This document shows, one piece after another, positions 1 through 64,000 of a stretch of 64,000 nucleotides of DNA. The position numbers were made by a program, and so were the translations under genes. The first letter of the stretch is position 1. Every line of letters begins with the position of its first letter. The stretch covers positions 52,496 through 116,495 of the forward strand of contig DVNB01000087.1 of the NCBI GenBank assembly GCA_018714695.1, read 5' to 3'. This stretch comes from Candidatus Ornithomonoglobus merdipullorum. Lineage in GTDB: Bacteria; Bacillota; Clostridia; UBA1381. Below the pieces are notes generated by a model. That model was given only the letters and a program-made list of their open reading frames with translations, did no database searches and had not been told where the DNA came from.

Positions 1-357
1 CCGTTCAAGATGAACGATATTGAGTACCCTGTCTATGTCCTCTATATCCTCCGGGCGGCGTGCCGCAAGCCTGAGGTTCTGATATGCCGTAAGATCCTTG
101 TATATTGCGGGCGACTCTATAAGAGCGCCCGTTTTTGCTATTATACTTTCAAAATTCTCGTGAAGATCCTTGCCGTCTACCTCTATCCTGCCGCTGTCCT
201 CCCGGATGAGTGAGAGCATCGCTTTCATGAGCGTGGTCTTTCCGGAGCCGTTTGGCCCCAGAAGACCGAGGATCTCACCTGTTTTTACGGTGAGCGAAAT
301 ATCGCGTATACCGCGTTTGTTTTTATAAAGCTTTGTAAGACCGGAAATCTTTATCAT
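1..357 (-). CDS. ABC transporter ATP-binding protein (partial, C-terminus outside window)
   Basis: Minus-strand translation MIKISGLTKLYKNKRGIRDISLTVKTGEILGLLGPNGSGKTTLMKAML with Walker A GPNGSGKTT; RBS upstream; runs off the left edge. Confidence 0.92.
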   Translation of the reverse strand, partial: MIKISGLTKLYKNKRGIRDISLTVKTGEILGLLGPNGSGKTTLMKAMLSLIREDSGRIEVDGKDLHENFESIIAKTGALIESPAIYKDLTAYQNLRLAARRPEDIEDIDRVLNIVHLER

Positions 358-390
358 TGCTACATCCTCCTAAATTCAGAACTCCGCGTG

Positions 391-1344
391 TCAGAATTCG
401 ACCTTTACGCGGTTGCCGTTATCGTCATATTCATAAACGTTAACGCCGAGCTCCGAAACAGGCGTTATAACCGTTGTGCCCACATTTGTAAATGCGAGCG
501 TAAGGTCAAAGCTCATTATGTGTTCAGCGCCGGTGCTGTCGGTTCCCTTGAAGTTCACTTCGCCATTCCCGTCGCGTAAAACGCCGTCCTTGCCAACGTT
601 GAAGTTAAGTGTTAGGCTATCGATAACAGGATCGGAACCCATCATATTTATATAGTATTGAGCATCCGACTCGTCGTATGTCATGGTTATCTCGTTTCCG
701 TTTTCGTCATACGATGTGTATGTCGGCCCGCTTTCTGACATCGAGAATACCATGCTCAGCCCCGCATTCACCAGCTCCGGTATCTGTACAGAGTCAAGCG
801 TTATGCTGTATGACGTATGATCGTCAGTATCCTCGGTGCACACGAAGTTGTTGCGCAGATCGCCGACTACCGTGTCCGCGGCAAGCTCCATGAAGCGTAC
901 TACCTTGTCAAATGTGCCGCGCTCCTCATCTCCGATCCCGAGAAGATTTGTGGCAGGCTCGCCCGGATAGTAGTCATGGCGTATGAAGCCGTCGGGATTT
1001 CCGTTATTGTCATAATAGTTGTAATAGTAATAATTGCTGTCCTCGTAGTTCTCCGATACATAGGGGATATCGCCGTCCACATCCGAGACCGACTCGGTGC
1101 GCCCGTGCGTCATCTGGTTGGGAAGATCAGCCTCATAGTCGTATGTTGCTTTTACGAGAGACAGATCATCAAATTTCATCTCCATTGTGCTCGAGATCGT
1201 GCAGTTTGTGTAATCAAGAGCACCTATGAGTGACTTCTTCAGAGAATCGTAGCCGTTTGCCGTCTGGTAGCTCGCGAACGCTGCCGATGTGAGCACGCAT
1301 ACGCCCGCCGCCGCGCAGATCGCTGCTGCGTTTTTCTTTTTCAT
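391..1344 (-). CDS. Secreted/membrane-anchored hypothetical protein
   Basis: ORF with N-terminal signal peptide MKKKNAAAICAAAGVCVLTSAAFA; downstream of its stop lies the ABC ATPase on the same strand. Confidence 0.7.
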   Translation of the reverse strand: MKKKNAAAICAAAGVCVLTSAAFASYQTANGYDSLKKSLIGALDYTNCTISSTMEMKFDDLSLVKATYDYEADLPNQMTHGRTESVSDVDGDIPYVSENYEDSNYYYYNYYDNNGNPDGFIRHDYYPGEPATNLLGIGDEERGTFDKVVRFMELAADTVVGDLRNNFVCTEDTDDHTSYSITLDSVQIPELVNAGLSMVFSMSESGPTYTSYDENGNEITMTYDESDAQYYINMMGSDPVIDSLTLNFNVGKDGVLRDGNGEVNFKGTDSTGAEHIMSFDLTLAFTNVGTTVITPVSELGVNVYEYDDNGNRVKVEF

Positions 1345-1598
1345 ATATATCATCCTTTCTGATGTGATATCGTGTATATGTTATCAAGCGGAAGCTTAAT
1401 AAGCGGCTCGCGCCGGCCGCCGCGGGAGATGCTGTTCATGCGCAGCAGCCTCCCGCACACCGGCATTAGGAGTATGTAAGCTTCCGGCTTACAAGTATAT
1501 TCTACCTGTACCCGTTAAAGATTATATAATAAAAGTTTAAACTTTTCATAAACAAATATAACAAAATCCAAAAGCCGCAAGAGTTCTTTAAAATAATA

Positions 1599-1627
1599 TT
1601 GACAAGTGCGCATAAAATGCGTATAAT
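1599..1627 (+). promoter_or_regulatory. sigma-A promoter of hicAB with inverted repeat CGCATAAAATGCG in the spacer
   Basis: TTGACA (1599-1604), 17-bp spacer, TATAAT (1622-1627); dyad cgcat-aaa-atgcg at 1609-1621. Confidence 0.75.
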
Positions 1628-1648
1628 ATAGATATACGGAGGTATGCT

Positions 1649-1822
1649 ATGAAAACAAAAGATCTCATAAAGCTGTTGGAGAAGAATGGCTGGACTTTTA
1701 AAAGGCACGGTGCTAACCATGATATATATGTTAAAGACGGCGAAAGAGAGTCTGTTGTCAGACACAGAGAGATGGATGAAGAACTGGCAAAGGCTATAAT
1801 CAAACGAAGAAATTTGAAATAG
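1649..1822 (+). CDS. hicA: Type II toxin HicA (mRNA interferase)
   Basis: MKTKDLIKLLEKNGWTFKRHGANHDIYVKDGERESVVRHREMDEELAKAIIKRRNLK; HicA dsRBD-like fold motif GW.F.R..G.NH.I; not in the ORF track because it is short. Confidence 0.9.
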   Translation: MKTKDLIKLLEKNGWTFKRHGANHDIYVKDGERESVVRHREMDEELAKAIIKRRNLK

Positions 1823-1840
1823 AGAGGAAGGCAGAACAAA

Positions 1841-2233
1841 ATGAAAGAAGCATATCCTATAATAATGTCGCAAGGCAAAGAATTTGTGGTGGTATATGTT
1901 CCTGATTTCAATATAAACACTCAGGGCAGAGATATTGCCGATGCAATGGAGATGGCGCGTGACGCTATAGGCATCATAGGAATCGATATGGAGGATGATC
2001 ATGAAAAGCTGCCGTCGCCTTCCGAATTGTCACAGGTAAAAGCGGGAGACGGAGAGTTTGTAACATTGGTCGATGTCGATTTTGAAGAATACCGAAGAAA
2101 AAATGAGATGCGGAGCGTGAAGAAAAACTGCACCATCCCCGGCTGGCTGAATTATGAAGCCGAGAAGGCAAACATTAATTTCTCAAATGTGTTGCAGAAG
2201 GCCTTGATGGAACAGCTCCATATAACAAGATAA
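1841..2233 (+). CDS. hicB: Type II antitoxin HicB
   Basis: N-terminal HicB domain (YPIIM..GKEFVVVYVPDF) and C-terminal KKNCTIPGWLNYEAEKANINFSNVLQKAL DNA-binding helix; adjacent to hicA. Confidence 0.92.
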   Translation: MKEAYPIIMSQGKEFVVVYVPDFNINTQGRDIADAMEMARDAIGIIGIDMEDDHEKLPSPSELSQVKAGDGEFVTLVDVDFEEYRRKNEMRSVKKNCTIPGWLNYEAEKANINFSNVLQKALMEQLHITR

Positions 2234-2277
2234 ACAAATCGGCTGCCGTATTTTCGTGCGGCAGCCGATTTGTTTAT
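2233..2277 (+). terminator. Intrinsic terminator after hicAB
   Basis: aaacaaatcggctgccgtattttcgtgcggcagccgatttgttt near-perfect stem. Confidence 0.8.
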
Positions 2278-2328
2278 GTTAAAAATCAACAAATATATGA
2301 AGTTATGAGTTTTTTCGCAAAAAAACAC

Positions 2329-2358
2329 TTGACAAGCGGGGGTGGGGTGTGTTACAAT
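2329..2358 (+). promoter_or_regulatory. sigma-A promoter for rpmG-secE-nusG
   Basis: TTGACA, 18-bp spacer, TACAAT. Confidence 0.65.
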
Positions 2359-2453
2359 ATATCCGAATATGAAGAGGTTCTTTTTTTTTGCGTGTCGAAA
2401 AAAATACGAGTCTCTTGATCAAGATAAATGACGAAAACGGAGGTTGAACGAGA

Positions 2454-2603
2454 ATGAGAGTTAAGATCACACTTGCTTGTCAGGAATGCAAGCAGAGAAA
2501 TTACAACACAATGAAGAACAAGAAGAACGATCCGGACAGGCTTGAGATGAACAAGTACTGCAAGTTCTGCAGAAAGCACACTCTGCATAAGGAAACAAAG
2601 TAA
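2454..2603 (+). CDS. rpmG: 50S ribosomal protein L33
   Basis: [49 protein letters not shown]; Cys-pair zinc type L33. Confidence 0.97.
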
Positions 2604-2674
2604 TCAGGGTGAAGAAACAGCTTGTTTAGAGGAGGCATGCCTCTTTTAAACGGTCTTTGAAAGGAGTCCATAAT

Positions 2675-2902
2675 ATGGCAGAAGCTAATGTTAAACCGAA
2701 GAAGAAGCCTTTCTTTGCCAGAATGAAGAAGTATTTCAAGGATACGAAATCTGAGCTGAAGAAAGTTACATGGCCTTCAAAGGAGCAGCTTAAAAAGAAC
2801 ACGATCGTTATACTTGTGTTCATTATAATAGTAGGCATATTCCTTTTTGCGTTCGATATGCTGTTCGCATGGCTTTCATCGCTTCTGACAAACATAGTAT
2901 AA
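2675..2902 (+). CDS. secE: Preprotein translocase subunit SecE
   Basis: FKDTKSELKKVTWPSKEQLKKNTIVILVFIIIVGIFLFAFD; between rpmG and nusG. Confidence 0.96.
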   Translation: MAEANVKPKKKPFFARMKKYFKDTKSELKKVTWPSKEQLKKNTIVILVFIIIVGIFLFAFDMLFAWLSSLLTNIV

Positions 2903-2940
2903 CACTCTTGGGTTAATGTTTGTCGAAAGGAGCGGTCAGA

Positions 2941-3465
2941 ATGGCTGAGGAAGCGAAATGGTATGTTGCCCACACCTATTCGGGCTACGAGAACAAGGTG
3001 AAGGAAAGCATCGAAAAAACGGTCGAGAACCGCGGACTCGAGGACCTCATAAAGGATGTAAAGGTCCCGGTTGAGGATGTCATAGAAAAACGCGGAGACA
3101 AGGAAAAGGTTGTTTCGAGAAAAATATTCCCGGGCTACGTCGTCATCAAGATGGTCATGACCGACGAAAGCTGGTACGTCGTTCGGAATACGCGCGGCGT
3201 TACGGGATTTGTCGGACCCGGCTCCAAGCCTGTTCCGCTTACCGATGCCGAGGTCGAGAAGATGGGTGTTGACACAGTGCGTCACGCCGATCTCGGGTTC
3301 AAGGTAGGAGATCTCGTAGAGATCAAGGCGGGACCGATGGAAGGCTTCTCGGGAAATATTGAAAAGATCGACCATGAGACCGGAACTCTCTGGGTAACGG
3401 TTTCGATGTTCGGCCGCGAGACATCGGTAGAGATAGACAGCTCGCAGGTCAAGGCGGTAGACTGA
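2941..3465 (+). CDS. nusG: Transcription termination/antitermination protein NusG
   Basis: EAKWYVAHTYSGYENKVKESIEK...FPGYVVIKMVMTDESWYVVRNTRGVTGFVG, KOW motif; RBS at 2929-2935. Confidence 0.98.
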   Translation: MAEEAKWYVAHTYSGYENKVKESIEKTVENRGLEDLIKDVKVPVEDVIEKRGDKEKVVSRKIFPGYVVIKMVMTDESWYVVRNTRGVTGFVGPGSKPVPLTDAEVEKMGVDTVRHADLGFKVGDLVEIKAGPMEGFSGNIEKIDHETGTLWVTVSMFGRETSVEIDSSQVKAVD

Positions 3466-3538
3466 TATCAGGTTCTACCGGAAAAAGCTTTATCCGGGAG
3501 GCTTCAGCGTCCCGATAAGATATATCCCTCTGGTAACA

Positions 3539-3568
3539 GTGGGAGGGCGAAAAGCCCGCAATTACCAC
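3539..3568 (+). promoter_or_regulatory. Ribosomal protein L1-binding leader (23S rRNA H77 mimic), copy 1, upstream of rplK
   Basis: GTGGGAGGGCGAAAAGCCCGCAATTACCAC resembles 23S GGUGGGAGG...AAAUACCACC. Confidence 0.75.
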
Positions 3569-3612
3569 ATATAGCGCGTCAGGCGCTATGAATATTTAAG
3601 GAGGTGGCCGTA

Positions 3613-4038
3613 ATGGCACAGAAGGTAGCAGGTTATATTAAATTACAGATTCCGGCCGGAAAAGCTACACCGGCACCGCCGGTTGGTCCGGCACTTGGTC
3701 AGCATGGTGTAAACATCATGCAGTTTACAAAGGAATTCAATGAAAAGACGGCAAAGGACGCAGGCTTGATCATTCCGGTTGTTATTACCGTATACGCTGA
3801 CCGTTCATTCTCATTCGTCACAAAGACACCGCCGGCTGCGGTTCTTATCAAGAAGGCTTGTAAGATACAGAGCGGTTCGGGTGTTCCGAACAAGACAAAG
3901 GTAGCTACTATTTCACAGGCTGATCTTCGCCAGATAGCAGAGACAAAGATGCCCGACCTCAATGCAGCGTCGGTTGAGGCTGCTATGAGCATGATCGCCG
4001 GCACATGCAGAAGCATGGGCGTTATAGTAGGCGACTGA
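3613..4038 (+). CDS. rplK: 50S ribosomal protein L11
   Basis: [50 protein letters not shown]. Confidence 0.98.
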
Positions 4039-4061
4039 TTTCTCATTATCTATTATAAAAC

Positions 4062-4090
4062 GGTGGGAGAGATTTTTCTCGCAGGACCAC
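4062..4090 (+). promoter_or_regulatory. Ribosomal protein L1-binding leader mimic, copy 2, upstream of rplA
   Basis: GGTGGGAGAGATTTTTCTCGCAGGACCAC directly before the RBS of rplA. Confidence 0.65.
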
Positions 4091-4106
4091 GAAGGAGGAT
4101 TTAATA

Positions 4107-4799
4107 ATGTTCAGAGGTAAGAAATACAAGGACAGCGTAAAGCTTATAGACAAGTCAAAGCTCTATGACGCCGACGAAGCTATGAAGCTCGTTACACAGA
4201 CGTCAAAGGCTAAGTTCGATGAGACCGTTGAGGCTCATATAAAGCTCGGTGTTGATTCAAGACACGCGGATCAGCAGGTAAGAGGAGCTATCGTTCTTCC
4301 GCACGGAACAGGTAAGAGCGTAAGAGTGCTCGTTTTTGCAAAGGGCGCGAAGGCTGACGAGGCTAAAGAGGCCGGCGCAGATTTCGTAGGTGAGGCAGAG
4401 CTCGTTCAGAAGATACAGGGCGAGAACTGGTTCGATTTTGACGTTGTTGTTGCGACACCGGATATGATGGGTGTTGTTGGACGTCTCGGTAAGGTGCTCG
4501 GTCCTAAGGGACTCATGCCGTCACCGAAGGCAGGTACTGTAACGATGGACGTTGCAAAGGCTGTTAAGGAGATCAAGGCAGGTAAGATCGAGTACAGACT
4601 TGACAAGACAAATATCATCCACTGCCCGATAGGCAAGGCATCATTCGGCGATGCAAAGCTTCTTGAGAACTTCAACGCACTTATGGGCGCTGTTATCAAG
4701 GCTAAGCCGTCGGCAGCAAAGGGTCAGTACCTGAGAAGCGTTGTTGTTGCGTCAACAATGGGACCGGGAATCAAGATCAACCAGGCTAAGCTCGGATAA
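4107..4799 (+). CDS. rplA: 50S ribosomal protein L1
   Basis: [24 protein letters not shown]...[33 protein letters not shown]. Confidence 0.98.
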
Positions 4800-4912
4800 T
4801 TTTAAATATATGCGGACCAAGGACTTCGTTTAGGGGTCCTGTATCCGCCGTAAAACATTTGCGGCGGAATATCTTCTACCCCGAAAAATTTCGGGAAATT
4901 TGAAAAATATAC

Positions 4913-4941
4913 TTGACAACTCGAGGTACATGTGATATACT
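4913..4941 (+). promoter_or_regulatory. sigma-A promoter for rplJL
   Basis: TTGACA (4913-4918), 17-bp spacer, TATACT (4936-4941). Confidence 0.8.
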
Positions 4942-4949
4942 ATCCGAGT

Positions 4950-5055
4950 TGACACACCGTAGACAGTCGGCAGGAGAGATCCGTAAGTCCCACCGAGGTA
5001 TAATAATTCCTATGAATTTTATGGCTCTTCACGTCTGCGGCGAAGAGCCTTTTAT
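4950..5055 (+). ncRNA. L10 (rplJ) leader with attenuator
   Basis: Firmicute L10-leader signature caccgtagacagtcggcaggagag...gtcccaccgaggta, followed by hairpin ggctcttcacgtctgcggcgaagagccttttat. Confidence 0.85.
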
Positions 5056-5099
5056 ATTGTATAAAGGGCGAGCAGAATTCTACAGGAGGTGAAAACATT

Positions 5100-5681
5100 A
5101 TGCCAAACGCACAGGTTTTGGAAGCAAAACAGGCACAGGTCGCTGAGGCTGCCGAGCTCATAAAGAGCGCACAGACAGGTGTCCTCGTTGACTACAGAGG
5201 TCTTAACGTTGCGGAGGACACAGAACTGCGCAACAAGCTTCGTGAAGCTAACGTTAAGTATTTTGTTATCAAGAACAAGATCTTGAAGCGCGCGGTCGAC
5301 GAGATCGGGCTTGAGGGTCTTGATGAGGTCCTTCACGGACCGACAGCGCTCGCTGTATCGGCTGATGACGCAGTAGCGCCGGCAAAGGTCATTGCAGACT
5401 TTGCAAAGACGAATGATAAGCTCGAGATCAAGGGCGGTTTCATGGACGGAGCGGTAATGAGCTTAGACGAGGTCAAGCAGCTCGCGGCTACACCGAACTT
5501 CGAGACATTGATCGCGAAGATGATGGGCAGCATGCTCTCATCTGTAAGCGGACTGGCAAGACTTCTTGCTACAGTTGCGGACGGCGGCGTAGAGATACCC
5601 GACCTTATCGCAAAGAAGGCTGCAGAAGCGGCACCCGCAGAGGAAGCGGCTGCTCCGGCAGAAGAGGCTCCGGCCGAATAA
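5100..5681 (+). CDS. rplJ: 50S ribosomal protein L10
   Basis: MPNAQVLEAKQAQVAEAAELIKSAQTGVLVDYRGLNVAEDTELRNKLREANVKY. Confidence 0.97.
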   Translation: MPNAQVLEAKQAQVAEAAELIKSAQTGVLVDYRGLNVAEDTELRNKLREANVKYFVIKNKILKRAVDEIGLEGLDEVLHGPTALAVSADDAVAPAKVIADFAKTNDKLEIKGGFMDGAVMSLDEVKQLAATPNFETLIAKMMGSMLSSVSGLARLLATVADGGVEIPDLIAKKAAEAAPAEEAAAPAEEAPAE

Positions 5682-5717
5682 TCCAAATTTTATATTTATA
5701 TTCAGGAGGAAAATAAA

Positions 5718-6089
5718 ATGGCAGATTTGAATGCGATCCTTGATTCGATCAAGGAATTAAAGTTACTTGAAGTTGCAGAACTCGTAAAGATGATGGAAGA
5801 GGAATTCGGCGTAAGCGCAGCTGCTCCGGTAATGGTTGCAGGCGCTGCTGAAGGCGGTGCTGCGGCAGCAGACGAGAAGACAGAGTTTGATGTTGTTCTC
5901 GCTGAGGTTGGTGCATCGAAGATGAATGTTATAAAGGTAGTTAAGAACCTCACAGGTCTCGGCCTTAAGGAAGCTAAGGCATTGGTAGACGGCGCACCGG
6001 GAACGATCAAGGAAGCTGTTCCGACAGAAGAGGCTCAGAAGATGAAGGCTGAGCTCGAAGAGGCAGGCGCTAAGGTTGAATTGAAGTAA
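5718..6089 (+). CDS. rplL: 50S ribosomal protein L7/L12
   Basis: [49 protein letters not shown]. Confidence 0.98.
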
Positions 6090-6155
6090 TAACGCTCTGA
6101 TATTTAAAAGTGCGATCCGCTTTGCATAAGACGGTTCTGAGGAGGGAGATCATTA

Positions 6156-6677
6156 ATGAAGATCGATGTTTCATCTATTTTAAAGATCACCGGTGCGAGA
6201 GTTGAAATCGACGGGAAAGTCGATCTCAAGGATGCCGATTTTCTCGGCGAGTCGTATAAGTTCGAGGAACCGCTCACTGTTTCGGGCGAGATATATAATA
6301 ACGGTCAGACGCTCACTTTGGAGGCGCATGTAACGGGGAAGATGATCACCGAATGCGCGAGATGTCTGAGCGAAGTTCATGCCGATGTTGATTTTAATGT
6401 TGAGGAATACCTTGCAAGAGATGACGGACGTGAGGCTCGCGGTGACGAGGAGGATATAATCCTCTTTGACGGACATGAGGTGGAGCTCGATGATATTGTG
6501 CGGGACAGGTTTTTGATGAACCTTTCCGGAAGATATCTGTGCCGTGATGACTGTAAGGGTTTATGTCCTGTCTGCGGTCATAACCTCAATGAGGGAGACT
6601 GCGGCTGCAACAGGGAGTATATCGACCCGAGATGGCAGGCACTGGCGGATATTATGAAAGGGCAGACGGAGGAATGA
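6156..6677 (+). CDS. DUF177 (YceD-like) domain protein
   Basis: CARCLSEVHADVDFNVEEY...CRDDCKGLCPVCGHNLNEGDCGC; immediately upstream of rpmF as is usual. Confidence 0.9.
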   Translation: MKIDVSSILKITGARVEIDGKVDLKDADFLGESYKFEEPLTVSGEIYNNGQTLTLEAHVTGKMITECARCLSEVHADVDFNVEEYLARDDGREARGDEEDIILFDGHEVELDDIVRDRFLMNLSGRYLCRDDCKGLCPVCGHNLNEGDCGCNREYIDPRWQALADIMKGQTEE

Positions 6678-6730
6678 TCCTTCCGTTATGCCGATACGAT
6701 CAGAGTAGAATTATTATGGAGGTGTAATCA

Positions 6731-6910
6731 ATGGCAGTACCTAAGAATAAAACGTCAAAAGCCAGAAGAGATAAAAGACGTGCCAACTGGAAGCTTACTG
6801 CACCGGATTTGGTGGAGTGCCCGCAGTGCCACGCTTTGAAAATGCCTCACAGAGTTTGTCCCACATGCGGATATTACAAAGGTAAAGAAGTTATCAAGGT
6901 TGAGGATTGA
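6731..6910 (+). CDS. rpmF: 50S ribosomal protein L32
   Basis: [59 protein letters not shown]; absent from the ORF track because it is short. Confidence 0.97.
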
Positions 6911-6928
6911 TTTCGGCTTGAAAATAAT

Positions 6929-6977
6929 AAGAGGTGATGCGCAGAACCACGGTTTTGCCGCATCACCTCTTTTTGTG
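6929..6977 (+). terminator. Intrinsic terminator after rpmF
   Basis: agaggtgatgcg...cgcatcacctctttttgtg. Confidence 0.85.
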
Positions 6978-7024
6978 TTATACTAAATATTTGTGTGTTT
7001 TGCAAGTGTATTTTGTGAATAAAA

Positions 7025-7066
7025 TAAAAAGCCCACTGCGCGGTCCGCTCTGCGCGTGAGCTTTAT
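7025..7066 (-). terminator. Terminator for the minus-strand metallophosphatase gene
   Basis: Minus-strand stem aaagctcacgcgcagagcggaccgcgcagtgggctttttatt. Confidence 0.55.
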
Positions 7067-7122
7067 CTTTGAAATTATAATTATATTAATAGAGATTTTA
7101 TGAATACAGCATTTTAATATTA

Positions 7123-9030
7123 TCAGAGCTCCGCGTCAAATGCGAGCGGAGTCATTGTCCCGAAATCATCCCATACGTACGCCTTTACCGAGGCGATGGT
7201 GCCGTTCTCGGGAACATCAAGCTTGATGCCGAAGGTGCAGTCTGTGTCTGCCGGAACGTCGGCATAGCAATAGTTCAAGCCTACAAGCGCGCCGCTCTCG
7301 TCATATGCTGCAACAGCTATGTAGTCATTTCCATTGCCTTCACCTGTCTTCTTCACGCTGAGCTCGGCAATGAAGCTTCCCGATTCAGGTATAGCGTCAA
7401 GTGTTTCACCGGCGCCGTTTTTAAATGACGCGTTTGTAACTGTGTATTCGGTGACAGGCTCGTCGGTCTTTCTGATAGTGAAGGTTTTGTCTATTTGCTC
7501 CATTGTGTCGGTCCTGTAGGTGTTTATGGTGAGCTCGTCATCCGTGACGTCGATCGTTGAGAATGTGGGAACATCCTCCTGCCATCTTGCAGCGATATAC
7601 GCCTGCGGATGCTCTACGAGATCGTAATATTTACTTCCCGACGCAGAGTTTGCCGTGAGGTAGAGTATACCGTCAGGGTTTTCAACGATCTCTGAATCTG
7701 CCGAGTTCACATAGTCCTTGTCCTCTATCATAGCAAGATAGTTATCATATTTCGCCTGCTGCTCCTCGGTAGGCACAAATTCTATTTCATCGCCGTTCTC
7801 ATCTTCGATAACGCCGTCAGCGAAGGCTTCGTATTCGTCATCGGATATCGAGTTCATATCCCAATCGTACTTTGAGATCTCGGCATTTTTCATGATATAT
7901 GAGCGGCTGTAGGTGTGGTCATGTCCTGTGAGAACAACGTCTATATCGTTTTCCTCGAGGATAGGTGTGAGGCTGTAACGCAGCTCTACTATCTCAGGCT
8001 CGTTCGAATGTTCTCCGGAACCGTAGATGTCTTGATGGAGAGTTACTATTCTCCACTTTGCGTCGGTGTTCTCCTCACATGCCTGCTCTATCAGCTGTTT
8101 ATGCTCTGCAGCGTTGGTATTGTTTGTGTTGAGCATTATAAACAGGGTGTTGCCGTAGGTGAAGTAGTAGTCGCCGCCTGCATAAGTCGAGCCGAGTTCA
8201 CTGCTGTTAGGATTGTTGAAATGATATGTATAATTGGAAGAGAGCGCGTCATGGTTACCGATCGTAGTGGCCACGGGCATCGTCTCAAGAGCCTTTGGTG
8301 AGAGGTAACCGGCATATTCGATCTCGTTATCCGTGTATGTTTCATGAGTCTCGTCCGCGGTATGACTGTCGCGCGACTGTATCTGGTCGCCTGCCGAAAC
8401 CATGAATGCTATATCCGGCTTGAGCTCAAGCGCACTGTTTATGGTATTGTTCCAGTTGAAAGAATCGTTTCTGACAGCGTTGTCTTGGCCCTGCTCCTCA
8501 GTACCGCCTTCTGGTATGTTCTCGTCCGATGATCCTATCTGCGGGTCGCCGAAGAACATAAAGCTGTAGCCTGATGAAGAATCTTTCGGCGTGATCTCGC
8601 GGACTTCCGTCCATGCCCCATCCTTTGTGTAGGAATAGCAGTATGTCTTGCCGGACTCAAGTCCCGTTACTGTTACCTTGTTTGAGTTGTAGTCCGGTAC
8701 AGCCGCTGTCTGTGCAACACTGATCAGAGAATCAGCTGTTTCGCCCGCTTCTTTTTCATAGAACTTGAACTGCGGAACTCCCGCATCGGCTTTTGAGTAC
8801 CATGCAAAGTTGAGTTCTGTTTCATCCTTTCCCGGAGTGAGTGAGATATTCTCCCAGTCCGTTTTTTCTGTGTCCCATTCTTGTACCCATGCATCCCAGG
8901 CGCCGTTCTGAGCGGCTTCCGTTTGGTCCGCCTGAGTCCATCCGTCGTTGTCTGCTGCTGTTACTCCGGTGAATGCGGATGCTGCAAGAATACAGCAAAG
9001 CAAAACGGAAAAGCTTTTTTTACTGTTCAT
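7123..9030 (-). CDS. Secreted purple-acid-phosphatase-like metallophosphoesterase
   Basis: Signal peptide MNSKKSFSVLLCCILAASAFTGVTA; FFGDPQIG, TIGNHD, TGHDHTYSR metallophosphatase motifs; FN3-like N-terminal domain. Confidence 0.9.
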   Translation of the reverse strand: MNSKKSFSVLLCCILAASAFTGVTAADNDGWTQADQTEAAQNGAWDAWVQEWDTEKTDWENISLTPGKDETELNFAWYSKADAGVPQFKFYEKEAGETADSLISVAQTAAVPDYNSNKVTVTGLESGKTYCYSYTKDGAWTEVREITPKDSSSGYSFMFFGDPQIGSSDENIPEGGTEEQGQDNAVRNDSFNWNNTINSALELKPDIAFMVSAGDQIQSRDSHTADETHETYTDNEIEYAGYLSPKALETMPVATTIGNHDALSSNYTYHFNNPNSSELGSTYAGGDYYFTYGNTLFIMLNTNNTNAAEHKQLIEQACEENTDAKWRIVTLHQDIYGSGEHSNEPEIVELRYSLTPILEENDIDVVLTGHDHTYSRSYIMKNAEISKYDWDMNSISDDEYEAFADGVIEDENGDEIEFVPTEEQQAKYDNYLAMIEDKDYVNSADSEIVENPDGILYLTANSASGSKYYDLVEHPQAYIAARWQEDVPTFSTIDVTDDELTINTYRTDTMEQIDKTFTIRKTDEPVTEYTVTNASFKNGAGETLDAIPESGSFIAELSVKKTGEGNGNDYIAVAAYDESGALVGLNYCYADVPADTDCTFGIKLDVPENGTIASVKAYVWDDFGTMTPLAFDAEL

Positions 9031-9301
9031 GTTGATATACTCCTTTCGCATAAATGCGTCTTTTATGATCGCACGGTATGAACATGCCGTCCGATAGTAA
9101 CATTTTATTACGTCAAATGATAAAAATCAATAACGTTTACCAAAACATAAGAAAAAATTTACGAGATTGTGAATAAACGATGAATATGTAAAATGTTTTA
9201 ACGGTTATCTTATTTTTCGGTAAATTATCTTGATTTTAGTCCGCAGCGTATGTATAATATCATGACGGAGAAACAGGGAGATCGAAAGGAGAAATATCAA
9301 A

Positions 9302-10474
9302 ATGGTAAGCAGAGTAAAGGATTATATCAGGAGTGCAGAGACAAAGCGAATAATATTTTCGATAATAATATTGGCGCTGTATTCGGTCGTGCTCTGTTTT
9401 TTTAACAGCAATATAGAAAAAACACCGCTCATAAACAGTGAGGGAAAAACATATGCCAAGGCAGAGGTGGTAGAGATCATAAATGAAAATGCCGCTGAGG
9501 CTGGTGAGAGGGCAGGCTCACAGAAGGTATTGCTTGAGATCAAAAGCGGGCAATATAAAGGCGAGAGGCTTGAGGCATATTCAACTGACGGATACCTTTA
9601 CGGTGCTGACAGTGAGGTGGGTATGACTGTTATGGCGGTAATAAGTGAATCTAACGGAGAAAAAGTCGTTTCGGTAGGCGGCGTTTACAGGGGCGGTGCA
9701 GTTGTCCTAATACTTGTGCTGTTCCTGCTGAGTATATGGATAATTGGCGGAAGAAAAGGACTTCTCGCGGTCATCAGTCTGGTGTTTACACTTGTCACTA
9801 TAGTCGGACTGTTCCTGCCTATGATATACCGGGGCGTTTCGCCGTTCCTTTCAGCCGTGATATCTTGCGTGATAACAACGGCGGTATGTATGCCGCTCAT
9901 AGGGGGCATGTCAAAGAAGACAGCGGCATCAATATTTGCGAGTGTCGCGGGTGTTATCATCGCAGGCATATTGGCATTTTTGTTCGGTAAGCTTACGGAT
10001 GTTTCCGGATATAATGTATCGGAGATAGACGAGCTCATGTTCATAGCCGCAAATACAGATATACAGGTAGGCGAGCTGCTGTTTGCCGGTATACTTATAG
10101 CATCGATGGGCGCTGTGATGGACGTGGCAATGTCGGTGGTAACTGCTGTAGAGGAAATACATATAAAAAATCCGGAGATGAGCGCCAGAGAATTGTTTGT
10201 TTCGGGCATGAAGGTCGGAAACGATACGATGGGAACAATGTCGAATACATTGATACTTGCATTTGTGGGAAGCTCTATAAATACTCTTGTGACTATTTAT
10301 GCGTATGATTATCCCATGATGTATACTATGAATCTTTACTCGACGTGTATAGAGATAATCCGCGGTATATCCGGAAGTATGGGGGTAGTGTTTGCGGTGC
10401 CGATCGCTGCGGCGGCTTCATCATTCCTGTATGGAGCACGGCGGCGCAGCGATATGCAGGCTGAGATAGTGTAA
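9302..10474 (+). CDS. YibE/F family membrane protein
   Basis: Multi-TM protein; VFTLVTIVGLFLPMIYRGVSPF, GAVMDVAMSVVTAVEEI, KVGNDTMGTMSNTLILAFVGSS motifs. Confidence 0.9.
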   Translation: MVSRVKDYIRSAETKRIIFSIIILALYSVVLCFFNSNIEKTPLINSEGKTYAKAEVVEIINENAAEAGERAGSQKVLLEIKSGQYKGERLEAYSTDGYLYGADSEVGMTVMAVISESNGEKVVSVGGVYRGGAVVLILVLFLLSIWIIGGRKGLLAVISLVFTLVTIVGLFLPMIYRGVSPFLSAVISCVITTAVCMPLIGGMSKKTAASIFASVAGVIIAGILAFLFGKLTDVSGYNVSEIDELMFIAANTDIQVGELLFAGILIASMGAVMDVAMSVVTAVEEIHIKNPEMSARELFVSGMKVGNDTMGTMSNTLILAFVGSSINTLVTIYAYDYPMMYTMNLYSTCIEIIRGISGSMGVVFAVPIAAAASSFLYGARRRSDMQAEIV

Positions 10475-10481
10475 AATATAT

Positions 10482-10514
10482 TGAGGCGCCTTTGAGGGCG
10501 CCGATTTTTTTGTT
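10482..10514 (+). terminator. Intrinsic terminator
   Basis: gaggcgcctttgagggcgccgattttttt. Confidence 0.75.
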
Positions 10515-10636
10515 GTACGCATATAAAAAATTGCTGATACCTCTTGAAAATGTGACTAAAATATAGTACAATAGAACTGATATACTGTTCGCAGTGCTGT
10601 GTGCGGACGGGAGATAAAGATTTAAGAGGTGACTTT

Positions 10637-13600
10637 ATGACAGCAATTGTTTCAATCATGGTACTTACCGCCGTGTTCGGAGGCGCGGTATGGGCACTGT
10701 ACCTGAAAGAAAGTGTCGGCGCGCTGAAAAAGAGCGAGAATAATGCCATGTATATAATAGCCGTACTGGTGGCGGGCATTATTGCGAATGTTATCGGCGC
10801 GGTGTGTTATTACGGACATGAGACGGATATGGCATGTTGGCAGGGATGGTCTCGTGATCTGTTTGAAAACGGGCTCGGAGCGTTCTATACCTCCGAGGGC
10901 TTTCATGATTATCCTCCGGGATATGTTTATATTTTGTATCTGCTGGGAGCGGTACGGGATCTGTTCGGACTGGAAGGGACGGTCTTGCAGCTGCTTTTGA
11001 AGCTTCCAACGATCATAGCAAATCTGGTTACGGGCTATTTTGTATATAAGATAGCTTCGAAGAAATTCAGTGACGAGATCTCAGCGGTCTTTGCGGCGCT
11101 TGTAGTGCTCAATCCCGCGTATATACTTGTAGGTCCGATCTGGGGACAGGTGGACAGTATACTTGCTCTGTTCTGTTTTCTTGCTGTGTATTACACGGCA
11201 GAGAAGAAGTACACGCGCTCATATTTCCTGTTTGCGATCGCTGTGCTGATAAAGCCGCAGGCGCTGTTCTTCACACCTGTGCTGATTTACGGCATAATTG
11301 ATTTTGTGCGGTCGGATGATTATACAAAGGAGAAGCTGGTTAAAATACTCCTGAGCGGCGTCGGAGCTGTTGCATTTATGTTCGTGACATTCATGCCGTT
11401 CGGAAGCAATCCTATAGAAGGGATAAGTGTGATATTGAGCCAATATACGGAAACACTTGCGTCGTATCCGTATATGACTGTGAATGCGTTCAATATTTAC
11501 GGCGCAATAGGCAAGAACTGGGCAGGGCTCACCACTGGTTCAAGCATAATCGGCTATGGTGTGATACTGCTTATTGTAGCATATTCGGCATATGTGTTCT
11601 TCAAGAGCAAGAGCCCGGCTAAGTATTATCTTTCGTCATTCATCCTTGTGTTCGGAATGTTCATGCTCGCTGTCAAGATGCATGAGAGATATGCTTTCCC
11701 GGGGATAATATTCCTGCTAATGGCGCTTATAACTGTGCCCAATACAAGAAATTATCTGATGTGCGGTCTTTTCTCGCTGTCACAGTTTTTCAATACGTCA
11801 TGGATACTGTTTATCTATCAGCAGGATATAAACACGTATTTCAGAAGCCCTGTTGTTACGGTAGCTTCAATAATAAATATAATACTCTCGGTGATGTTTG
11901 TATACGTCATCCAGAAGGACTGCGTACATTATACGGAAAAGACCGCGGGCGTTCAGCAAAGGGCGGCGCATACAAAGAAGCAGCAGCCTGTCAGAAAGTC
12001 TGCGGCAAATACGGGATTCGCATTCAGAGTAAGCGAAAAATTTGCGCCGATAACACGCTTTGACATTATCGCTATAGCGGTCATAGGTGTGGTATATGCA
12101 GTGATCGCTCTATATAATCTCGGCAACATGTATGCGCCGGAGACATATACGGCTATCTCGGATGGAGCAGTAACGGTCGATCTCGGCAGTGAGAAGGATA
12201 TAGCAAAGACAGAATTCTACCTCGGACCGCGTCAGCTCCAAGAGGACCGCAACCTTGTATTCACGTTTTATGACGAAAATATGAATGAGGTAATGAGCGA
12301 CAATAACACGTCGGGATCTGTTTTCTGCTGGACTATCCGCGATACTGAGGCAAAAGCGAGGTATGTGCGCGTATCGACGGATATGGATACATCAGATACC
12401 GAGTTTTTATGGCTTAACGAGGTATGTTTCTTAAACGAAGACGGAGAGCAGATAGAACCGATAAACGCCGGTGAAGACGGAGTAAAGAATCTCTTTGACG
12501 AGCAATGGATGATGGCGGAAGGCAAATCGTTCATGGCGGGAACATATTTTGATGAGATCTATCATGCGAGAACGGCATATGAGTTCATTCATCATCTTTC
12601 CGTATACGAATGGACACATCCGCCGCTCGGTAAGGTGTTCATAGGCTTGGGAATACTTATATTCGGTATGGTGCCGTTCGGATGGAGGATCGTCGGGACC
12701 GTATTCGGAATATTCATGATCCCGATAATATACATTTTTGCAAAGCGCATGCTCAAGAAGTCATGGCTGGCGCTGGCGGTATGCCTGCTGTTCACGTTCG
12801 ACTTCATGCATTTTGCGCAGACGAGAATAGCAACGATAGACGTATACGTCACATTCTTTATAATGCTGATGTATTACTTTATGTATAAGTATTATAAGCT
12901 GAGTTTCTATGACACTCCGCTTAAGAAAACGCTGATACCGCTCGGATTGTCGGGAATTTTCTTCGGCTTTGCCGTTGCGAGCAAATGGACGGGACTGTAT
13001 GCCGGCGCGGGACTTGCGCTCATATTCTTCTATACGCTCTATGAGCGGTATTCCGAATACCGTCACGCTATGCGGAGTCCGAAGGGCAAAACGGGAGATT
13101 TCGAGCACAGTAAGGTCATCGCATCGTTTAAGCAGAATACGATCATAACACTGCTGTTCTGTGTCGGATTCTTTATCGTGATACCGATAATAATATATAC
13201 GCTTTCGTATATACCGTATCTCAATACGCCGAGCGGACACGGTCTCAGCACTATAATCGACAATGCGGAGTCAATGCTCACCTATCACAGCAAAACGGTG
13301 GCAGATTCGACGCATCCGTATTCGTCGCACTGGTTCGAGTGGCCGATAATGTACAGACCGATCTGGTACTTCTCGAACGACCTCGGCGACGGTATAAAGC
13401 AGGGAATAAGCTCGTTCGGAAACCCGGCGGTATGGTGGCTGGGCATAGGCGCATTCGCGTATATGACTGCGCTCGCAATAATAATACCGCTTAAAAAGAG
13501 GGCGTATTTCGGTCTGAACAAATATGCGATCGGCGGCGTGTACGCGCTGATATTTGCGCTTTGCTGTGCAATGGCATATTCGGCAGGCAGCGGAAACGAA

Positions 13601-14074
13601 AAGCTTGAGCGTCTGTTCCCGTGCATAGTGCTATATTCTGCCGTGATGGTGGGAGTGTTCATGCTTGCGCTTACGTATGATCATAAGATAAAGCAGGTAT
13701 CGAACAGAGTACCGCTGTTTCTGGTGATAGGCTATCTTGCGGAGCTCATGCCGTGGATGGCGGTAGTCAGAACAACGTATATATACCACTACTTCCCGTG
13801 TGTGCCGTTTGTGGTGCTGATGCTCGGTTATTCGATAAAGACGTTCTATGATAACTGCAAGAGCGGCGCGCCTGTGACCATATCATTGTTCAAACGGAGA
13901 TGGACACTTGCGGAAGGCAGGAACAAGTGCACAGTGATCGTTTTGACGTTTGTTTACGTTGCGGCAGCGCTTGTATTGTTTGCGATGTTTTATCCGGTGC
14001 TGAGCGGTGCGCCGTGTAATTATGATTATGCGGTGGATTGGCTCAAGTGGTTCGATTCGTGGGTACTGCTGTGA
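10637..14074 (+). CDS. Large GT-C glycosyltransferase: N-terminal GT-C/mannosyltransferase-like module fused to C-terminal PMT (GT39) module
   Basis: N-terminal multi-TM with DMACWQGWSRDLFENG and GPIWGQVDS; C-terminal DEIYHARTAYEFIHHLSVYEWTHPPLGKVFIGLGILIFGMVPFGWR typical of PMT/GT39; RBS GAGGTG. Confidence 0.85.
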   Translation: MTAIVSIMVLTAVFGGAVWALYLKESVGALKKSENNAMYIIAVLVAGIIANVIGAVCYYGHETDMACWQGWSRDLFENGLGAFYTSEGFHDYPPGYVYILYLLGAVRDLFGLEGTVLQLLLKLPTIIANLVTGYFVYKIASKKFSDEISAVFAALVVLNPAYILVGPIWGQVDSILALFCFLAVYYTAEKKYTRSYFLFAIAVLIKPQALFFTPVLIYGIIDFVRSDDYTKEKLVKILLSGVGAVAFMFVTFMPFGSNPIEGISVILSQYTETLASYPYMTVNAFNIYGAIGKNWAGLTTGSSIIGYGVILLIVAYSAYVFFKSKSPAKYYLSSFILVFGMFMLAVKMHERYAFPGIIFLLMALITVPNTRNYLMCGLFSLSQFFNTSWILFIYQQDINTYFRSPVVTVASIINIILSVMFVYVIQKDCVHYTEKTAGVQQRAAHTKKQQPVRKSAANTGFAFRVSEKFAPITRFDIIAIAVIGVVYAVIALYNLGNMYAPETYTAISDGAVTVDLGSEKDIAKTEFYLGPRQLQEDRNLVFTFYDENMNEVMSDNNTSGSVFCWTIRDTEAKARYVRVSTDMDTSDTEFLWLNEVCFLNEDGEQIEPINAGEDGVKNLFDEQWMMAEGKSFMAGTYFDEIYHARTAYEFIHHLSVYEWTHPPLGKVFIGLGILIFGMVPFGWRIVGTVFGIFMIPIIYIFAKRMLKKSWLALAVCLLFTFDFMHFAQTRIATIDVYVTFFIMLMYYFMYKYYKLSFYDTPLKKTLIPLGLSGIFFGFAVASKWTGLYAGAGLALIFFYTLYERYSEYRHAMRSPKGKTGDFEHSKVIASFKQNTIITLLFCVGFFIVIPIIIYTLSYIPYLNTPSGHGLSTIIDNAESMLTYHSKTVADSTHPYSSHWFEWPIMYRPIWYFSNDLGDGIKQGISSFGNPAVWWLGIGAFAYMTALAIIIPLKKRAYFGLNKYAIGGVYALIFALCCAMAYSAGSGNEKLERLFPCIVLYSAVMVGVFMLALTYDHKIKQVSNRVPLFLVIGYLAELMPWMAVVRTTYIYHYFPCVPFVVLMLGYSIKTFYDNCKSGAPVTISLFKRRWTLAEGRNKCTVIVLTFVYVAAALVLFAMFYPVLSGAPCNYDYAVDWLKWFDSWVLL

Positions 14075-14091
14075 TGAAAGGCGGTAATGTG

Positions 14092-14934
14092 ATGAGGATA
14101 GTAAACAGCGAAGAGATAACGCGTGCCGTAAAGGAGATGTGTATAAGCGCGAACTGTCATTTAAACGGCGATATACGCTGCGCGCTTGAAAAGAGCGTTG
14201 AGACAGAGGCTTCTGAGGTGAGCCGAGGAGTCCTTAAAAACATTTTGATCAATGCGGATATAGCCGACCGCAAGGAGGTGCCGATCTGTCAGGATACGGG
14301 TATGGCTGTGTTCTTCATAGAAGTCGGCAATGAGGTTTTCGTTGAGGGCGATACCATAACCGATGCGGTAAACAAGGGCGTATCGGAGGGGTATACCGAA
14401 GGATATCTCAGAAAATCGGTAGTGAGAGATCCGCTTAACAGGGTGAACACCAAGGACAACACGCCTGCTGTTATCTATTATGATCATGTCAAGGGTGACA
14501 GGATAAAGATAACGTTTGCGCCGAAGGGCTTCGGCAGCGAGAACAAGGGCGGGCTGAAGATGCTCAATCCGTCCGACGGCGAAAAGGGAGTAATAGATTT
14601 CGTCATTGAGACGGTGAGAAAGGCGGGACCGAACCCGTGCCCGCCGATGGTCATCGGAGTCGGGATAGGCGGAACGATGGACAAGGCGGCAGTGCTCGCA
14701 AAGAAGGCGCTCACGCGCGATATAAATAAAAGGAACGAAAACGAATATTACGCTGGTCTTGAGGAACTGCTGCTAGAGAAGATAAATCTTCTCGGCATAG
14801 GCCCTCAGGGGATGGGCGGAACGACCACGGCTCTGGCGGTGAATATCGAGACGTTCCCTACACACATAGCAGGGCTGCCGGTTGCGGTGAACATAAATTG
14901 TCATGTGACACGGCACGCCGTGCGTGAGATATGA
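14092..14934 (+). CDS. Class I fumarate hydratase alpha subunit (or tartrate dehydratase alpha)
   Basis: VPICQDTGMAVFFIEVG, GFGSENKGGLKML, GVGIGGTMDKAAVLAKKAL, GIGPQGMGGTTTALAVNIE. Confidence 0.88.
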   Translation: MRIVNSEEITRAVKEMCISANCHLNGDIRCALEKSVETEASEVSRGVLKNILINADIADRKEVPICQDTGMAVFFIEVGNEVFVEGDTITDAVNKGVSEGYTEGYLRKSVVRDPLNRVNTKDNTPAVIYYDHVKGDRIKITFAPKGFGSENKGGLKMLNPSDGEKGVIDFVIETVRKAGPNPCPPMVIGVGIGGTMDKAAVLAKKALTRDINKRNENEYYAGLEELLLEKINLLGIGPQGMGGTTTALAVNIETFPTHIAGLPVAVNINCHVTRHAVREI

Positions 14935-14985
14935 GATCCAGAAGGCGGACGGAAGTCTGCCTTTTGCTATATAACGGAGGGTTTG

Positions 14986-16287
14986 ATGAAGGATAATACA
15001 AATAACGGAAACGTATGGGCGCTTATGCCGATAGCGCTGTTTATAGTGGTTTATGTGGGCAGCGGCATTGCACTTGGGGATTTCTACTCGATGCCCATGG
15101 CGCTGGCTCTGCTTATAGCTTTGTTTGCGGCATTGGCTCAGAACAGGCGAGAGGGCTTCGAAAAAAAGCTTGCCGCGGCTGCCGTAGGAGCGGGAGATGC
15201 CAACATAATTACAATGTGTATAATCTATCTGCTCGCAGGCGCATTTTCGGGAGTTGCTGAGGCGGCGGGCGGTGTTTCGAGTACTGTAAATCTTGCGCTG
15301 TCTTTTATCCCGCCGAATTTTGCGGTCACAGGACTTTTTATAATGGGATGCTTTATTTCTATGGCGATGGGCACATCTGTTGGCACCGTCGTCGCGCTCA
15401 CTCCGATCGCGGCGGAAATAAGTCACAGGACCGGGATATCCATGCCGCTCATCGTCGGAGCAGTGGTCTGCGGTGCAATGTTCGGCGATAATCTTTCGTT
15501 TATATCCGATACAACGATCGCCGCGGTGAGGACGCAGGGATGTAAAATGCGCGATAAGTTCAAAGCGAATTTTCTGATAGTTCTGCCTGCCGCCGTGCTT
15601 ACCGCAGTGATATTCAGCTTTGCCGCTGGCGGAGCCGAGTATGTGCCGGAGGAAGAGCTTGAGTATAACGTGATACAAGTTATACCGTATCTCGCGGTGC
15701 TCATTGGCGCATTGTGCGGGGTGAACGTGTTCGCGCTTCTGACGGGCGGCATAGTCGTTTCGGCGGCAGCAGGCATTATCACGGGAAGTCTTTCTTGGAC
15801 GGATATACTGCCGCAGATCGGCAGCGGTATGGCGGACATGTATGAGATCGCGTTGATCGCGATAATCGCATCTTGCATAAGCGCAGTCATAAAGCATAAC
15901 GGCGGATTTGAATGGGTCCTTTCATTTGTGCATCGGCGTATGTCCGGCAGACGCGCGTCGCAGTTCGGCATCGCGCTGCTCGTGAGTCTTTTGGATGTAG
16001 CCTCGGCGAACAACACGATAGCGATAGTGCTCGCAGGACCTATGGCAAAACAGATCTCGGAGCGAAACGGGATAAGACCGGAGCGCAGCGCGTCATTGCT
16101 TGACATATTCGGCTCTGTGGTGCAGGGAATACTGCCCTACGGAGCGCAGCTCCTGACCGCGGCGCAGATCGCAGGGATAGCGTCTGTGGCAATAGTGCCG
16201 TGGATGTTTTATCCGTACCTAATGGCGGTCAGTGCGGTGCTGTTTATAGTGTTCTCGAAAGGAGGTAAAATATCACATGGGGCTTGA
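14986..16287 (+). CDS. NhaC-family Na+/H+ antiporter
   Basis: Multi-TM; GTSVGTVVALTPIAAEI, FGDNLSFISDTTIAA signature motifs. Confidence 0.85.
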   Translation: MKDNTNNGNVWALMPIALFIVVYVGSGIALGDFYSMPMALALLIALFAALAQNRREGFEKKLAAAAVGAGDANIITMCIIYLLAGAFSGVAEAAGGVSSTVNLALSFIPPNFAVTGLFIMGCFISMAMGTSVGTVVALTPIAAEISHRTGISMPLIVGAVVCGAMFGDNLSFISDTTIAAVRTQGCKMRDKFKANFLIVLPAAVLTAVIFSFAAGGAEYVPEEELEYNVIQVIPYLAVLIGALCGVNVFALLTGGIVVSAAAGIITGSLSWTDILPQIGSGMADMYEIALIAIIASCISAVIKHNGGFEWVLSFVHRRMSGRRASQFGIALLVSLLDVASANNTIAIVLAGPMAKQISERNGIRPERSASLLDIFGSVVQGILPYGAQLLTAAQIAGIASVAIVPWMFYPYLMAVSAVLFIVFSKGGKISHGA

Positions 16288-16309
16288 GTGCTCCGGTGAT
16301 ATTTTTTTG
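16268..16309 (+). terminator. Terminator overlapping the end of the antiporter gene
   Basis: aatatcacatgg...ccggtgatattttttt. Confidence 0.6.
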
Positions 16310-16310
16310 T

Positions 16311-16347
16311 ACATATAGTTGACAAAGTCAACTATATGTTGTATAAT
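16311..16347 (+). promoter_or_regulatory. marR promoter with perfect 13-bp inverted-repeat operator
   Basis: acatatagttgac-aaa-gtcaactatatgt (16311-16339) contains the -35 TTGACA (16319-16324); TATAAT at 16342-16347, 17-bp spacer. Confidence 0.85.
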
Positions 16348-16381
16348 GTTATTAACAGCAAAAAAGAAAGGAACTCCGCTT

Positions 16382-16816
16382 ATGGCTGATAAAAAAGAGA
16401 CGGTTGACAGGATAAGACGGTTCAACCGGTTTTACATGGCGTGTATCAGAGTGATGGACAGGACATATCTTGATTCCGAATATTCCGTAACGGAATCGAG
16501 GATTCTCTATGAGCTTTATGAGAACGGCGGCTGCAGCGCGAAGTATATAGCCGGTAAACTAAATATAGATAAGAGCTATCTGAGCAGGATATTAAAGAAA
16601 TTTATTGAAAAGGGACTGATCAAAAGGGCTGTTTCCAAGGAGGACTCAAGGTCGTTCAGCATTAGACTGACCGACAAGGGAAAAAAGCTTATATACGAGC
16701 TGAATGAGAGATCGGACAAACAGATAGGAGAGCTTCTTGCGGAGCTTACGAACGGCGAATGCGGGGAGATATGCAGTGCAATGGATATAATAACGTCCCA
16801 TTTGTCACGAAAATAA
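16382..16816 (+). CDS. MarR family transcriptional regulator
   Basis: LTVTESRILYELYE-like wHTH: YSVTESRILYELYENGGCSAKYIAGKLNIDKSYLSRILKKFIEKGLIKRAVSKEDSRSFSIRLTDKGK. Confidence 0.93.
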   Translation: MADKKETVDRIRRFNRFYMACIRVMDRTYLDSEYSVTESRILYELYENGGCSAKYIAGKLNIDKSYLSRILKKFIEKGLIKRAVSKEDSRSFSIRLTDKGKKLIYELNERSDKQIGELLAELTNGECGEICSAMDIITSHLSRK

Positions 16817-16833
16817 TGAAGGGAGATAATTTT

Positions 16834-17289
16834 ATGGAGATAATCGAGTATGACGAAAAATACAAGCAGGCATTTATAGATTTTAATACTGAATGGATAA
16901 TAAAATATTTCGGCTTTCTTGAGGAGGAGGATGTATACACATTCGAGCATGTAGAGGAGCTTTTGGGAAAAGGCTCTATGATATTTTTTGCTGTCGAGGA
17001 CGGCGTTCCGCTTGCGGCGTGCATGGCGGAGCCTATGGAAGGCGGTACATGGGAGCTGTGCAAACTCGGCGCGAACAGCGCCATACCGCATAAGGGCGTC
17101 GGCGAAGCTGTAGCAAGGGCGGCGATGGATTGGGCAAAGGCGCACGGCGCCGAGAGGATGTTTATCATAACGAATACAGTGCTCAAGGCGGCTATACATA
17201 TCTATGAAAAGCTTGGTTTCCGAGAGATAAAGCTTGATGATTACGGCTATAAAAGAGGGGATATAGCGTTTGAATGTATATTGGAATAA
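16834..17289 (+). CDS. GNAT family N-acetyltransferase
   Basis: ELCKLGANSAIPHKGVGEAVARAAMDWAKAHGAERMFIITNTVLKAAIHIYEKLGF. Confidence 0.92.
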   Translation: MEIIEYDEKYKQAFIDFNTEWIIKYFGFLEEEDVYTFEHVEELLGKGSMIFFAVEDGVPLAACMAEPMEGGTWELCKLGANSAIPHKGVGEAVARAAMDWAKAHGAERMFIITNTVLKAAIHIYEKLGFREIKLDDYGYKRGDIAFECILE

Positions 17290-17295
17290 GCAAAC

Positions 17296-17339
17296 GGTGA
17301 CAGAGAAACATGAACGGTCTCTCTGTCGTTGTTTTTTTT
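17296..17339 (+). terminator. Intrinsic terminator
   Basis: gacagagaaacatgaacggtctctctgtcgttgtttttttt. Confidence 0.7.
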
Positions 17340-17350
17340 GTACACTATAT

Positions 17351-17698
17351 TTAAAATTTGTATTCTTTAATCATTTTTATACATTGTTTCAGCATTTTCA
17401 GTTGATTTGTGCTCATAGTCGAAATATCGGATTTCATCATAGTTAAAAACGTATTGATATGATTTTCTTCAACGCCTTCAAGCAATGCGTCAATAGGTAT
17501 GTCCAACTCTTTAGCTATCATTATAATTGTATCAAAATAAGGGATATGACGTCCTGCTTCTAATCTCGATAAATGCTTGGGTGACAAGCCGACTTTTTCG
17601 GCAAGTTTCTCCTGTGTGAGTTTTTTACATTCCCTGTAATAGCGTATATTTTTGCCGATATTAACGAACATTTCATTTTTCTTTTCATCATCAATCAT
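17351..17698 (-). CDS. XRE-family HTH transcriptional regulator
   Basis: IGKNIRYYRECKKLTQEKLAEKVGLSPKHLSRLEAGRHIPYFDTIIMIAKELDI. Confidence 0.93.
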   Translation of the reverse strand: MIDDEKKNEMFVNIGKNIRYYRECKKLTQEKLAEKVGLSPKHLSRLEAGRHIPYFDTIIMIAKELDIPIDALLEGVEENHINTFLTMMKSDISTMSTNQLKMLKQCIKMIKEYKF

Positions 17699-17899
17699 AA
17701 CAAAGCATTCTCCATTATTAGTTAATATAATAATTATAATATATCATCAGTAAGTGTATAACCTTATCGATGATAATATTTTGATAAAAATTCATTATTA
17801 ATATCACTTTTTATCTTTATTTTTCCCTATGAATATGGTATAATAATAAATAAGGCAACTTGAATACAGAAATTATTATGAAATGATTACATGTTTTTT

Positions 17900-17917
17900 G
17901 CATGAGTAAATTTTTTG
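17900..17917 (+). repeat. Solo terminal sequence of the palindromic repeat element
   Basis: GCATGAGTAAATTTTTTG is identical to the reverse complement of the right end of the full element at 37329-37346. Confidence 0.6.
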
Positions 17918-17970
17918 AACACGATATGGCAATAGGTTGCCGTGACATATTTTATATGAATGAAAGGATA

Positions 17971-19026
17971 ATGACTATGTATGCATTTAACGGAAAACGC
18001 ACAAATATATTGATCATAACGGACAGATTGCTGCACACGGCTGAGCTGTTACGTGATTTTCTGAATAATTACGATGATATTGATTGTAATTTGATACATT
18101 CATTGAATGATTTTGCTCCGGACGAAACAGGAATACCCGATATACTGATCTCTGCGGGATATTTAGAAAATATTGATAATTGGGGCATTGTAGAAAGTGT
18201 AAGGCGATCAAATTCGTCGGCTATCTGTATTCTCTGGGGGATGGTGGATTCATGTATAATAGATTTCACTGACAAATATAATTTCAACGAGTGGTTTGAA
18301 CGGACAAGACCTTTTGAGGATCTTTTAGAGCATATTCGAGAATTTGAAGATGATATATATGAATATAACTCGATCGGTATCGACTTGTGTTCAGAGCTGT
18401 TATTTTCGGATGACGATTACCATATAATCGCTTATACAGGCAATATGATAAAAGTAAACTTATTGGGCATCTTTCCTTTGGGGAAAATACGCATGAAAGG
18501 GTTCCCGTACAAGGCTGTATATGTAGAAAAATCTGAAACAAAATATATGTCGTGTTACAGCATTAAAAATAAGACAATTTTTCTAAAGGATCTATGTATA
18601 AAAAATCACTCCGTGAAACTGCCTGCGTTAAACGGCGTCGCGCCGGATTCGGAGAATTACATCAAAGAGGGGCATGTTTATAAAGGGATAAATATGCCGT
18701 TAAAATACACCGGCAGTATAGTGATCGGAAAGGATCATAAAGAAATAAGAAAGAACGAAGATAATTGTATATTGAACCGGATGTTCGGGTGGAAAAAACT
18801 TTTTATGTTGGAGCTTGAAAACGGTAAAATGACAGGTATCAAAGATCTGTCACGGATTTCGAAGCGCATACGCAGATTACAGGTGCTATTTCCTGTGCTG
18901 CCGTATATAACCGGATATTCTCCGCTTCTGAAACGTATGTGGATGGATAACAGGTATTGCAATGAGCCTCCGCAAAAGCTGTATCGGTATTATACCGAGT
19001 ATATCAAGTTTTGCAAAAATATATAG
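17971..19026 (+). CDS. Hypothetical protein with N-terminal receiver-like domain
   Basis: Start set by SD (gaaagga 17961-17967) rather than the ORF-track ATG at 17902, which has no SD; NILIITDRLLHTAELLRDFLNNYDDIDCNLIHSLNDFAPDETGIPDILISAGYL resembles a degenerate response-regulator fold. Confidence 0.6.
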   Translation: MTMYAFNGKRTNILIITDRLLHTAELLRDFLNNYDDIDCNLIHSLNDFAPDETGIPDILISAGYLENIDNWGIVESVRRSNSSAICILWGMVDSCIIDFTDKYNFNEWFERTRPFEDLLEHIREFEDDIYEYNSIGIDLCSELLFSDDDYHIIAYTGNMIKVNLLGIFPLGKIRMKGFPYKAVYVEKSETKYMSCYSIKNKTIFLKDLCIKNHSVKLPALNGVAPDSENYIKEGHVYKGINMPLKYTGSIVIGKDHKEIRKNEDNCILNRMFGWKKLFMLELENGKMTGIKDLSRISKRIRRLQVLFPVLPYITGYSPLLKRMWMDNRYCNEPPQKLYRYYTEYIKFCKNI

Positions 19027-19039
19027 GTTTGGTAAATTC

Positions 19040-19090
19040 AAACAGCGGTACAGATAAAGCCGATCGGCTTTATCTGTACCGCTGTTTTAC
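19040..19090. terminator. Bidirectional terminator: perfect 48-bp palindrome between convergent genes
   Basis: aaacagcggtacagataaagccgatcggctttatctgtaccgctgttt, T-run on both strands. Confidence 0.9.
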
Positions 19091-20506
19091 TTATTGCACC
19101 TCAAGTGTAAATTCAAATTTCGTCACTCCGGATTTGCCGTCCTCAAGGGGAGTACAGCTTACATTTATCGTCTGGTTATGCAGACGGATGATATTGTGCA
19201 CAAGCGAGAGACCCAGTCCTGCACCGGATCTGTCCTTGTTGCGCGACTTGTCGGTCTTGAAGAACCTGTCAAAAAGGTTTTTCATGTCGGTTTCGGATAT
19301 GATGTCACCGGTATCCGAAACCGATACATGTGCCTTTCCGCGCTCTATCCATGTGTGTATCTGTATCTCCGTGCCCTCGTAACAGAATTTTATCGCATTG
19401 TCAAGCAGATTAAGAACAACACGCTGTATCTGGTACTTGTCGCCGAGTGTTATCAGCCTGTCTGGACGGAAATCCACGTTTACCTCAAGACGCTTGTCGT
19501 CTATCCTCGATTCAAGGCTTATCAGGCATTTGCATATAAGATCGTTTATATCGAATGATGTTATATCGAGCTTGAACGTGTCCGATGACATCTTAGACAT
19601 TTCCAGCATATCGTTTACAAGTCTTGTAAGACGTGTCGATTCCTCAAGAACTATCTTAAGATAATCGTCCCGCTTGTCATCGGGGATCGTGCCGTCAAGC
19701 ATGCCCTGAACAAAGCCCGAAATGCTCGTCATAGGCGTTCTGAGCTCGTGGGAGACATCGGAAACGAAGCTTTGCCTCTGCTTTTCCGATTTTTCGATCG
19801 AGCTTGCCATAAAGTTGAAGGTCGATGACAGCTGACCTATCTCGTCGTGGCTCGTCACCTCGACTCGTTCACCGAAATTACCCGCGGCTATCATCTGCGC
19901 CGCCTTATTTATCTTTATTATAGGCGCCGAGATCTTTTTCGCCTGTATATACACAAGGATAAAGGCGAAAAGCATGGCAAACGAGCATGAGAATATGAAC
20001 ATCATAATAAGCTCCATGACCGTGCGCCGCAGCTCATCAACATGTTTGGCGAAAAATACCGCTCCTATAATGTTATCCTTGTATATCATAGGGAAGCCTA
20101 CGCTCAACACCTTTTTTTCGTAAAAGCCGCTGAAATCGCTTCGGTGGACCGTGGTACGGTTAAGATTTACACAGTCCATGAGCTCCTTCGGTACCGCGCG
20201 TATCCCGCATGTGCTGTCAAACACCTCTCCGTCGCGGTTTACTACCGTAATATCGGAAAGCGTGAATTTTGACCATGAGTAGAGTATCTGTGAAAAAGCG
20301 TATGCGGATCTTGCGTCTGTCTGCTCGATCTGCAGCGCGCCCGCCCAATATTCAACGGTGTGCGCGACCGAGACCATCGTCTCTATCTGTTTTCGCGTGT
20401 TGAACCGCGAGAAAAATACAGACATCGCAACCGCGATCGTTGAAAACACGACGAGCAAAATAATGGCGTATGTCCAGAACATAAGCCCGAAAATGCTTTT
20501 ATGCAT
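19091..20506 (-). CDS. Sensor histidine kinase (HAMP-HisKA-HATPase)
   Basis: FVSDVSHELRTPMTSISGFVQGML H-box, DNAIKFC N-box, GAGLGLSLVHNII G-box. Confidence 0.95.
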   Translation of the reverse strand: MHKSIFGLMFWTYAIILLVVFSTIAVAMSVFFSRFNTRKQIETMVSVAHTVEYWAGALQIEQTDARSAYAFSQILYSWSKFTLSDITVVNRDGEVFDSTCGIRAVPKELMDCVNLNRTTVHRSDFSGFYEKKVLSVGFPMIYKDNIIGAVFFAKHVDELRRTVMELIMMFIFSCSFAMLFAFILVYIQAKKISAPIIKINKAAQMIAAGNFGERVEVTSHDEIGQLSSTFNFMASSIEKSEKQRQSFVSDVSHELRTPMTSISGFVQGMLDGTIPDDKRDDYLKIVLEESTRLTRLVNDMLEMSKMSSDTFKLDITSFDINDLICKCLISLESRIDDKRLEVNVDFRPDRLITLGDKYQIQRVVLNLLDNAIKFCYEGTEIQIHTWIERGKAHVSVSDTGDIISETDMKNLFDRFFKTDKSRNKDRSGAGLGLSLVHNIIRLHNQTINVSCTPLEDGKSGVTKFEFTLEVQ

Positions 20507-20508
20507 AA

Positions 20509-21195
20509 TTATCGCACCTCGAATTTATATCCGACTCCCCATACGGTCTTGAGCTGCCAGTTAGCCTCAACGCCCTCGAGCTTTTCGCGCAGACGCTTGA
20601 TGTGAACATCGACCGTTCTTGAGTTGCCGAAGTAGTCAAAGCCCCAGACCTCCTCGAGCAGCTGCTCTCGCGTGAACACTCTGTTCGGGTTTGAAGCGAG
20701 AAAATACAGAAGCTCAAGCTCCTTTGGAGGGATCTCGAGTATCTTACCGTCTATCTTCAGCTCATAATTTGCAAGATTGACCTCAAGCTTATCATATGTT
20801 ATACATTCGCCGTCGCTCATTCTGTTCTTGCTGTCGCTGCGGCGGAGTATTGCTTTGATCCTCGCTATGAGCTCCTTCGGTTCGAACGGTTTAACGATGT
20901 AATCGTCCGCCCCGAGCTCAAGACTCAGCACCTTGTCAAAGGTCTCGCCCTTGGCTGTGAGCATTATTATAGGCACGTCCGAGGTTTTTCTGATCTCGCG
21001 GCATACCTGATTGCCGTCCATTTCAGGCATCATTATATCCAGAATGATTATCGACGGCTTTTCGCGTTTGAAAACATCTAGCGCTTCCCTGCCGTTGTTC
21101 GCTGTGCAAACCTTGTAATCTTCTTTTTCAAGATAGAGCTTTATAAGCTTTACGATGTTTTCGTCATCGTCTACAACCAATACCTTTACAGCCAT
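20509..21195 (-). CDS. OmpR-family response regulator
   Basis: VLVVDDDENIVKLIKLYLEKE...IIILDIMMPEMDG...GADDYIVKPFEPKELIARIKAILRR; winged helix C-terminus. Confidence 0.97.
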   Translation of the reverse strand: MAVKVLVVDDDENIVKLIKLYLEKEDYKVCTANNGREALDVFKREKPSIIILDIMMPEMDGNQVCREIRKTSDVPIIMLTAKGETFDKVLSLELGADDYIVKPFEPKELIARIKAILRRSDSKNRMSDGECITYDKLEVNLANYELKIDGKILEIPPKELELLYFLASNPNRVFTREQLLEEVWGFDYFGNSRTVDVHIKRLREKLEGVEANWQLKTVWGVGYKFEVR

Positions 21196-21428
21196 ATTTC
21201 ATACACTCCCTTTACTTAAAAATCGTTTGTCTGCCCGAGCGGGTCAGACATCATGGTATGATCATATTCATTGTGTATATTATACCATATGGATGAGCAA
21301 TGTTAAAGTGTTTTTCATAAATTTTTTAAGAATTATTTATGAATAAAATTTTTTACATTGAAAAACAGGGCGTTTACAAATCCGAAAAAATGTGATACAA
21401 TTATACGGTAAAATTTTTTTAGATCACT

Positions 21429-21457
21429 GCAACCTTTTACGGGTCTGATCCGTATTA
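21429..21457 (+). promoter_or_regulatory. Candidate ECF-sigma autoregulatory promoter
   Basis: GCAACC (21429-21434), 16-bp spacer, CGTATTA (21451-21457) upstream of the ECF sigma gene. Confidence 0.5.
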
Positions 21458-21522
21458 ATAGTGAAGGCGGTGACAAAACTCTTTCGGAAGGGATTCCGAT
21501 GTACGTACGGGAGGAAGGCACG

Positions 21523-22011
21523 ATGTATCGGTATACATATGACGATATAGCCGACAAGTATATAGACACCGTCTATAGGCTTGCTTTGTCACGCACAAAA
21601 TCACCCGAGAATGCGGAGGACATAACGCAGGAGGTCTTCTTGAAGCTTATGCAGACCAATAAGAAGTTCGACAGTGAGGAGCACGTAAAGGCATGGCTCC
21701 TGAGGGTCACGATAAATTGTACAAAGGATCTGTTTTTATCGTCGTGGTTCCGGAAAACGGAAGCGCTTGACGACAACCTGAGCTTTGAGCATGAGGAAAA
21801 GAGCGATCTCTACTACGCGCTGATGAGGCTTCCGCAGAAGTACAGGACAGTCATACATCTACACTATTACGAAGGCTATTCCGTAAAGGAGATCGCGGAT
21901 ATGACTAAGACGGCGGAGGGAACAGTGAAATCACAGCTGCACCGCGGGCGCGATATGCTTAAAAGTCTTATGAGAGAGGAGGTGAGCGGCATTGGACGAG
22001 AGAGAATTTGA
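21523..22011 (+). CDS. ECF-type RNA polymerase sigma factor
   Basis: KYIDTVYRLALSRTKSPENAEDITQEVFLKLMQ...LPQKYRTVIHLHYYEGYSVKEIADMTKTAEGTVKSQLHRGRDML. Confidence 0.95.
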   Translation: MYRYTYDDIADKYIDTVYRLALSRTKSPENAEDITQEVFLKLMQTNKKFDSEEHVKAWLLRVTINCTKDLFLSSWFRKTEALDDNLSFEHEEKSDLYYALMRLPQKYRTVIHLHYYEGYSVKEIADMTKTAEGTVKSQLHRGRDMLKSLMREEVSGIGRERI

Positions 22012-23284
22012 TGACAGAGAGTTCGGTGAAGAATACAAAAGGATGTTTGACGGCATCCGCGCAAGTGACGAGCTCAGGCGCAGGATAGCGGAGCTGCCGA
22101 ACAAGGCTCGCAGGCGCAGGACTCATGATCTGAGGCCGTATATAGCTGCGGCGGGGGCGGCTGCGGCGGGACTCACGATATTTGCGGCAGTGCATAATTA
22201 TGATCCCGGCGCCGGTGATGACGGCGTTATATCCGAGACCGTTGCAACATCTACGGAGAGACCCGGCAGAGGGGACAGAAGTGCCGCTCTGCCTCCGATA
22301 AGCACACCGGAGATCTCGGGAGAAGCACAGGCAACGGCAGCTCCCGCGGCATCTGCCGCAGAGACACAGGCGGCATCTGCCGCAGAGACACAGGCGGCAG
22401 CTCCGCAGCAGCAAAGCAGCGGAGGCTCGGATACTTCAAAGACCACCGAGGATTATATGAGGGAGGCGCTTGAGAAATACGGCGGCTCTTCGGCGGAAAG
22501 CGGCGCGGTGAAGCCCGGAACGGAGCAGGGGGATGATATCCGGGGCGGTAACGATGCCGGCTCGAATACAGTTCCGGACGAGAGCTCAGGCGGCAGTGTC
22601 TATTTTGAGGCAGAGAGCGGCGCTTCCGAAACGGAGCCGGCGCAGGAGGATGCAGCGGTATCTTCCGCGGCGGCGGTACCGTTTGGAGCTTCTTCTGCAG
22701 CTGATATGCAGAATGGAGGCTCTGCCAAGGTAAATGATGAGGAGACGGCCGATGCACCGGCGCTCAGATCGGTAAGCGGAAATGGAGTTGTGCTCAATAT
22801 GAATCCGCCGTCAGTGTACGCGGCGTATGAGGCGCAGTATTACGGCGTTGACGCGGGCGTTGCCGTGAATGCTGAATATGGTTATGAAACGTGGGATAAC
22901 GAACGGTATTTTGAATATATAGGCTCGGACTTGATCGAAAAGACGGTGCTTCCGGAGGACTTTGCATATACGGGGGACACCGAGGCGGGATTTATGGTGG
23001 ATGAAAACGGAGTACCGATGCACGACAGCAGAATATTTGTCTTTGAGGGCGGCAGCGGAAGATTTGTAAGCATAATGACGTCAAGGGACACGGTGTATGC
23101 CGACACATATCTTACGGATGATGCGCTTGCAAAGAGTGACATATGCGGCACCGACGCGGTAGTTTTCGATATGAGCGGAGCGTATAAGTGTTATATGGTA
23201 TATGGCGGAGTCTCGTATATAATAGATGCGGAAGGGACTGACGAGGAGGAGCTTGCGGCTTTGCTGGCGTCTCTGGCTTCATAA
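21992..23284 (+). CDS. Membrane-anchored anti-sigma-like protein with low-complexity extracytoplasmic linker
   Basis: Overlaps the sigma gene by 20 bp; cytoplasmic N-terminus FKRMF-like (EEYKRMFDGIRASDELRRRI), one TM (YIAAAGAAAAGLTIFAAV), Ala/Glu/Ser/Thr-rich linker. Confidence 0.7.
   Translation: MDEREFDDREFGEEYKRMFDGIRASDELRRRIAELPNKARRRRTHDLRPYIAAAGAAAAGLTIFAAVHNYDPGAGDDGVISETVATSTERPGRGDRSAALPPISTPEISGEAQATAAPAASAAETQAASAAETQAAAPQQQSSGGSDTSKTTEDYMREALEKYGGSSAESGAVKPGTEQGDDIRGGNDAGSNTVPDESSGGSVYFEAESGASETEPAQEDAAVSSAAAVPFGASSAADMQNGGSAKVNDEETADAPALRSVSGNGVVLNMNPPSVYAAYEAQYYGVDAGVAVNAEYGYETWDNERYFEYIGSDLIEKTVLPEDFAYTGDTEAGFMVDENGVPMHDSRIFVFEGGSGRFVSIMTSRDTVYADTYLTDDALAKSDICGTDAVVFDMSGAYKCYMVYGGVSYIIDAEGTDEEELAALLASLAS
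22346..22393 (+). repeat. Perfect 24-bp tandem duplication inside the anti-sigma-like gene
   Basis: (gcggcatctgccgcagagacacag)x2 encoding AASAAETQ repeats. Confidence 0.95.
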
Positions 23285-23353
23285 GGTGATACTGTTGGAT
23301 AGGTAACAAAGGACAATGGCCGCGGCGGCTGCCGCGGAGACAGGGAGATCGAC

Positions 23354-25636
23354 ATGAAAAAGAGAATATCATTTATAAAGGCGATAGCCGCAGCCGTGGC
23401 TGCCGCAACGGCGATGACATCGTGCGCGGTATTCGCTGAGGCGCCGGCGGCGGAAGACAGCAAGGTATATGAGAACGAGATCGATTTTGCGGCGGATAAC
23501 GGGATAATGACGGGGGATGACACCGGTGATCTGAGGCTCGAAAGCGAGATCACGCGCGCGGAGTTCGTAAAAATGCTGCTTGAGGCGGCTAAGGGGGACG
23601 CGCTTGACGCGGCTGCCGGGGAAGCGGGGAGTTTCAGCGACACGGATGGTCATTGGGCTTCGGAATATATAGAAAAGGCGACCGCATGCGGATTCATAAA
23701 CGGATTTGAGGACGGGACCTTTCGTCCCGATGAAAAGGTAACGTTTGCTCAGGCGGTGAAGATGATCCTTGCGGCGTGCGGTATAGACACGTACGCGGCA
23801 GATTATCCGTTCGGATACATAGGCTCGGCGATGGACTGCGGCATACTGGATGGAGTGAGCGCGGAGCCGGAGCGAAATATAACAAGACACGATGCGGTAA
23901 GGCTGATGTACAACGCATATAATGCTGTCCGGGACGGGGAGCTGCTGCTGCCGTACACCGATGAAAGGTATACGAATACCGAAAACGGCTACACCATCGA
24001 CACCGGATATGGATTGTTCGAGGTGAGCGAGAGCTATGTCACCGAGGACGACGCGGCAGCCGATGGATCGTCCGGGGGCACCGGCAGCATAGCACCGCCG
24101 ATGGGCAGCGGGAGCACGGCTGGCGGCGGCAGCGCGTCAGGAAACGTTTCGAGCGGCTCTGTATCCGGAGGAGCCGGGGGAGGAGTATCCGGAAGCATAA
24201 TAGGACCGGATGCGTCAAGCTCAGGGACGTACATATACGGCAATCCGTATCTCTCTGCGGAGGAATATGAGAGCTACGAGCCGAACGGCTTCAAGAGGAC
24301 AACGCTTTCACCGCTGTCAACCTTCTCGATCGATACAGACACAGCGTCGTATTCCAATATGAGAAGATTCATATTAAACGGTTCTATGCCGGCGGCAAAT
24401 TCCATAAGGACCGAGGAGCTGATAAACTATTTCAGCTACGATGCGCCGATTCCAGCCGAGGGAGAGCAGTTCGCGGCAGAGGCGGAGATAACGGATTGCC
24501 CGTGGAGCGATAACAAGCTTGCCAGGATAACGGTCACCGGCGGCACGGCTGAGAGCGATAAGCCATCGAACCTAGTGTTCCTGATAGATGTTTCCGGATC
24601 TATGGCGAGCTATAACAAGCTGCCGATGCTCAAAAAGGCGATGCTGATCCTTCTTGACGAGCTCGGAGACGAGGATACCGTTTCGATAATCACTTATTCG
24701 GGAAGTGCCGGGGTGGTGCTTGAACCCACGCCGTGCAGTGAGCGCGAGGTGATAGCTGACGCGATAGGATCGCTCACACCGGGCGGCGGAACCTACGGCG
24801 CGGCGGGGCTGCAGCTTGCATATGAGACGATAGAGGAGCACAAGATCGACGGGAACAACAGGATAATCCTCTGCTCCGACGGAGATTTCAACATAGGACC
24901 GTCCTCAACGGACGAGCTGAAAACACTTATAGAAACTAAGCGTCAGGCAGGTATATATCTTACCACCGTTGGCTTCGGTATGGGAAATTATAAGGATAAC
25001 CGAATGGAGCTTATGGCTGATTACGGAAACGGTAGCTATTATTACATAGACAATATGCGTGAGGCAAAGCGCGTGTTCGCCGACGAGATAGACAAGACGC
25101 TCTATACGGTCGCGGAGGACGTAAAGCTGCAGGTGGAGTTCAATCCGATGGTAGTGAGCGAGTACAGGCTCGTCGGTTACGAGAACCGGCAGCTTGCGGC
25201 GGAGGATTTCGCTGACGATACGGTAGACGCCGGAGAGCTCGGCTCGGGCGCTGTTGTCACAGCTGTATACGAGCTTGTAATGAGCGGAGGAGCGCCTGCG
25301 GAGGGCGGAAGCTCAGAATACCGTTATCAGACGGCTCAGTACAATAACAGCAGTGAGGCGTTCGATATAAAGATACGCTACAAGGAGCCGGGCGGCAGTG
25401 AGAGTATTTTAAAGGAATTCCCGATACTCAACGAGGAAACGGCACCGGATGCGGACACAAATCTTGCTATGGCTGCGGCTATGCTCGGTCTCAAGCTCAA
25501 TGGTGTGATAGATGTAGGATACGATACGATCGCCGAAATGGCGGAAGCGTCTATGGATACCAACGATGCCGCGAAAGCGGCGGAGCGCTGTGAGTTCGTG
25601 CAGCTTATTGATATAATGAAATATATAGACAGGTAA
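23354..25636 (+). CDS. SLH-domain and von Willebrand factor A (YfbK-like) secreted protein
   Basis: SLH-like repeats (SEITRAEFVKMLLEAA, FSDTDGHWASEYIEKATACGFINGFEDGTFRPDEKVTFAQAVKMI); VWA MIDAS NLVFLIDVSGSMASYNKLPMLK; YfbK-like N-terminal TFSIDTDTASYSNMRRF. Confidence 0.92.
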   Translation: MKKRISFIKAIAAAVAAATAMTSCAVFAEAPAAEDSKVYENEIDFAADNGIMTGDDTGDLRLESEITRAEFVKMLLEAAKGDALDAAAGEAGSFSDTDGHWASEYIEKATACGFINGFEDGTFRPDEKVTFAQAVKMILAACGIDTYAADYPFGYIGSAMDCGILDGVSAEPERNITRHDAVRLMYNAYNAVRDGELLLPYTDERYTNTENGYTIDTGYGLFEVSESYVTEDDAAADGSSGGTGSIAPPMGSGSTAGGGSASGNVSSGSVSGGAGGGVSGSIIGPDASSSGTYIYGNPYLSAEEYESYEPNGFKRTTLSPLSTFSIDTDTASYSNMRRFILNGSMPAANSIRTEELINYFSYDAPIPAEGEQFAAEAEITDCPWSDNKLARITVTGGTAESDKPSNLVFLIDVSGSMASYNKLPMLKKAMLILLDELGDEDTVSIITYSGSAGVVLEPTPCSEREVIADAIGSLTPGGGTYGAAGLQLAYETIEEHKIDGNNRIILCSDGDFNIGPSSTDELKTLIETKRQAGIYLTTVGFGMGNYKDNRMELMADYGNGSYYYIDNMREAKRVFADEIDKTLYTVAEDVKLQVEFNPMVVSEYRLVGYENRQLAAEDFADDTVDAGELGSGAVVTAVYELVMSGGAPAEGGSSEYRYQTAQYNNSSEAFDIKIRYKEPGGSESILKEFPILNEETAPDADTNLAMAAAMLGLKLNGVIDVGYDTIAEMAEASMDTNDAAKAAERCEFVQLIDIMKYIDR

Positions 25637-25642
25637 AGGAAA

Positions 25643-25697
25643 AAGACGGAGAGCAACGAGGGATCATCAGATCCCGCCGCGGCTCTCCGTCTTTTTG
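25643..25697 (+). terminator. Intrinsic terminator
   Basis: aagacggagagc...gctctccgtcttttt. Confidence 0.85.
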
Positions 25698-25928
25698 TAT
25701 CAGCGAAGGCGTTTTGCGCATTTTTCGCTCTGAATATGAGAAGACCATGCCGGGCCGCAATTTTACCCGATTTTGCTGTCTACATTTTATACAAATTTGG
25801 TTAGGTTTATGATGCGTTGTGCTTGACGTGATGTTGTCAAAGTGATATAATATCAGTGATATGATCTGCGCATAATAAAAGTGAGGCTTTGCGCGGGCAG
25901 AGAAAACAGCATGAAAGGATAATGACTT

Positions 25929-27092
25929 ATGAAAAACACATTTGTCACGGACAGCGTTAAATATATCGGTGTCGATGATGCGGATATAGATCTTTTTGAG
26001 AGCCAGTACAAGGTCCCGAACGGGGTCTCGTATAATTCGTATGTGATAATGGATGAAAAGATAGCCGTTATGGATACCGCGGACAAGAGAAGGGGCAGGG
26101 AATGGGCTGAAAAGCTCGAGGCAGCGCTTGAGGGTCGTACACCGGATTATCTTGTTGTATCGCACATGGAGCCTGATCATGCGGCGAATATTGCAAATGT
26201 TGCGGCAAAATATCCGTCGATGAAGATAGTCGGCAATGTAAAGACCTTTACTATGATCGGTCAGTTTTTTGACATAGATATAGAGGACAGAAAGGTAGTT
26301 GTAAAGGAGGGCGACACACTTGAGCTCGGCTCGCATACGCTCAAGTTCGTTATGGCGCCTATGGTGCATTGGCCTGAGGTCATGATGAGCTATGAGACAT
26401 CGGAAAAGATCCTTTTTGCGGCGGACGGCTTCGGCAAGTTCGGAACTATCGCGTGTGACGAGGACTGGGACGACGAGGCGAGAAGATATTATTTTAATAT
26501 CGTCGGCAAGTACGGCGTTCAGGTGCAGAATGTGCTCAAAAAGCTTGACGGCGTTCCTGTGAGCGTGATATGTCCGCTCCACGGTCCGGTACTTAATGAG
26601 AATTTGAGCCATTATCTCGGACTTTATGATACTTGGTCAAGCTACAAGCCGGAGACAGAGGGTGTGTTTATAGCCTATGCATCTATTCATGGAAATACAA
26701 AGATCGCGGCAGAGAAGCTTGCGGAGATTTTCAAGGCGAAGGGTGTAGAGGCTCTTGAGATCGCGGATGTTTCACGCACAGATATATCGGAGTGTGTTTC
26801 GAAGGCATTCCGTTACAGCAGGATAGTGCTCGCGGCGGCATCGTACGATGCGGGAGTTTTCGCACCGATGCATGACTTTTTGAGCCACCTTATAAGTAAG
26901 GGTTATAAGAACAGAAAGGTCGCGCTTGTAGAGAACGGTTCGTGGGGGCCGACGGCGGCAAAGACCATGAGGGCTATGCTTGAACAGATGAAGGATATAG
27001 CCATATGTGAGAATACGGTGACCATACGCTCGGCAATGAAGGCGGCGGATGAGGAGAAGCTTGAAGCGCTTGCGGACGAGCTTCTGAAATGA
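25929..27092 (+). CDS. FprA family A-type flavoprotein (flavodiiron protein)
   Basis: VVSHMEPDHAANI metal-binding motif plus C-terminal flavodoxin GVFIAYASIHGNTKIAAEKLAEIF. Confidence 0.95.
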   Translation: MKNTFVTDSVKYIGVDDADIDLFESQYKVPNGVSYNSYVIMDEKIAVMDTADKRRGREWAEKLEAALEGRTPDYLVVSHMEPDHAANIANVAAKYPSMKIVGNVKTFTMIGQFFDIDIEDRKVVVKEGDTLELGSHTLKFVMAPMVHWPEVMMSYETSEKILFAADGFGKFGTIACDEDWDDEARRYYFNIVGKYGVQVQNVLKKLDGVPVSVICPLHGPVLNENLSHYLGLYDTWSSYKPETEGVFIAYASIHGNTKIAAEKLAEIFKAKGVEALEIADVSRTDISECVSKAFRYSRIVLAAASYDAGVFAPMHDFLSHLISKGYKNRKVALVENGSWGPTAAKTMRAMLEQMKDIAICENTVTIRSAMKAADEEKLEALADELLK

Positions 27093-27104
27093 CGTAAATA
27101 ATCT

Positions 27105-27149
27105 GCGGAGCCGTTCGTTTATCGGAAATGACGGCTCCGCTTTTTTGAT
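27105..27149 (+). terminator. Intrinsic terminator
   Basis: cggagccgtt...aatgacggctccgcttttttg. Confidence 0.75.
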
Positions 27150-27161
27150 GAGGGGATTTTT

Positions 27162-27908
27162 ATGGCGGAACAGGTTCGCTTTATTAAAAAGACATACTCG
27201 CGCGCGCGGCGAAAGGTGTATCCGGCGCACGAGCAGTTTAGGATATGTATGGCGCTTGCATTCATAGGCGGTTTTCTGGAGGCTTATACATATCTTCTTA
27301 AAGGAAATATTTTTGCAAACGCGCAGACCGGAAACTTTGCTCTGATGGCTATAACTTTTGCATATTACAGAGAGCCCTTGAGAGCGCTTTATTATCTTAT
27401 ACCGATGAGCGCGTACGTGCTGGGCATATTTCTGACTGTGCGTATGCCGGCTAGGTTTACGGGCAGAATAAGCTGGTATACTTTGTTTATTATAATACAG
27501 TTTTCCGTGTTCGTTATAGTGGGATTTCTTCCTGAGAGTGTGCCGAATGCTGTAACAACGGTTTCAGTGTCGTTTCTCTGCGCGATGCAGTACAACACCT
27601 TTAAGGCATGCCGCGGCGTGACCATGTCAACGGTGTTCTGCACGAATAATCTGAGGCAGTTTGCAATAGCGGCGGTACAGAACCTCGGAGAGGATAAAAA
27701 CGCGCTTGTGCGCAGGGGAGTGCTGTATCTTGCAAATATATTGTTTTTCGTTGCGGGAGCGGCGTCGTGCTCGGCTCTGATAAGGGCGCTGGACGGCTCG
27801 GGGCTGGGTGCCCAGCATTCGATCTGGCTGTGCTGCGCGATACTTGTGCCTGTGGGACTTAGGATGCATTTTTACAACGAAAAAAGTGAAACGGAGGACA
27901 GCCTATGA
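27162..27908 (+). CDS. YoaK/DUF1275 family membrane protein
   Basis: GGFLEAYTYLLKGNIFANAQTGNFALMAI, MQYNTFKACRGVTMSTVFCTNNLRQ. Confidence 0.9.
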   Translation: MAEQVRFIKKTYSRARRKVYPAHEQFRICMALAFIGGFLEAYTYLLKGNIFANAQTGNFALMAITFAYYREPLRALYYLIPMSAYVLGIFLTVRMPARFTGRISWYTLFIIIQFSVFVIVGFLPESVPNAVTTVSVSFLCAMQYNTFKACRGVTMSTVFCTNNLRQFAIAAVQNLGEDKNALVRRGVLYLANILFFVAGAASCSALIRALDGSGLGAQHSIWLCCAILVPVGLRMHFYNEKSETEDSL

Positions 27909-28588
27909 TAATAGGAGGTATGCAGAAGCTGACGCTTCTCGACTATCCGGGCGAGATGGCATGCATATTGTTCACGGCGGGATGTGATTTCAGATGCCCG
28001 TATTGTCACAATTCGGGGCTTCTGATAAACGCAGATGCGGTCCCGGAGGATGAGGTATTTTCATATCTTGAAAAAAGGCGGGAGCTGCTTGACGGTGTTG
28101 TGATAACGGGAGGGGAGCCGCTGATGCATGAGGATATATTTGATCTCGCAGAAAAAATACGGGCGCTTGGCTATAAGATCAAGCTTGATACGAACGGCAG
28201 TTATCCCGGCAGGCTTTTGGAGATGATAGAGAGCGGACTTGCGGACTATGTCGCGATGGATGTGAAACATCTGCCGGAAAAATACGAAAGAGCCGCCGGT
28301 GTCAAGGTCGATACGGATGCAATAAAAAAGAGCATAGAGATATTAAAGGACGTAGATATCAAGCGGGAGTTCCGTACTACCGTGGTAAAGGGTATACATG
28401 AGCTTGACGACATAGTCGGGATCGCAAAAATGCTTTCTACGGATGTGCCGTATTACCTTCAGAGCTACAGGAAGTCGGAGGGAGTGCTGTCGCCTGAAGG
28501 ACTTGAGGCGTACTCCGAAGCGGAACTGCGCGGGACTGCGGACGCATCGCGTGTATATTGTTCGAATACAAGCGTAAGGGGAGTGTAG
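27905..28588 (+). CDS. nrdG: Anaerobic ribonucleoside-triphosphate reductase activating protein (radical SAM)
   Basis: CILFTAGCDFRCPYCHNSGLL CxxxCxxC-type radical SAM motif (CDFRCPYC), VVITGGEPLM; overlaps upstream gene by 4 bp. Confidence 0.88.
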   Translation: MIIGGMQKLTLLDYPGEMACILFTAGCDFRCPYCHNSGLLINADAVPEDEVFSYLEKRRELLDGVVITGGEPLMHEDIFDLAEKIRALGYKIKLDTNGSYPGRLLEMIESGLADYVAMDVKHLPEKYERAAGVKVDTDAIKKSIEILKDVDIKREFRTTVVKGIHELDDIVGIAKMLSTDVPYYLQSYRKSEGVLSPEGLEAYSEAELRGTADASRVYCSNTSVRGV

Positions 28589-28591
28589 GAC

Positions 28592-28837
28592 GCGGTTTTT
28601 GAATGAGTGAACAAAGTGTGAATGAAGTGCCAACTATCAGCTGTATCGCCAAATTATGTAAGCCTCCCTTGAAAGGGGAGGGGAACCGCCGAATGGCGGT
28701 GGAGGGGTTCCGCGGTATGAACTGTAGTTAAAAAGACAGAACCCCTCAGTCAGCTTCGCTGCCAGCTCCCCTTTCAGGGGAGCCTTGCCGTGCATTGACG
28801 CTTCGTGTTCATAAAAAAATCACTCATTCAAAAGCCG
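28592..28837. repeat. Palindromic MITE-like repeat element, full copy 1
   Basis: Outer inverted repeat CGG[T/C]TTTTGAATGAGTGA (17/18); core agcctcccttgaaaggggaggggaaccgccgaatggcggtggaggggttc...gaacccctcagtcagcttcgctgccagctcccctttcaggggagcct. Confidence 0.85.
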
Positions 28838-28858
28838 TGATATTTGAGAAAAAAGCGC

Positions 28859-28887
28859 TTGACAGCAGCAGATAATTGTGTTACAAT
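28859..28887 (+). promoter_or_regulatory. sigma-A promoter of candidate sRNA
   Basis: TTGACA (28859-28864), 17-bp spacer, TACAAT (28882-28887). Confidence 0.75.
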
Positions 28888-28892
28888 AAAAA

Positions 28893-28982
28893 TAGAAAAG
28901 GGTTGAGCGTCAAAAGGTCAGCCGATAGTAAGTTAATATATAACCGTTCCAGTGGCTGATTTTTTGGAACGGTTATTTTTTA
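28893..28982 (+). ncRNA. Candidate small RNA / attenuator with terminator and pseudoknot potential
   Basis: Begins just after a consensus promoter, ends with terminator aaccgttcc-agtggctgatttttt-ggaacggttatttttt; no ORF; TCAGCC (28918-28923) can pair with GGCTGA in the terminator loop or with upstream GGTTGA. Confidence 0.5.
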
Positions 28983-29016
28983 CTGTTGAAAACCATGTAT
29001 ATTGTGTCTGTTGGCG

Positions 29017-29045
29017 TTGACAAACTGCATATGTTGTGCTATAAT
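29017..29045 (+). promoter_or_regulatory. sigma-A promoter for nrdD
   Basis: TTGACA, 17-bp spacer, TATAAT. Confidence 0.8.
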
Positions 29046-29157
29046 ATAATGCGTAACGAAAATTGCAGATCGTCCGGCGAAGGCAGGGCAGGATATGCGG
29101 CGGATAATCCCGAGCAGGCGGTCATTTTTATATTAGCGTGTGAAAGGAAGCATAGAA

Positions 29158-31548
29158 ATGTACAGTGTAATCAAAAGAGACGGAAAGATAGTTGAGTTCT
29201 GTCTTGACAAGATCTCGGCTGCTATAACCAAGGCGTTCGAGGCGCAGGAAAAGCAGTATGATCCATCGGTCATAGATTTTATGGCGTTAAAGGTGACGGC
29301 TGATTTCGAGCCGAAGATCAAGGACGAGCTCATATCGGTCGAGGATATACAGGACAGTGTTGAGGCGGTGCTCATAAAGGCGGGATATGCCGATATCGCA
29401 AAGGCGTACATCCTGTACCGCCGTCAGCGCGAGAAGCTGCGCAGTGTGGAGACTACGATGCTTGACTACAAGAAGGTCGTTGACAACTATCTTAGGGTGA
29501 ACGACTGGCGTGTGAAGGAAAATTCGACGGTGACATATTCGGTGGGGGGATTGATCCTTTCAAATTCGGGCGCGATAACGGCGAATTACTGGCTTTCGGA
29601 GATCTACGATGACGAGATCACCAATGCGCACAGGAATGCGGAGATCCATATCCACGATCTTTCGATGCTGACCGGTTACTGCGCCGGATGGTCATTAAAG
29701 CAGCTCATACAGGAGGGACTTGGCGGGATACCGGGGAAGATAACCTCAGCTCCCGCAAAGCATCTCAGTACCCTTTGCAACCAGATGGTGAATTTCCTCG
29801 GGATAATGCAGAACGAGTGGGCGGGCGCACAGGCGTTCTCGTCGTTTGACACGTATCTTGCTCCGTTTGTTAAGGAGGATGATCTGACATACGATCAGGT
29901 CAAGAAGTGCATCGAGTCGTTTGTTTACGGTGTTAATACCCCGTCAAGATGGGGAACGCAGGCTCCGTTTTCGAATATCACCCTCGACTGGACGGTACCG
30001 GATGATCTTGCGGAGCTTCACGCGATAGTAGGCGGCAAGGAGATGCCCTACAAGTACAAGGACTGCAAAAAAGAGATGGACATGATAAACAAGGCGTTTA
30101 TCGAGGTCATGATAGAGGGCGATGCGAACGGCCGAGGATTCCAGTACCCGATCCCGACGTATTCGATAACGAAGGATTTCGACTGGTCGGATACGGAGAA
30201 CAACAAGCTTTTATTTGAAATGACAGCAAAATACGGAACGCCGTATTTCTCGAACTATATAAACAGCGATATGCAGCCAAGCGACGTAAGAAGCATGTGC
30301 TGCCGTCTGAGGCTCGACCTCAGGGAGCTTCGGAAAAAGACGGGAGGATTCTTTGGAAGCGGCGAGAGCACTGGATCTGTGGGCGTTGTAACGATAAATA
30401 TGCCGAGGATCGCGTATCTCGCCAAGGATGAGGCGGATTTCTACAGGAGACTCGACAGGCTAATGGAGATCGCTGCGCGTTCGCTTAAGATAAAAAGGAC
30501 AGTAATAACCAAGCTGCTTGACGAGGGGCTCTATCCCTATACAAAGCGTTATCTGGGAACATTCAACAATCATTTCTCGACGATCGGGCTTGTAGGAATG
30601 AACGAGGCGGGACTTAACGCGAAATGGATACGAAAGGACATGACGCATGAGGAAACACAGAGATTTTCCCGTGAGGTATTGAAGCATATGCGCGAGCGTC
30701 TTTCGGATTTCCAGGAGGAGTACGGCGATCTCTATAATCTTGAGGCTACTCCCGCTGAATCGACCGCTTACCGTCTTGCAAAGCATGACGTTGAGCAGTT
30801 CCCGGATATAATAACGGCGGCGGAGGGCGACGGAACACCGTATTATACAAACAGCTCGCATCTGCCTGTAGGATATACGGATGATATCTTTACGGCGCTT
30901 GACGTACAGGACGAGCTGCAGACCCTTTATACATCGGGGACCGTGTTCCACGCGTTTCTGGGCGAGCGTCTGCCGGACTGGCATTCTGCTTCAAAGCTTG
31001 TGAGGAAGATAGCCGAGAATTACGAGCTGCCGTATTATACGCTTTCGCCTACGTATTCTGTATGTAAAAATCACGGATATATAAGCGGCGAGCAGTATAC
31101 CTGTCCTATATGTCATGCCGATACGGAGGTGTACAGCAGGATAACCGGCTATTACCGTCCTGTGCGCAACTGGAACGACGGAAAGGTGCAGGAGTTCAAG
31201 CAGAGAAAGACGTATAGGATCACCGCTGCGCCTATAACGGAAAAGACGGCAAAAAAGAAAGAGGTACACGAGAGTTCACGTAACGCGGCAAGTGATGCAT
31301 CGGAGCTCGTACTCATCACAACGGCGGTCTGTCCGAAGTGTAAGGCTGCAAAGAAGATGCTTGACGCCGCGGGGATAAAATACAGGACCGTGCTTGCCGA
31401 GGAGGAGCCGGAGCTTGCGAAGAAATACCGCATAATGCAGGCGCCTGCGCTGATCATAAAGGACTGCGGCGGCGATAAGGTGCTTTCGGGGCTTTCCGAG
31501 ATACAGCTGTTCTGCGAGAAGACCGAGGAGAGCGTTATAAGCGCATAA
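29158..31548 (+). CDS. nrdD: Anaerobic (class III) ribonucleoside-triphosphate reductase with ATP-cone and C-terminal redoxin domain
   Basis: N-terminal ATP-cone; GYISGEQYTCPICHADTEVYSRITGYYRPVRNWNDGK near glycyl radical site; C-terminal ITTAVCPKCKAAKKMLDAAGIKYRTV redoxin with CPKC. Confidence 0.95.
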   Translation: MYSVIKRDGKIVEFCLDKISAAITKAFEAQEKQYDPSVIDFMALKVTADFEPKIKDELISVEDIQDSVEAVLIKAGYADIAKAYILYRRQREKLRSVETTMLDYKKVVDNYLRVNDWRVKENSTVTYSVGGLILSNSGAITANYWLSEIYDDEITNAHRNAEIHIHDLSMLTGYCAGWSLKQLIQEGLGGIPGKITSAPAKHLSTLCNQMVNFLGIMQNEWAGAQAFSSFDTYLAPFVKEDDLTYDQVKKCIESFVYGVNTPSRWGTQAPFSNITLDWTVPDDLAELHAIVGGKEMPYKYKDCKKEMDMINKAFIEVMIEGDANGRGFQYPIPTYSITKDFDWSDTENNKLLFEMTAKYGTPYFSNYINSDMQPSDVRSMCCRLRLDLRELRKKTGGFFGSGESTGSVGVVTINMPRIAYLAKDEADFYRRLDRLMEIAARSLKIKRTVITKLLDEGLYPYTKRYLGTFNNHFSTIGLVGMNEAGLNAKWIRKDMTHEETQRFSREVLKHMRERLSDFQEEYGDLYNLEATPAESTAYRLAKHDVEQFPDIITAAEGDGTPYYTNSSHLPVGYTDDIFTALDVQDELQTLYTSGTVFHAFLGERLPDWHSASKLVRKIAENYELPYYTLSPTYSVCKNHGYISGEQYTCPICHADTEVYSRITGYYRPVRNWNDGKVQEFKQRKTYRITAAPITEKTAKKKEVHESSRNAASDASELVLITTAVCPKCKAAKKMLDAAGIKYRTVLAEEEPELAKKYRIMQAPALIIKDCGGDKVLSGLSEIQLFCEKTEESVISA

Positions 31549-31622
31549 GTGCAAAACCGAACAAAAAAACAATTAAACACCGATATTTGTGTATAAAAAC
31601 CAAACAATTATCGTAAAAGCGG

Positions 31623-31651
31623 TTGACAATTCAGCCGAATGCTGATAAAAT
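31623..31651 (+). promoter_or_regulatory. sigma-A promoter of the ilvBNC operon
   Basis: TTGACA (31623-31628), 17-bp spacer, TAAAAT (31646-31651); leaves a ~233-nt leader. Confidence 0.65.
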
Positions 31652-31890
31652 ATGATAGTATGAAAGTATACGGCAGTCTCGGCTGTGCATGCCGGGGATG
31701 CCGGATTGAGATAAACAAAGAATGAACGGATACGCGGACAGAATCCGGCGTAAATAAATTTATTCGCTGCTTGCAAAAGACGGCAGCGTCTGAGCGCCGA
31801 CCGGGCGCCTGAAATTAAAATTTGTGCGCAGATATGCGCGGACCGTGATCGGAGGTCATCTAGGATTTTGGAAAAGGAGGATACGATTTA

Positions 31891-33558
31891 ATGACAGGTG
31901 CTGATTTGGCAATAAAAGCGCTTGAGGATAACGGCGTAGAGATAGTATTCGGGTATCCCGGCGCGGCTAATGCTCCCATAATCGAGAGCATTTCGCATTC
32001 GACGATCGATTATATTCTGTCAAGAAACGAGCAGGGCGCGGCACACATGGCATCGGGCTATGCGCGTGTAAAGAAATGCGCGGGAGTGTGTCTGGCGACT
32101 TCCGGACCGGGAGCGACAAATCTCATAACCGGACTGGCAACGGCATATATGGATTCCATTCCAATGGTCGCGCTTACCGGACAGGTAGCGCTGCCGCTCA
32201 TAGGCAAGGACGCATTCCAGGAGGTCGATATAATCGGCTCAACTCTGCCGTTTACAAAGCACAGCTATCTTGTAAAGGACTGTGATGATATACCGAGGAT
32301 CGTAAACGAGGCGTTCCATATAGCTACAACGGGACGTCCGGGACCGGTGCTGATAGATTTCCCGGTAGATGTGTTAAAGCAGGAATCTGCCGGAGAGAAA
32401 GAGGACGACACCATAAGCCTGCGCGGCTACAAGCTGCCGGGCAAGGCAAACGAGTCGCAGGTAAGAAAGGTGGCGGAGGCGCTCAAAAAAGCGAGAAAGC
32501 CGCTCATACTCGCCGGAGGCGGAGTTACCTGTTCGGATGCGGTAGCGGAATTCAGGGAGCTCATAGACAAGATAAATATACCGGTGGTATCCACGATGAT
32601 GGGTATAGGAGTTATGCCGTCGGATGATAAGAGATACTACGGAATGATAGGTTCACATGGCGCAAAGCGCGCCAATATCCTGTTGAACCGTTCCGATCTG
32701 GTCATAGTGATGGGATCGAGACTCGGCGACAGGAGCGTTGCAAACGCGAAGGGACTTGAAAAGGCGAATAAGCTTATCCATATCGATATAGACCCGGCAG
32801 AGATAGGCAAGAATATGCAGCCGTCGATACCGGTCGTAGGCGATATAAAGGATGTTATACAGCAGCTCGGACCTATGCTTGAGGGCTACAGCGCCCCGGA
32901 GGCGTGGGTCGAAGAGGCGGACGAAGTGCGAAGCATGCTCGCGTATAAGCGTCCGACGGATGACAGGGGCTATGTTGATCCGCGCTATTTCCTGGAGAGA
33001 CTTGCGGATAAGACAGGCTCGGAGATATATCTCACTACAGAGGTAGGTCAGAACCAGATCTGGTGCGTAAATCACTACAACGTAAAAGATTCGAGACATT
33101 TTCTCACATCCGGAGGCTTCGGAACCATGGGTTACGGTCTGCCCGCGGCGATAGGCGCAAGCAAGGCACAGAGCGAGCTGCCGGTTGTTGCGATAATGGG
33201 TGATGGAAGTTTCCAGATGGATATGCCGGAGCTCGGAACGATGACGCAGTACAAGCTCCCGGTAAAGATGGTTCTTTTCAGAAACAATCGTCTCGGGATG
33301 GTGCATGAGCACCAGTATCTGTACTTCGGCTCAAACTACCAGATGGTAGATCTGGGTGACGAGCCTGATTTTAACAAGATCGCTGAGGCATATGGGATAA
33401 AGAGCGGCAATGTCTGCGAAAATTCGAAGGTCGATGCTGCGATCGACGAAATGCTGGCGGACAGGGAAAGCTATCTGCTTGTTGTGGAGGTAGATCCGTA
33501 CGAGCCGACGGGCGATTCGCTCAATGAGAATAAGATGACATTCCGGGAGGAGGATTGA
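31891..33558 (+). CDS. ilvB: Acetolactate synthase large subunit
   Basis: GYPGAANAPIIESI, NEQGAAHMASGYARV, GDGSFQMDMPELGTMTQYKLPVKMVLFRNN; adjacent small subunit and ilvC. Confidence 0.95.
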   Translation: MTGADLAIKALEDNGVEIVFGYPGAANAPIIESISHSTIDYILSRNEQGAAHMASGYARVKKCAGVCLATSGPGATNLITGLATAYMDSIPMVALTGQVALPLIGKDAFQEVDIIGSTLPFTKHSYLVKDCDDIPRIVNEAFHIATTGRPGPVLIDFPVDVLKQESAGEKEDDTISLRGYKLPGKANESQVRKVAEALKKARKPLILAGGGVTCSDAVAEFRELIDKINIPVVSTMMGIGVMPSDDKRYYGMIGSHGAKRANILLNRSDLVIVMGSRLGDRSVANAKGLEKANKLIHIDIDPAEIGKNMQPSIPVVGDIKDVIQQLGPMLEGYSAPEAWVEEADEVRSMLAYKRPTDDRGYVDPRYFLERLADKTGSEIYLTTEVGQNQIWCVNHYNVKDSRHFLTSGGFGTMGYGLPAAIGASKAQSELPVVAIMGDGSFQMDMPELGTMTQYKLPVKMVLFRNNRLGMVHEHQYLYFGSNYQMVDLGDEPDFNKIAEAYGIKSGNVCENSKVDAAIDEMLADRESYLLVVEVDPYEPTGDSLNENKMTFREED

Positions 33559-33560
33559 AT

Positions 33561-34061
33561 ATGGAAAAATACACATTATCAGTTCTCGTAGAAAATAGAG
33601 CCGGTGTTCTTTCGAGAGTGGTGGGACTCTTTACCCGCCGCGGCTTTAACATCCATTCTCTCTCGGTGGGTACTACGGTAGACGAAAATATATCGCGTAT
33701 AACCATAGAGGTGAAGGGCGATGTTTATATGGTCGAGCAGGTCTCGAAGCAGCTTTCAAAGATTCTTGAGGTCATAAAGATAAAGACGCTGAAGGATTCG
33801 GAGATGGTAAAGCGCGGTCTTGTTCTCGTAAAGATAAAGACGAGCACAAAGAACAGGGGCGAGATAATTGAGGTGGCGAATGTATTCAGAGCCAATATCG
33901 TAGATATTTCGGCAACAACGCTCACCGCTGAGGTAACAGGCTCCGACAACAAGATCGAGGCATTTTTGAAGATGGTCGAGGGCTATGGTATAGAGGAGAT
34001 AGCCCGCACAGGTATGACGGCTATGGAGCGCGGCGCAAACACGCTCAAGCTTGATAAATAA
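33561..34061 (+). CDS. ilvN: Acetolactate synthase small subunit
   Basis: YTLSVLVENRAGVLSRVVGLFTRRGFNIHSLSVG ACT domain. Confidence 0.96.
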   Translation: MEKYTLSVLVENRAGVLSRVVGLFTRRGFNIHSLSVGTTVDENISRITIEVKGDVYMVEQVSKQLSKILEVIKIKTLKDSEMVKRGLVLVKIKTSTKNRGEIIEVANVFRANIVDISATTLTAEVTGSDNKIEAFLKMVEGYGIEEIARTGMTAMERGANTLKLDK

Positions 34062-35165
<1,104 letters not shown>

Positions 35166-35180
35166 TCTAAGAATATATAA

Positions 35181-35223
35181 AAAACTCGGTCAAGCCCCGG
35201 ATGGGGCAGACCGAGTTTTTTTA
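35181..35223 (+). terminator. Intrinsic terminator after ilvC
   Basis: aaaactcggtcaagccccggatggggcagaccgagtttttttt. Confidence 0.9.
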
Positions 35224-36306
35224 TATATTCTGGTTTTTAGGCAGCGTTACAGTAAAGGTCGTGACGCCATCACGGCTGCTCACTTTTACGCTTCCGTTGT
35301 GCAGCTCGGTCACGCGCTTTACTATGGCAAGGCCTATCCCGTTTCCCTGCGATGAATGAGATTCATCTGCCTGATAGAATTTGTTAAATATTTTTTTCTG
35401 CACTTCTGGCGGGATCGTTTTACCGCTGTTTGTTATCGAGACGTAAAGATATAGTGAGTCCTGACCTATGTCAAATACTATTGATCCGTTCTCGGGTGAA
35501 AACTTGACCGCGTTGTCTATGAGATTTATCCAGACGTGCTTTAAAAGCTCCTCGTTTGCCGATATCATGTGCTCTTTAAAATTAATGCATAATTCTATAT
35601 TCTTTCGAGTCCATTTATCCTCGAAAAGAAGTATACAGGAGCGTATCTGCTCGGATAAGTTGAACGCCTTGACCTCCGTCAGTATCATCTGGTTTTCTAT
35701 CTTGGTAAGATTGAGTATGTTTGTGGACATATAGGCAAGGCGGCGTGACTCTTCTTCTATTATGTCAATGTACTCAAAGGCTATATCACGTGAAAGACCG
35801 CCTTTCTTCAGAAGGTTTGCAAAGCCGGCAATGGATACGATGGGTGTCTTGAATTCGTGTGAAAAATTATTTATGAAATCGGAGCGCAGCATCTCTGTAT
35901 TGCGGAGCTCCGATGCAAGCCTGTTAAAGCTGTCGGAAAGTGTCTTGATCACGGAAAGCCTTCCAAACGGTTTGCCTATATCCATTCTTATGTCGTAATC
36001 TCCGCAGGCCAGCCTATTTATCCCGTTTATAAGCTTGTCTACGGGTTTAAGGCATATCTGTCCCGCGATTATGATGAATATCAGATTCACTATGAAGCTC
36101 AATACGGCGATCAGCAGTATGAGCCGCTCCGCGTCCGGAAGCGCGTTTTCCGTTATACGAAACGTTCCGGTGCGGACCATAAAGAATGTTATCCCGAATA
36201 CTATCAGCATTGCTGCCAGGAATGTCGAAAAAGTGATAGCGGCAAAAAGCCCGAGTATATCCGTTAAACGGAAATATTTTTTCGAAGTGCCGTCCGATCT
36301 TTTCAT
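35221..36306 (-). CDS. Sensor histidine kinase
   Basis: FINNFSHEFKTPIVSIAGFANLL H-box; NLIDNAVKFS; GNGIGLAIVKRV. Confidence 0.95.
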   Translation of the reverse strand: MKRSDGTSKKYFRLTDILGLFAAITFSTFLAAMLIVFGITFFMVRTGTFRITENALPDAERLILLIAVLSFIVNLIFIIIAGQICLKPVDKLINGINRLACGDYDIRMDIGKPFGRLSVIKTLSDSFNRLASELRNTEMLRSDFINNFSHEFKTPIVSIAGFANLLKKGGLSRDIAFEYIDIIEEESRRLAYMSTNILNLTKIENQMILTEVKAFNLSEQIRSCILLFEDKWTRKNIELCINFKEHMISANEELLKHVWINLIDNAVKFSPENGSIVFDIGQDSLYLYVSITNSGKTIPPEVQKKIFNKFYQADESHSSQGNGIGLAIVKRVTELHNGSVKVSSRDGVTTFTVTLPKNQNI

Positions 36307-36977
36307 GACTTTTTCACCGCCCTGTATCCCAGTCCTCTTACCGACTGTATTTCAAATTCATCCCAGCCCTCAAAGCGCTTTCTCAGTCTCGCAATATGCA
36401 CGGTAAGCGTTTCCCAGCCTGTTCCCGTGTCGCAGCCCCATATCTCGTCCATGAGCTGTATGCGCGTGAATATCTTGCCCGGATATGAAAGCAGCTTATA
36501 GAGCAGCAGGAATTCTTTCTGCGGAAGCACCTGCGTTTCTCCGTTTTTTGTCACGGTGAACGAATCGTAATCGAGAGTGACGCTGCCTATGACTATTTTA
36601 TGCTCCATGGCGATCCTGGCGCGGCGGAGCAGCGCCTTTATCCGCAGAAGCATTTCTTCGGCATCTATCGGCTTTGTCATATAATCATCAGTCCCGGCGC
36701 GGAAACCGCGTTTTTTGTCTTCGGGCATCTGTTTTGCCGAGATCATAAGTATCGGGAGCTCATTATCAGCCTCACGCATGCATTTTGTGAACTCATATCC
36801 GTCCATGACCGGCATCATAACATCAAGCACCACAAGATCAATAACCTCTCTGTCCATTACCGTCAGTGCTTCTTCGCCGTTTTTTGCGTCGGATACGGTA
36901 TAACCGTCCGATTCAAGGACTGCACGCAGATATTTTCTTGTATTTTTATCGTCGTCCGCCACAAGTATGTGGAACAT
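36303..36977 (-). CDS. OmpR-family response regulator
   Basis: ILVADDDKNTRKYLRAVLESDGY...DLVVLDVMMPVMDGYE; DDYMTKPIDAEEM. Confidence 0.96.
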   Translation of the reverse strand: MFHILVADDDKNTRKYLRAVLESDGYTVSDAKNGEEALTVMDREVIDLVVLDVMMPVMDGYEFTKCMREADNELPILMISAKQMPEDKKRGFRAGTDDYMTKPIDAEEMLLRIKALLRRARIAMEHKIVIGSVTLDYDSFTVTKNGETQVLPQKEFLLLYKLLSYPGKIFTRIQLMDEIWGCDTGTGWETLTVHIARLRKRFEGWDEFEIQSVRGLGYRAVKKS

Positions 36978-37118
36978 ATGCGATCCCCTCCCTCAATATT
37001 GTTCGTATGTAACTGATCGACAAATAATTGTTTTCAATTGAACATCTGCTGTTCATATGATATTATAATGCTTTATTCACATTAAATCAATAGTTTTGAC
37101 CAAATATTCAAGACATTT

Positions 37119-37346
37119 GCATGAGTTAAAATATTATAAATATTATATTAACAGTATGTGAAGGCGGCAGATTGTGCAAGCCTCCCCTGAAAGGGGAGGG
37201 GAACCGCCGAACGGCGGTGGAGGGGTTCGGCGGCATGAACTATAGTAAAAAAGGCGGAACCCCTCAGTCAGCTTCGCTGACAGCTCCCCTTTCAGGGGAG
37301 CCTTGGTCGTGTTTCCGCTTCTTATTCACAAAAAATTTACTCATGC
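37119..37346. repeat. Palindromic MITE-like repeat element, full copy 2
   Basis: Ends gcatgagttaaa...tttactcatgc; core agcctcccctgaaaggggaggggaaccgccgaacggcggtggaggggttcggcgg...gaacccctcagtcagcttcgctgacagctcccctttcaggggagcct. Confidence 0.87.
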
Positions 37347-37391
37347 GTATGTCCTGCCAAATATTGTGGAATTTCAACAGTGTTGAAAAAG

Positions 37392-37436
37392 AGAGGAGCC
37401 GCCGCAAAATATACATTTTGCAGCGGCTCCCCGTAT
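37392..37436 (-). terminator. Terminator for the HEAT-like membrane protein gene
   Basis: ggagccgccgcaaaatatacattttgcagcggctcc; minus-strand gene ends at 37445. Confidence 0.75.
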
Positions 37437-37444
37437 GTATAAAA

Positions 37445-38236
37445 TTATTTGGACTGTATATGGAGCTCGGCCATATTCTCGTGTATGCTTGCGAGTGATG
37501 CGCGCATTGCGCTTATTACCTTTTCGCTCGTTTCCAGATTGATAAGATGGCTCATATGAGTGAAGGCTGAATCTGCCGCAGTCCTTCCGAGTACCTGTGC
37601 TGCAGCGGCTCTGCATTCCGGTGCCGGATCTGTCAGGTAAGTGATAAGGTGGCTGAGATCGGGTCCCTTGAGGTCGATTATTTTGCTGCCTTCAACTGTA
37701 ACAGCATTATCACCGATGGACTTTATTTCCGCAACACGGTCAGCGGCATTTACCAATGACATTGATGAGTTATTTGCCGAAAGCTTTTGCACCTTGTTCT
37801 CACATACTATCGCCAGTATCGAGAATACGATTATTGCGATGCATATGATGAACTGGATTATCCACATAAAGCTGAGTCTGAGCATCGGGCTGGCTATAAA
37901 GAATACGATGCCTGCCAGTGCGGCGATGTCTGCTACTAATGTAACATAACCGTTTTTCGGCTTCCAGAAGCTGACGCCGGCACCTAAGATGCCGAAAAGT
38001 ATTATAAATACCGACATAAATATGATCGGATTTACGTTAGCCTCAGCGCCTGTGTTATGAATCACATACTGAGCAAACTGAGGATTGCTGGGATCGAGCC
38101 ATACGTAACCGCCGAGCGAAAGCGTTTCACCCTCAAAGCTCCAGTACGGTACGAAATGGAGTATCAGTAATATCAGCGTAAGCACTCCGCATACGATACT
38201 GCATTTTTTTGTACGTTCAATGATCTCTTTTAACAT
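37445..38236 (-). CDS. Multi-TM membrane protein with C-terminal HEAT-like repeat
   Basis: Four hydrophobic segments; C-terminus YLTDPAPECRAAAAQVLGRTAADSAFTHMSHLINLETSEKVISAMRASLASI. Confidence 0.65.
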   Translation of the reverse strand: MLKEIIERTKKCSIVCGVLTLILLILHFVPYWSFEGETLSLGGYVWLDPSNPQFAQYVIHNTGAEANVNPIIFMSVFIILFGILGAGVSFWKPKNGYVTLVADIAALAGIVFFIASPMLRLSFMWIIQFIICIAIIVFSILAIVCENKVQKLSANNSSMSLVNAADRVAEIKSIGDNAVTVEGSKIIDLKGPDLSHLITYLTDPAPECRAAAAQVLGRTAADSAFTHMSHLINLETSEKVISAMRASLASIHENMAELHIQSK

Positions 38237-38449
38237 AGTTTATTCCTCCCTGTGATGATCTTTTGTTTTTTTAGCTGTTGATATTAGTATACTGCTTTAA
38301 TATAAACCGAAAATAAACTTATGAGAAAAATGTCGGATAATTCGGAAAAAGCATACTCCGGAATACAATATAAGTATTAGACATAAAGCAAAAATTGTGA
38401 TAAAATAAGTAATAAGAAGATGAAACTGCTGCGTTTTTGCAGATCGGTA

Positions 38450-38480
38450 TTGACTTGGACCGCACTCAATGCTTTATAAT
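38450..38480 (+). promoter_or_regulatory. MerR-type promoter (19-bp spacer) upstream of lysR
   Basis: TTGACT-tggaccgcactcaatgctt-TATAAT. Confidence 0.6.
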
Positions 38481-38531
38481 TATCTTATAATAGCTATAGG
38501 ATATACAAACGGATCAAGACAGGAGAAAAAG

Positions 38532-39395
38532 ATGGAACTTAGGGTATTGAAATATTTTTTGATGGCGGCGCGTGAGGAAAATATAACAAGGGCTGCCGAA
38601 AGGATGCACGTGACACAGCCGACGCTTTCAAGACAGCTTATGCAGCTCGAGGAGGAGCTCGGTGTTGAGTTGTTTAAAAGAAGCAAGCACAGTATATCGC
38701 TTACGGAGGATGGTATGCTTTTGAAGCAGCGCGCACAGGAGATGGTCTCTATTGAGGAAAAGATCTTCTATGACCTGTCGCATAAGGACGATACATTGAC
38801 AGGGACAGTGTCTGTCGGCTGCGGAGAAACGCAGACGGTAAACGAGCTTTTTTCGTTGGCTGCCTCGTTCCGTGAGAAAAATCCGAATGTGGCATTCGAA
38901 GTCTACAGCGGTATTGCCGACGATATAAAGCTGAGGATAGAGAACGGAACTGTGGATGTAGGTCTTCTTACAGAACCGGTGGATATAAGCAAATATGATT
39001 TTATACGGATGAAGCAGAAGGACCGCTGGGGAGTTATCATGCGTGATGACTGCCCTCTTGCCGAAAAAGAGTATATACGTCCTGAGGAGCTTGCGGAAGT
39101 GCCGCTTATAATGGCAAGGCGCGAGAGCGTGAAAAACGAGATCGCCAACTGGTTCGGTGGCTATTACGATGAGCTTAAAACAGCAGCAAACTGTGATCTG
39201 CTGTACAATACGATAGCTCTTGTAAAGAGCGGGATAGGCTCTGCAATATGTCTTGAAGGGCTCGGGATTGGAGAAGGTCTGTGCTTCAGACCGCTTATGC
39301 CGCCGCTTGAAACGGGTTCGGTGCTTGTGTGGAAAAAGCATCGCGCCATATCGCCTGCCGTGCGCGAATTTATCGCGCATGTTAAAAATGCTTAA
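38532..39395 (+). CDS. LysR family transcriptional regulator
   Basis: MELRVLKYFLMAAREENITRAAERMHVTQPTLSRQLMQLEEELGVELFKR. Confidence 0.96.
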   Translation: MELRVLKYFLMAAREENITRAAERMHVTQPTLSRQLMQLEEELGVELFKRSKHSISLTEDGMLLKQRAQEMVSIEEKIFYDLSHKDDTLTGTVSVGCGETQTVNELFSLAASFREKNPNVAFEVYSGIADDIKLRIENGTVDVGLLTEPVDISKYDFIRMKQKDRWGVIMRDDCPLAEKEYIRPEELAEVPLIMARRESVKNEIANWFGGYYDELKTAANCDLLYNTIALVKSGIGSAICLEGLGIGEGLCFRPLMPPLETGSVLVWKKHRAISPAVREFIAHVKNA

Positions 39396-39498
39396 AAAAC
39401 ATTATATGAAATAATATATAAGCATTGGACACTTCAAGGAGCCTGTGATAGAATATGAGCATGGAAGACATGCGGATAATGAAGAACGGAGGCAGGAT

Positions 39499-39846
39499 AT
39501 GACTATAGAGGAAGCAAGTAAGAAATACTGTATTCCGATAAAATTATTAAAGGAATACGAGAGCATGGAGCTTTGCGGGACCGTAAAGAGGGTCATGGGA
39601 GTGTGGCAGTACGATGATACAGATATCGAAAGACTCAGCATGATAATGACGCTTCATGATATAGGATTTTCGAAAGAGGATATAGACGAGTACATGCAGC
39701 TGCTCCTTTCGGGTCAGAACAATGAAGAGTGCATAAAAATGCTTGAACAAAAGAGAAAGGGGGCACTCAGTAAAATCCATGTTCTGGAAAAGCGAATTGA
39801 CAATATAGATTATCTTAGGAATGAAATGAGGAGTACCGGCAATTAG
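39499..39846 (+). CDS. MerR family transcriptional regulator
   Basis: MTIEEASKKYCIPIKLLKEYESM...YDDTDIERLSMIMTLHDIGFSKEDIDEYMQLL. Confidence 0.88.
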   Translation: MTIEEASKKYCIPIKLLKEYESMELCGTVKRVMGVWQYDDTDIERLSMIMTLHDIGFSKEDIDEYMQLLLSGQNNEECIKMLEQKRKGALSKIHVLEKRIDNIDYLRNEMRSTGN

Positions 39847-39934
39847 GAGCATTTGAATGAGAAATGCTTAGGAATAGGTAAAACTGCACAGGAACGCGTT
39901 TGAAGCGCTGAATTCATAAAGGAGGATCATCAGT

Positions 39935-40939
39935 ATGGAATACACAAAATTGGGTAATACGGATATTGAGGTATCAAAGCTTTGCGTTGGCTGTATGAGC
40001 TTCGGCAAGGCGGGAACGATGCATGACTGGACGCTTGACGAGGAAAAAAGCGCGGATGTGATAAAGCACGCGCTTGACCTGGGTATCAATTTCTTTGATA
40101 CAGCAAACGGATATTCTGCGGGAACGAGCGAGGAGTATCTGGGGAGGGCGCTTAGGGATAATACTGCGCGTGATAAGGTCGTTATCGCTTCAAAGGTATA
40201 TTTTAACGAGGGAAGACTTTCAAGGAAGGCGATAATGCGGGAGATCGACGGAACACTCAAGAGACTTGGCACGGATTATCTGGATCTCTATATCATACAC
40301 CGGTTTGATTATGATACTCCCATAGAGGAAACAATGGAGGCTCTCAATGATCTTGTAAAGGCGGGAAAGGTCCGCGCTCTGGGCGCTTCGGCAATGTACG
40401 GCTACCAGTTTTACAATATGCAGCTCGCCGCAAGAGATAACGGATGGACACAGTTTTCGGCTATGGAGAATCATTACAATCTGCTGTACAGAGAGGACGA
40501 GCATGAGCTGATACCGATATGCAGGCAGATGAACGTTTCACTCATGCCGTACAGTCCGCTGGCTGCCGGGCACCTTGCGAGAGCGGAATGGAGATCGGAT
40601 TCGGTAAGGAGCAGAACAGACCGTGTAGCTATGGGCAAATATGACCGCACAGAGGAGCAGGATATGCTTATCGTAAAACGCGTCAGCGAGCTTGCCGAAA
40701 AGCACGGATGCAAGATGTCGCAGATAGCGATAGCATGGCTGTGGGCAAAGGGCGTTGCCTCGCCCATAATAGGAGCAACAAAGACGGCTTATCTTGACGA
40801 TGCTGCAGGAGCGCTTGATGTGAAGCTGGATGCTAAGGATGCGGCATATCTTGAAGAATTATACGTTCCGCATCCGATAGTGGGCGCTATAGACAAAAAT
40901 CCCGATCCGGGCGTAGTGCTTCTCGACGAGAAAAAATAA
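39935..40939 (+). CDS. Aldo/keto reductase
   Basis: MEYTKLGNTDIEVSKLCVGCMSFG...FFDTANGYSAGTSEEYLGRAL; SPIIGATKTAYLDDA. Confidence 0.95.
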   Translation: MEYTKLGNTDIEVSKLCVGCMSFGKAGTMHDWTLDEEKSADVIKHALDLGINFFDTANGYSAGTSEEYLGRALRDNTARDKVVIASKVYFNEGRLSRKAIMREIDGTLKRLGTDYLDLYIIHRFDYDTPIEETMEALNDLVKAGKVRALGASAMYGYQFYNMQLAARDNGWTQFSAMENHYNLLYREDEHELIPICRQMNVSLMPYSPLAAGHLARAEWRSDSVRSRTDRVAMGKYDRTEEQDMLIVKRVSELAEKHGCKMSQIAIAWLWAKGVASPIIGATKTAYLDDAAGALDVKLDAKDAAYLEELYVPHPIVGAIDKNPDPGVVLLDEKK

Positions 40940-41132
40940 GACGGATCGGATGCGTGACGCGCGCTGTCTGTCTTAGCTATTGAGACCACGGATATCGTAA
41001 TATTGATCCCTTCGCGGAAAGACCTTGAGTTCTGCCGCGGAGGGTTTTTAAATTTGTTCTTGCATAGCGGCGTGATTTATGTTATACTATTTGTTGTTAA
41101 GGATGAATATAAATACAGAAAGCGGTAGATCT

Positions 41133-42017
41133 ATGTTTTTATCAGATAAATGGAAGGATTATGTCGTGGTAGACGCGGCGGGCGGAGAAAAGCTTGAGTA
41201 TTGGGGAAAGTATCTTTTAAGGCGTCCCGATCCGATAGCTGTCTGGAATGAGAAAACGGAGCAGAAGCTCTGGAATAAGGTGGACGCATGGTATCACCGT
41301 TCCAATTCGGGCGGAGGAAAGTGGCAGGTGTTCAATAAGAGCATCCCGGATAAGTGGCAGATACGCTATCGTGACCTTGTGTTCAACGTGCGTCCCACAG
41401 GCTTTAAGCATACGGGACTTTTCCCTGAGCAGGCTGTGAACTGGGATTGGATAGCGTCGCTTATAAAGAATGCCGCGGAACATTATGAAAGGCCTTTAAA
41501 GGTGCTCAATCTTTTTGCGTATACAGGCGGCGCCACGGTATCGGCGCTCGGAGCCGGAGCGGAGGTATGCCATGTGGATGCGTCGAAGGGGATGGTCACA
41601 TGGGCGAAGGAGAATGTTGTGGCATCGGGACTCGGCGACAGGCGCGTCAGATACATAGTTGATGACGTCGTCAAGTTCGTTAAGCGTGAGATAAGGCGCG
41701 GGAATAAATACGACGGGATAATAATGGATCCGCCGTCGTACGGACGCGGTCCGTCGGGAGAGGTCTGGAAGATAGAGAATGAGCTCTATCCGCTTGTGGA
41801 GGACTGTGTGAGCATTATGTCGGACGATCCGCTGTTCTTTCTGATAAATTCGTATACGACGGGACTTTCGGCACAGGTTCTCAAGAACGTGCTGACGCTT
41901 ACGGTATCAAAGCGTTACGGCGGAGAGATAGACGCCGACGAGATCGGACTGCCGATACGCTCGAGCGGACTGGTTCTGCCGTGCGGGATCAGCGGAAGAT
42001 GGCATAAAGACAATTGA
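41133..42017 (+). CDS. Class I SAM-dependent RNA methyltransferase (RlmI/RlmL-like)
   Basis: VLNLFAYTGGATVSALGAGAEVCHVDASKGMVTWAKENV...GIIMDPPSYGRGPSGEVWKIE. Confidence 0.88.
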   Translation: MFLSDKWKDYVVVDAAGGEKLEYWGKYLLRRPDPIAVWNEKTEQKLWNKVDAWYHRSNSGGGKWQVFNKSIPDKWQIRYRDLVFNVRPTGFKHTGLFPEQAVNWDWIASLIKNAAEHYERPLKVLNLFAYTGGATVSALGAGAEVCHVDASKGMVTWAKENVVASGLGDRRVRYIVDDVVKFVKREIRRGNKYDGIIMDPPSYGRGPSGEVWKIENELYPLVEDCVSIMSDDPLFFLINSYTTGLSAQVLKNVLTLTVSKRYGGEIDADEIGLPIRSSGLVLPCGISGRWHKDN

Positions 42018-42083
42018 CAATGGATAATGATCAATTGATGATTAACGGACGTGTGCGTCCGTACGGTTAGGAGTTATGGATAT

Positions 42084-43283
42084 ATGCTTAAAGGAAAAAC
42101 AGTTGTATTGGGAGTAACCGGTTCGATCGCTGCGTATAAGTCGGCAAATCTTGCAAGGATGCTGAAAAAGCTTGGGGCTGATGTTCAGGTGCTGATGACA
42201 GAGAACGCGACAAATTTTATAAATCCGATAACGTTTGAGACGCTTACGTCAAATAAATGCCTGATAGACACGTTTGACAGGAATTTTAAGTACAGCGTTG
42301 AACATGTAGCTCTGGCAAAGCGCGCAGACGTAGTTATGATCGCGCCGGCATCGGCAAATGTTATAGGCAAGATAGCCGGCGGGATAGCGGACGATATGCT
42401 CACGACGACCGTGATGGCATGTCCGTGTCCTAAGATAATATCTCCGGCAATGAATCATAATATGTTCCACAATCCCATAGTTCAGGACAATCTGAAAAAA
42501 CTTGAGGGCTACGGATATACGATAGTAAAGCCGGGGCACGGGATGCTTGCAAACGGTGACATCGGCGACGGACGAATGCCGGATGAGGATGTGCTGCTTG
42601 AATATATACTGAGTGAGATCGCGTTCGAAAAGGATCTCGCCGGAAAGAATGTGCTCGTTACAGCGGGAGCGACGCGCGAGCCGATAGATCCTGTGCGGTT
42701 CATAACGAACCGTTCGACCGGCAAGATGGGCGCGGCGGTCGCGCGAGCCGCAATGTACCGCGGTGCGAACGTGACGCTCGTTGCCGGACATATGGAGACG
42801 AAGCCTCCGATGTTCGTAAATGTCGTTGAAGCGGAGACCGCGGAGGATATGTATAACGAGGTAAGCTCATATGCTCCGTATGCCGATATAATAATAAAAT
42901 CCGCGGCTGTGGCTGATTATACACCGCTGACAGTTGCGGAGGAGAAGATAAAGAAGGGCGAGGGCGGCGCGGAGATAAGGCTCAAGCGCACAAAGGATAT
43001 ATTAAAGCATCTGGGCGAAACGCGCAGAAACGGACAGTTTGTCTGCGGCTTTTCGATGGAGACGGAGAATGTTTTGGAGAATTCGTCGGCAAAGCTCAAA
43101 AAGAAAAACGTAAATATGATATGCGCAAATTCTCTGAAGGAGGAGGGCGCAGGTTTCGGGACGGATACGAATGTGATCTCGATAATAACGAAGGACGGGA
43201 TCAGGGAGCTGCCGAAAATGTCGAAATTTGACGCGGCAAATGCAATACTTGACGAGATAAAGAAGCGGCTGCACACAAGCTGA
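42084..43283 (+). CDS. coaBC: Bifunctional phosphopantothenoylcysteine decarboxylase/phosphopantothenate-cysteine ligase
   Basis: KTVVLGVTGSIAAYKSANLARMLKKLGADVQVLMTENATNFI...SPAMNHNMFHNP; VTAGATREPIDPVRFITNRSTGKMG. Confidence 0.97.
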   Translation: MLKGKTVVLGVTGSIAAYKSANLARMLKKLGADVQVLMTENATNFINPITFETLTSNKCLIDTFDRNFKYSVEHVALAKRADVVMIAPASANVIGKIAGGIADDMLTTTVMACPCPKIISPAMNHNMFHNPIVQDNLKKLEGYGYTIVKPGHGMLANGDIGDGRMPDEDVLLEYILSEIAFEKDLAGKNVLVTAGATREPIDPVRFITNRSTGKMGAAVARAAMYRGANVTLVAGHMETKPPMFVNVVEAETAEDMYNEVSSYAPYADIIIKSAAVADYTPLTVAEEKIKKGEGGAEIRLKRTKDILKHLGETRRNGQFVCGFSMETENVLENSSAKLKKKNVNMICANSLKEEGAGFGTDTNVISIITKDGIRELPKMSKFDAANAILDEIKKRLHTS

Positions 43284-43313
43284 CAGCGGCGGGAAGGAGA
43301 GCTGAACGATCCG

Positions 43314-43979
43314 ATGAGGATGAGGAAAAAGAAAAACTGTGCCGCGCGCATGGAGCGCTGCGGAGACATACTTATAAAAGCGCCGGAGGAGCATAAGGGG
43401 GATTGGAGCAAGGTTTTCGGAAATGACGCACCGATACATCTGGAGATAGGCTGCGGAAAGGGCGGCTTCGTGACCGGAATGGCGGAGCTGCACCCTGATA
43501 TAAACTTTATAGCTATGGAAAAGGTAGAGGATGTGCTCGTTATGGCTATGGAAAAGGCAGTCGAAAATGGGCTCAAAAATGTACGGTTCATGTCTGCCGA
43601 TGCCGAAAAGCTTGAGGAGTATTTCGAAAAGGGCGAGCTTGAAAGGATATATCTTAACTTTTCCGATCCGTGGAAAAAGAATAAGCAAGCCAAGCGGCGT
43701 CTGACACATAAGAATTTTCTTGACAGATACAAGCGCGTCCTTGACAACGGCAGCTATATCTGGTTCAAGACCGACAATAAGCAGCTGTTTGAATTTTCGC
43801 TGAACTCGTTTGCGGCGGAGAATTTTAAGCTTGAGAACATAACCCTTGATCTTCACGCGTCAAAATTCGAGGGCAATGTTATGACGGAGTATGAAACAAA
43901 GTTTGTGGAGCAGGGACAGCCGATCTACCGCCTTGAGGCGGTGTATCTTGGCTGGGAGGATGGCAGGCTCAGTCAATAA
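43314..43979 (+). CDS. trmB: tRNA (guanine-N7-)-methyltransferase
   Basis: PIHLEIGCGKGGFVTGMAELHPDINFIAMEK...RIYLNFSDPWKKNKQAKRRLTHKNFLDRYKRVL. Confidence 0.96.
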   Translation: MRMRKKKNCAARMERCGDILIKAPEEHKGDWSKVFGNDAPIHLEIGCGKGGFVTGMAELHPDINFIAMEKVEDVLVMAMEKAVENGLKNVRFMSADAEKLEEYFEKGELERIYLNFSDPWKKNKQAKRRLTHKNFLDRYKRVLDNGSYIWFKTDNKQLFEFSLNSFAAENFKLENITLDLHASKFEGNVMTEYETKFVEQGQPIYRLEAVYLGWEDGRLSQ

Positions 43980-44784
43980 AACGCAGAACGGGCTTGGATG
44001 ATGCGCAGCTGCGGTAGTCGCGCGGGGTCATGCCCGTGACCTGTTTGAAAAGGTGTGACATATATATCGGTGAGTTGAAGCCGCTTTCGAGTGCTGCCTC
44101 AGTCACCGATTTTTTTGTGCCGCCGCGAAGCAGCTCCTTCACGTTTTCGATCTTGAGACTGTTCATGTATTCCATTATGGTTATGCCGGTATTTTTTTTG
44201 AAAAGGCGGCAAAGGTAGTATTTTGTTATGTGGAAATGATCAGCTATTTCGTCTATCGAAGCGATGCTCTTGAAATTGGATCTTATATATTCGAGTATCG
44301 CCGCGGTGAGAGTGCCCGAAAGCTCTGCTGCCTCTATCGCGTCGGTGCCGCCGGTAGCGCCAAGAAATATAAGTATCTCGGCAAGCAGAGCATAGCAATG
44401 CTCCGGTTCGCGGCAGCGGATCTTGTCGAGCAGCGCCGCAAGGTATTCAAAATCGTCCTTGGAAAGACTGACAACGCGTTTGTCGGCGGAAAAGCAAGAG
44501 AGCATTGAAGCTGCTGCGGACGAGGTATAGTATTTTTCGATGTAGCCGCTGCTGAATTCCACCAGCCGCCTCTTGAACGCGCTTCCGGCAGTCTTATGGT
44601 ATACATTGGGAGGAATCAGTACAACATCGTATTTTTTTATGTCGTATACTGAGTTTTCGATCATATACCTTCTGCTTCCGTTCTCTAGGAAATATATCTC
44701 ATAGTAGTCATGGCAGTGAAACGGCCCCATATCCATGGGCTTTCCCGATGATGCTTTTTCAAATTCAAAGTGTTCCGAACTCAT
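43969..44784 (-). CDS. AraC family transcriptional regulator (cupin + HTH)
   Basis: FHCHDYYEIYFLENGSRRYMIENSVYDIKKYDVVLIPPNVYH; FHITKYYLCRLFKKNTGITIMEYMN...SGFNSPIYMSHLFKQVTGMTPRDYR. Confidence 0.95.
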   Translation of the reverse strand: MSSEHFEFEKASSGKPMDMGPFHCHDYYEIYFLENGSRRYMIENSVYDIKKYDVVLIPPNVYHKTAGSAFKRRLVEFSSGYIEKYYTSSAAASMLSCFSADKRVVSLSKDDFEYLAALLDKIRCREPEHCYALLAEILIFLGATGGTDAIEAAELSGTLTAAILEYIRSNFKSIASIDEIADHFHITKYYLCRLFKKNTGITIMEYMNSLKIENVKELLRGGTKKSVTEAALESGFNSPIYMSHLFKQVTGMTPRDYRSCASSKPVLRFID

Positions 44785-44815
44785 ACCGATGCGGTTCCTT
44801 TCGTGAGTTATTGAA

Positions 44816-44851
44816 AAAATACCGGTCTCCGCAGCGGCGGAGACCGGGAGT
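44816..44851 (-). terminator. Terminator after phosphohexomutase gene
   Basis: Minus strand ccggtctccgccgctgcggagaccggtatttttt. Confidence 0.85.
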
Positions 44852-44856
44852 ATCTG

Positions 44857-46590
44857 TTACGCGAGACCGAACTGTTTTACACAGTCGGCGATTATGTCGT
44901 CAATGAGCGCCATTGCCTCGTCAAACGAGTCGGCATAGGTGCCGAGATAGAGCTTGATCTTCGGTTCTGTTCCGGAAGGTCTTACAATAAAGTATGATTT
45001 GCCGTCCGAGAGATCATAGCGAAGCACGTTCGATTTCGGAAGCCCGGTGAGCGGTGAAACGTTTCCATCCTTGTCCGTTATAGTCTGTGCCGAATAGTCT
45101 GTGGTCTTTACAACGTCAAGTCCGTTTACCGATACGGGCGGGTTCTCTCTCAGCCCGGTGAGTATCGCAGCCATTCTCTCCATACCGTCCTTGCCGGGCA
45201 TGGTGTAGGACATCGTCTTTTCAGCATAGTAGCCGTATTTCTTGTATATGTCCTGAAGCGCCTCATAGAGCGACTTGCCCTTTGTCTTGTAATATGCCGC
45301 CATCTCGGCTATAAGCATAGACGCCACTACCGCGTCCTTGTCGCGGGCATGGTTGCCTACGAGGTAACCGTAGCTCTCCTCAAAGCCTATGAGATAAGTA
45401 TGGTTCTTCTTTTCCGCAAATTCGGTCATTTTTTCGCCGATGTACTTAAAGCCTGTGAGGACGTTCATGACCTCGATACCGTAGCTCTTTGCTATAGCCG
45501 CGGCAAGCTCGGTCGTAACTATAGTCTTTATAACTACGCCGTTTGCAGGAAGGTTATCCTGTTCCTTCCTTGAACGGAGTATGTATTCAACAAGCAGAGC
45601 GCCCGTCTGGTTTCCGGTAAGCGTTCTGTATACGCCGTCGGCATCGCGGACAACTATTCCGACTCTGTCGCAGTCGGGGTCTGTGCCTATGATAACGTCG
45701 ACGTCATTTTCCTTTGCTATGTCTATAGCTATAGTAAACGCTTCCTTATTTTCGGGATTGGGCGATTTTACTGTCGGGAAGGTACCGTCCTCAGTATCCT
45801 GCTCCTTTACTACAAGTACGTTCTTGAAGCCGATCCTCTTCAATATCTCTTTTACCGGACGTGAGCCTGTGCCGTGAAGCGGTGTGTAAACGAGCTTGAA
45901 GGTATCTGCAACCTCCTTTACAGCGCCGGGATTGAGCTGCTGTGTCTGTACCGTCTCAAGGAATTTTTCGTTCAGCGCAGGCCCTACTATCTCTATGGTA
46001 CCGGCAGCCTTTGCCTCGTCAAAATCGGCGTATTCAACACTGAATATATCTATGGCATTCATTGCGTCGATGACCGTCTGAACAGCCTCGGGCGGGAGCT
46101 GACCGCCGTCGGGACCGTACACCTTGTAGCCGTTGTACTCCTTCGGATTGTGCGATGCGGTGATCATTACTCCTGCCGCGCAGCCCAGCTCACGGATACC
46201 GAACGATACCTCCGGAACGGAATGGACCGTATCGAAAAGGTATACCTTAACGCCCGCCTTGGCGAGCACCTTCGCGCTCTCACGGGCAAATTCCTTTGAC
46301 ATTATCCGCGTATCGTAGCCTATGAGAACGCCCTTTGCCGCAGCCTCCGCGCCTTCCTTGTTAACGTATTCGGCAACACCGTGACTCGCCTGTCTTACGT
46401 TGTAGATATTGAGTCTGTTAGTGCCGATCCCCAGAACACCTCTCATGCCTGCGGTGCCGAATTCGAGATCGCGGTAGAAGCGGTCCTCAAGCTCCTTTGC
46501 ATCGTCCTTTACGGACATGAGCTCTTCCTTCGCCGCGTTGTCGAGAACATCGGATGCGAGCCATTTCTCATAGTTTTCCATATAACCCAT
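44857..46590 (-). CDS. Phospho-sugar mutase (phosphoglucomutase/phosphomannomutase alpha-D-phosphohexomutase)
   Basis: GTAGMRGVLGIGTNRLNIYNVRQASHG; VMITASHNPKEYNGYKVYGPDGGQ; GTDPDCDRVG; VRPSGTEPKIKLYLG. Confidence 0.96.
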   Translation of the reverse strand: MGYMENYEKWLASDVLDNAAKEELMSVKDDAKELEDRFYRDLEFGTAGMRGVLGIGTNRLNIYNVRQASHGVAEYVNKEGAEAAAKGVLIGYDTRIMSKEFARESAKVLAKAGVKVYLFDTVHSVPEVSFGIRELGCAAGVMITASHNPKEYNGYKVYGPDGGQLPPEAVQTVIDAMNAIDIFSVEYADFDEAKAAGTIEIVGPALNEKFLETVQTQQLNPGAVKEVADTFKLVYTPLHGTGSRPVKEILKRIGFKNVLVVKEQDTEDGTFPTVKSPNPENKEAFTIAIDIAKENDVDVIIGTDPDCDRVGIVVRDADGVYRTLTGNQTGALLVEYILRSRKEQDNLPANGVVIKTIVTTELAAAIAKSYGIEVMNVLTGFKYIGEKMTEFAEKKNHTYLIGFEESYGYLVGNHARDKDAVVASMLIAEMAAYYKTKGKSLYEALQDIYKKYGYYAEKTMSYTMPGKDGMERMAAILTGLRENPPVSVNGLDVVKTTDYSAQTITDKDGNVSPLTGLPKSNVLRYDLSDGKSYFIVRPSGTEPKIKLYLGTYADSFDEAMALIDDIIADCVKQFGLA

Positions 46591-46697
46591 TTCACAAAAC
46601 CTCCGTTTTTGGTATTTACAGAACCGCCGCAAATGCCGGCGGCACATTTATTTCCGGACCGCGACATGATGTTCTGCGGTCTGTATCTGCTGATTCT

Positions 46698-46726
46698 ATT
46701 ATATAATATTTTGGACAAAATTTCAA
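46698..46726 (-). promoter_or_regulatory. sigma-A promoter for phospho-sugar mutase gene
   Basis: Minus strand TTGAAA, 17-bp spacer, TATAAT. Confidence 0.65.
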
Positions 46727-46887
46727 CACCGAAAATATAATAGCCTATAAAATTTGTGTAAAAATTACTACAATATCCCCGTTATTTAGCCTTTTTGCAC
46801 AAAGCATTCTTAAGCGGTGCTTGACGTATCGTTCGTGATATGATAAAATACTACGGATAATCAGTGAATTTGAAAGGTTGAGATATT

Positions 46888-47610
46888 ATGCTCAGAAATT
46901 TGAATAAGGTCGTGAGTCTCACGCGCAAGGCGATAGAGGAGTATGACATGGTTGACGAGAATGACAGGATAGCCGTTGGGGTATCGGGGGGAAAGGATTC
47001 GCTTGTGCTTCTTGCGGCGCTTGCGGAGCTTTCGCACTATCATCCGAAGAATTTTACGGTGTTCGGTATTTCGCTCGATATGGGCTTCGGAGGAGATTCC
47101 CTTCCGATACAGAAATTCGCGGAGGAGCTTGGTGTTGAATACTATGTAAAGAAAACGAATTTTAAGGAGATAATATTCGATATACGCAAGGAGTCAAACC
47201 CGTGCTCGCTCTGCGCAAAGATGCGCCGCGGCGCGCTGAACGACATGGCTGTCGAGCACGGCAGCAGAAAGGTGGCTCTCGGACACCATAATGACGATGT
47301 TCTGGAAACTTTTTTCTTAAGCCTTCTCTATGAGGGGAGGGTGAGCTGTTTTGCGCCGGTAACGTATCTTGACAGGACCGGGGTGACACAGATACGTCCG
47401 ATGATATACGTCCCTGAGCGAGATATAAGGGGTGTGGTAAAGCACGGGGGCGTACCGGTGGCAAAGAGCATGTGTCCCGCGGACGGCGCCACCAAGCGCG
47501 AGCAGATGAAGGAGATCATAAAGAGGCTTGAGCGCGAGACTACGCCGGGGCTTAAGAAGCGTTTGTTCCATGCCGTGCGCGCAAGTAAAATAGAGGGCTG
47601 GAAATTGTAA
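46888..47610 (+). CDS. TtcA/TilS-family PP-loop ATPase (tRNA 2-thiocytidine biosynthesis TtcA-like)
   Basis: DRIAVGVSGGKDSLVLLAAL PP-loop; CSLCAKMRRGALNDMAVEHGSRKVALGHHNDDVLETFFLSLLYEGR. Confidence 0.92.
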   Translation: MLRNLNKVVSLTRKAIEEYDMVDENDRIAVGVSGGKDSLVLLAALAELSHYHPKNFTVFGISLDMGFGGDSLPIQKFAEELGVEYYVKKTNFKEIIFDIRKESNPCSLCAKMRRGALNDMAVEHGSRKVALGHHNDDVLETFFLSLLYEGRVSCFAPVTYLDRTGVTQIRPMIYVPERDIRGVVKHGGVPVAKSMCPADGATKREQMKEIIKRLERETTPGLKKRLFHAVRASKIEGWKL

Positions 47611-47807
47611 TTTTTGAGTTAAGAATATAATATTGGATGTTTTTACGCTTGACATATTGAAGTCTTTTTTGTATAATAATATTAGGAGCATGCGGCGGAG
47701 TGTGTGCTTCGAAAGCAGATGTGTGCGAAAGGACAGAGACTCTGAGGTAAAGCGCCCCGGGCAGACGTATGCGCGGAGGTGCGGGTTCTTTTATTTGAAA
47801 GGATTTG

Positions 47808-48320
47808 ATGAGAAGCAAGATGAATCGAGAGGTAATACTGTGTCTCAGAGAGCTTTTCCGCGACTCGAGACTGAATGTAATGATGGGCTTCACGCAGCAT
47901 GGGGACACATCCTGTCTTGCGCATACGATAGCGGTCGTCTATTGTGCGCTCGCTATAGCGAGGATAATGCATCTGCGCGTGAACAAAAGAGAGCTTATAC
48001 GCGGAGGGATACTGCACGATTATTTTCTGTACGATTGGCACGACGGTGAGAAGGGGAGAAAGATCCATGGCTTCACACATCCGTCGTCGGCGCTTGCGAA
48101 TGCCGAAACGGATTTTCGTCTGAGCCGGCGCGAGCGGGATATAATAAAGAAGCACATGTTTCCTCTGACCGTAAAGCCGCCTATGTACCGCGAGGCGTGG
48201 CTTATATGCCTTGCCGATAAGATCTGCGCATGCAAAGAGGCTGTGAGAAAGGATGCTTATCCCGAAATAACGAGGATGGCAGAGCGGCAGCATCTCAGAT
48301 GCGGAGCAGCAGGCGTATAA
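47808..48320 (+). CDS. HD domain-containing protein
   Basis: HTIAVVYCALAIA...RGGILHDYFLYDWH HD motif; KADKI-like LADKICACKE. Confidence 0.85.
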   Translation: MRSKMNREVILCLRELFRDSRLNVMMGFTQHGDTSCLAHTIAVVYCALAIARIMHLRVNKRELIRGGILHDYFLYDWHDGEKGRKIHGFTHPSSALANAETDFRLSRRERDIIKKHMFPLTVKPPMYREAWLICLADKICACKEAVRKDAYPEITRMAERQHLRCGAAGV

Positions 48321-48401
48321 AGGTCTGTACGGCAGCTAGGCGGATATAAAGGCATTAACGAAAGAAGCTCTTGTATAAATAAACGGAGGACGGTGATAAC
48401 A

Positions 48402-49040
48402 ATGACGTTATCTCAATATTTCATTTGTTTTATAATATACAGCTTTTTGGGTTGGGTGTATGAATCGCTGTTTTATTCGTTCCAGTTCAAGAAGCCGGTG
48501 AATACCGGATTCCTGCACGGATGTATTTGTCCAATATACGGACTTGTGTGCGTTATGAACATAGCGTTTCTGGGCAAGGTGAAAAGCGAGGCTGCGATAT
48601 TTGTCGCAAGTATGATCACGGTATCTGTGACCGAATACGTGGTCTCATATCTGCTAGAGCACCTGTTCGGCAAACGGTGGTGGGATTACAGTGACTGGCC
48701 GCTGAATCTAAACGGCAGGATAAGTCTCATATCGTCTCTGGGATTCGGAGCGATGTCGCTGATACAGCTGAGACTGCTGCATCCGGCGATAATGAAGGTC
48801 GTATTACATATTCCTGCGGGGACCATGAAGCTTATAACCATACTTTTTATTGTGTGGGTCTTTTTCGATCTCTGCCTGACGGTGAGAGATATGGATAAGA
48901 CGGACGACCGTCTCTGGTTTATAGACGAGGAGTCGGAGACTATCAGGCAGGCGAATGAAAAGCTTGAGGAAAAGAAGAAGAGACTGTCGCTGCGTTACGG
49001 CAATGTCAAAGAGCGGATAAGGGACGCCTTCGGCAGATAA
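48402..49040 (+). CDS. CmpB-type (putative ABC transporter permease) membrane protein
   Basis: FIIYSFLGWVYESLFYSF...NTGFLHGCICPIYGLVCV...WWDYSDWPLNLNGRISLISSLGFG. Confidence 0.88.
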   Translation: MTLSQYFICFIIYSFLGWVYESLFYSFQFKKPVNTGFLHGCICPIYGLVCVMNIAFLGKVKSEAAIFVASMITVSVTEYVVSYLLEHLFGKRWWDYSDWPLNLNGRISLISSLGFGAMSLIQLRLLHPAIMKVVLHIPAGTMKLITILFIVWVFFDLCLTVRDMDKTDDRLWFIDEESETIRQANEKLEEKKKRLSLRYGNVKERIRDAFGR

Positions 49041-49143
49041 CGTGATGCACTTTCGTATCTGTCGTCATATTCAAGTTATGTACACGGCGGCGCATTGCGC
49101 CGCCTGTTGATATTAAGAGCGGTTTTACGCAGGGGGTGTATAC

Positions 49144-50421
49144 ATGGAAGAATCCAGACTCGGCTTGTGGCTTGAGAGAAATCTGCCGACCTTGCTGTTG
49201 TTTATAATACGTATAGTAGAGGTTTTTGCGGCAAGTATAGTTCCGTCGGTGCTGAGCGTTATAGTTATCTTTCTCGCGCCGAGCGAGAGGTCCTGGTCGG
49301 TGCTGAGCGTTTTTTGTTTTATAATAACAACGGCTGTAAACTGGTATTTCTGGCTTGATTTTGCTGTTGAGCGCGAGAGCGTAAAGCAGTTTTATATAAT
49401 AAACGGTATAGTTCAGGCCATATATATAGCCGCGTCTATAGTCGGATATTTCTTTCTCGGATATCTTGTATATTCAATGACATTTGCAAATCTTCGTATT
49501 TTCGAGGTGTTTGAAATGAAGACCATACATTCGGTGCTGATAACCGACGGTATATCGGTGCTGGTGATGATCGCGTGCGAGCGGTGGTCGAGGGCGCATA
49601 TAGACAAGATACGCGAGGTCCTAAAGAAAAATGGCGCCGATAAGGTCGAGATGGAGGACAAGTCGGAAAGCATCGTGCCTACAAAGCAGGATCGCGCCAT
49701 AGAGACACTTTCGGTCGAGGAGATGGCTGAGGAGATAGTCAGGGACGAGGAGGAAAGGCTTGAGGCGGCAAGGGAGGCTGCTGAGAGCGAGCCTGAGGAG
49801 CTTTGGAACGATGATATATCCAAGGGACACGGCGAGACTATAGTGCGTGTTGATTACAGCGAGGAAGGCACAGATACGGACGAGAATGATTTTGTTCCCG
49901 GCGCTGAAGTGAACGAGAATGAGGATTATGAGGCGGACTCTCTATGGAACAGCGAGATATACGAGGGAAGGACCGAGGGCGGAAAGCCTGTTACAGACTT
50001 TGAGGACGAGCTGAACGAGCTGCCGCCGGAACCGGCTGAGGATGAGCCTCTTTGGGACGAGGCGTTTTACAGGCAGAGGGGAAATGCGGAGGAGCTTGAG
50101 CGGATATACGCCGAGGAGGAGGCGACAGCGGCTCCGGAGGAGGTACCGTATGATGCCGATTCCCTTTGGAACAGCGATTTTTACCGCGGCACAGATAAAA
50201 ATGATATTCCGGAGCGAGTGCTTGATCTCAGCGACGAGCCGGAGGATATACCCGAGGACAGCTCTGAGGACGGATATGCCCCCGATGCATTGTGGGATAA
50301 TGTCGGCAGAGCGATCGGTGACGATATGCCGGAGAACGAGGAGCCGATAAACCCGAATATGGATTACGATACGGATTCTCTTTGGAGCAAGGATATGCAT
50401 ATGGGAAAAGAAAATAAATGA
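49144..50421 (+). CDS. Membrane protein with acidic tail containing six LW-motif repeats
   Basis: N-terminal ~4 TM segments then acidic low-complexity tail with repeated [ED]xLW[ND]... motifs. Confidence 0.75.
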   Translation: MEESRLGLWLERNLPTLLLFIIRIVEVFAASIVPSVLSVIVIFLAPSERSWSVLSVFCFIITTAVNWYFWLDFAVERESVKQFYIINGIVQAIYIAASIVGYFFLGYLVYSMTFANLRIFEVFEMKTIHSVLITDGISVLVMIACERWSRAHIDKIREVLKKNGADKVEMEDKSESIVPTKQDRAIETLSVEEMAEEIVRDEEERLEAAREAAESEPEELWNDDISKGHGETIVRVDYSEEGTDTDENDFVPGAEVNENEDYEADSLWNSEIYEGRTEGGKPVTDFEDELNELPPEPAEDEPLWDEAFYRQRGNAEELERIYAEEEATAAPEEVPYDADSLWNSDFYRGTDKNDIPERVLDLSDEPEDIPEDSSEDGYAPDALWDNVGRAIGDDMPENEEPINPNMDYDTDSLWSKDMHMGKENK

Positions 50422-50435
50422 ATAAATAAAGCGGG

Positions 50436-50474
50436 GACATCCGGGTGCGTTCGAGTGCGGTGTCCCCGCTTTTG
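50436..50474. terminator. Bidirectional terminator between convergent genes
   Basis: aaagcggggaca...tgtccccgctttt. Confidence 0.85.
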
Positions 50475-50485
50475 CGGGTGATCTG

Positions 50486-51865
50486 TTATTCTGTTATTGC
50501 CGAACCGATATTCGTTACGTCTCCTGCGCCCATTGTGAATACTATGTCGCCTTCGCGGGCGTCTTTTTTTATATATTCCTCTATATCGGCAAAATCGTCC
50601 ATATATCTGACGTTCAAGCCGCGTTCTGCTATGGCCTCCGCAAGTTTCTCCGCGGTAGTAACGCCGTCCGGCTTTTCCCGCGCCGCGTATATATGCGTGA
50701 TTATGAGCTCATCCGTGTCGTCGAATGCGGTTAAAAATTCATCCCACAGAGTTCTTGTACGCGAGTAAGTGTGAGGCTGGAAAATACATATGATGCGGTC
50801 GTGAGGAAACGCCTTTGCAGCCTTGAGCGTAGCCTTTATCTCTGTCGGGTGATGAGCGTAATCGTCAAGGACCACGGCGCCGTTTACGAATCCTTTTTTT
50901 TCAAAGCGGCGGTGGGTTCCTTTAAAGGTCTTAAGCCCCTTTGCCGCCTCGGGTGCAGGAACGCCAAGTATCTCGCATACCGCTATCGTTGCGAGCGCGT
51001 TTAAGATATTGTGATCTCCCGGTACGTTTAGCGATACGGAGCAGAGCTTTTTGCCGTTTTTGCACACGTCAAATGATGGATAGCCTGCATGGTATACTAT
51101 ATTTTCGGCATAATAATCGTTGGAATCGGATATGCCGTAGGTAACAATGTCAAGATCCGAGTCCTTGAGAGCAAGCCGTATGTTCTCGTCCTCGCCGTAT
51201 GCGACCACCTTGCCTATGCCGCGGGTGAGCTCGGCGAACTGACTGAAGCTGTCTCTTATCATCTCGATGCCCGTGAAGAAATCGAGGTGATCCTCCTCGA
51301 TGTTCGTGATCAGAGCGACTGTCGGGAAAAATTTCAGAAAGCTGTTGGTGTATTCGCATGCCTCGGTGACGAAGAGATCGGATCTCCCGCAGTGGATATT
51401 CCCGCCTATAAGATCGAGCTCGCCGCCTATGGAGACCGTCGGATCAACTCCCGCGCCTATCAGAGCATGCGCAAGCATGGAGGTGGTAGTAGTCTTTCCG
51501 TGAGTGCCCGCAACGCCTACGGCGTGGTGATACTCCTTCATCAGTGCGCCAAGGAACTCCGCGCGGTCTATAAGACGTATACCCCGCGCCTTTGCCTCTA
51601 TCATCTCTGGATTGTCATCCTTCACTGCGGCGGTATGTACCACAAGCTCCGCATCTCCTATGTTTTTAGCATCGTGTCCCTCGTATATCACCGCTCCCTC
51701 ATTTTCGAGGCGGTGCGTTATATCGGACTTTGCCCGGTCACTGCCGGTGACTCTGTAGCCCTTTGACAGAGCCACATGCGCCAATCCGCTCATGCTTATT
51801 CCGCCTATCCCTATAAAATGGATGCATGCGTTTTTTTTCAGATCGTTCATTTCAAATCTTTTCAT
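50486..51865 (-). CDS. murC: UDP-N-acetylmuramate-L-alanine ligase
   Basis: IHFIGIGGISMSGLAHVALSKGYRVTGSD; GVAGTHGKTTTTSMLAHAL; VLDDYAHHPTEIKATL. Confidence 0.98.
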   Translation of the reverse strand: MKRFEMNDLKKNACIHFIGIGGISMSGLAHVALSKGYRVTGSDRAKSDITHRLENEGAVIYEGHDAKNIGDAELVVHTAAVKDDNPEMIEAKARGIRLIDRAEFLGALMKEYHHAVGVAGTHGKTTTTSMLAHALIGAGVDPTVSIGGELDLIGGNIHCGRSDLFVTEACEYTNSFLKFFPTVALITNIEEDHLDFFTGIEMIRDSFSQFAELTRGIGKVVAYGEDENIRLALKDSDLDIVTYGISDSNDYYAENIVYHAGYPSFDVCKNGKKLCSVSLNVPGDHNILNALATIAVCEILGVPAPEAAKGLKTFKGTHRRFEKKGFVNGAVVLDDYAHHPTEIKATLKAAKAFPHDRIICIFQPHTYSRTRTLWDEFLTAFDDTDELIITHIYAAREKPDGVTTAEKLAEAIAERGLNVRYMDDFADIEEYIKKDAREGDIVFTMGAGDVTNIGSAITE

Positions 51866-52064
51866 AAACAGTAGGTCCTTTCAGAAAAACAGACAGTTGT
51901 CGGTCATATTCGTATCAACAAGGGCGCAATGCTTACCGCGCCCGTTTATCATAGATATTATATACCTATTTTACCGAAATTTAAACCTATTTTTTTTAAT
52001 TCTTATATTATTTACAAAAAAAACAGATATAAAAATATGAAATTAAAATATATGCACAAAAAGC

Positions 52065-52093
52065 TTGACAAATTAGTAAAAATGAGATAAAAT
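52065..52093 (+). promoter_or_regulatory. sigma-A promoter upstream of spoVG
   Basis: TTGACA (52065-52070), 17-bp spacer, TAAAAT (52088-52093). Confidence 0.65.
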
Positions 52094-52208
52094 AAATAAA
52101 AGAGTATCTGTTAGCGCAGAGCAAAAACCCGTTTTGTACGGGACGGCATCACTGGAAAGACTACAAGAATAACAAAACAAACCTTGTAATAGGAAGGTGG
52201 TGAAAATC

Positions 52209-52496
52209 TTGGAGATTACGGACATTAGGGTTAAGAAAATTCTGACCGACAGCACAGCTGAAAGCAGAATGAAAGCGGTGGTATCTGTAACCTTTGACGA
52301 CTCCTTTGTAGTACATGACATTAAAATTATTGAGGGACAAGATAAACTGTTTACGGCGATGCCGAGCAGAAAAACACAGGAAGGCGAATTTAAGGACATA
52401 GCACATCCGATTAATCGCGAAATGCGCCTTAAGCTCGAAGACGCTATTATTTCTGAATATCAGAAGGCACTTGCGCAGAGCGCTGATGAGCAATGA
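52209..52496 (+). CDS. spoVG: Septation/sporulation regulator SpoVG (probable TTG start)
   Basis: (L/M)[85 protein letters not shown]. Confidence 0.95.
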
Positions 52497-52537
52497 GATG
52501 GTATTAGATAAATTCCCGGATCTATAGAGATTTTCAG

Positions 52538-52570
52538 ATAAAAAACCGTCGGTAACGGCGGTTTTTTTAT
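52538..52570 (+). terminator. Intrinsic terminator after spoVG
   Basis: aaaaaaccgtcggtaacggcggttttttta. Confidence 0.8.
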
Positions 52571-52784
52571 TCCGATGCGCGGATATGATACTTTTACGGA
52601 AAAAGGCTGCCGGCGGGGCGGCGGTTTTATATTGTTTGACTATTGTAATTCCGTTTGTTTTATGGTAAAATGAAATGTGCAAAAGTATGCTCTATAAAAA
52701 AGAGATGCCGGTACCATGACGGATCGGACATCGGAGGCGCGGCGCTTGCCGTGCCGTATTTTGAACGGAGGATTGAAAAATAAA

Positions 52785-53636
52785 ATGAAAAAAGTTACGG
52801 CTGCCGATTTTGCGGCAATGAAGGAAAGCGGCGAAAAGATCTCAATGGTCACTGCCTACGATTATTCGACCGCGAGACTCGTTGACGGCTCGGGGATCGA
52901 CTCGATCCTTGTCGGCGATTCACTCGGGATGGTGATGCTCGGATATGAGGACACTGTTTCCGTCACGATGGAGGATATGATCCATCACTGTGCGGCTGTC
53001 ACGCGCGGGACTGAGCGCGCGCTGGTCATCTGCGATATGCCGTTCATGTCGTATCAGACATCGGTGTACGACGCGGTAAAGAACGCGGGCAGGATAATGA
53101 AGGAAGGCAGAGCGGGAGCGGTAAAGCTTGAGGGCGGCACCGATTTCGCGGAGCACATAGAGGCCATAGTAAAAGCGTCCATACCGGTGTGCGCTCATAT
53201 AGGGATGACCCCGCAGAGCGTTAACGCGTTCGGAGGCTTCAAGGTCCAGGGAAGATCAGTCGAAGCGGCAAAGCGCGTTATAGAGGACGCCGTTGAGGTC
53301 GAGAAGGCGGGAGCATTTGCGGTAGTCCTTGAATGCGTGCCTGCAAGGCTTGCGGAATATATATCAGGTATCTTAACGATACCCACCATAGGCATCGGCG
53401 CGGGCGCGGGCTGCGGAGGACAGGTGCTGGTATATCAGGATATGCTATCCATGTACAGTGATTTTACGCCAAAGTTTGTAAAGAAATTTGCGGACGTAGG
53501 TTCGGTGATGCGCGGAGCGTTTGAGGATTACAACAGAGCGGTAAAGGATGGGAGTTTCCCTGCCGCGGAGCATGGATTCAAGATCAATGACGAGGTTTTG
53601 GCTGCCGTTACGGGCAGGGATGGGAGTGAGCTGTAA
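52785..53636 (+). CDS. panB: 3-methyl-2-oxobutanoate hydroxymethyltransferase
   Basis: [51 protein letters not shown]. Confidence 0.98.
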
Positions 53637-54478
53637 TGATACCTGTGGTAAAGACTATAGACGAGATAAGAGAATATGTGAATAAATGGCACAAGGAGGG
53701 CTTGAGTGTCGGACTTGTCCCGACAATGGGCTATCTGCACGAGGGGCATAAGAGCCTTATAGACAGAGCGGTTTCGGAGAACGACAGAGTTGTTGTATCC
53801 GATTTCGTAAACCCGACCCAGTTCGGACCGAACGAGGATCTGGAGGCGTATCCGCGCGATATAGAAAGGGATGCTGCGCTGTGCGAATCTGCCGGCGCGG
53901 CGGTGGTATTCAATCCAGAGCCAGAGGAGATGTATGACAATGCGCTCACAACGGTGAGCGTTGACAAGATAACGAAGGTGCTGTGCGGGAAGACGAGACC
54001 GGTACATTTTGCGGGCGTCTGCACGGTGGTATCAAAGCTGTTTAATATAGTAAAGCCGGACAGAGCGTATTTCGGACAGAAGGATGCACAGCAGCTGATA
54101 GTTGTGAAAAAGATGGTAAAGGATCTCAACTTTGATATAGAGATAGTCGGCTGCCCGATCGTGCGCGAGGCGGACGGGCTGGCAAAGAGCTCACGCAACA
54201 CGTATCTGAACGCTGAGGAGCGGAAGGCTGCGCTTTGTCTTTCACGAGGTCTCTCTGCGGGCAGAAAGCTCATCGAAAACGGAGAGCGTTCGGCGGAGGC
54301 TGTAAAGAATGTCGTAAGGGGCGAGATAGAGAAGGAGCAGCTTGCCAAGATAGATTATGTGGAAGCGGTGAATGCGGAGACTTTGGACAATGCCGAAACG
54401 GCGGAGGCGCCGCTGCTTGTCGCTGTGGCGGTATATATAGGGAAAACAAGACTGATAGATAATTTTATCGTGGAATGA
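53636..54478 (+). CDS. panC: Pantoate-beta-alanine ligase
   Basis: [22 protein letters not shown]...[17 protein letters not shown]. Confidence 0.98.
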
Positions 54479-54503
54479 TCCGCCGGACAGAAGGGAGAAG
54501 CGA

Positions 54504-54887
54504 ATGGAAGTAACAATGCTTAAAGGAAAAATACACCGCGTTAAAGTCACACAGGCCGAGGTGGATTATGTAGGAAGCATAACGATAGACCCGGAGCTTA
54601 TGAGTGCGGCGGGTATTTTCGAATACGAAAAGGTCGCGGTAGTGGATGTCACGAACGGAGCGAGACTGGAGACCTACACGATCGCCGGAGAGCCCGGCTC
54701 GGGAATAATATGCCTGAACGGAGCGGCGGCAAAGCTTATAAATAAAGGAGATACGGCAATAATAATGGCATATGCCCAGATGAGCCCGGAGGAGGCGGCG
54801 GCATTCAGGCCAAAGGTCGTTTTTGTGGATGAAAACAATAAGATAGTATCGGTCAAGGACTATGAGCGCCACGGCGTGATAGCCTGA
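54504..54887 (+). CDS. panD: Aspartate 1-decarboxylase
   Basis: [34 protein letters not shown]...[27 protein letters not shown]. Confidence 0.98.
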
Positions 54888-54917
54888 GACCGCATAGCGG
54901 GAAGGAAGGACACGAAA

Positions 54918-56174
54918 ATGAAACAGATACCCATAACATTACTGACAGGCTATCTCGGAGCCGGCAAGACAACGCTTATGAACCATATACTTTCAAACCA
55001 GCAGGGTTATAAAGTAGCGGTCATAGTGAACGATATAGGCGAGGTGAATATAGATTCTTCGCTTATACAGAAGGGCGGAATGGTACAGGAGGAGGATTCG
55101 AGCCTTGTGCCGCTCACAAACGGATGCATCTGCTGTACTCTCAAGGTGGACCTGATGAAGCAGATAGCGGAGCTTGCGCAGTCCGGCAATTTCGATTATA
55201 TCCTGATCGAGGCGAGCGGTATATGTGAGCCTTTGCCTATAGTGCAGACTATCTCGATGATGGACGGCTCGGTTCCGGGAAGCGAGATACCGCCTATTGT
55301 AAGACTTGACTGCGTTGTTACCGTGGTAGACGCCTTAAGGCTCGTTGACGAGTTCGGCGGAGGCGAGAAGCTTATGGGTGACGTTGACGAGGAGGATATA
55401 GAAAATCTTCTCATACAGCAGATCGAGTTCTGCTCGACTATCGTTATAAACAAGGCAGACGAGGTATCAAAGGAGGATCTTGCGAAGGTGAAGGCGGTCG
55501 TAAGGGCGCTCCAGCCGAAGGCAAAGATAATAGAGGCGAATTATGCTGATGTAGACCTTAAGGACGTGCTCGATACAAAGCAGTTCGATTTTGAAAAGAC
55601 GTTTGAGTCCGCCGGATGGATAAACGAGTTTGAAAAGGATGCCGATGATGACGGGCACGATGAACATGGACATCACGATCATGAGCATCACGGTCACCAT
55701 GACCATGATGAGCACCACCACGATCATGACGGACACGGGCATCACGGTCATGACCATGGTCATCATCACCATCATCATGACCATGAGCACGGAGAGGCGG
55801 AGGAGTACGGAATAGGCTCGTTTGTATATTACAGACGCAGGCCGTTCGACATGGCAAAGCTCCGCGGATGGCTCAACGACAGCTTCCCGTCAAATGTTAT
55901 AAGATGCAAGGGTATCGTATGGATCGACTGCGATAACGATATGTCGTTCGTGCTTGAGCAGGCGGGAAAACAGATACAGATGTCAGAGAACGGGCGCTGG
56001 TTCGCGTCTGCGCCGAAAAAGCAGCTTGAGCAGTTCGTAAAGGACGATCCGTCCATAATGGACAATTGGGACGAAAAGGTCGGAGACAGGATGATAAAGC
56101 TTGTGTTCATAGGGCGGGATCTTGACAAGGAGAAGATCTCCTCGGAACTCGACACACTTTTAAAGGAAATATAA
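54918..56174 (+). CDS. CobW/G3E family GTP-binding protein with His-rich metal-binding insert
   Basis: ITLLTGYLGAGKTTLMNHILSNQQGYKVAVIVNDIGEVNIDSSLI; CICCTLKVDL; HGHHDHEHHGHHDHDEHHHDHDGHGHHGHDHGHHHHHHDHEHG. Confidence 0.96.
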   Translation: MKQIPITLLTGYLGAGKTTLMNHILSNQQGYKVAVIVNDIGEVNIDSSLIQKGGMVQEEDSSLVPLTNGCICCTLKVDLMKQIAELAQSGNFDYILIEASGICEPLPIVQTISMMDGSVPGSEIPPIVRLDCVVTVVDALRLVDEFGGGEKLMGDVDEEDIENLLIQQIEFCSTIVINKADEVSKEDLAKVKAVVRALQPKAKIIEANYADVDLKDVLDTKQFDFEKTFESAGWINEFEKDADDDGHDEHGHHDHEHHGHHDHDEHHHDHDGHGHHGHDHGHHHHHHDHEHGEAEEYGIGSFVYYRRRPFDMAKLRGWLNDSFPSNVIRCKGIVWIDCDNDMSFVLEQAGKQIQMSENGRWFASAPKKQLEQFVKDDPSIMDNWDEKVGDRMIKLVFIGRDLDKEKISSELDTLLKEI

Positions 56175-56217
56175 TACCGTCCGTGCTGTTTCAGCGCCGG
56201 CGAAGGAGGGATGCTGC

Positions 56218-56547
56218 GTGAAATGCGATAAATGCGGGGCTGTTCTCGAGGACGATGCCGTTTTTTGTTACAAATGCGGTTCATTTGTCATGAGCGATGA
56301 GGATACCGAGCCTATCGCGGCAGAGAAGGCAGGCAAGCGCCGCCGCGGCAGCTCTTCGTTTCCCATCGTTTTGAGGATACTTATCTGGGCGGCGGTCGCG
56401 GCGGCGGGTGTTGCCGCGGCTGTGTTCGGATACAGATGGATATACAGTGACGAGCTGCATATGCAGACCGGAGAGTCTGCGGCGGTGTACGAGGTAAGTG
56501 AAAGCGAGATCACGCCTGTCACCGGCGAAGCAGGCGCAGCCAGATGA
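56218..56547 (+). CDS. Zinc-ribbon domain membrane protein
   Basis: MKCDKCGAVLEDDAVFCYKCGSF CxxC...CxxC; one TM (ILIWAAVAAAGVAAAVFGYRW). Confidence 0.8.
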   Translation: MKCDKCGAVLEDDAVFCYKCGSFVMSDEDTEPIAAEKAGKRRRGSSSFPIVLRILIWAAVAAAGVAAAVFGYRWIYSDELHMQTGESAAVYEVSESEITPVTGEAGAAR

Positions 56548-57682
56548 ATACTCCCGCCGACGCTATTACGAGCAGGGCGGATGTGAAGATCATGCCGTAG
56601 AGCTCACCGGCATCCATTTTTGCCTTGGGCTGATCAATGTCCATGAGCTCACGGGGAACGTCTATATCTCCGCCCATATCGAGGCGTGTCAGATAGAAGC
56701 CGTCCTCGTCGCGTGAGACTACGGCGGTGCTGTATTCGAATATCGGATCAGACGCGCCTTCTGTGTAGGTGTCGCTGAATATCACGTAAAGGGCGGTGTC
56801 AGAGAGGCTTAGGACACGCACGAGCGTTATGTTGTCGGTCGAGAAGAAGGTGTTGTAGCCTCCGGTATAATAATAGCAGCCGTTGTTATAGCAGTAGCCG
56901 AGAGTGGTGAGCATGTTTACAGGCGGCTTTTCGGGCGTTCTTCGGAACGCCTTTTGCATAACGTCGTCTATGAAGCCGCCTCCGCACAGCTTAAGTCCGC
57001 CGCCGGTATCGGACGCGTTGTCCGGGGCGGAGCTTAGGAGCTTGAAGTTTTTGTGCGTAAAGAGGACGTGGCGCACAAGCTCATTTTCGTCTGAGGTCTC
57101 GGAATCGTAATGCATCAGATCGGCGCAAGACTTTACGAGGCTTAAAAGCTCGGAGCGTTCGGCATCGCTTAAGACTGCGTCATCAAGGCGCAGGTTTGTT
57201 ATTTCGGAAAGCTTTATGCTGTTCAGTGTATCGTATATCTCGGCGGTGTCAGTTAAAACGGTTATCTTCCCGCGCCGGTACCGCGCGGCGGGAACAATGT
57301 CCGAGGGCTTTTCGGCGGTCGGAGTGAATGCGTCGTTTATAAGGCGGAAATATTCCGTTTTCCCATTGGTTGAGAACACTGCGGCAAATTCACCGTCAAA
57401 TTCCGCCGCGCTTATCTCATAGGTATTTTTCCCGCCGAGGCGGAAGGAGAGACAGTCGGTGATCTCATTTTCGGGCCCGTATACGGTGAAGACGAATTCG
57501 TTTTCCTCTGCGGTGATGACCGCCGCGCAGCCGTTTTTTTCGGCGCAGTAGATAATGCCGCTGCTGCCGTCGAATATGCCAGTTTCGCCGATAAGCCCGG
57601 AGATAAGAGTATCAAGTCCGGAGGAATGAACGACGGTAGGCAGCATTGAGAACAGGATAAGTAAAAAGACAAGTTTTTTGAT
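56519..57682 (-). CDS. Membrane-anchored extracytoplasmic hypothetical protein (apparent AUC start)
   Basis: Signal peptide (I/M)KKLVFLLILFSMLPTVVHSS in frame with the listed ORF; SD GAGGTGAT 5 nt upstream; C-terminal TM then RLLRR. Confidence 0.65.
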   Translation of the reverse strand: MKKLVFLLILFSMLPTVVHSSGLDTLISGLIGETGIFDGSSGIIYCAEKNGCAAVITAEENEFVFTVYGPENEITDCLSFRLGGKNTYEISAAEFDGEFAAVFSTNGKTEYFRLINDAFTPTAEKPSDIVPAARYRRGKITVLTDTAEIYDTLNSIKLSEITNLRLDDAVLSDAERSELLSLVKSCADLMHYDSETSDENELVRHVLFTHKNFKLLSSAPDNASDTGGGLKLCGGGFIDDVMQKAFRRTPEKPPVNMLTTLGYCYNNGCYYYTGGYNTFFSTDNITLVRVLSLSDTALYVIFSDTYTEGASDPIFEYSTAVVSRDEDGFYLTRLDMGGDIDVPRELMDIDQPKAKMDAGELYGMIFTSALLVIASAGVFIWLRLLRR

Positions 57683-57821
57683 ACGTCATCACCTCGTAAA
57701 TATTTTGTCCGATTTTGAGAAATAATTGCGGATGAGGTATACGCGAGTTTGTGGATAAAGTGGATAAGGTTAGAAGAAAAGTTAGAAGAAACGTGAGGCG
57801 GTATGCCGAAAGGAGAAAGCA

Positions 57822-58358
57822 ATGCATAAGGATCTTAAGAAAGTAATGTTTGATGAGGGGCAGATTGCCGGGCTGGCAGACAGTATCGCCGAGCGGATAA
57901 ACGCCGATTATGAGGGTGAGTCGCTTACGGCTGTCGTCGTTTTAAAGGGAAGTCTCGTTTTTGCGGCGGATCTTATCCGGCGTATCAACGCCGACGTAAG
58001 AGTCGATTTTATGCAGGCGTCGAGCTACGGCGTGGGAACGGAGTCATCCGGAGTTATCAAGATAAAGAAGGATCTTGAGAGCGATATTTCGGGAGAGAAC
58101 GTTCTTATCATTGAGGACATAGTGGACAGCGGCAGAACGCTTTCGCTGTTAAAAAAGGAGCTTGCGGACAGGGGGGCGAAGAGCGTTAAGATCGCGGCTC
58201 TGCTTTCAAAGCCCGCGCGGCGTGTGGTGGATGTGGAGATAGAGTACATAGGCGCGGAGATACCGGATGAGTTTGTGGTAGGATACGGACTCGATTTTGC
58301 GGAGCGCTACAGGAACTTGCCGTATATCGGTATATTGAAGCCGGAAGTATACAGATGA
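57822..58358 (+). CDS. hpt: Hypoxanthine phosphoribosyltransferase
   Basis: VVVLKGSLVFAADLIRRI; VLIIEDIVDSGRTLSLLKKEL; DEFVVGYGLDFAERYRNLPYIGIL. Confidence 0.97.
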   Translation: MHKDLKKVMFDEGQIAGLADSIAERINADYEGESLTAVVVLKGSLVFAADLIRRINADVRVDFMQASSYGVGTESSGVIKIKKDLESDISGENVLIIEDIVDSGRTLSLLKKELADRGAKSVKIAALLSKPARRVVDVEIEYIGAEIPDEFVVGYGLDFAERYRNLPYIGILKPEVYR

Positions 58359-60010
58359 GGATATTGCTTACAGCTGTCAATGCCAAGTATGTGCATACGT
58401 CGCTCAGTGTCCGCGCGCTGGCACGCTTTGTGAACACTCCTGAAGTGACCTTCGCCGAGTTCACTATAAACGAGAGAGAAGAGGACGTTTTGCGCGCCGT
58501 ATACGGCTTTCATGCGGATGCTGTGATGTTCTCCTGCTATATATGGAATATAGAGTATATCGTGAGGGTGGCCTCCTCGCTCAAAAAGGTATCGCCCGAT
58601 ACCCGTATAGTTTTCGGAGGCCCGGAGGTCAGCTACAACAGCATGTATTATATGCGCAAATACGGCTTTCTGGACGCGGTGATCCGCGGCGAGGGGGAGG
58701 AGACGCTCAGGGCGGTAACAGAGGCAGGATTTGACACGGACGGAGTCACCTTCCGCAGAGAGGACGGAAGGATCATCGAGAACAGAGACCGCGCCCCGGT
58801 ATGCGATCTTGACAGCCTGCCGTTTCCGTATACCGAGACTGAGCTTGACGAGTATAAGGACAAGCTCCTGTATTACGAATCGAGCCGCGGCTGCCCTTTC
58901 CGGTGCAGCTATTGCCTTTCGTCTACGGTTCACAATGTGAGATTCAAGAATATAGATAAAGCGAAGCGTGAGCTTGCACTGTTTGCGGCGCATGGCGCCA
59001 GAGTTGTGAAGCTCACCGACAGAACGTTCAACGCTGACAGGAAAAGGGCTGCGGAGCTTATCGGCTTTCTGGCATCGCTTGAAGGGGATACGCAGTTTCA
59101 TTTTGAGATAGCCGCGGATATTATAGACGATGAGCTTATAAGCATCTTAAAAAACGCGCCAAAGGGGCGGTTTTTGCTTGAGATAGGTGTGCAGTCCACG
59201 AATGAAAAAACACTTGAGGCGATAGACCGCCGCACCGACCTTGACAGGATATACGATACCGTGAGGGCTCTCAGCGGATATGTCCATATGCATCTGGATC
59301 TGATAGCCGGACTCCCGTATGAGGATCTCGATTCATTTGTGAGATCGTTTGACGATGTCATGGCTCTGCGTCCGGATGTGCTCCAGCTCGGTTTTTTAAA
59401 GCTGCTGCACGGAACAAAGATGAGGAGCGAGGCTGGCAAGCACGGGTATATATTTACGGACACGCCTCCGTATGAGGTCCTTGGGAATGCGTATATATCG
59501 TATGAAGAGCTTCTGAGACTTAATCGTGTGGAACATGTGCTTGATAGATATTACAACAGCGGCGCGTTTTCAAATGCGATGGGATATCTTCTTGACATGG
59601 CTGATTCGCCGTATCATCTGTTCGAAAAGATCGCGTCGCATTTTGAGGCGGAGGGATGTTTCGATATAGGTCTGTCGCGTGACAGGCTTTACAGTCTCCT
59701 GGCTGAAATATTTGGCTGCGGACTTTTCAAGGATCTTCTGAAGCTTGATTATTTCATAAATTCAAACAATCCGTCAACGCCGAAATGGGCGAACGAGCCG
59801 TACGATAAAACGCTTTTAAAAGAGCGGTTTGGGATGATAGAGGCAGCCATGGAACGCGGTGAGCTCATGGAATACAGGGGTATGCCGTTAAAGGAGATAA
59901 TAAAGCACGTTCAGGCAGAACGGTTCTCATATGACGTTCTGGGAGACATGGAGCGGCGTGACAATGTGATCTTGTTTGACAAAAAGTACAGGCGCGCGAT
60001 CCGCGTGTGA
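58355..60010 (+). CDS. B12-binding domain radical SAM protein (DUF4080-type C-terminus)
   Basis: VFGGPEVSYNSMYYMRKYGFLDAVIRGEGEETLRAV; SSRGCPFRCSYCLSSTV; 4-bp overlap with hpt. Confidence 0.93.
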   Translation: MRILLTAVNAKYVHTSLSVRALARFVNTPEVTFAEFTINEREEDVLRAVYGFHADAVMFSCYIWNIEYIVRVASSLKKVSPDTRIVFGGPEVSYNSMYYMRKYGFLDAVIRGEGEETLRAVTEAGFDTDGVTFRREDGRIIENRDRAPVCDLDSLPFPYTETELDEYKDKLLYYESSRGCPFRCSYCLSSTVHNVRFKNIDKAKRELALFAAHGARVVKLTDRTFNADRKRAAELIGFLASLEGDTQFHFEIAADIIDDELISILKNAPKGRFLLEIGVQSTNEKTLEAIDRRTDLDRIYDTVRALSGYVHMHLDLIAGLPYEDLDSFVRSFDDVMALRPDVLQLGFLKLLHGTKMRSEAGKHGYIFTDTPPYEVLGNAYISYEELLRLNRVEHVLDRYYNSGAFSNAMGYLLDMADSPYHLFEKIASHFEAEGCFDIGLSRDRLYSLLAEIFGCGLFKDLLKLDYFINSNNPSTPKWANEPYDKTLLKERFGMIEAAMERGELMEYRGMPLKEIIKHVQAERFSYDVLGDMERRDNVILFDKKYRRAIRV

Positions 60011-60068
60011 GCAAAAAGGTGCTGTATCAAAACTAATAAATATGTATTTCTAATCAATAGCGACATAA

Positions 60069-60157
60069 AAAAGCCTCCCCTGAAAGGGGAGGGGAACCGC
60101 CGGACGGCGGTGGAGGGGTTGGCAAAATGCATAAAAAGTGATAATTATGCATTTTGC
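60069..60157. repeat. Half copy of the palindromic repeat element plus a 13-bp-stem hairpin
   Basis: agcctcccctgaaaggggaggggaaccgccggacggcggtggaggggtt then gcaaaatgcataa...ttatgcattttgc; between convergent genes. Confidence 0.85.
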
Positions 60158-60171
60158 TACAGCCTCTTTTA

Positions 60172-61839
60172 TTATCTCAGATCAAATTCTTCCTCGCCCT
60201 TATACAGCGGTATCTCATATGTCAGCTCCGCATCGGGGAACGAGTCGAACATTGTTTTCAGAGTTTTCGCCTGAGCCGTTGCCCAGTCTATATCGGTGGC
60301 GTATTGGTGATCTCCCGGACTGTCAGGGTTCCATCTCATTTTATAAAGCGTGTTCTGCCTGTAGTCGGGATTGTTTATATAATTTGCGCTTATCCATGCC
60401 GCGCCGCCTTCTATGGCTTCGTCAACACTTGTCCAGCCGCAGGCGTATGCGTATTCAGAGCCGTATTTTACGGCGTTTGCGTCGTATGCGCCTATTCCGT
60501 AGATGTTGTAAACGACTGTACCGTTTACCGAAACTCCGTTTGCGAGCTGCGATGTGCCGTCGCCTGTCTCAAGGCAGGCGTGCGTTACAAGATAGAGCTC
60601 GCTGATCCCGTAGGCTTCAGCCGCATCCTTGAACTGCTGTCCCTTGCCCTGAAGAACGCCCTTTCCGTTCAGGTATGCGTTCAGCACATCAACGCTCACG
60701 TTGTTCGGCTGGCTAAGGTCTATGAACTGATACTTTCCGTAGCCTCCGGCATGGCGCGACGGGTCTATCGCGTCGCGGAGCTCGTCGTATTCCGCGCGTC
60801 TGTTCTCTGAATATTTCACCGGCTGCATGGTCAGCTGATATTCCGTCATATCGTCGAGTGTGTAATTATATGCCGTGAACTGCGGTTTTGTCATCAGCTC
60901 GGCGATCCGTTCATTAACAGATTTTGATATTACAGTATAATCCAAGTTCTCCGTGTTTGCGGGCACTACCTCTATCTCGAATGAGTCAGTTTTGCCGTTT
61001 GCCGTCTGTACCGTTATCGCAGCTGTTCCGGCTTCCGAGCCGTGTATCACACCGTTTGTGTCCACCGACAGGACAGTGCTGTCAGAGCTGCTCCAGATGA
61101 CAGACTTGTCCCTCACCGTTTCGGGATAGACGTATGCCGAGAGTGAGTAATCCGAGCCTATGCGTATTTTGTCAACTGCATTCGTAATGAATACCGCCTT
61201 TGTTGAAACATCGTAGAGCCCGACGTAAACGGTACATTTCGCAGTGTGTTCCCCGTCCGCCGTCTCGGCGTATACGCTCGTCGTGCCGACGCCGTTTGGG
61301 ATAACTGTTCCGTTCTGGTCTACATGCACGATCGACTCGTCGCCCGAGTACCAGCGTACAAGCGAGCTGCCGGCGCCGGATGGCTCTGTGGATACGCTTA
61401 TCGTGTGCGGCTCGGGACGGTCTGCGTACATTGAAAGCTCGGTATCTGAAAGCGTGAGACGCTCCACTCTGTTTCCCACGTATACGCTGTGGCTGCGCGT
61501 AATGCCGCCGCAGCTGATGTTTACCGTATAGACGCCCGGTGTGCCGTCGGAGGTGACCGTACCGTCGTCCGATACGGTAAGAGACGGCGAGTCGCTTGAG
61601 AAGGTGATGGGTTTATCCGTGGTATTTACGGGCAATGTGTAAGCGTCTATTTTTGCGCTCAGACTGTCAGAATCAAGATAGATGCATGTCGCATCCTCCG
61701 AGGTTATGATATCCTCTGTTTCTATCTCATCAAAACCGAGGTGTATGGCAAAATACAGCTTATCGTGAAAATCCTCCGCCGCCTGTGCGCATGGCGAGGC
61801 ACAGAGCATGACGAAAAGCAGTATCAGCAATTTCTTCAT
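60172..61839 (-). CDS. Secreted Big2 (Ig-like) repeat protein with C-terminal glucosaminidase domain
   Basis: Signal peptide MKKLLILLFVMLCASPCAQA; Big2 repeats (GTTSVYAETADGEHTAKCTVYV; GTAAITVQTANGKTDSFEIEV); AEAYGISELYLVTHACLETGDGTSQLANG glucosaminidase. Confidence 0.92.
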   Translation of the reverse strand: MKKLLILLFVMLCASPCAQAAEDFHDKLYFAIHLGFDEIETEDIITSEDATCIYLDSDSLSAKIDAYTLPVNTTDKPITFSSDSPSLTVSDDGTVTSDGTPGVYTVNISCGGITRSHSVYVGNRVERLTLSDTELSMYADRPEPHTISVSTEPSGAGSSLVRWYSGDESIVHVDQNGTVIPNGVGTTSVYAETADGEHTAKCTVYVGLYDVSTKAVFITNAVDKIRIGSDYSLSAYVYPETVRDKSVIWSSSDSTVLSVDTNGVIHGSEAGTAAITVQTANGKTDSFEIEVVPANTENLDYTVISKSVNERIAELMTKPQFTAYNYTLDDMTEYQLTMQPVKYSENRRAEYDELRDAIDPSRHAGGYGKYQFIDLSQPNNVSVDVLNAYLNGKGVLQGKGQQFKDAAEAYGISELYLVTHACLETGDGTSQLANGVSVNGTVVYNIYGIGAYDANAVKYGSEYAYACGWTSVDEAIEGGAAWISANYINNPDYRQNTLYKMRWNPDSPGDHQYATDIDWATAQAKTLKTMFDSFPDAELTYEIPLYKGEEEFDLR

Positions 61840-62043
61840 AAGAGAAGCCTCCTTAATACGATCAAACCGATTTCTTTGTATAAAATTATACCAGAATGTA
61901 TGGCAAAAGTCAACCGTGAGCGTCGGTTTTTCTATAAACAGAGCAATATGGCGAGAGAAAATTTGTGAAAATAACCATTGTAAATCGTTCATTTTTGTAG
62001 TATAATAGGAATGTTAGCACAAATTATACAGGAGGGTAAATCA

Positions 62044-63525
62044 ATGGAACAGCAGGACAGCTCAAGATTGAAGCAGATCTTGAAGAACCGCCGTGATAAG
62101 CTGGCGGAGTATGTGGATGCGGGCATGGACCCGTTCAGGATAACGAAATTTGATCGTGACAATGATTCGAAGAATATCAAGGATAATTACGATAAGTATG
62201 CCGATAAAGAAGTGACGATCGCGGGAAGGCTCATGTCCAAGCGCCGCATGGGCAAGATCGGTTTTGGACATATTCAGGATCTCACCGGTAAGATACAGGT
62301 GTTCGCAAGAAAAGACGTGCTTGGCGACGAGGAATATGACAGATTCAAGAAACTCGATATAGGCGATATCATAGGCGTTACCGGCGTGGTATTCACGACA
62401 GAGGCGGGAGAGATATCCATAAGAGCGGAGAAGATAACACTGCTCTCAAAGTCTCTGCAGCCGCTGCCCGAAAAATTCCACGGTCTCAGCGACCCGGATC
62501 TCAGATACCGCCAGAGGTATGTTGATCTTATAATGAACGAGGGTGTAAAGGATACATTTATAAAGAGATCAAAGATAGTGGCGTCAATAAGAAATTATCT
62601 TAACGGACAGGGCTTTTTGGAGGTTGAAACGCCGATTCTCGTTGCAAATGCCGGAGGAGCAGCTGCAAGACCGTTTGAAACACACTTCAATGCTCTTGAC
62701 GAGGATCTCAAGCTGAGAATATCGCTGGAGCTTTATTTGAAACGTTTGATCGTGGGCGGGCTGGAAAAGGTTTATGAAATAGGACGAGTATTCAGGAATG
62801 AAGGCTTAGATACGCGCCATAATCCTGAATTTACTTTAATGGAGCTCTATCAGGCCTATACAGACTATCATGGTATGATGGATCTTACAGAGAACCTGTA
62901 TCGCCACGTTGCGCAGGAGGTGCTCGGAACAACAAAGATCGTTTACGGCGGAGTGGAAATGGACCTCGGAAAGCCGTTTGAGCGCATTACGATGGTCGAT
63001 GCTGTAAAGAAGTATGCCGGAGTGGATTTTAACGAGATACATGATCTTGAGGAAGCAAGAAAGGCTGCGAAAGAGCACAATATTGAATATGAGGAAAGAC
63101 ATAAAAAGGGCGATATATTGAACCTGTTCTTTGAAGAATACGCTGAAGAGCATATGATCCAGCCGACATTTGTCATGGATCATCCTATAGAGATATCGCC
63201 GCTTACAAAGAAAAAGCCGGAGAATCCCGAGTACGTGGAAAGATTTGAGTTCTTTATGAACGGCTGGGAAATTGCTAACGCATATTCTGAGCTGAACGAT
63301 CCGATCGATCAGAGGGAGAGGTTCAAGGCCCAGGAGGAGCTGCTCGCGCAGGGAGATGACGAGGCTAATACAACGGATGAGGATTTTATGAGAGCGCTTG
63401 AAATAGGTATGCCGCCTACAGGCGGAATAGGATTCGGGATCGACCGTATGTGCATGCTGCTTACCGACTCCCCCGCAATAAGAGATGTGCTCTTGTTCCC
63501 GACAATGAAGTCATTGGATAAATAA
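62044..63525 (+). CDS. lysS: Lysine-tRNA ligase (class II)
   Basis: [85 protein letters not shown]. Confidence 0.98.
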
Positions 63526-63608
63526 AACCGCATGGGAGCAAGGCTTTGCGGAGTTTGGCTTGTACCAAAATTCTACGGAAATTATTTTTAAAACATATTT
63601 TTTAGACA

Positions 63609-63642
63609 ACACAAACGGCTCGGCTTTGCGCTGAGCCGTTTG
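63609..63642 (+). terminator. Hairpin downstream of lysS
   Basis: aaacggctcggctttgcgctgagccgttt. Confidence 0.6.
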
Positions 63643-63663
63643 GCGTATATTGAGATAAATATG

Positions 63664-63692
63664 TTGACATTGTATTTAGCGTTTGATATAAT
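63664..63692 (+). promoter_or_regulatory. sigma-A-like promoter upstream of VirD4/TraG fragment
   Basis: TTGACA, 17-bp spacer, TATAAT. Confidence 0.65.
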
Positions 63693-63704
63693 GTATTAAA
63701 GCAC

Positions 63705-63923
63705 ACCATTGTTGAAAAATTGATGGCGACCATACGTTCAAGAGAAATATCGGCTTGTCTTGTGCTGCAGGCACAAAGCCAGTTAAAGGCTTTGTATAAA
63801 GAAAGCTCGGATACAATAATGGGTAATTGTGACACTTCTATTTTCTTAGGCATTTGGGGCGTCATTAATCTTATGGAAGACTATAGGAATGACGACCCCG
63901 GAGCGAATGCTCATGTGCCATAA
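63705..63923 (+). pseudogene. Fragment of VirD4/TraG-like type IV coupling protein (conjugative element remnant)
   Basis: EKLMATIRSREISACLVLQAQSQLKALYKESSDTIMGNCDTSIFLG matches the conserved T4CP motif region; N- and C-terminal parts missing. Confidence 0.75.
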
Positions 63924-64000
63924 AGTAACACATAAGAATTGATAGACAGCAGCCCACTATTCCGCAGCAACAGCGAGTTGCTTGTTAAAACCCCATTTTG

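Follow-up and report, generated by a model that had tools for sequence, protein, structure and literature searches.

The window analysed here, a 64,000-nucleotide stretch of a Candidatus Ornithomonoglobus merdipullorum contig (DVNB01000087.1), contains a gene for a membrane protein whose acidic C-terminal tail carries a short peptide centred on Leu-Trp (LW) six times. The locus raises the question of what such a tail does, that is, whether the repeats dock another protein, bind the tail itself or the membrane, form a surface array or are only the product of drift. Conserved, ordered and multivalent arrays of short linear motifs are well described in eukaryotes. For bacteria, to our knowledge, few examples have been described, and even fewer of these involve an integral membrane protein.

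The gene and its protein

The protein consists of a four-helix membrane domain followed by a disordered acidic tail with a net charge of -63. A Shine-Dalgarno-like sequence, AGGGGG, is located at 49131-49136, and the ATG lies 7 bases downstream.

49144..50421, + strand: gene for a 425-residue membrane protein with an LW-repeat tail (open reading frame)
49144..49638, + strand: membrane domain (AlphaFold2 mean pLDDT 91.2 and pTM 0.82 for the domain alone; alignment of 19 relatives)
49714..49788, + strand: predicted acidic or amphipathic helix, residues 191-215, conserved (AlphaFold2, pLDDT about 75-79 for most residues; conserved columns)
49786..49830, + strand: LW repeat 1, degenerate, EELWNDDISKGHG (distant orthologs lack the W or have another residue there)
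49819..49902, + strand: second conserved tail element, KGHGE...DTDENDFVPG, residues 226-253 (13-ortholog alignment)
49927..49971, + strand: LW repeat 2, YEADSLWNSEIYEGR (motif HMM E 1.9e-9; in 13 of 13 aligned orthologs)
50035..50079, + strand: LW repeat 3, EDEPLWDEAFYRQR (motif alignment and motif HMM)
50149..50193, + strand: LW repeat 4, YDADSLWNSDFYRGT (motif alignment and motif HMM; in 13 of 13 aligned orthologs)
50275..50319, + strand: LW repeat 5, half motif, YAPDALWDNVGRAIG (motif HMM; in 11 of 13 aligned orthologs)
50365..50409, + strand: LW repeat 6, near the C-terminus, YDTDSLWSKDMHMGK (motif HMM; 10 of 13 orthologs at that column)

The six LW peptides quoted in the initial annotation are all found in this reading frame (49144-50421, + strand), with the Leu of LW at residues 220, 267, 303, 341, 383 and 413. 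The start assigned to the repeats, 49790, is one base off frame, so that translation directly from it runs into stops; repeat 1 lies at about 49786-49830. The motif is regular, as had been described, but its spacing is not, since the W-to-W distances are 47, 36, 38, 42 and 30 residues. All six Trp residues of the tail (225 residues) fall within [DE]xLW, while shuffled tails of the same composition average 0.11 motifs, and none of 20,000 trials exceeded 2. The acidic, disordered character attributed to the tail agrees with its net charge and with the full-length AlphaFold2 model, in which the pLDDT is mostly 80-90 in the membrane domain and mostly below 50 in the tail, except for helix 191-215.

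The LW repeats and other conserved elements of the tail

Drawn from 64 copies, the repeat has the consensus Y-[DE]-x-[DE]-S-L-W-[NDSE]-x-[DE]-[IFM]-Y-x-G-[RK]. Relative to the Leu of LW, the kept residues are Tyr at -5 and +6, Ser at -1, Asp or Glu at -2, and Gly and Arg or Lys at +8 and +9. Most copies contain W-x-x-x-[IFM]-Y or a near variant of it.

The site aligned with repeat 1 is MW, EW, TW or W-less in several orthologs, and the robust copies are repeats 2 to 6. Repeat 3 has a basic or hydrophobic segment in its place in four genus members (G001, G005, G006 and G011). Repeat 4 is directly followed by a conserved IPERVLD[LF]xDE stretch, and repeat 5 is missing the IYxGR half of the motif. 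In three further orthologs, a C-terminal LW is present at the end of the protein, shorter than repeat 6 or aligned outside its column.

The segment at the repeat 3 site in loci L007, L008, L009 and L010 is basic and hydrophobic and about 30 residues long (for example, VRRFVRSFFIFAKYRQ). Judged by its sequence, it looks like an amphipathic membrane-binding helix within the acidic tail.

Two conserved elements other than the repeats are also present. The helix of residues 191-215 is placed between the membrane domain and the repeats. In the element of residues 226-253, G228, D244, D246 and D249 are invariant or nearly so in the 13 orthologs.

Membrane domain and topology

In the AlphaFold2 model, the long helices of the membrane domain comprise residues 5-44, 48-76, 80-104 and 127-162, and an extra, shorter helix (residues 106-123) lies between helices 3 and 4. 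Residues R23, P34-S35, N66, N87, R118, E121 and T127 are conserved in the 19 relatives. The mean number of Lys and Arg residues is 3.1 at the N-terminus, 3.5 in loop 2-3 and 4.9 at the juxtamembrane C-terminus; it is 1.1 in loop 1-2 and 2.0 in loop 3-4. Because of this distribution over the loops and termini, the positive-inside rule predicts that both ends of the protein are cytoplasmic, which would place the tail in the cytoplasm.

The initial annotation recognised no named family, and no relative emerged here from Pfam, NCBIfam, PHROGs or the PDB. Searches of the LW protein against Pfam, NCBIfam and PHROGs gave no convincing match (family cut-offs; E<=1 for PHROGs), and Foldseek gave no fold match to the membrane domain at E<=0.001 either in the PDB (best E 1.3) or among viral models. 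PF06541 is absent from the LW protein and present only in its neighbour. The Pfam matches to EIID-AGA and Cytochrom_B_N_2 are weak and not common to the members, and were rejected. Matches to melanocortin receptors in a PDB sequence search (E 0.0003) extend over two segments of an engineered fusion protein and were likewise discarded.

Conservation and ancestry of the array

The protein search covered 101 genomes, 16 of them members of the genus, which consist of many contigs and are partly incomplete. The LW gene is present in 14 of the 16 genus genomes, the two without a match being 77% and 69% complete. Beyond the genome analysed here, 13 of 15 genus members have a homolog, with 28-74% identity for the full-length ones; in G002, only a tail fragment is found, at a contig end. 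A search of named genome contigs with a four-sequence alignment returned four loci, all from uncultured Clostridia bacterium.

Repeats are present in every genus genome that has the gene, and the number of LW copies varies from 3 to 6 per protein. Orthologs that keep the membrane part but have lost the repeats, which the initial annotation had named as evidence against its reading, do not occur within the genus; all orthologs with a tail carry several copies. The copies are down to three in G012 and G013, and strong multivalency is therefore not always needed.

The motifs are conserved to about the same degree as the membrane domain and more strongly than the sequence between them. In the 13 orthologs, the commonest residue has a mean share of 58% in the motif columns, 56% in the membrane domain and 40% in the linkers. 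In the distant orthologs, conservation of the motif is similar to or higher than that of the membrane domain, while that of the linkers is down to 11-25%; in G009, for example, the values are 43% for the motif, 29% for the membrane domain and 18% for the linkers. In two ortholog pairs, the core motif sites have a dN of 0.12 and 0.17 and the linkers one of 0.33 and 0.42, a comparison that serves only as a guide because dS is high or saturated.

The copies also keep their places. For 44 of 60 copies, the closest counterpart in another species occupies the same place in the array (10.6 expected), and only 3 of 60 are matched better by another copy of the same protein. Based on these positional matches and on the conservation of motifs relative to linkers, the ordered array predates the species of the genus, and its copies are individually maintained under selection. 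Local gains are seen in L013 (G009), which has three similar adjacent copies, and in L008 (G005), which has one extra C-terminal copy.

Distribution of the motif and relatives with other tails

An HMM of the repeat (20 positions), a check proposed in the initial annotation, recovers the LW reading frame in each genus genome with the gene, with one to six matches apiece. Across the genus, 70 genomes of the family and 391 genomes of the class, a sample searched within the limited power of short motif HMMs, all other matches are weak. The six best class matches were examined as candidates for the motif in other proteins and rejected as short chance frames and unlike proteins. No match to the LW protein was found in the phage, plasmid and viral-contig sets. 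Among the genomes searched, the LW tail is seen solely in one genus.

Outside the genus, the searches found only tail-less relatives of the membrane domain, 150-200 residues long, some of them with other tails. In other genera of the family these relatives sometimes form tandem pairs, and in the class weaker relatives are scattered. These genes do not share the gene context of the LW gene and are best regarded as relatives, not orthologs.

Tandem pairs of such relatives are found in two other genomes of the family (L059:5416-6633 and L062:6769-7880). The tail of one member of the pair is His-rich or basic (HSHHHRSHHSHHGHGSHHSRHE in L059), and that of the other is acidic and contains DPF motifs (DPDDIGTAPDDPFKFDPFKDDDEEI). 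Tails seem to be interchangeable on this membrane domain. Two more distant relatives of the membrane domain (L098:865-1947, - strand, and L093:1504-2262, + strand) have in common another conserved stretch at the C-terminus, LNxxSYxFYQ...P.IK.YLKR, and the L098 relative has a long tail rich in His, Ser and Gly. A tandem pair of distant membrane-domain paralogs also occurs within the genus, on contig 2 of G005 (L096:1441-2190, + strand), where it adjoins a gene resembling pyruvate-formate-lyase-activating enzyme.

Gene neighbourhood

The genes and signals on either side of the LW gene are as follows.

47805..48320, + strand: HD-domain protein, upstream (Pfam PF01966, E 1.4e-5)
48393..49040, + strand: CmpB-like membrane protein, upstream (Pfam PF06541, E 1.8e-44)
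50428..50473, no strand: perfect 12-bp inverted repeat AAAGCGGGGACA...TGTCCCCGCTTT (read from the sequence)
50486-51865, - strand: MurC-like gene, convergent, downstream (named from its sequence)

A TtcA-like PP-loop gene is also located upstream. A close CmpB homolog is present in 8 of the 16 genus genomes, and the HD gene in 8 of 16. The HD and CmpB-like genes (47805-49040 in the window) behave as a two-gene unit: genus members have either both genes or neither. In G001, G009, G012 and G013, which are 91-99% complete, the LW gene adjoins ttcA, and HD and CmpB are absent; in G011, the LW gene is in a different context. Co-occurrence with a partner gene, another check put forward in the initial annotation, thus fails for these neighbours: because the LW gene occurs without them, HD and CmpB are rejected as obligate partners.

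The inverted repeat between the LW and MurC-like genes is likely a bidirectional terminator common to both. A GC-rich hairpin with a weak T-run, GGCGGCGCATTGCGCCGCC, is located at 49086-49104, between the CmpB-like and LW genes, and is a possible attenuator or partial terminator.

Function of the tail

The tail is probably a cytoplasmic docking strand of multivalent short linear motifs on a four-helix membrane anchor. This supports the multivalent docking peptides proposed in the initial annotation, in that the copies are ordered and conserved, the tail is predicted to be disordered and the positive-inside rule places it in the cytoplasm. Since no partner was found, docking is inferred from conservation, disorder and motif chemistry; the existence of a partner, the cytoplasmic side, folding upon binding and the multivalent mechanism have the same status. 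In the proposed mechanism, the anchor would hold a tail of roughly 260 residues as the docking strand, in which five to six W-centred peptides are set in an acidic disordered linker. Each peptide would bind weakly and all of them jointly would, probably, bind strongly to a site on a single partner in the cytoplasm, itself an oligomer or an abundant protein. Once bound, each motif may adopt a short amphipathic helix or a turn. The outcome would be a partner concentrated or tethered at the membrane, or a membrane protein gathered at its partner. Weighing against this reading are the restriction of the motif to one protein, the HD and CmpB genes that fail to follow the LW gene, and the drop to three copies in G012 and G013.

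The conserved Trp clusters could also serve self-association, with LW binding LW, the acidic linkers or helix 191-215, which would lead to clustering or auto-inhibition with no outside partner. That the motif is found in only one protein per genome, that no co-varying neighbour gene was found and that the conserved helix and the KGxGE/DxDExDFV element lie between the membrane and the repeats would all suit such an arrangement. However, a charge of -63 disfavours contacts between tails, and the AlphaFold2 monomer, which models the tail and its motifs at low confidence, offers no evidence that the motifs dock on their own protein, so that self-association appears unlikely. Contact with the membrane is a rather improbable role, in which Trp and its flanking residues would dip into the inner leaflet and phosphorylation of Tyr or Ser would release them. 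The Tyr residues kept at -5 and +6 and the Ser kept at -1, in an acidic context, are consistent with such sites, and the basic or hydrophobic stretch that replaces repeat 3 in four genus members could touch the membrane. The WxxxF/Y motifs of PEX5, which bind PEX14, in some cases also bind bilayers (PMC8086558). The dense negative charge around the LW motifs, however, opposes an anionic inner leaflet, and the conserved Gly, Arg or Lys at +8 and +9 and Asp or Glu at -2 point to recognition by a specific pocket of a protein more than to plain insertion.

An extracellular tail, with the repeats as a surface ligand or adhesin-like array, is very improbable. Gram-positive surface proteins commonly carry tandem repeats that vary in copy number, but the Lys and Arg pattern over the four helices predicts that both ends are inside, and the copies here keep position-specific identity with no homogenising. 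It is scarcely credible that the repeats are functionless drift, even though low-complexity acidic tails evolve fast, as the linkers do here, since drift is contradicted by the shuffle test, the conservation of motif relative to linker, the lower dN at core sites and the positional orthology. If the docking strand is real, the 15-residue repeat peptide would be a ready bait for a partner gathered at the membrane of this lineage. The membrane-domain family, with its LW-repeat, His-rich and DPF-acidic tails, would make up a novel group of anchors in bacteria.

Comparison with known systems

The RNase E C-terminus, the only similar bacterial tail found in the open-licence literature, is like the LW tail a membrane-tethered disordered scaffold with conserved short linear motifs and a variable number of repeats (PMC11964227). 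It differs in its motifs and in having Arg-rich, RNA-binding REER repeats, an amphipathic-helix anchor and an N-terminal enzyme. The W-acidic and Y-acidic cargo motifs of the kinesin light chain system resemble the LW repeat in that, in cargo adaptors, a Trp or Tyr is flanked by acidic residues, and they are read by a TPR domain; these motifs, however, are eukaryotic. Usually, only one or two copies of them are present.

The N-terminal WxxxF/Y motifs of PEX5 are bound by PEX14 and PEX13. They form a series of W-x-x-x-F/Y peptides (W0-W7) in a disordered chain, and a small globular domain reads them (PMC8086558). The LW repeat similarly presents W-x-x-x-[IFM]-Y in a disordered tail, but it adds a fixed Tyr at -5, D/E-S-L before the Trp and G-R after it, and PEX5 is a soluble eukaryotic receptor. 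Pfam detects no C-terminal TPR cargo-binding domain in the LW protein, whose tail ends with repeat 6. Pex14_N (PF04695) has no match in the 16 genus genomes and none in the control genomes either.

The Rubisco-binding motif of the algal pyrenoid is centred on Trp. Such motifs tie proteins to a multimeric enzyme via weak multivalent contacts (PMC10473226). One protein with the motif, RBMP1/BST4, has four predicted transmembrane segments and a disordered C-terminus with two Rubisco-binding motifs (PMC11638005). The LW protein has the same architecture, a multi-pass anchor with a long disordered tail that bears repeated motifs, and the likeness extends to architecture only. As with the algal motif, the LW motif is restricted to one lineage. 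Its sequence differs from that in EPYC1 and the RBMPs, and it is found in one protein, whereas the algal motif is common to several. The Rubisco large chain (PF00016) was found in 0 of 16 genus genomes, a search that was positive in 5 of 14 known genomes used as a control, and the LW protein has no Pfam match to bestrophin. Since no Rubisco and no TPR domain were found, the LW protein belongs to neither the RBMP1/BST4 nor the PEX5 family.

Later work on BST4 rejected a tether role for the protein, which may instead be targeted via its motifs (PMC11638005). The same architecture can therefore mean a membrane protein that is targeted to its partner, and by this analogy the LW protein may work in either direction: the anchor may recruit the partner, or the partner the anchor. 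More tentatively, and with less than even likelihood, the LW protein, as a four-helix anchor of a new family, may constitute a genus-specific tethering or condensate system in which the LW array draws an oligomeric cytoplasmic partner to the membrane through multivalent binding, a bacterial counterpart of the Rubisco-binding-motif proteins of the pyrenoid.
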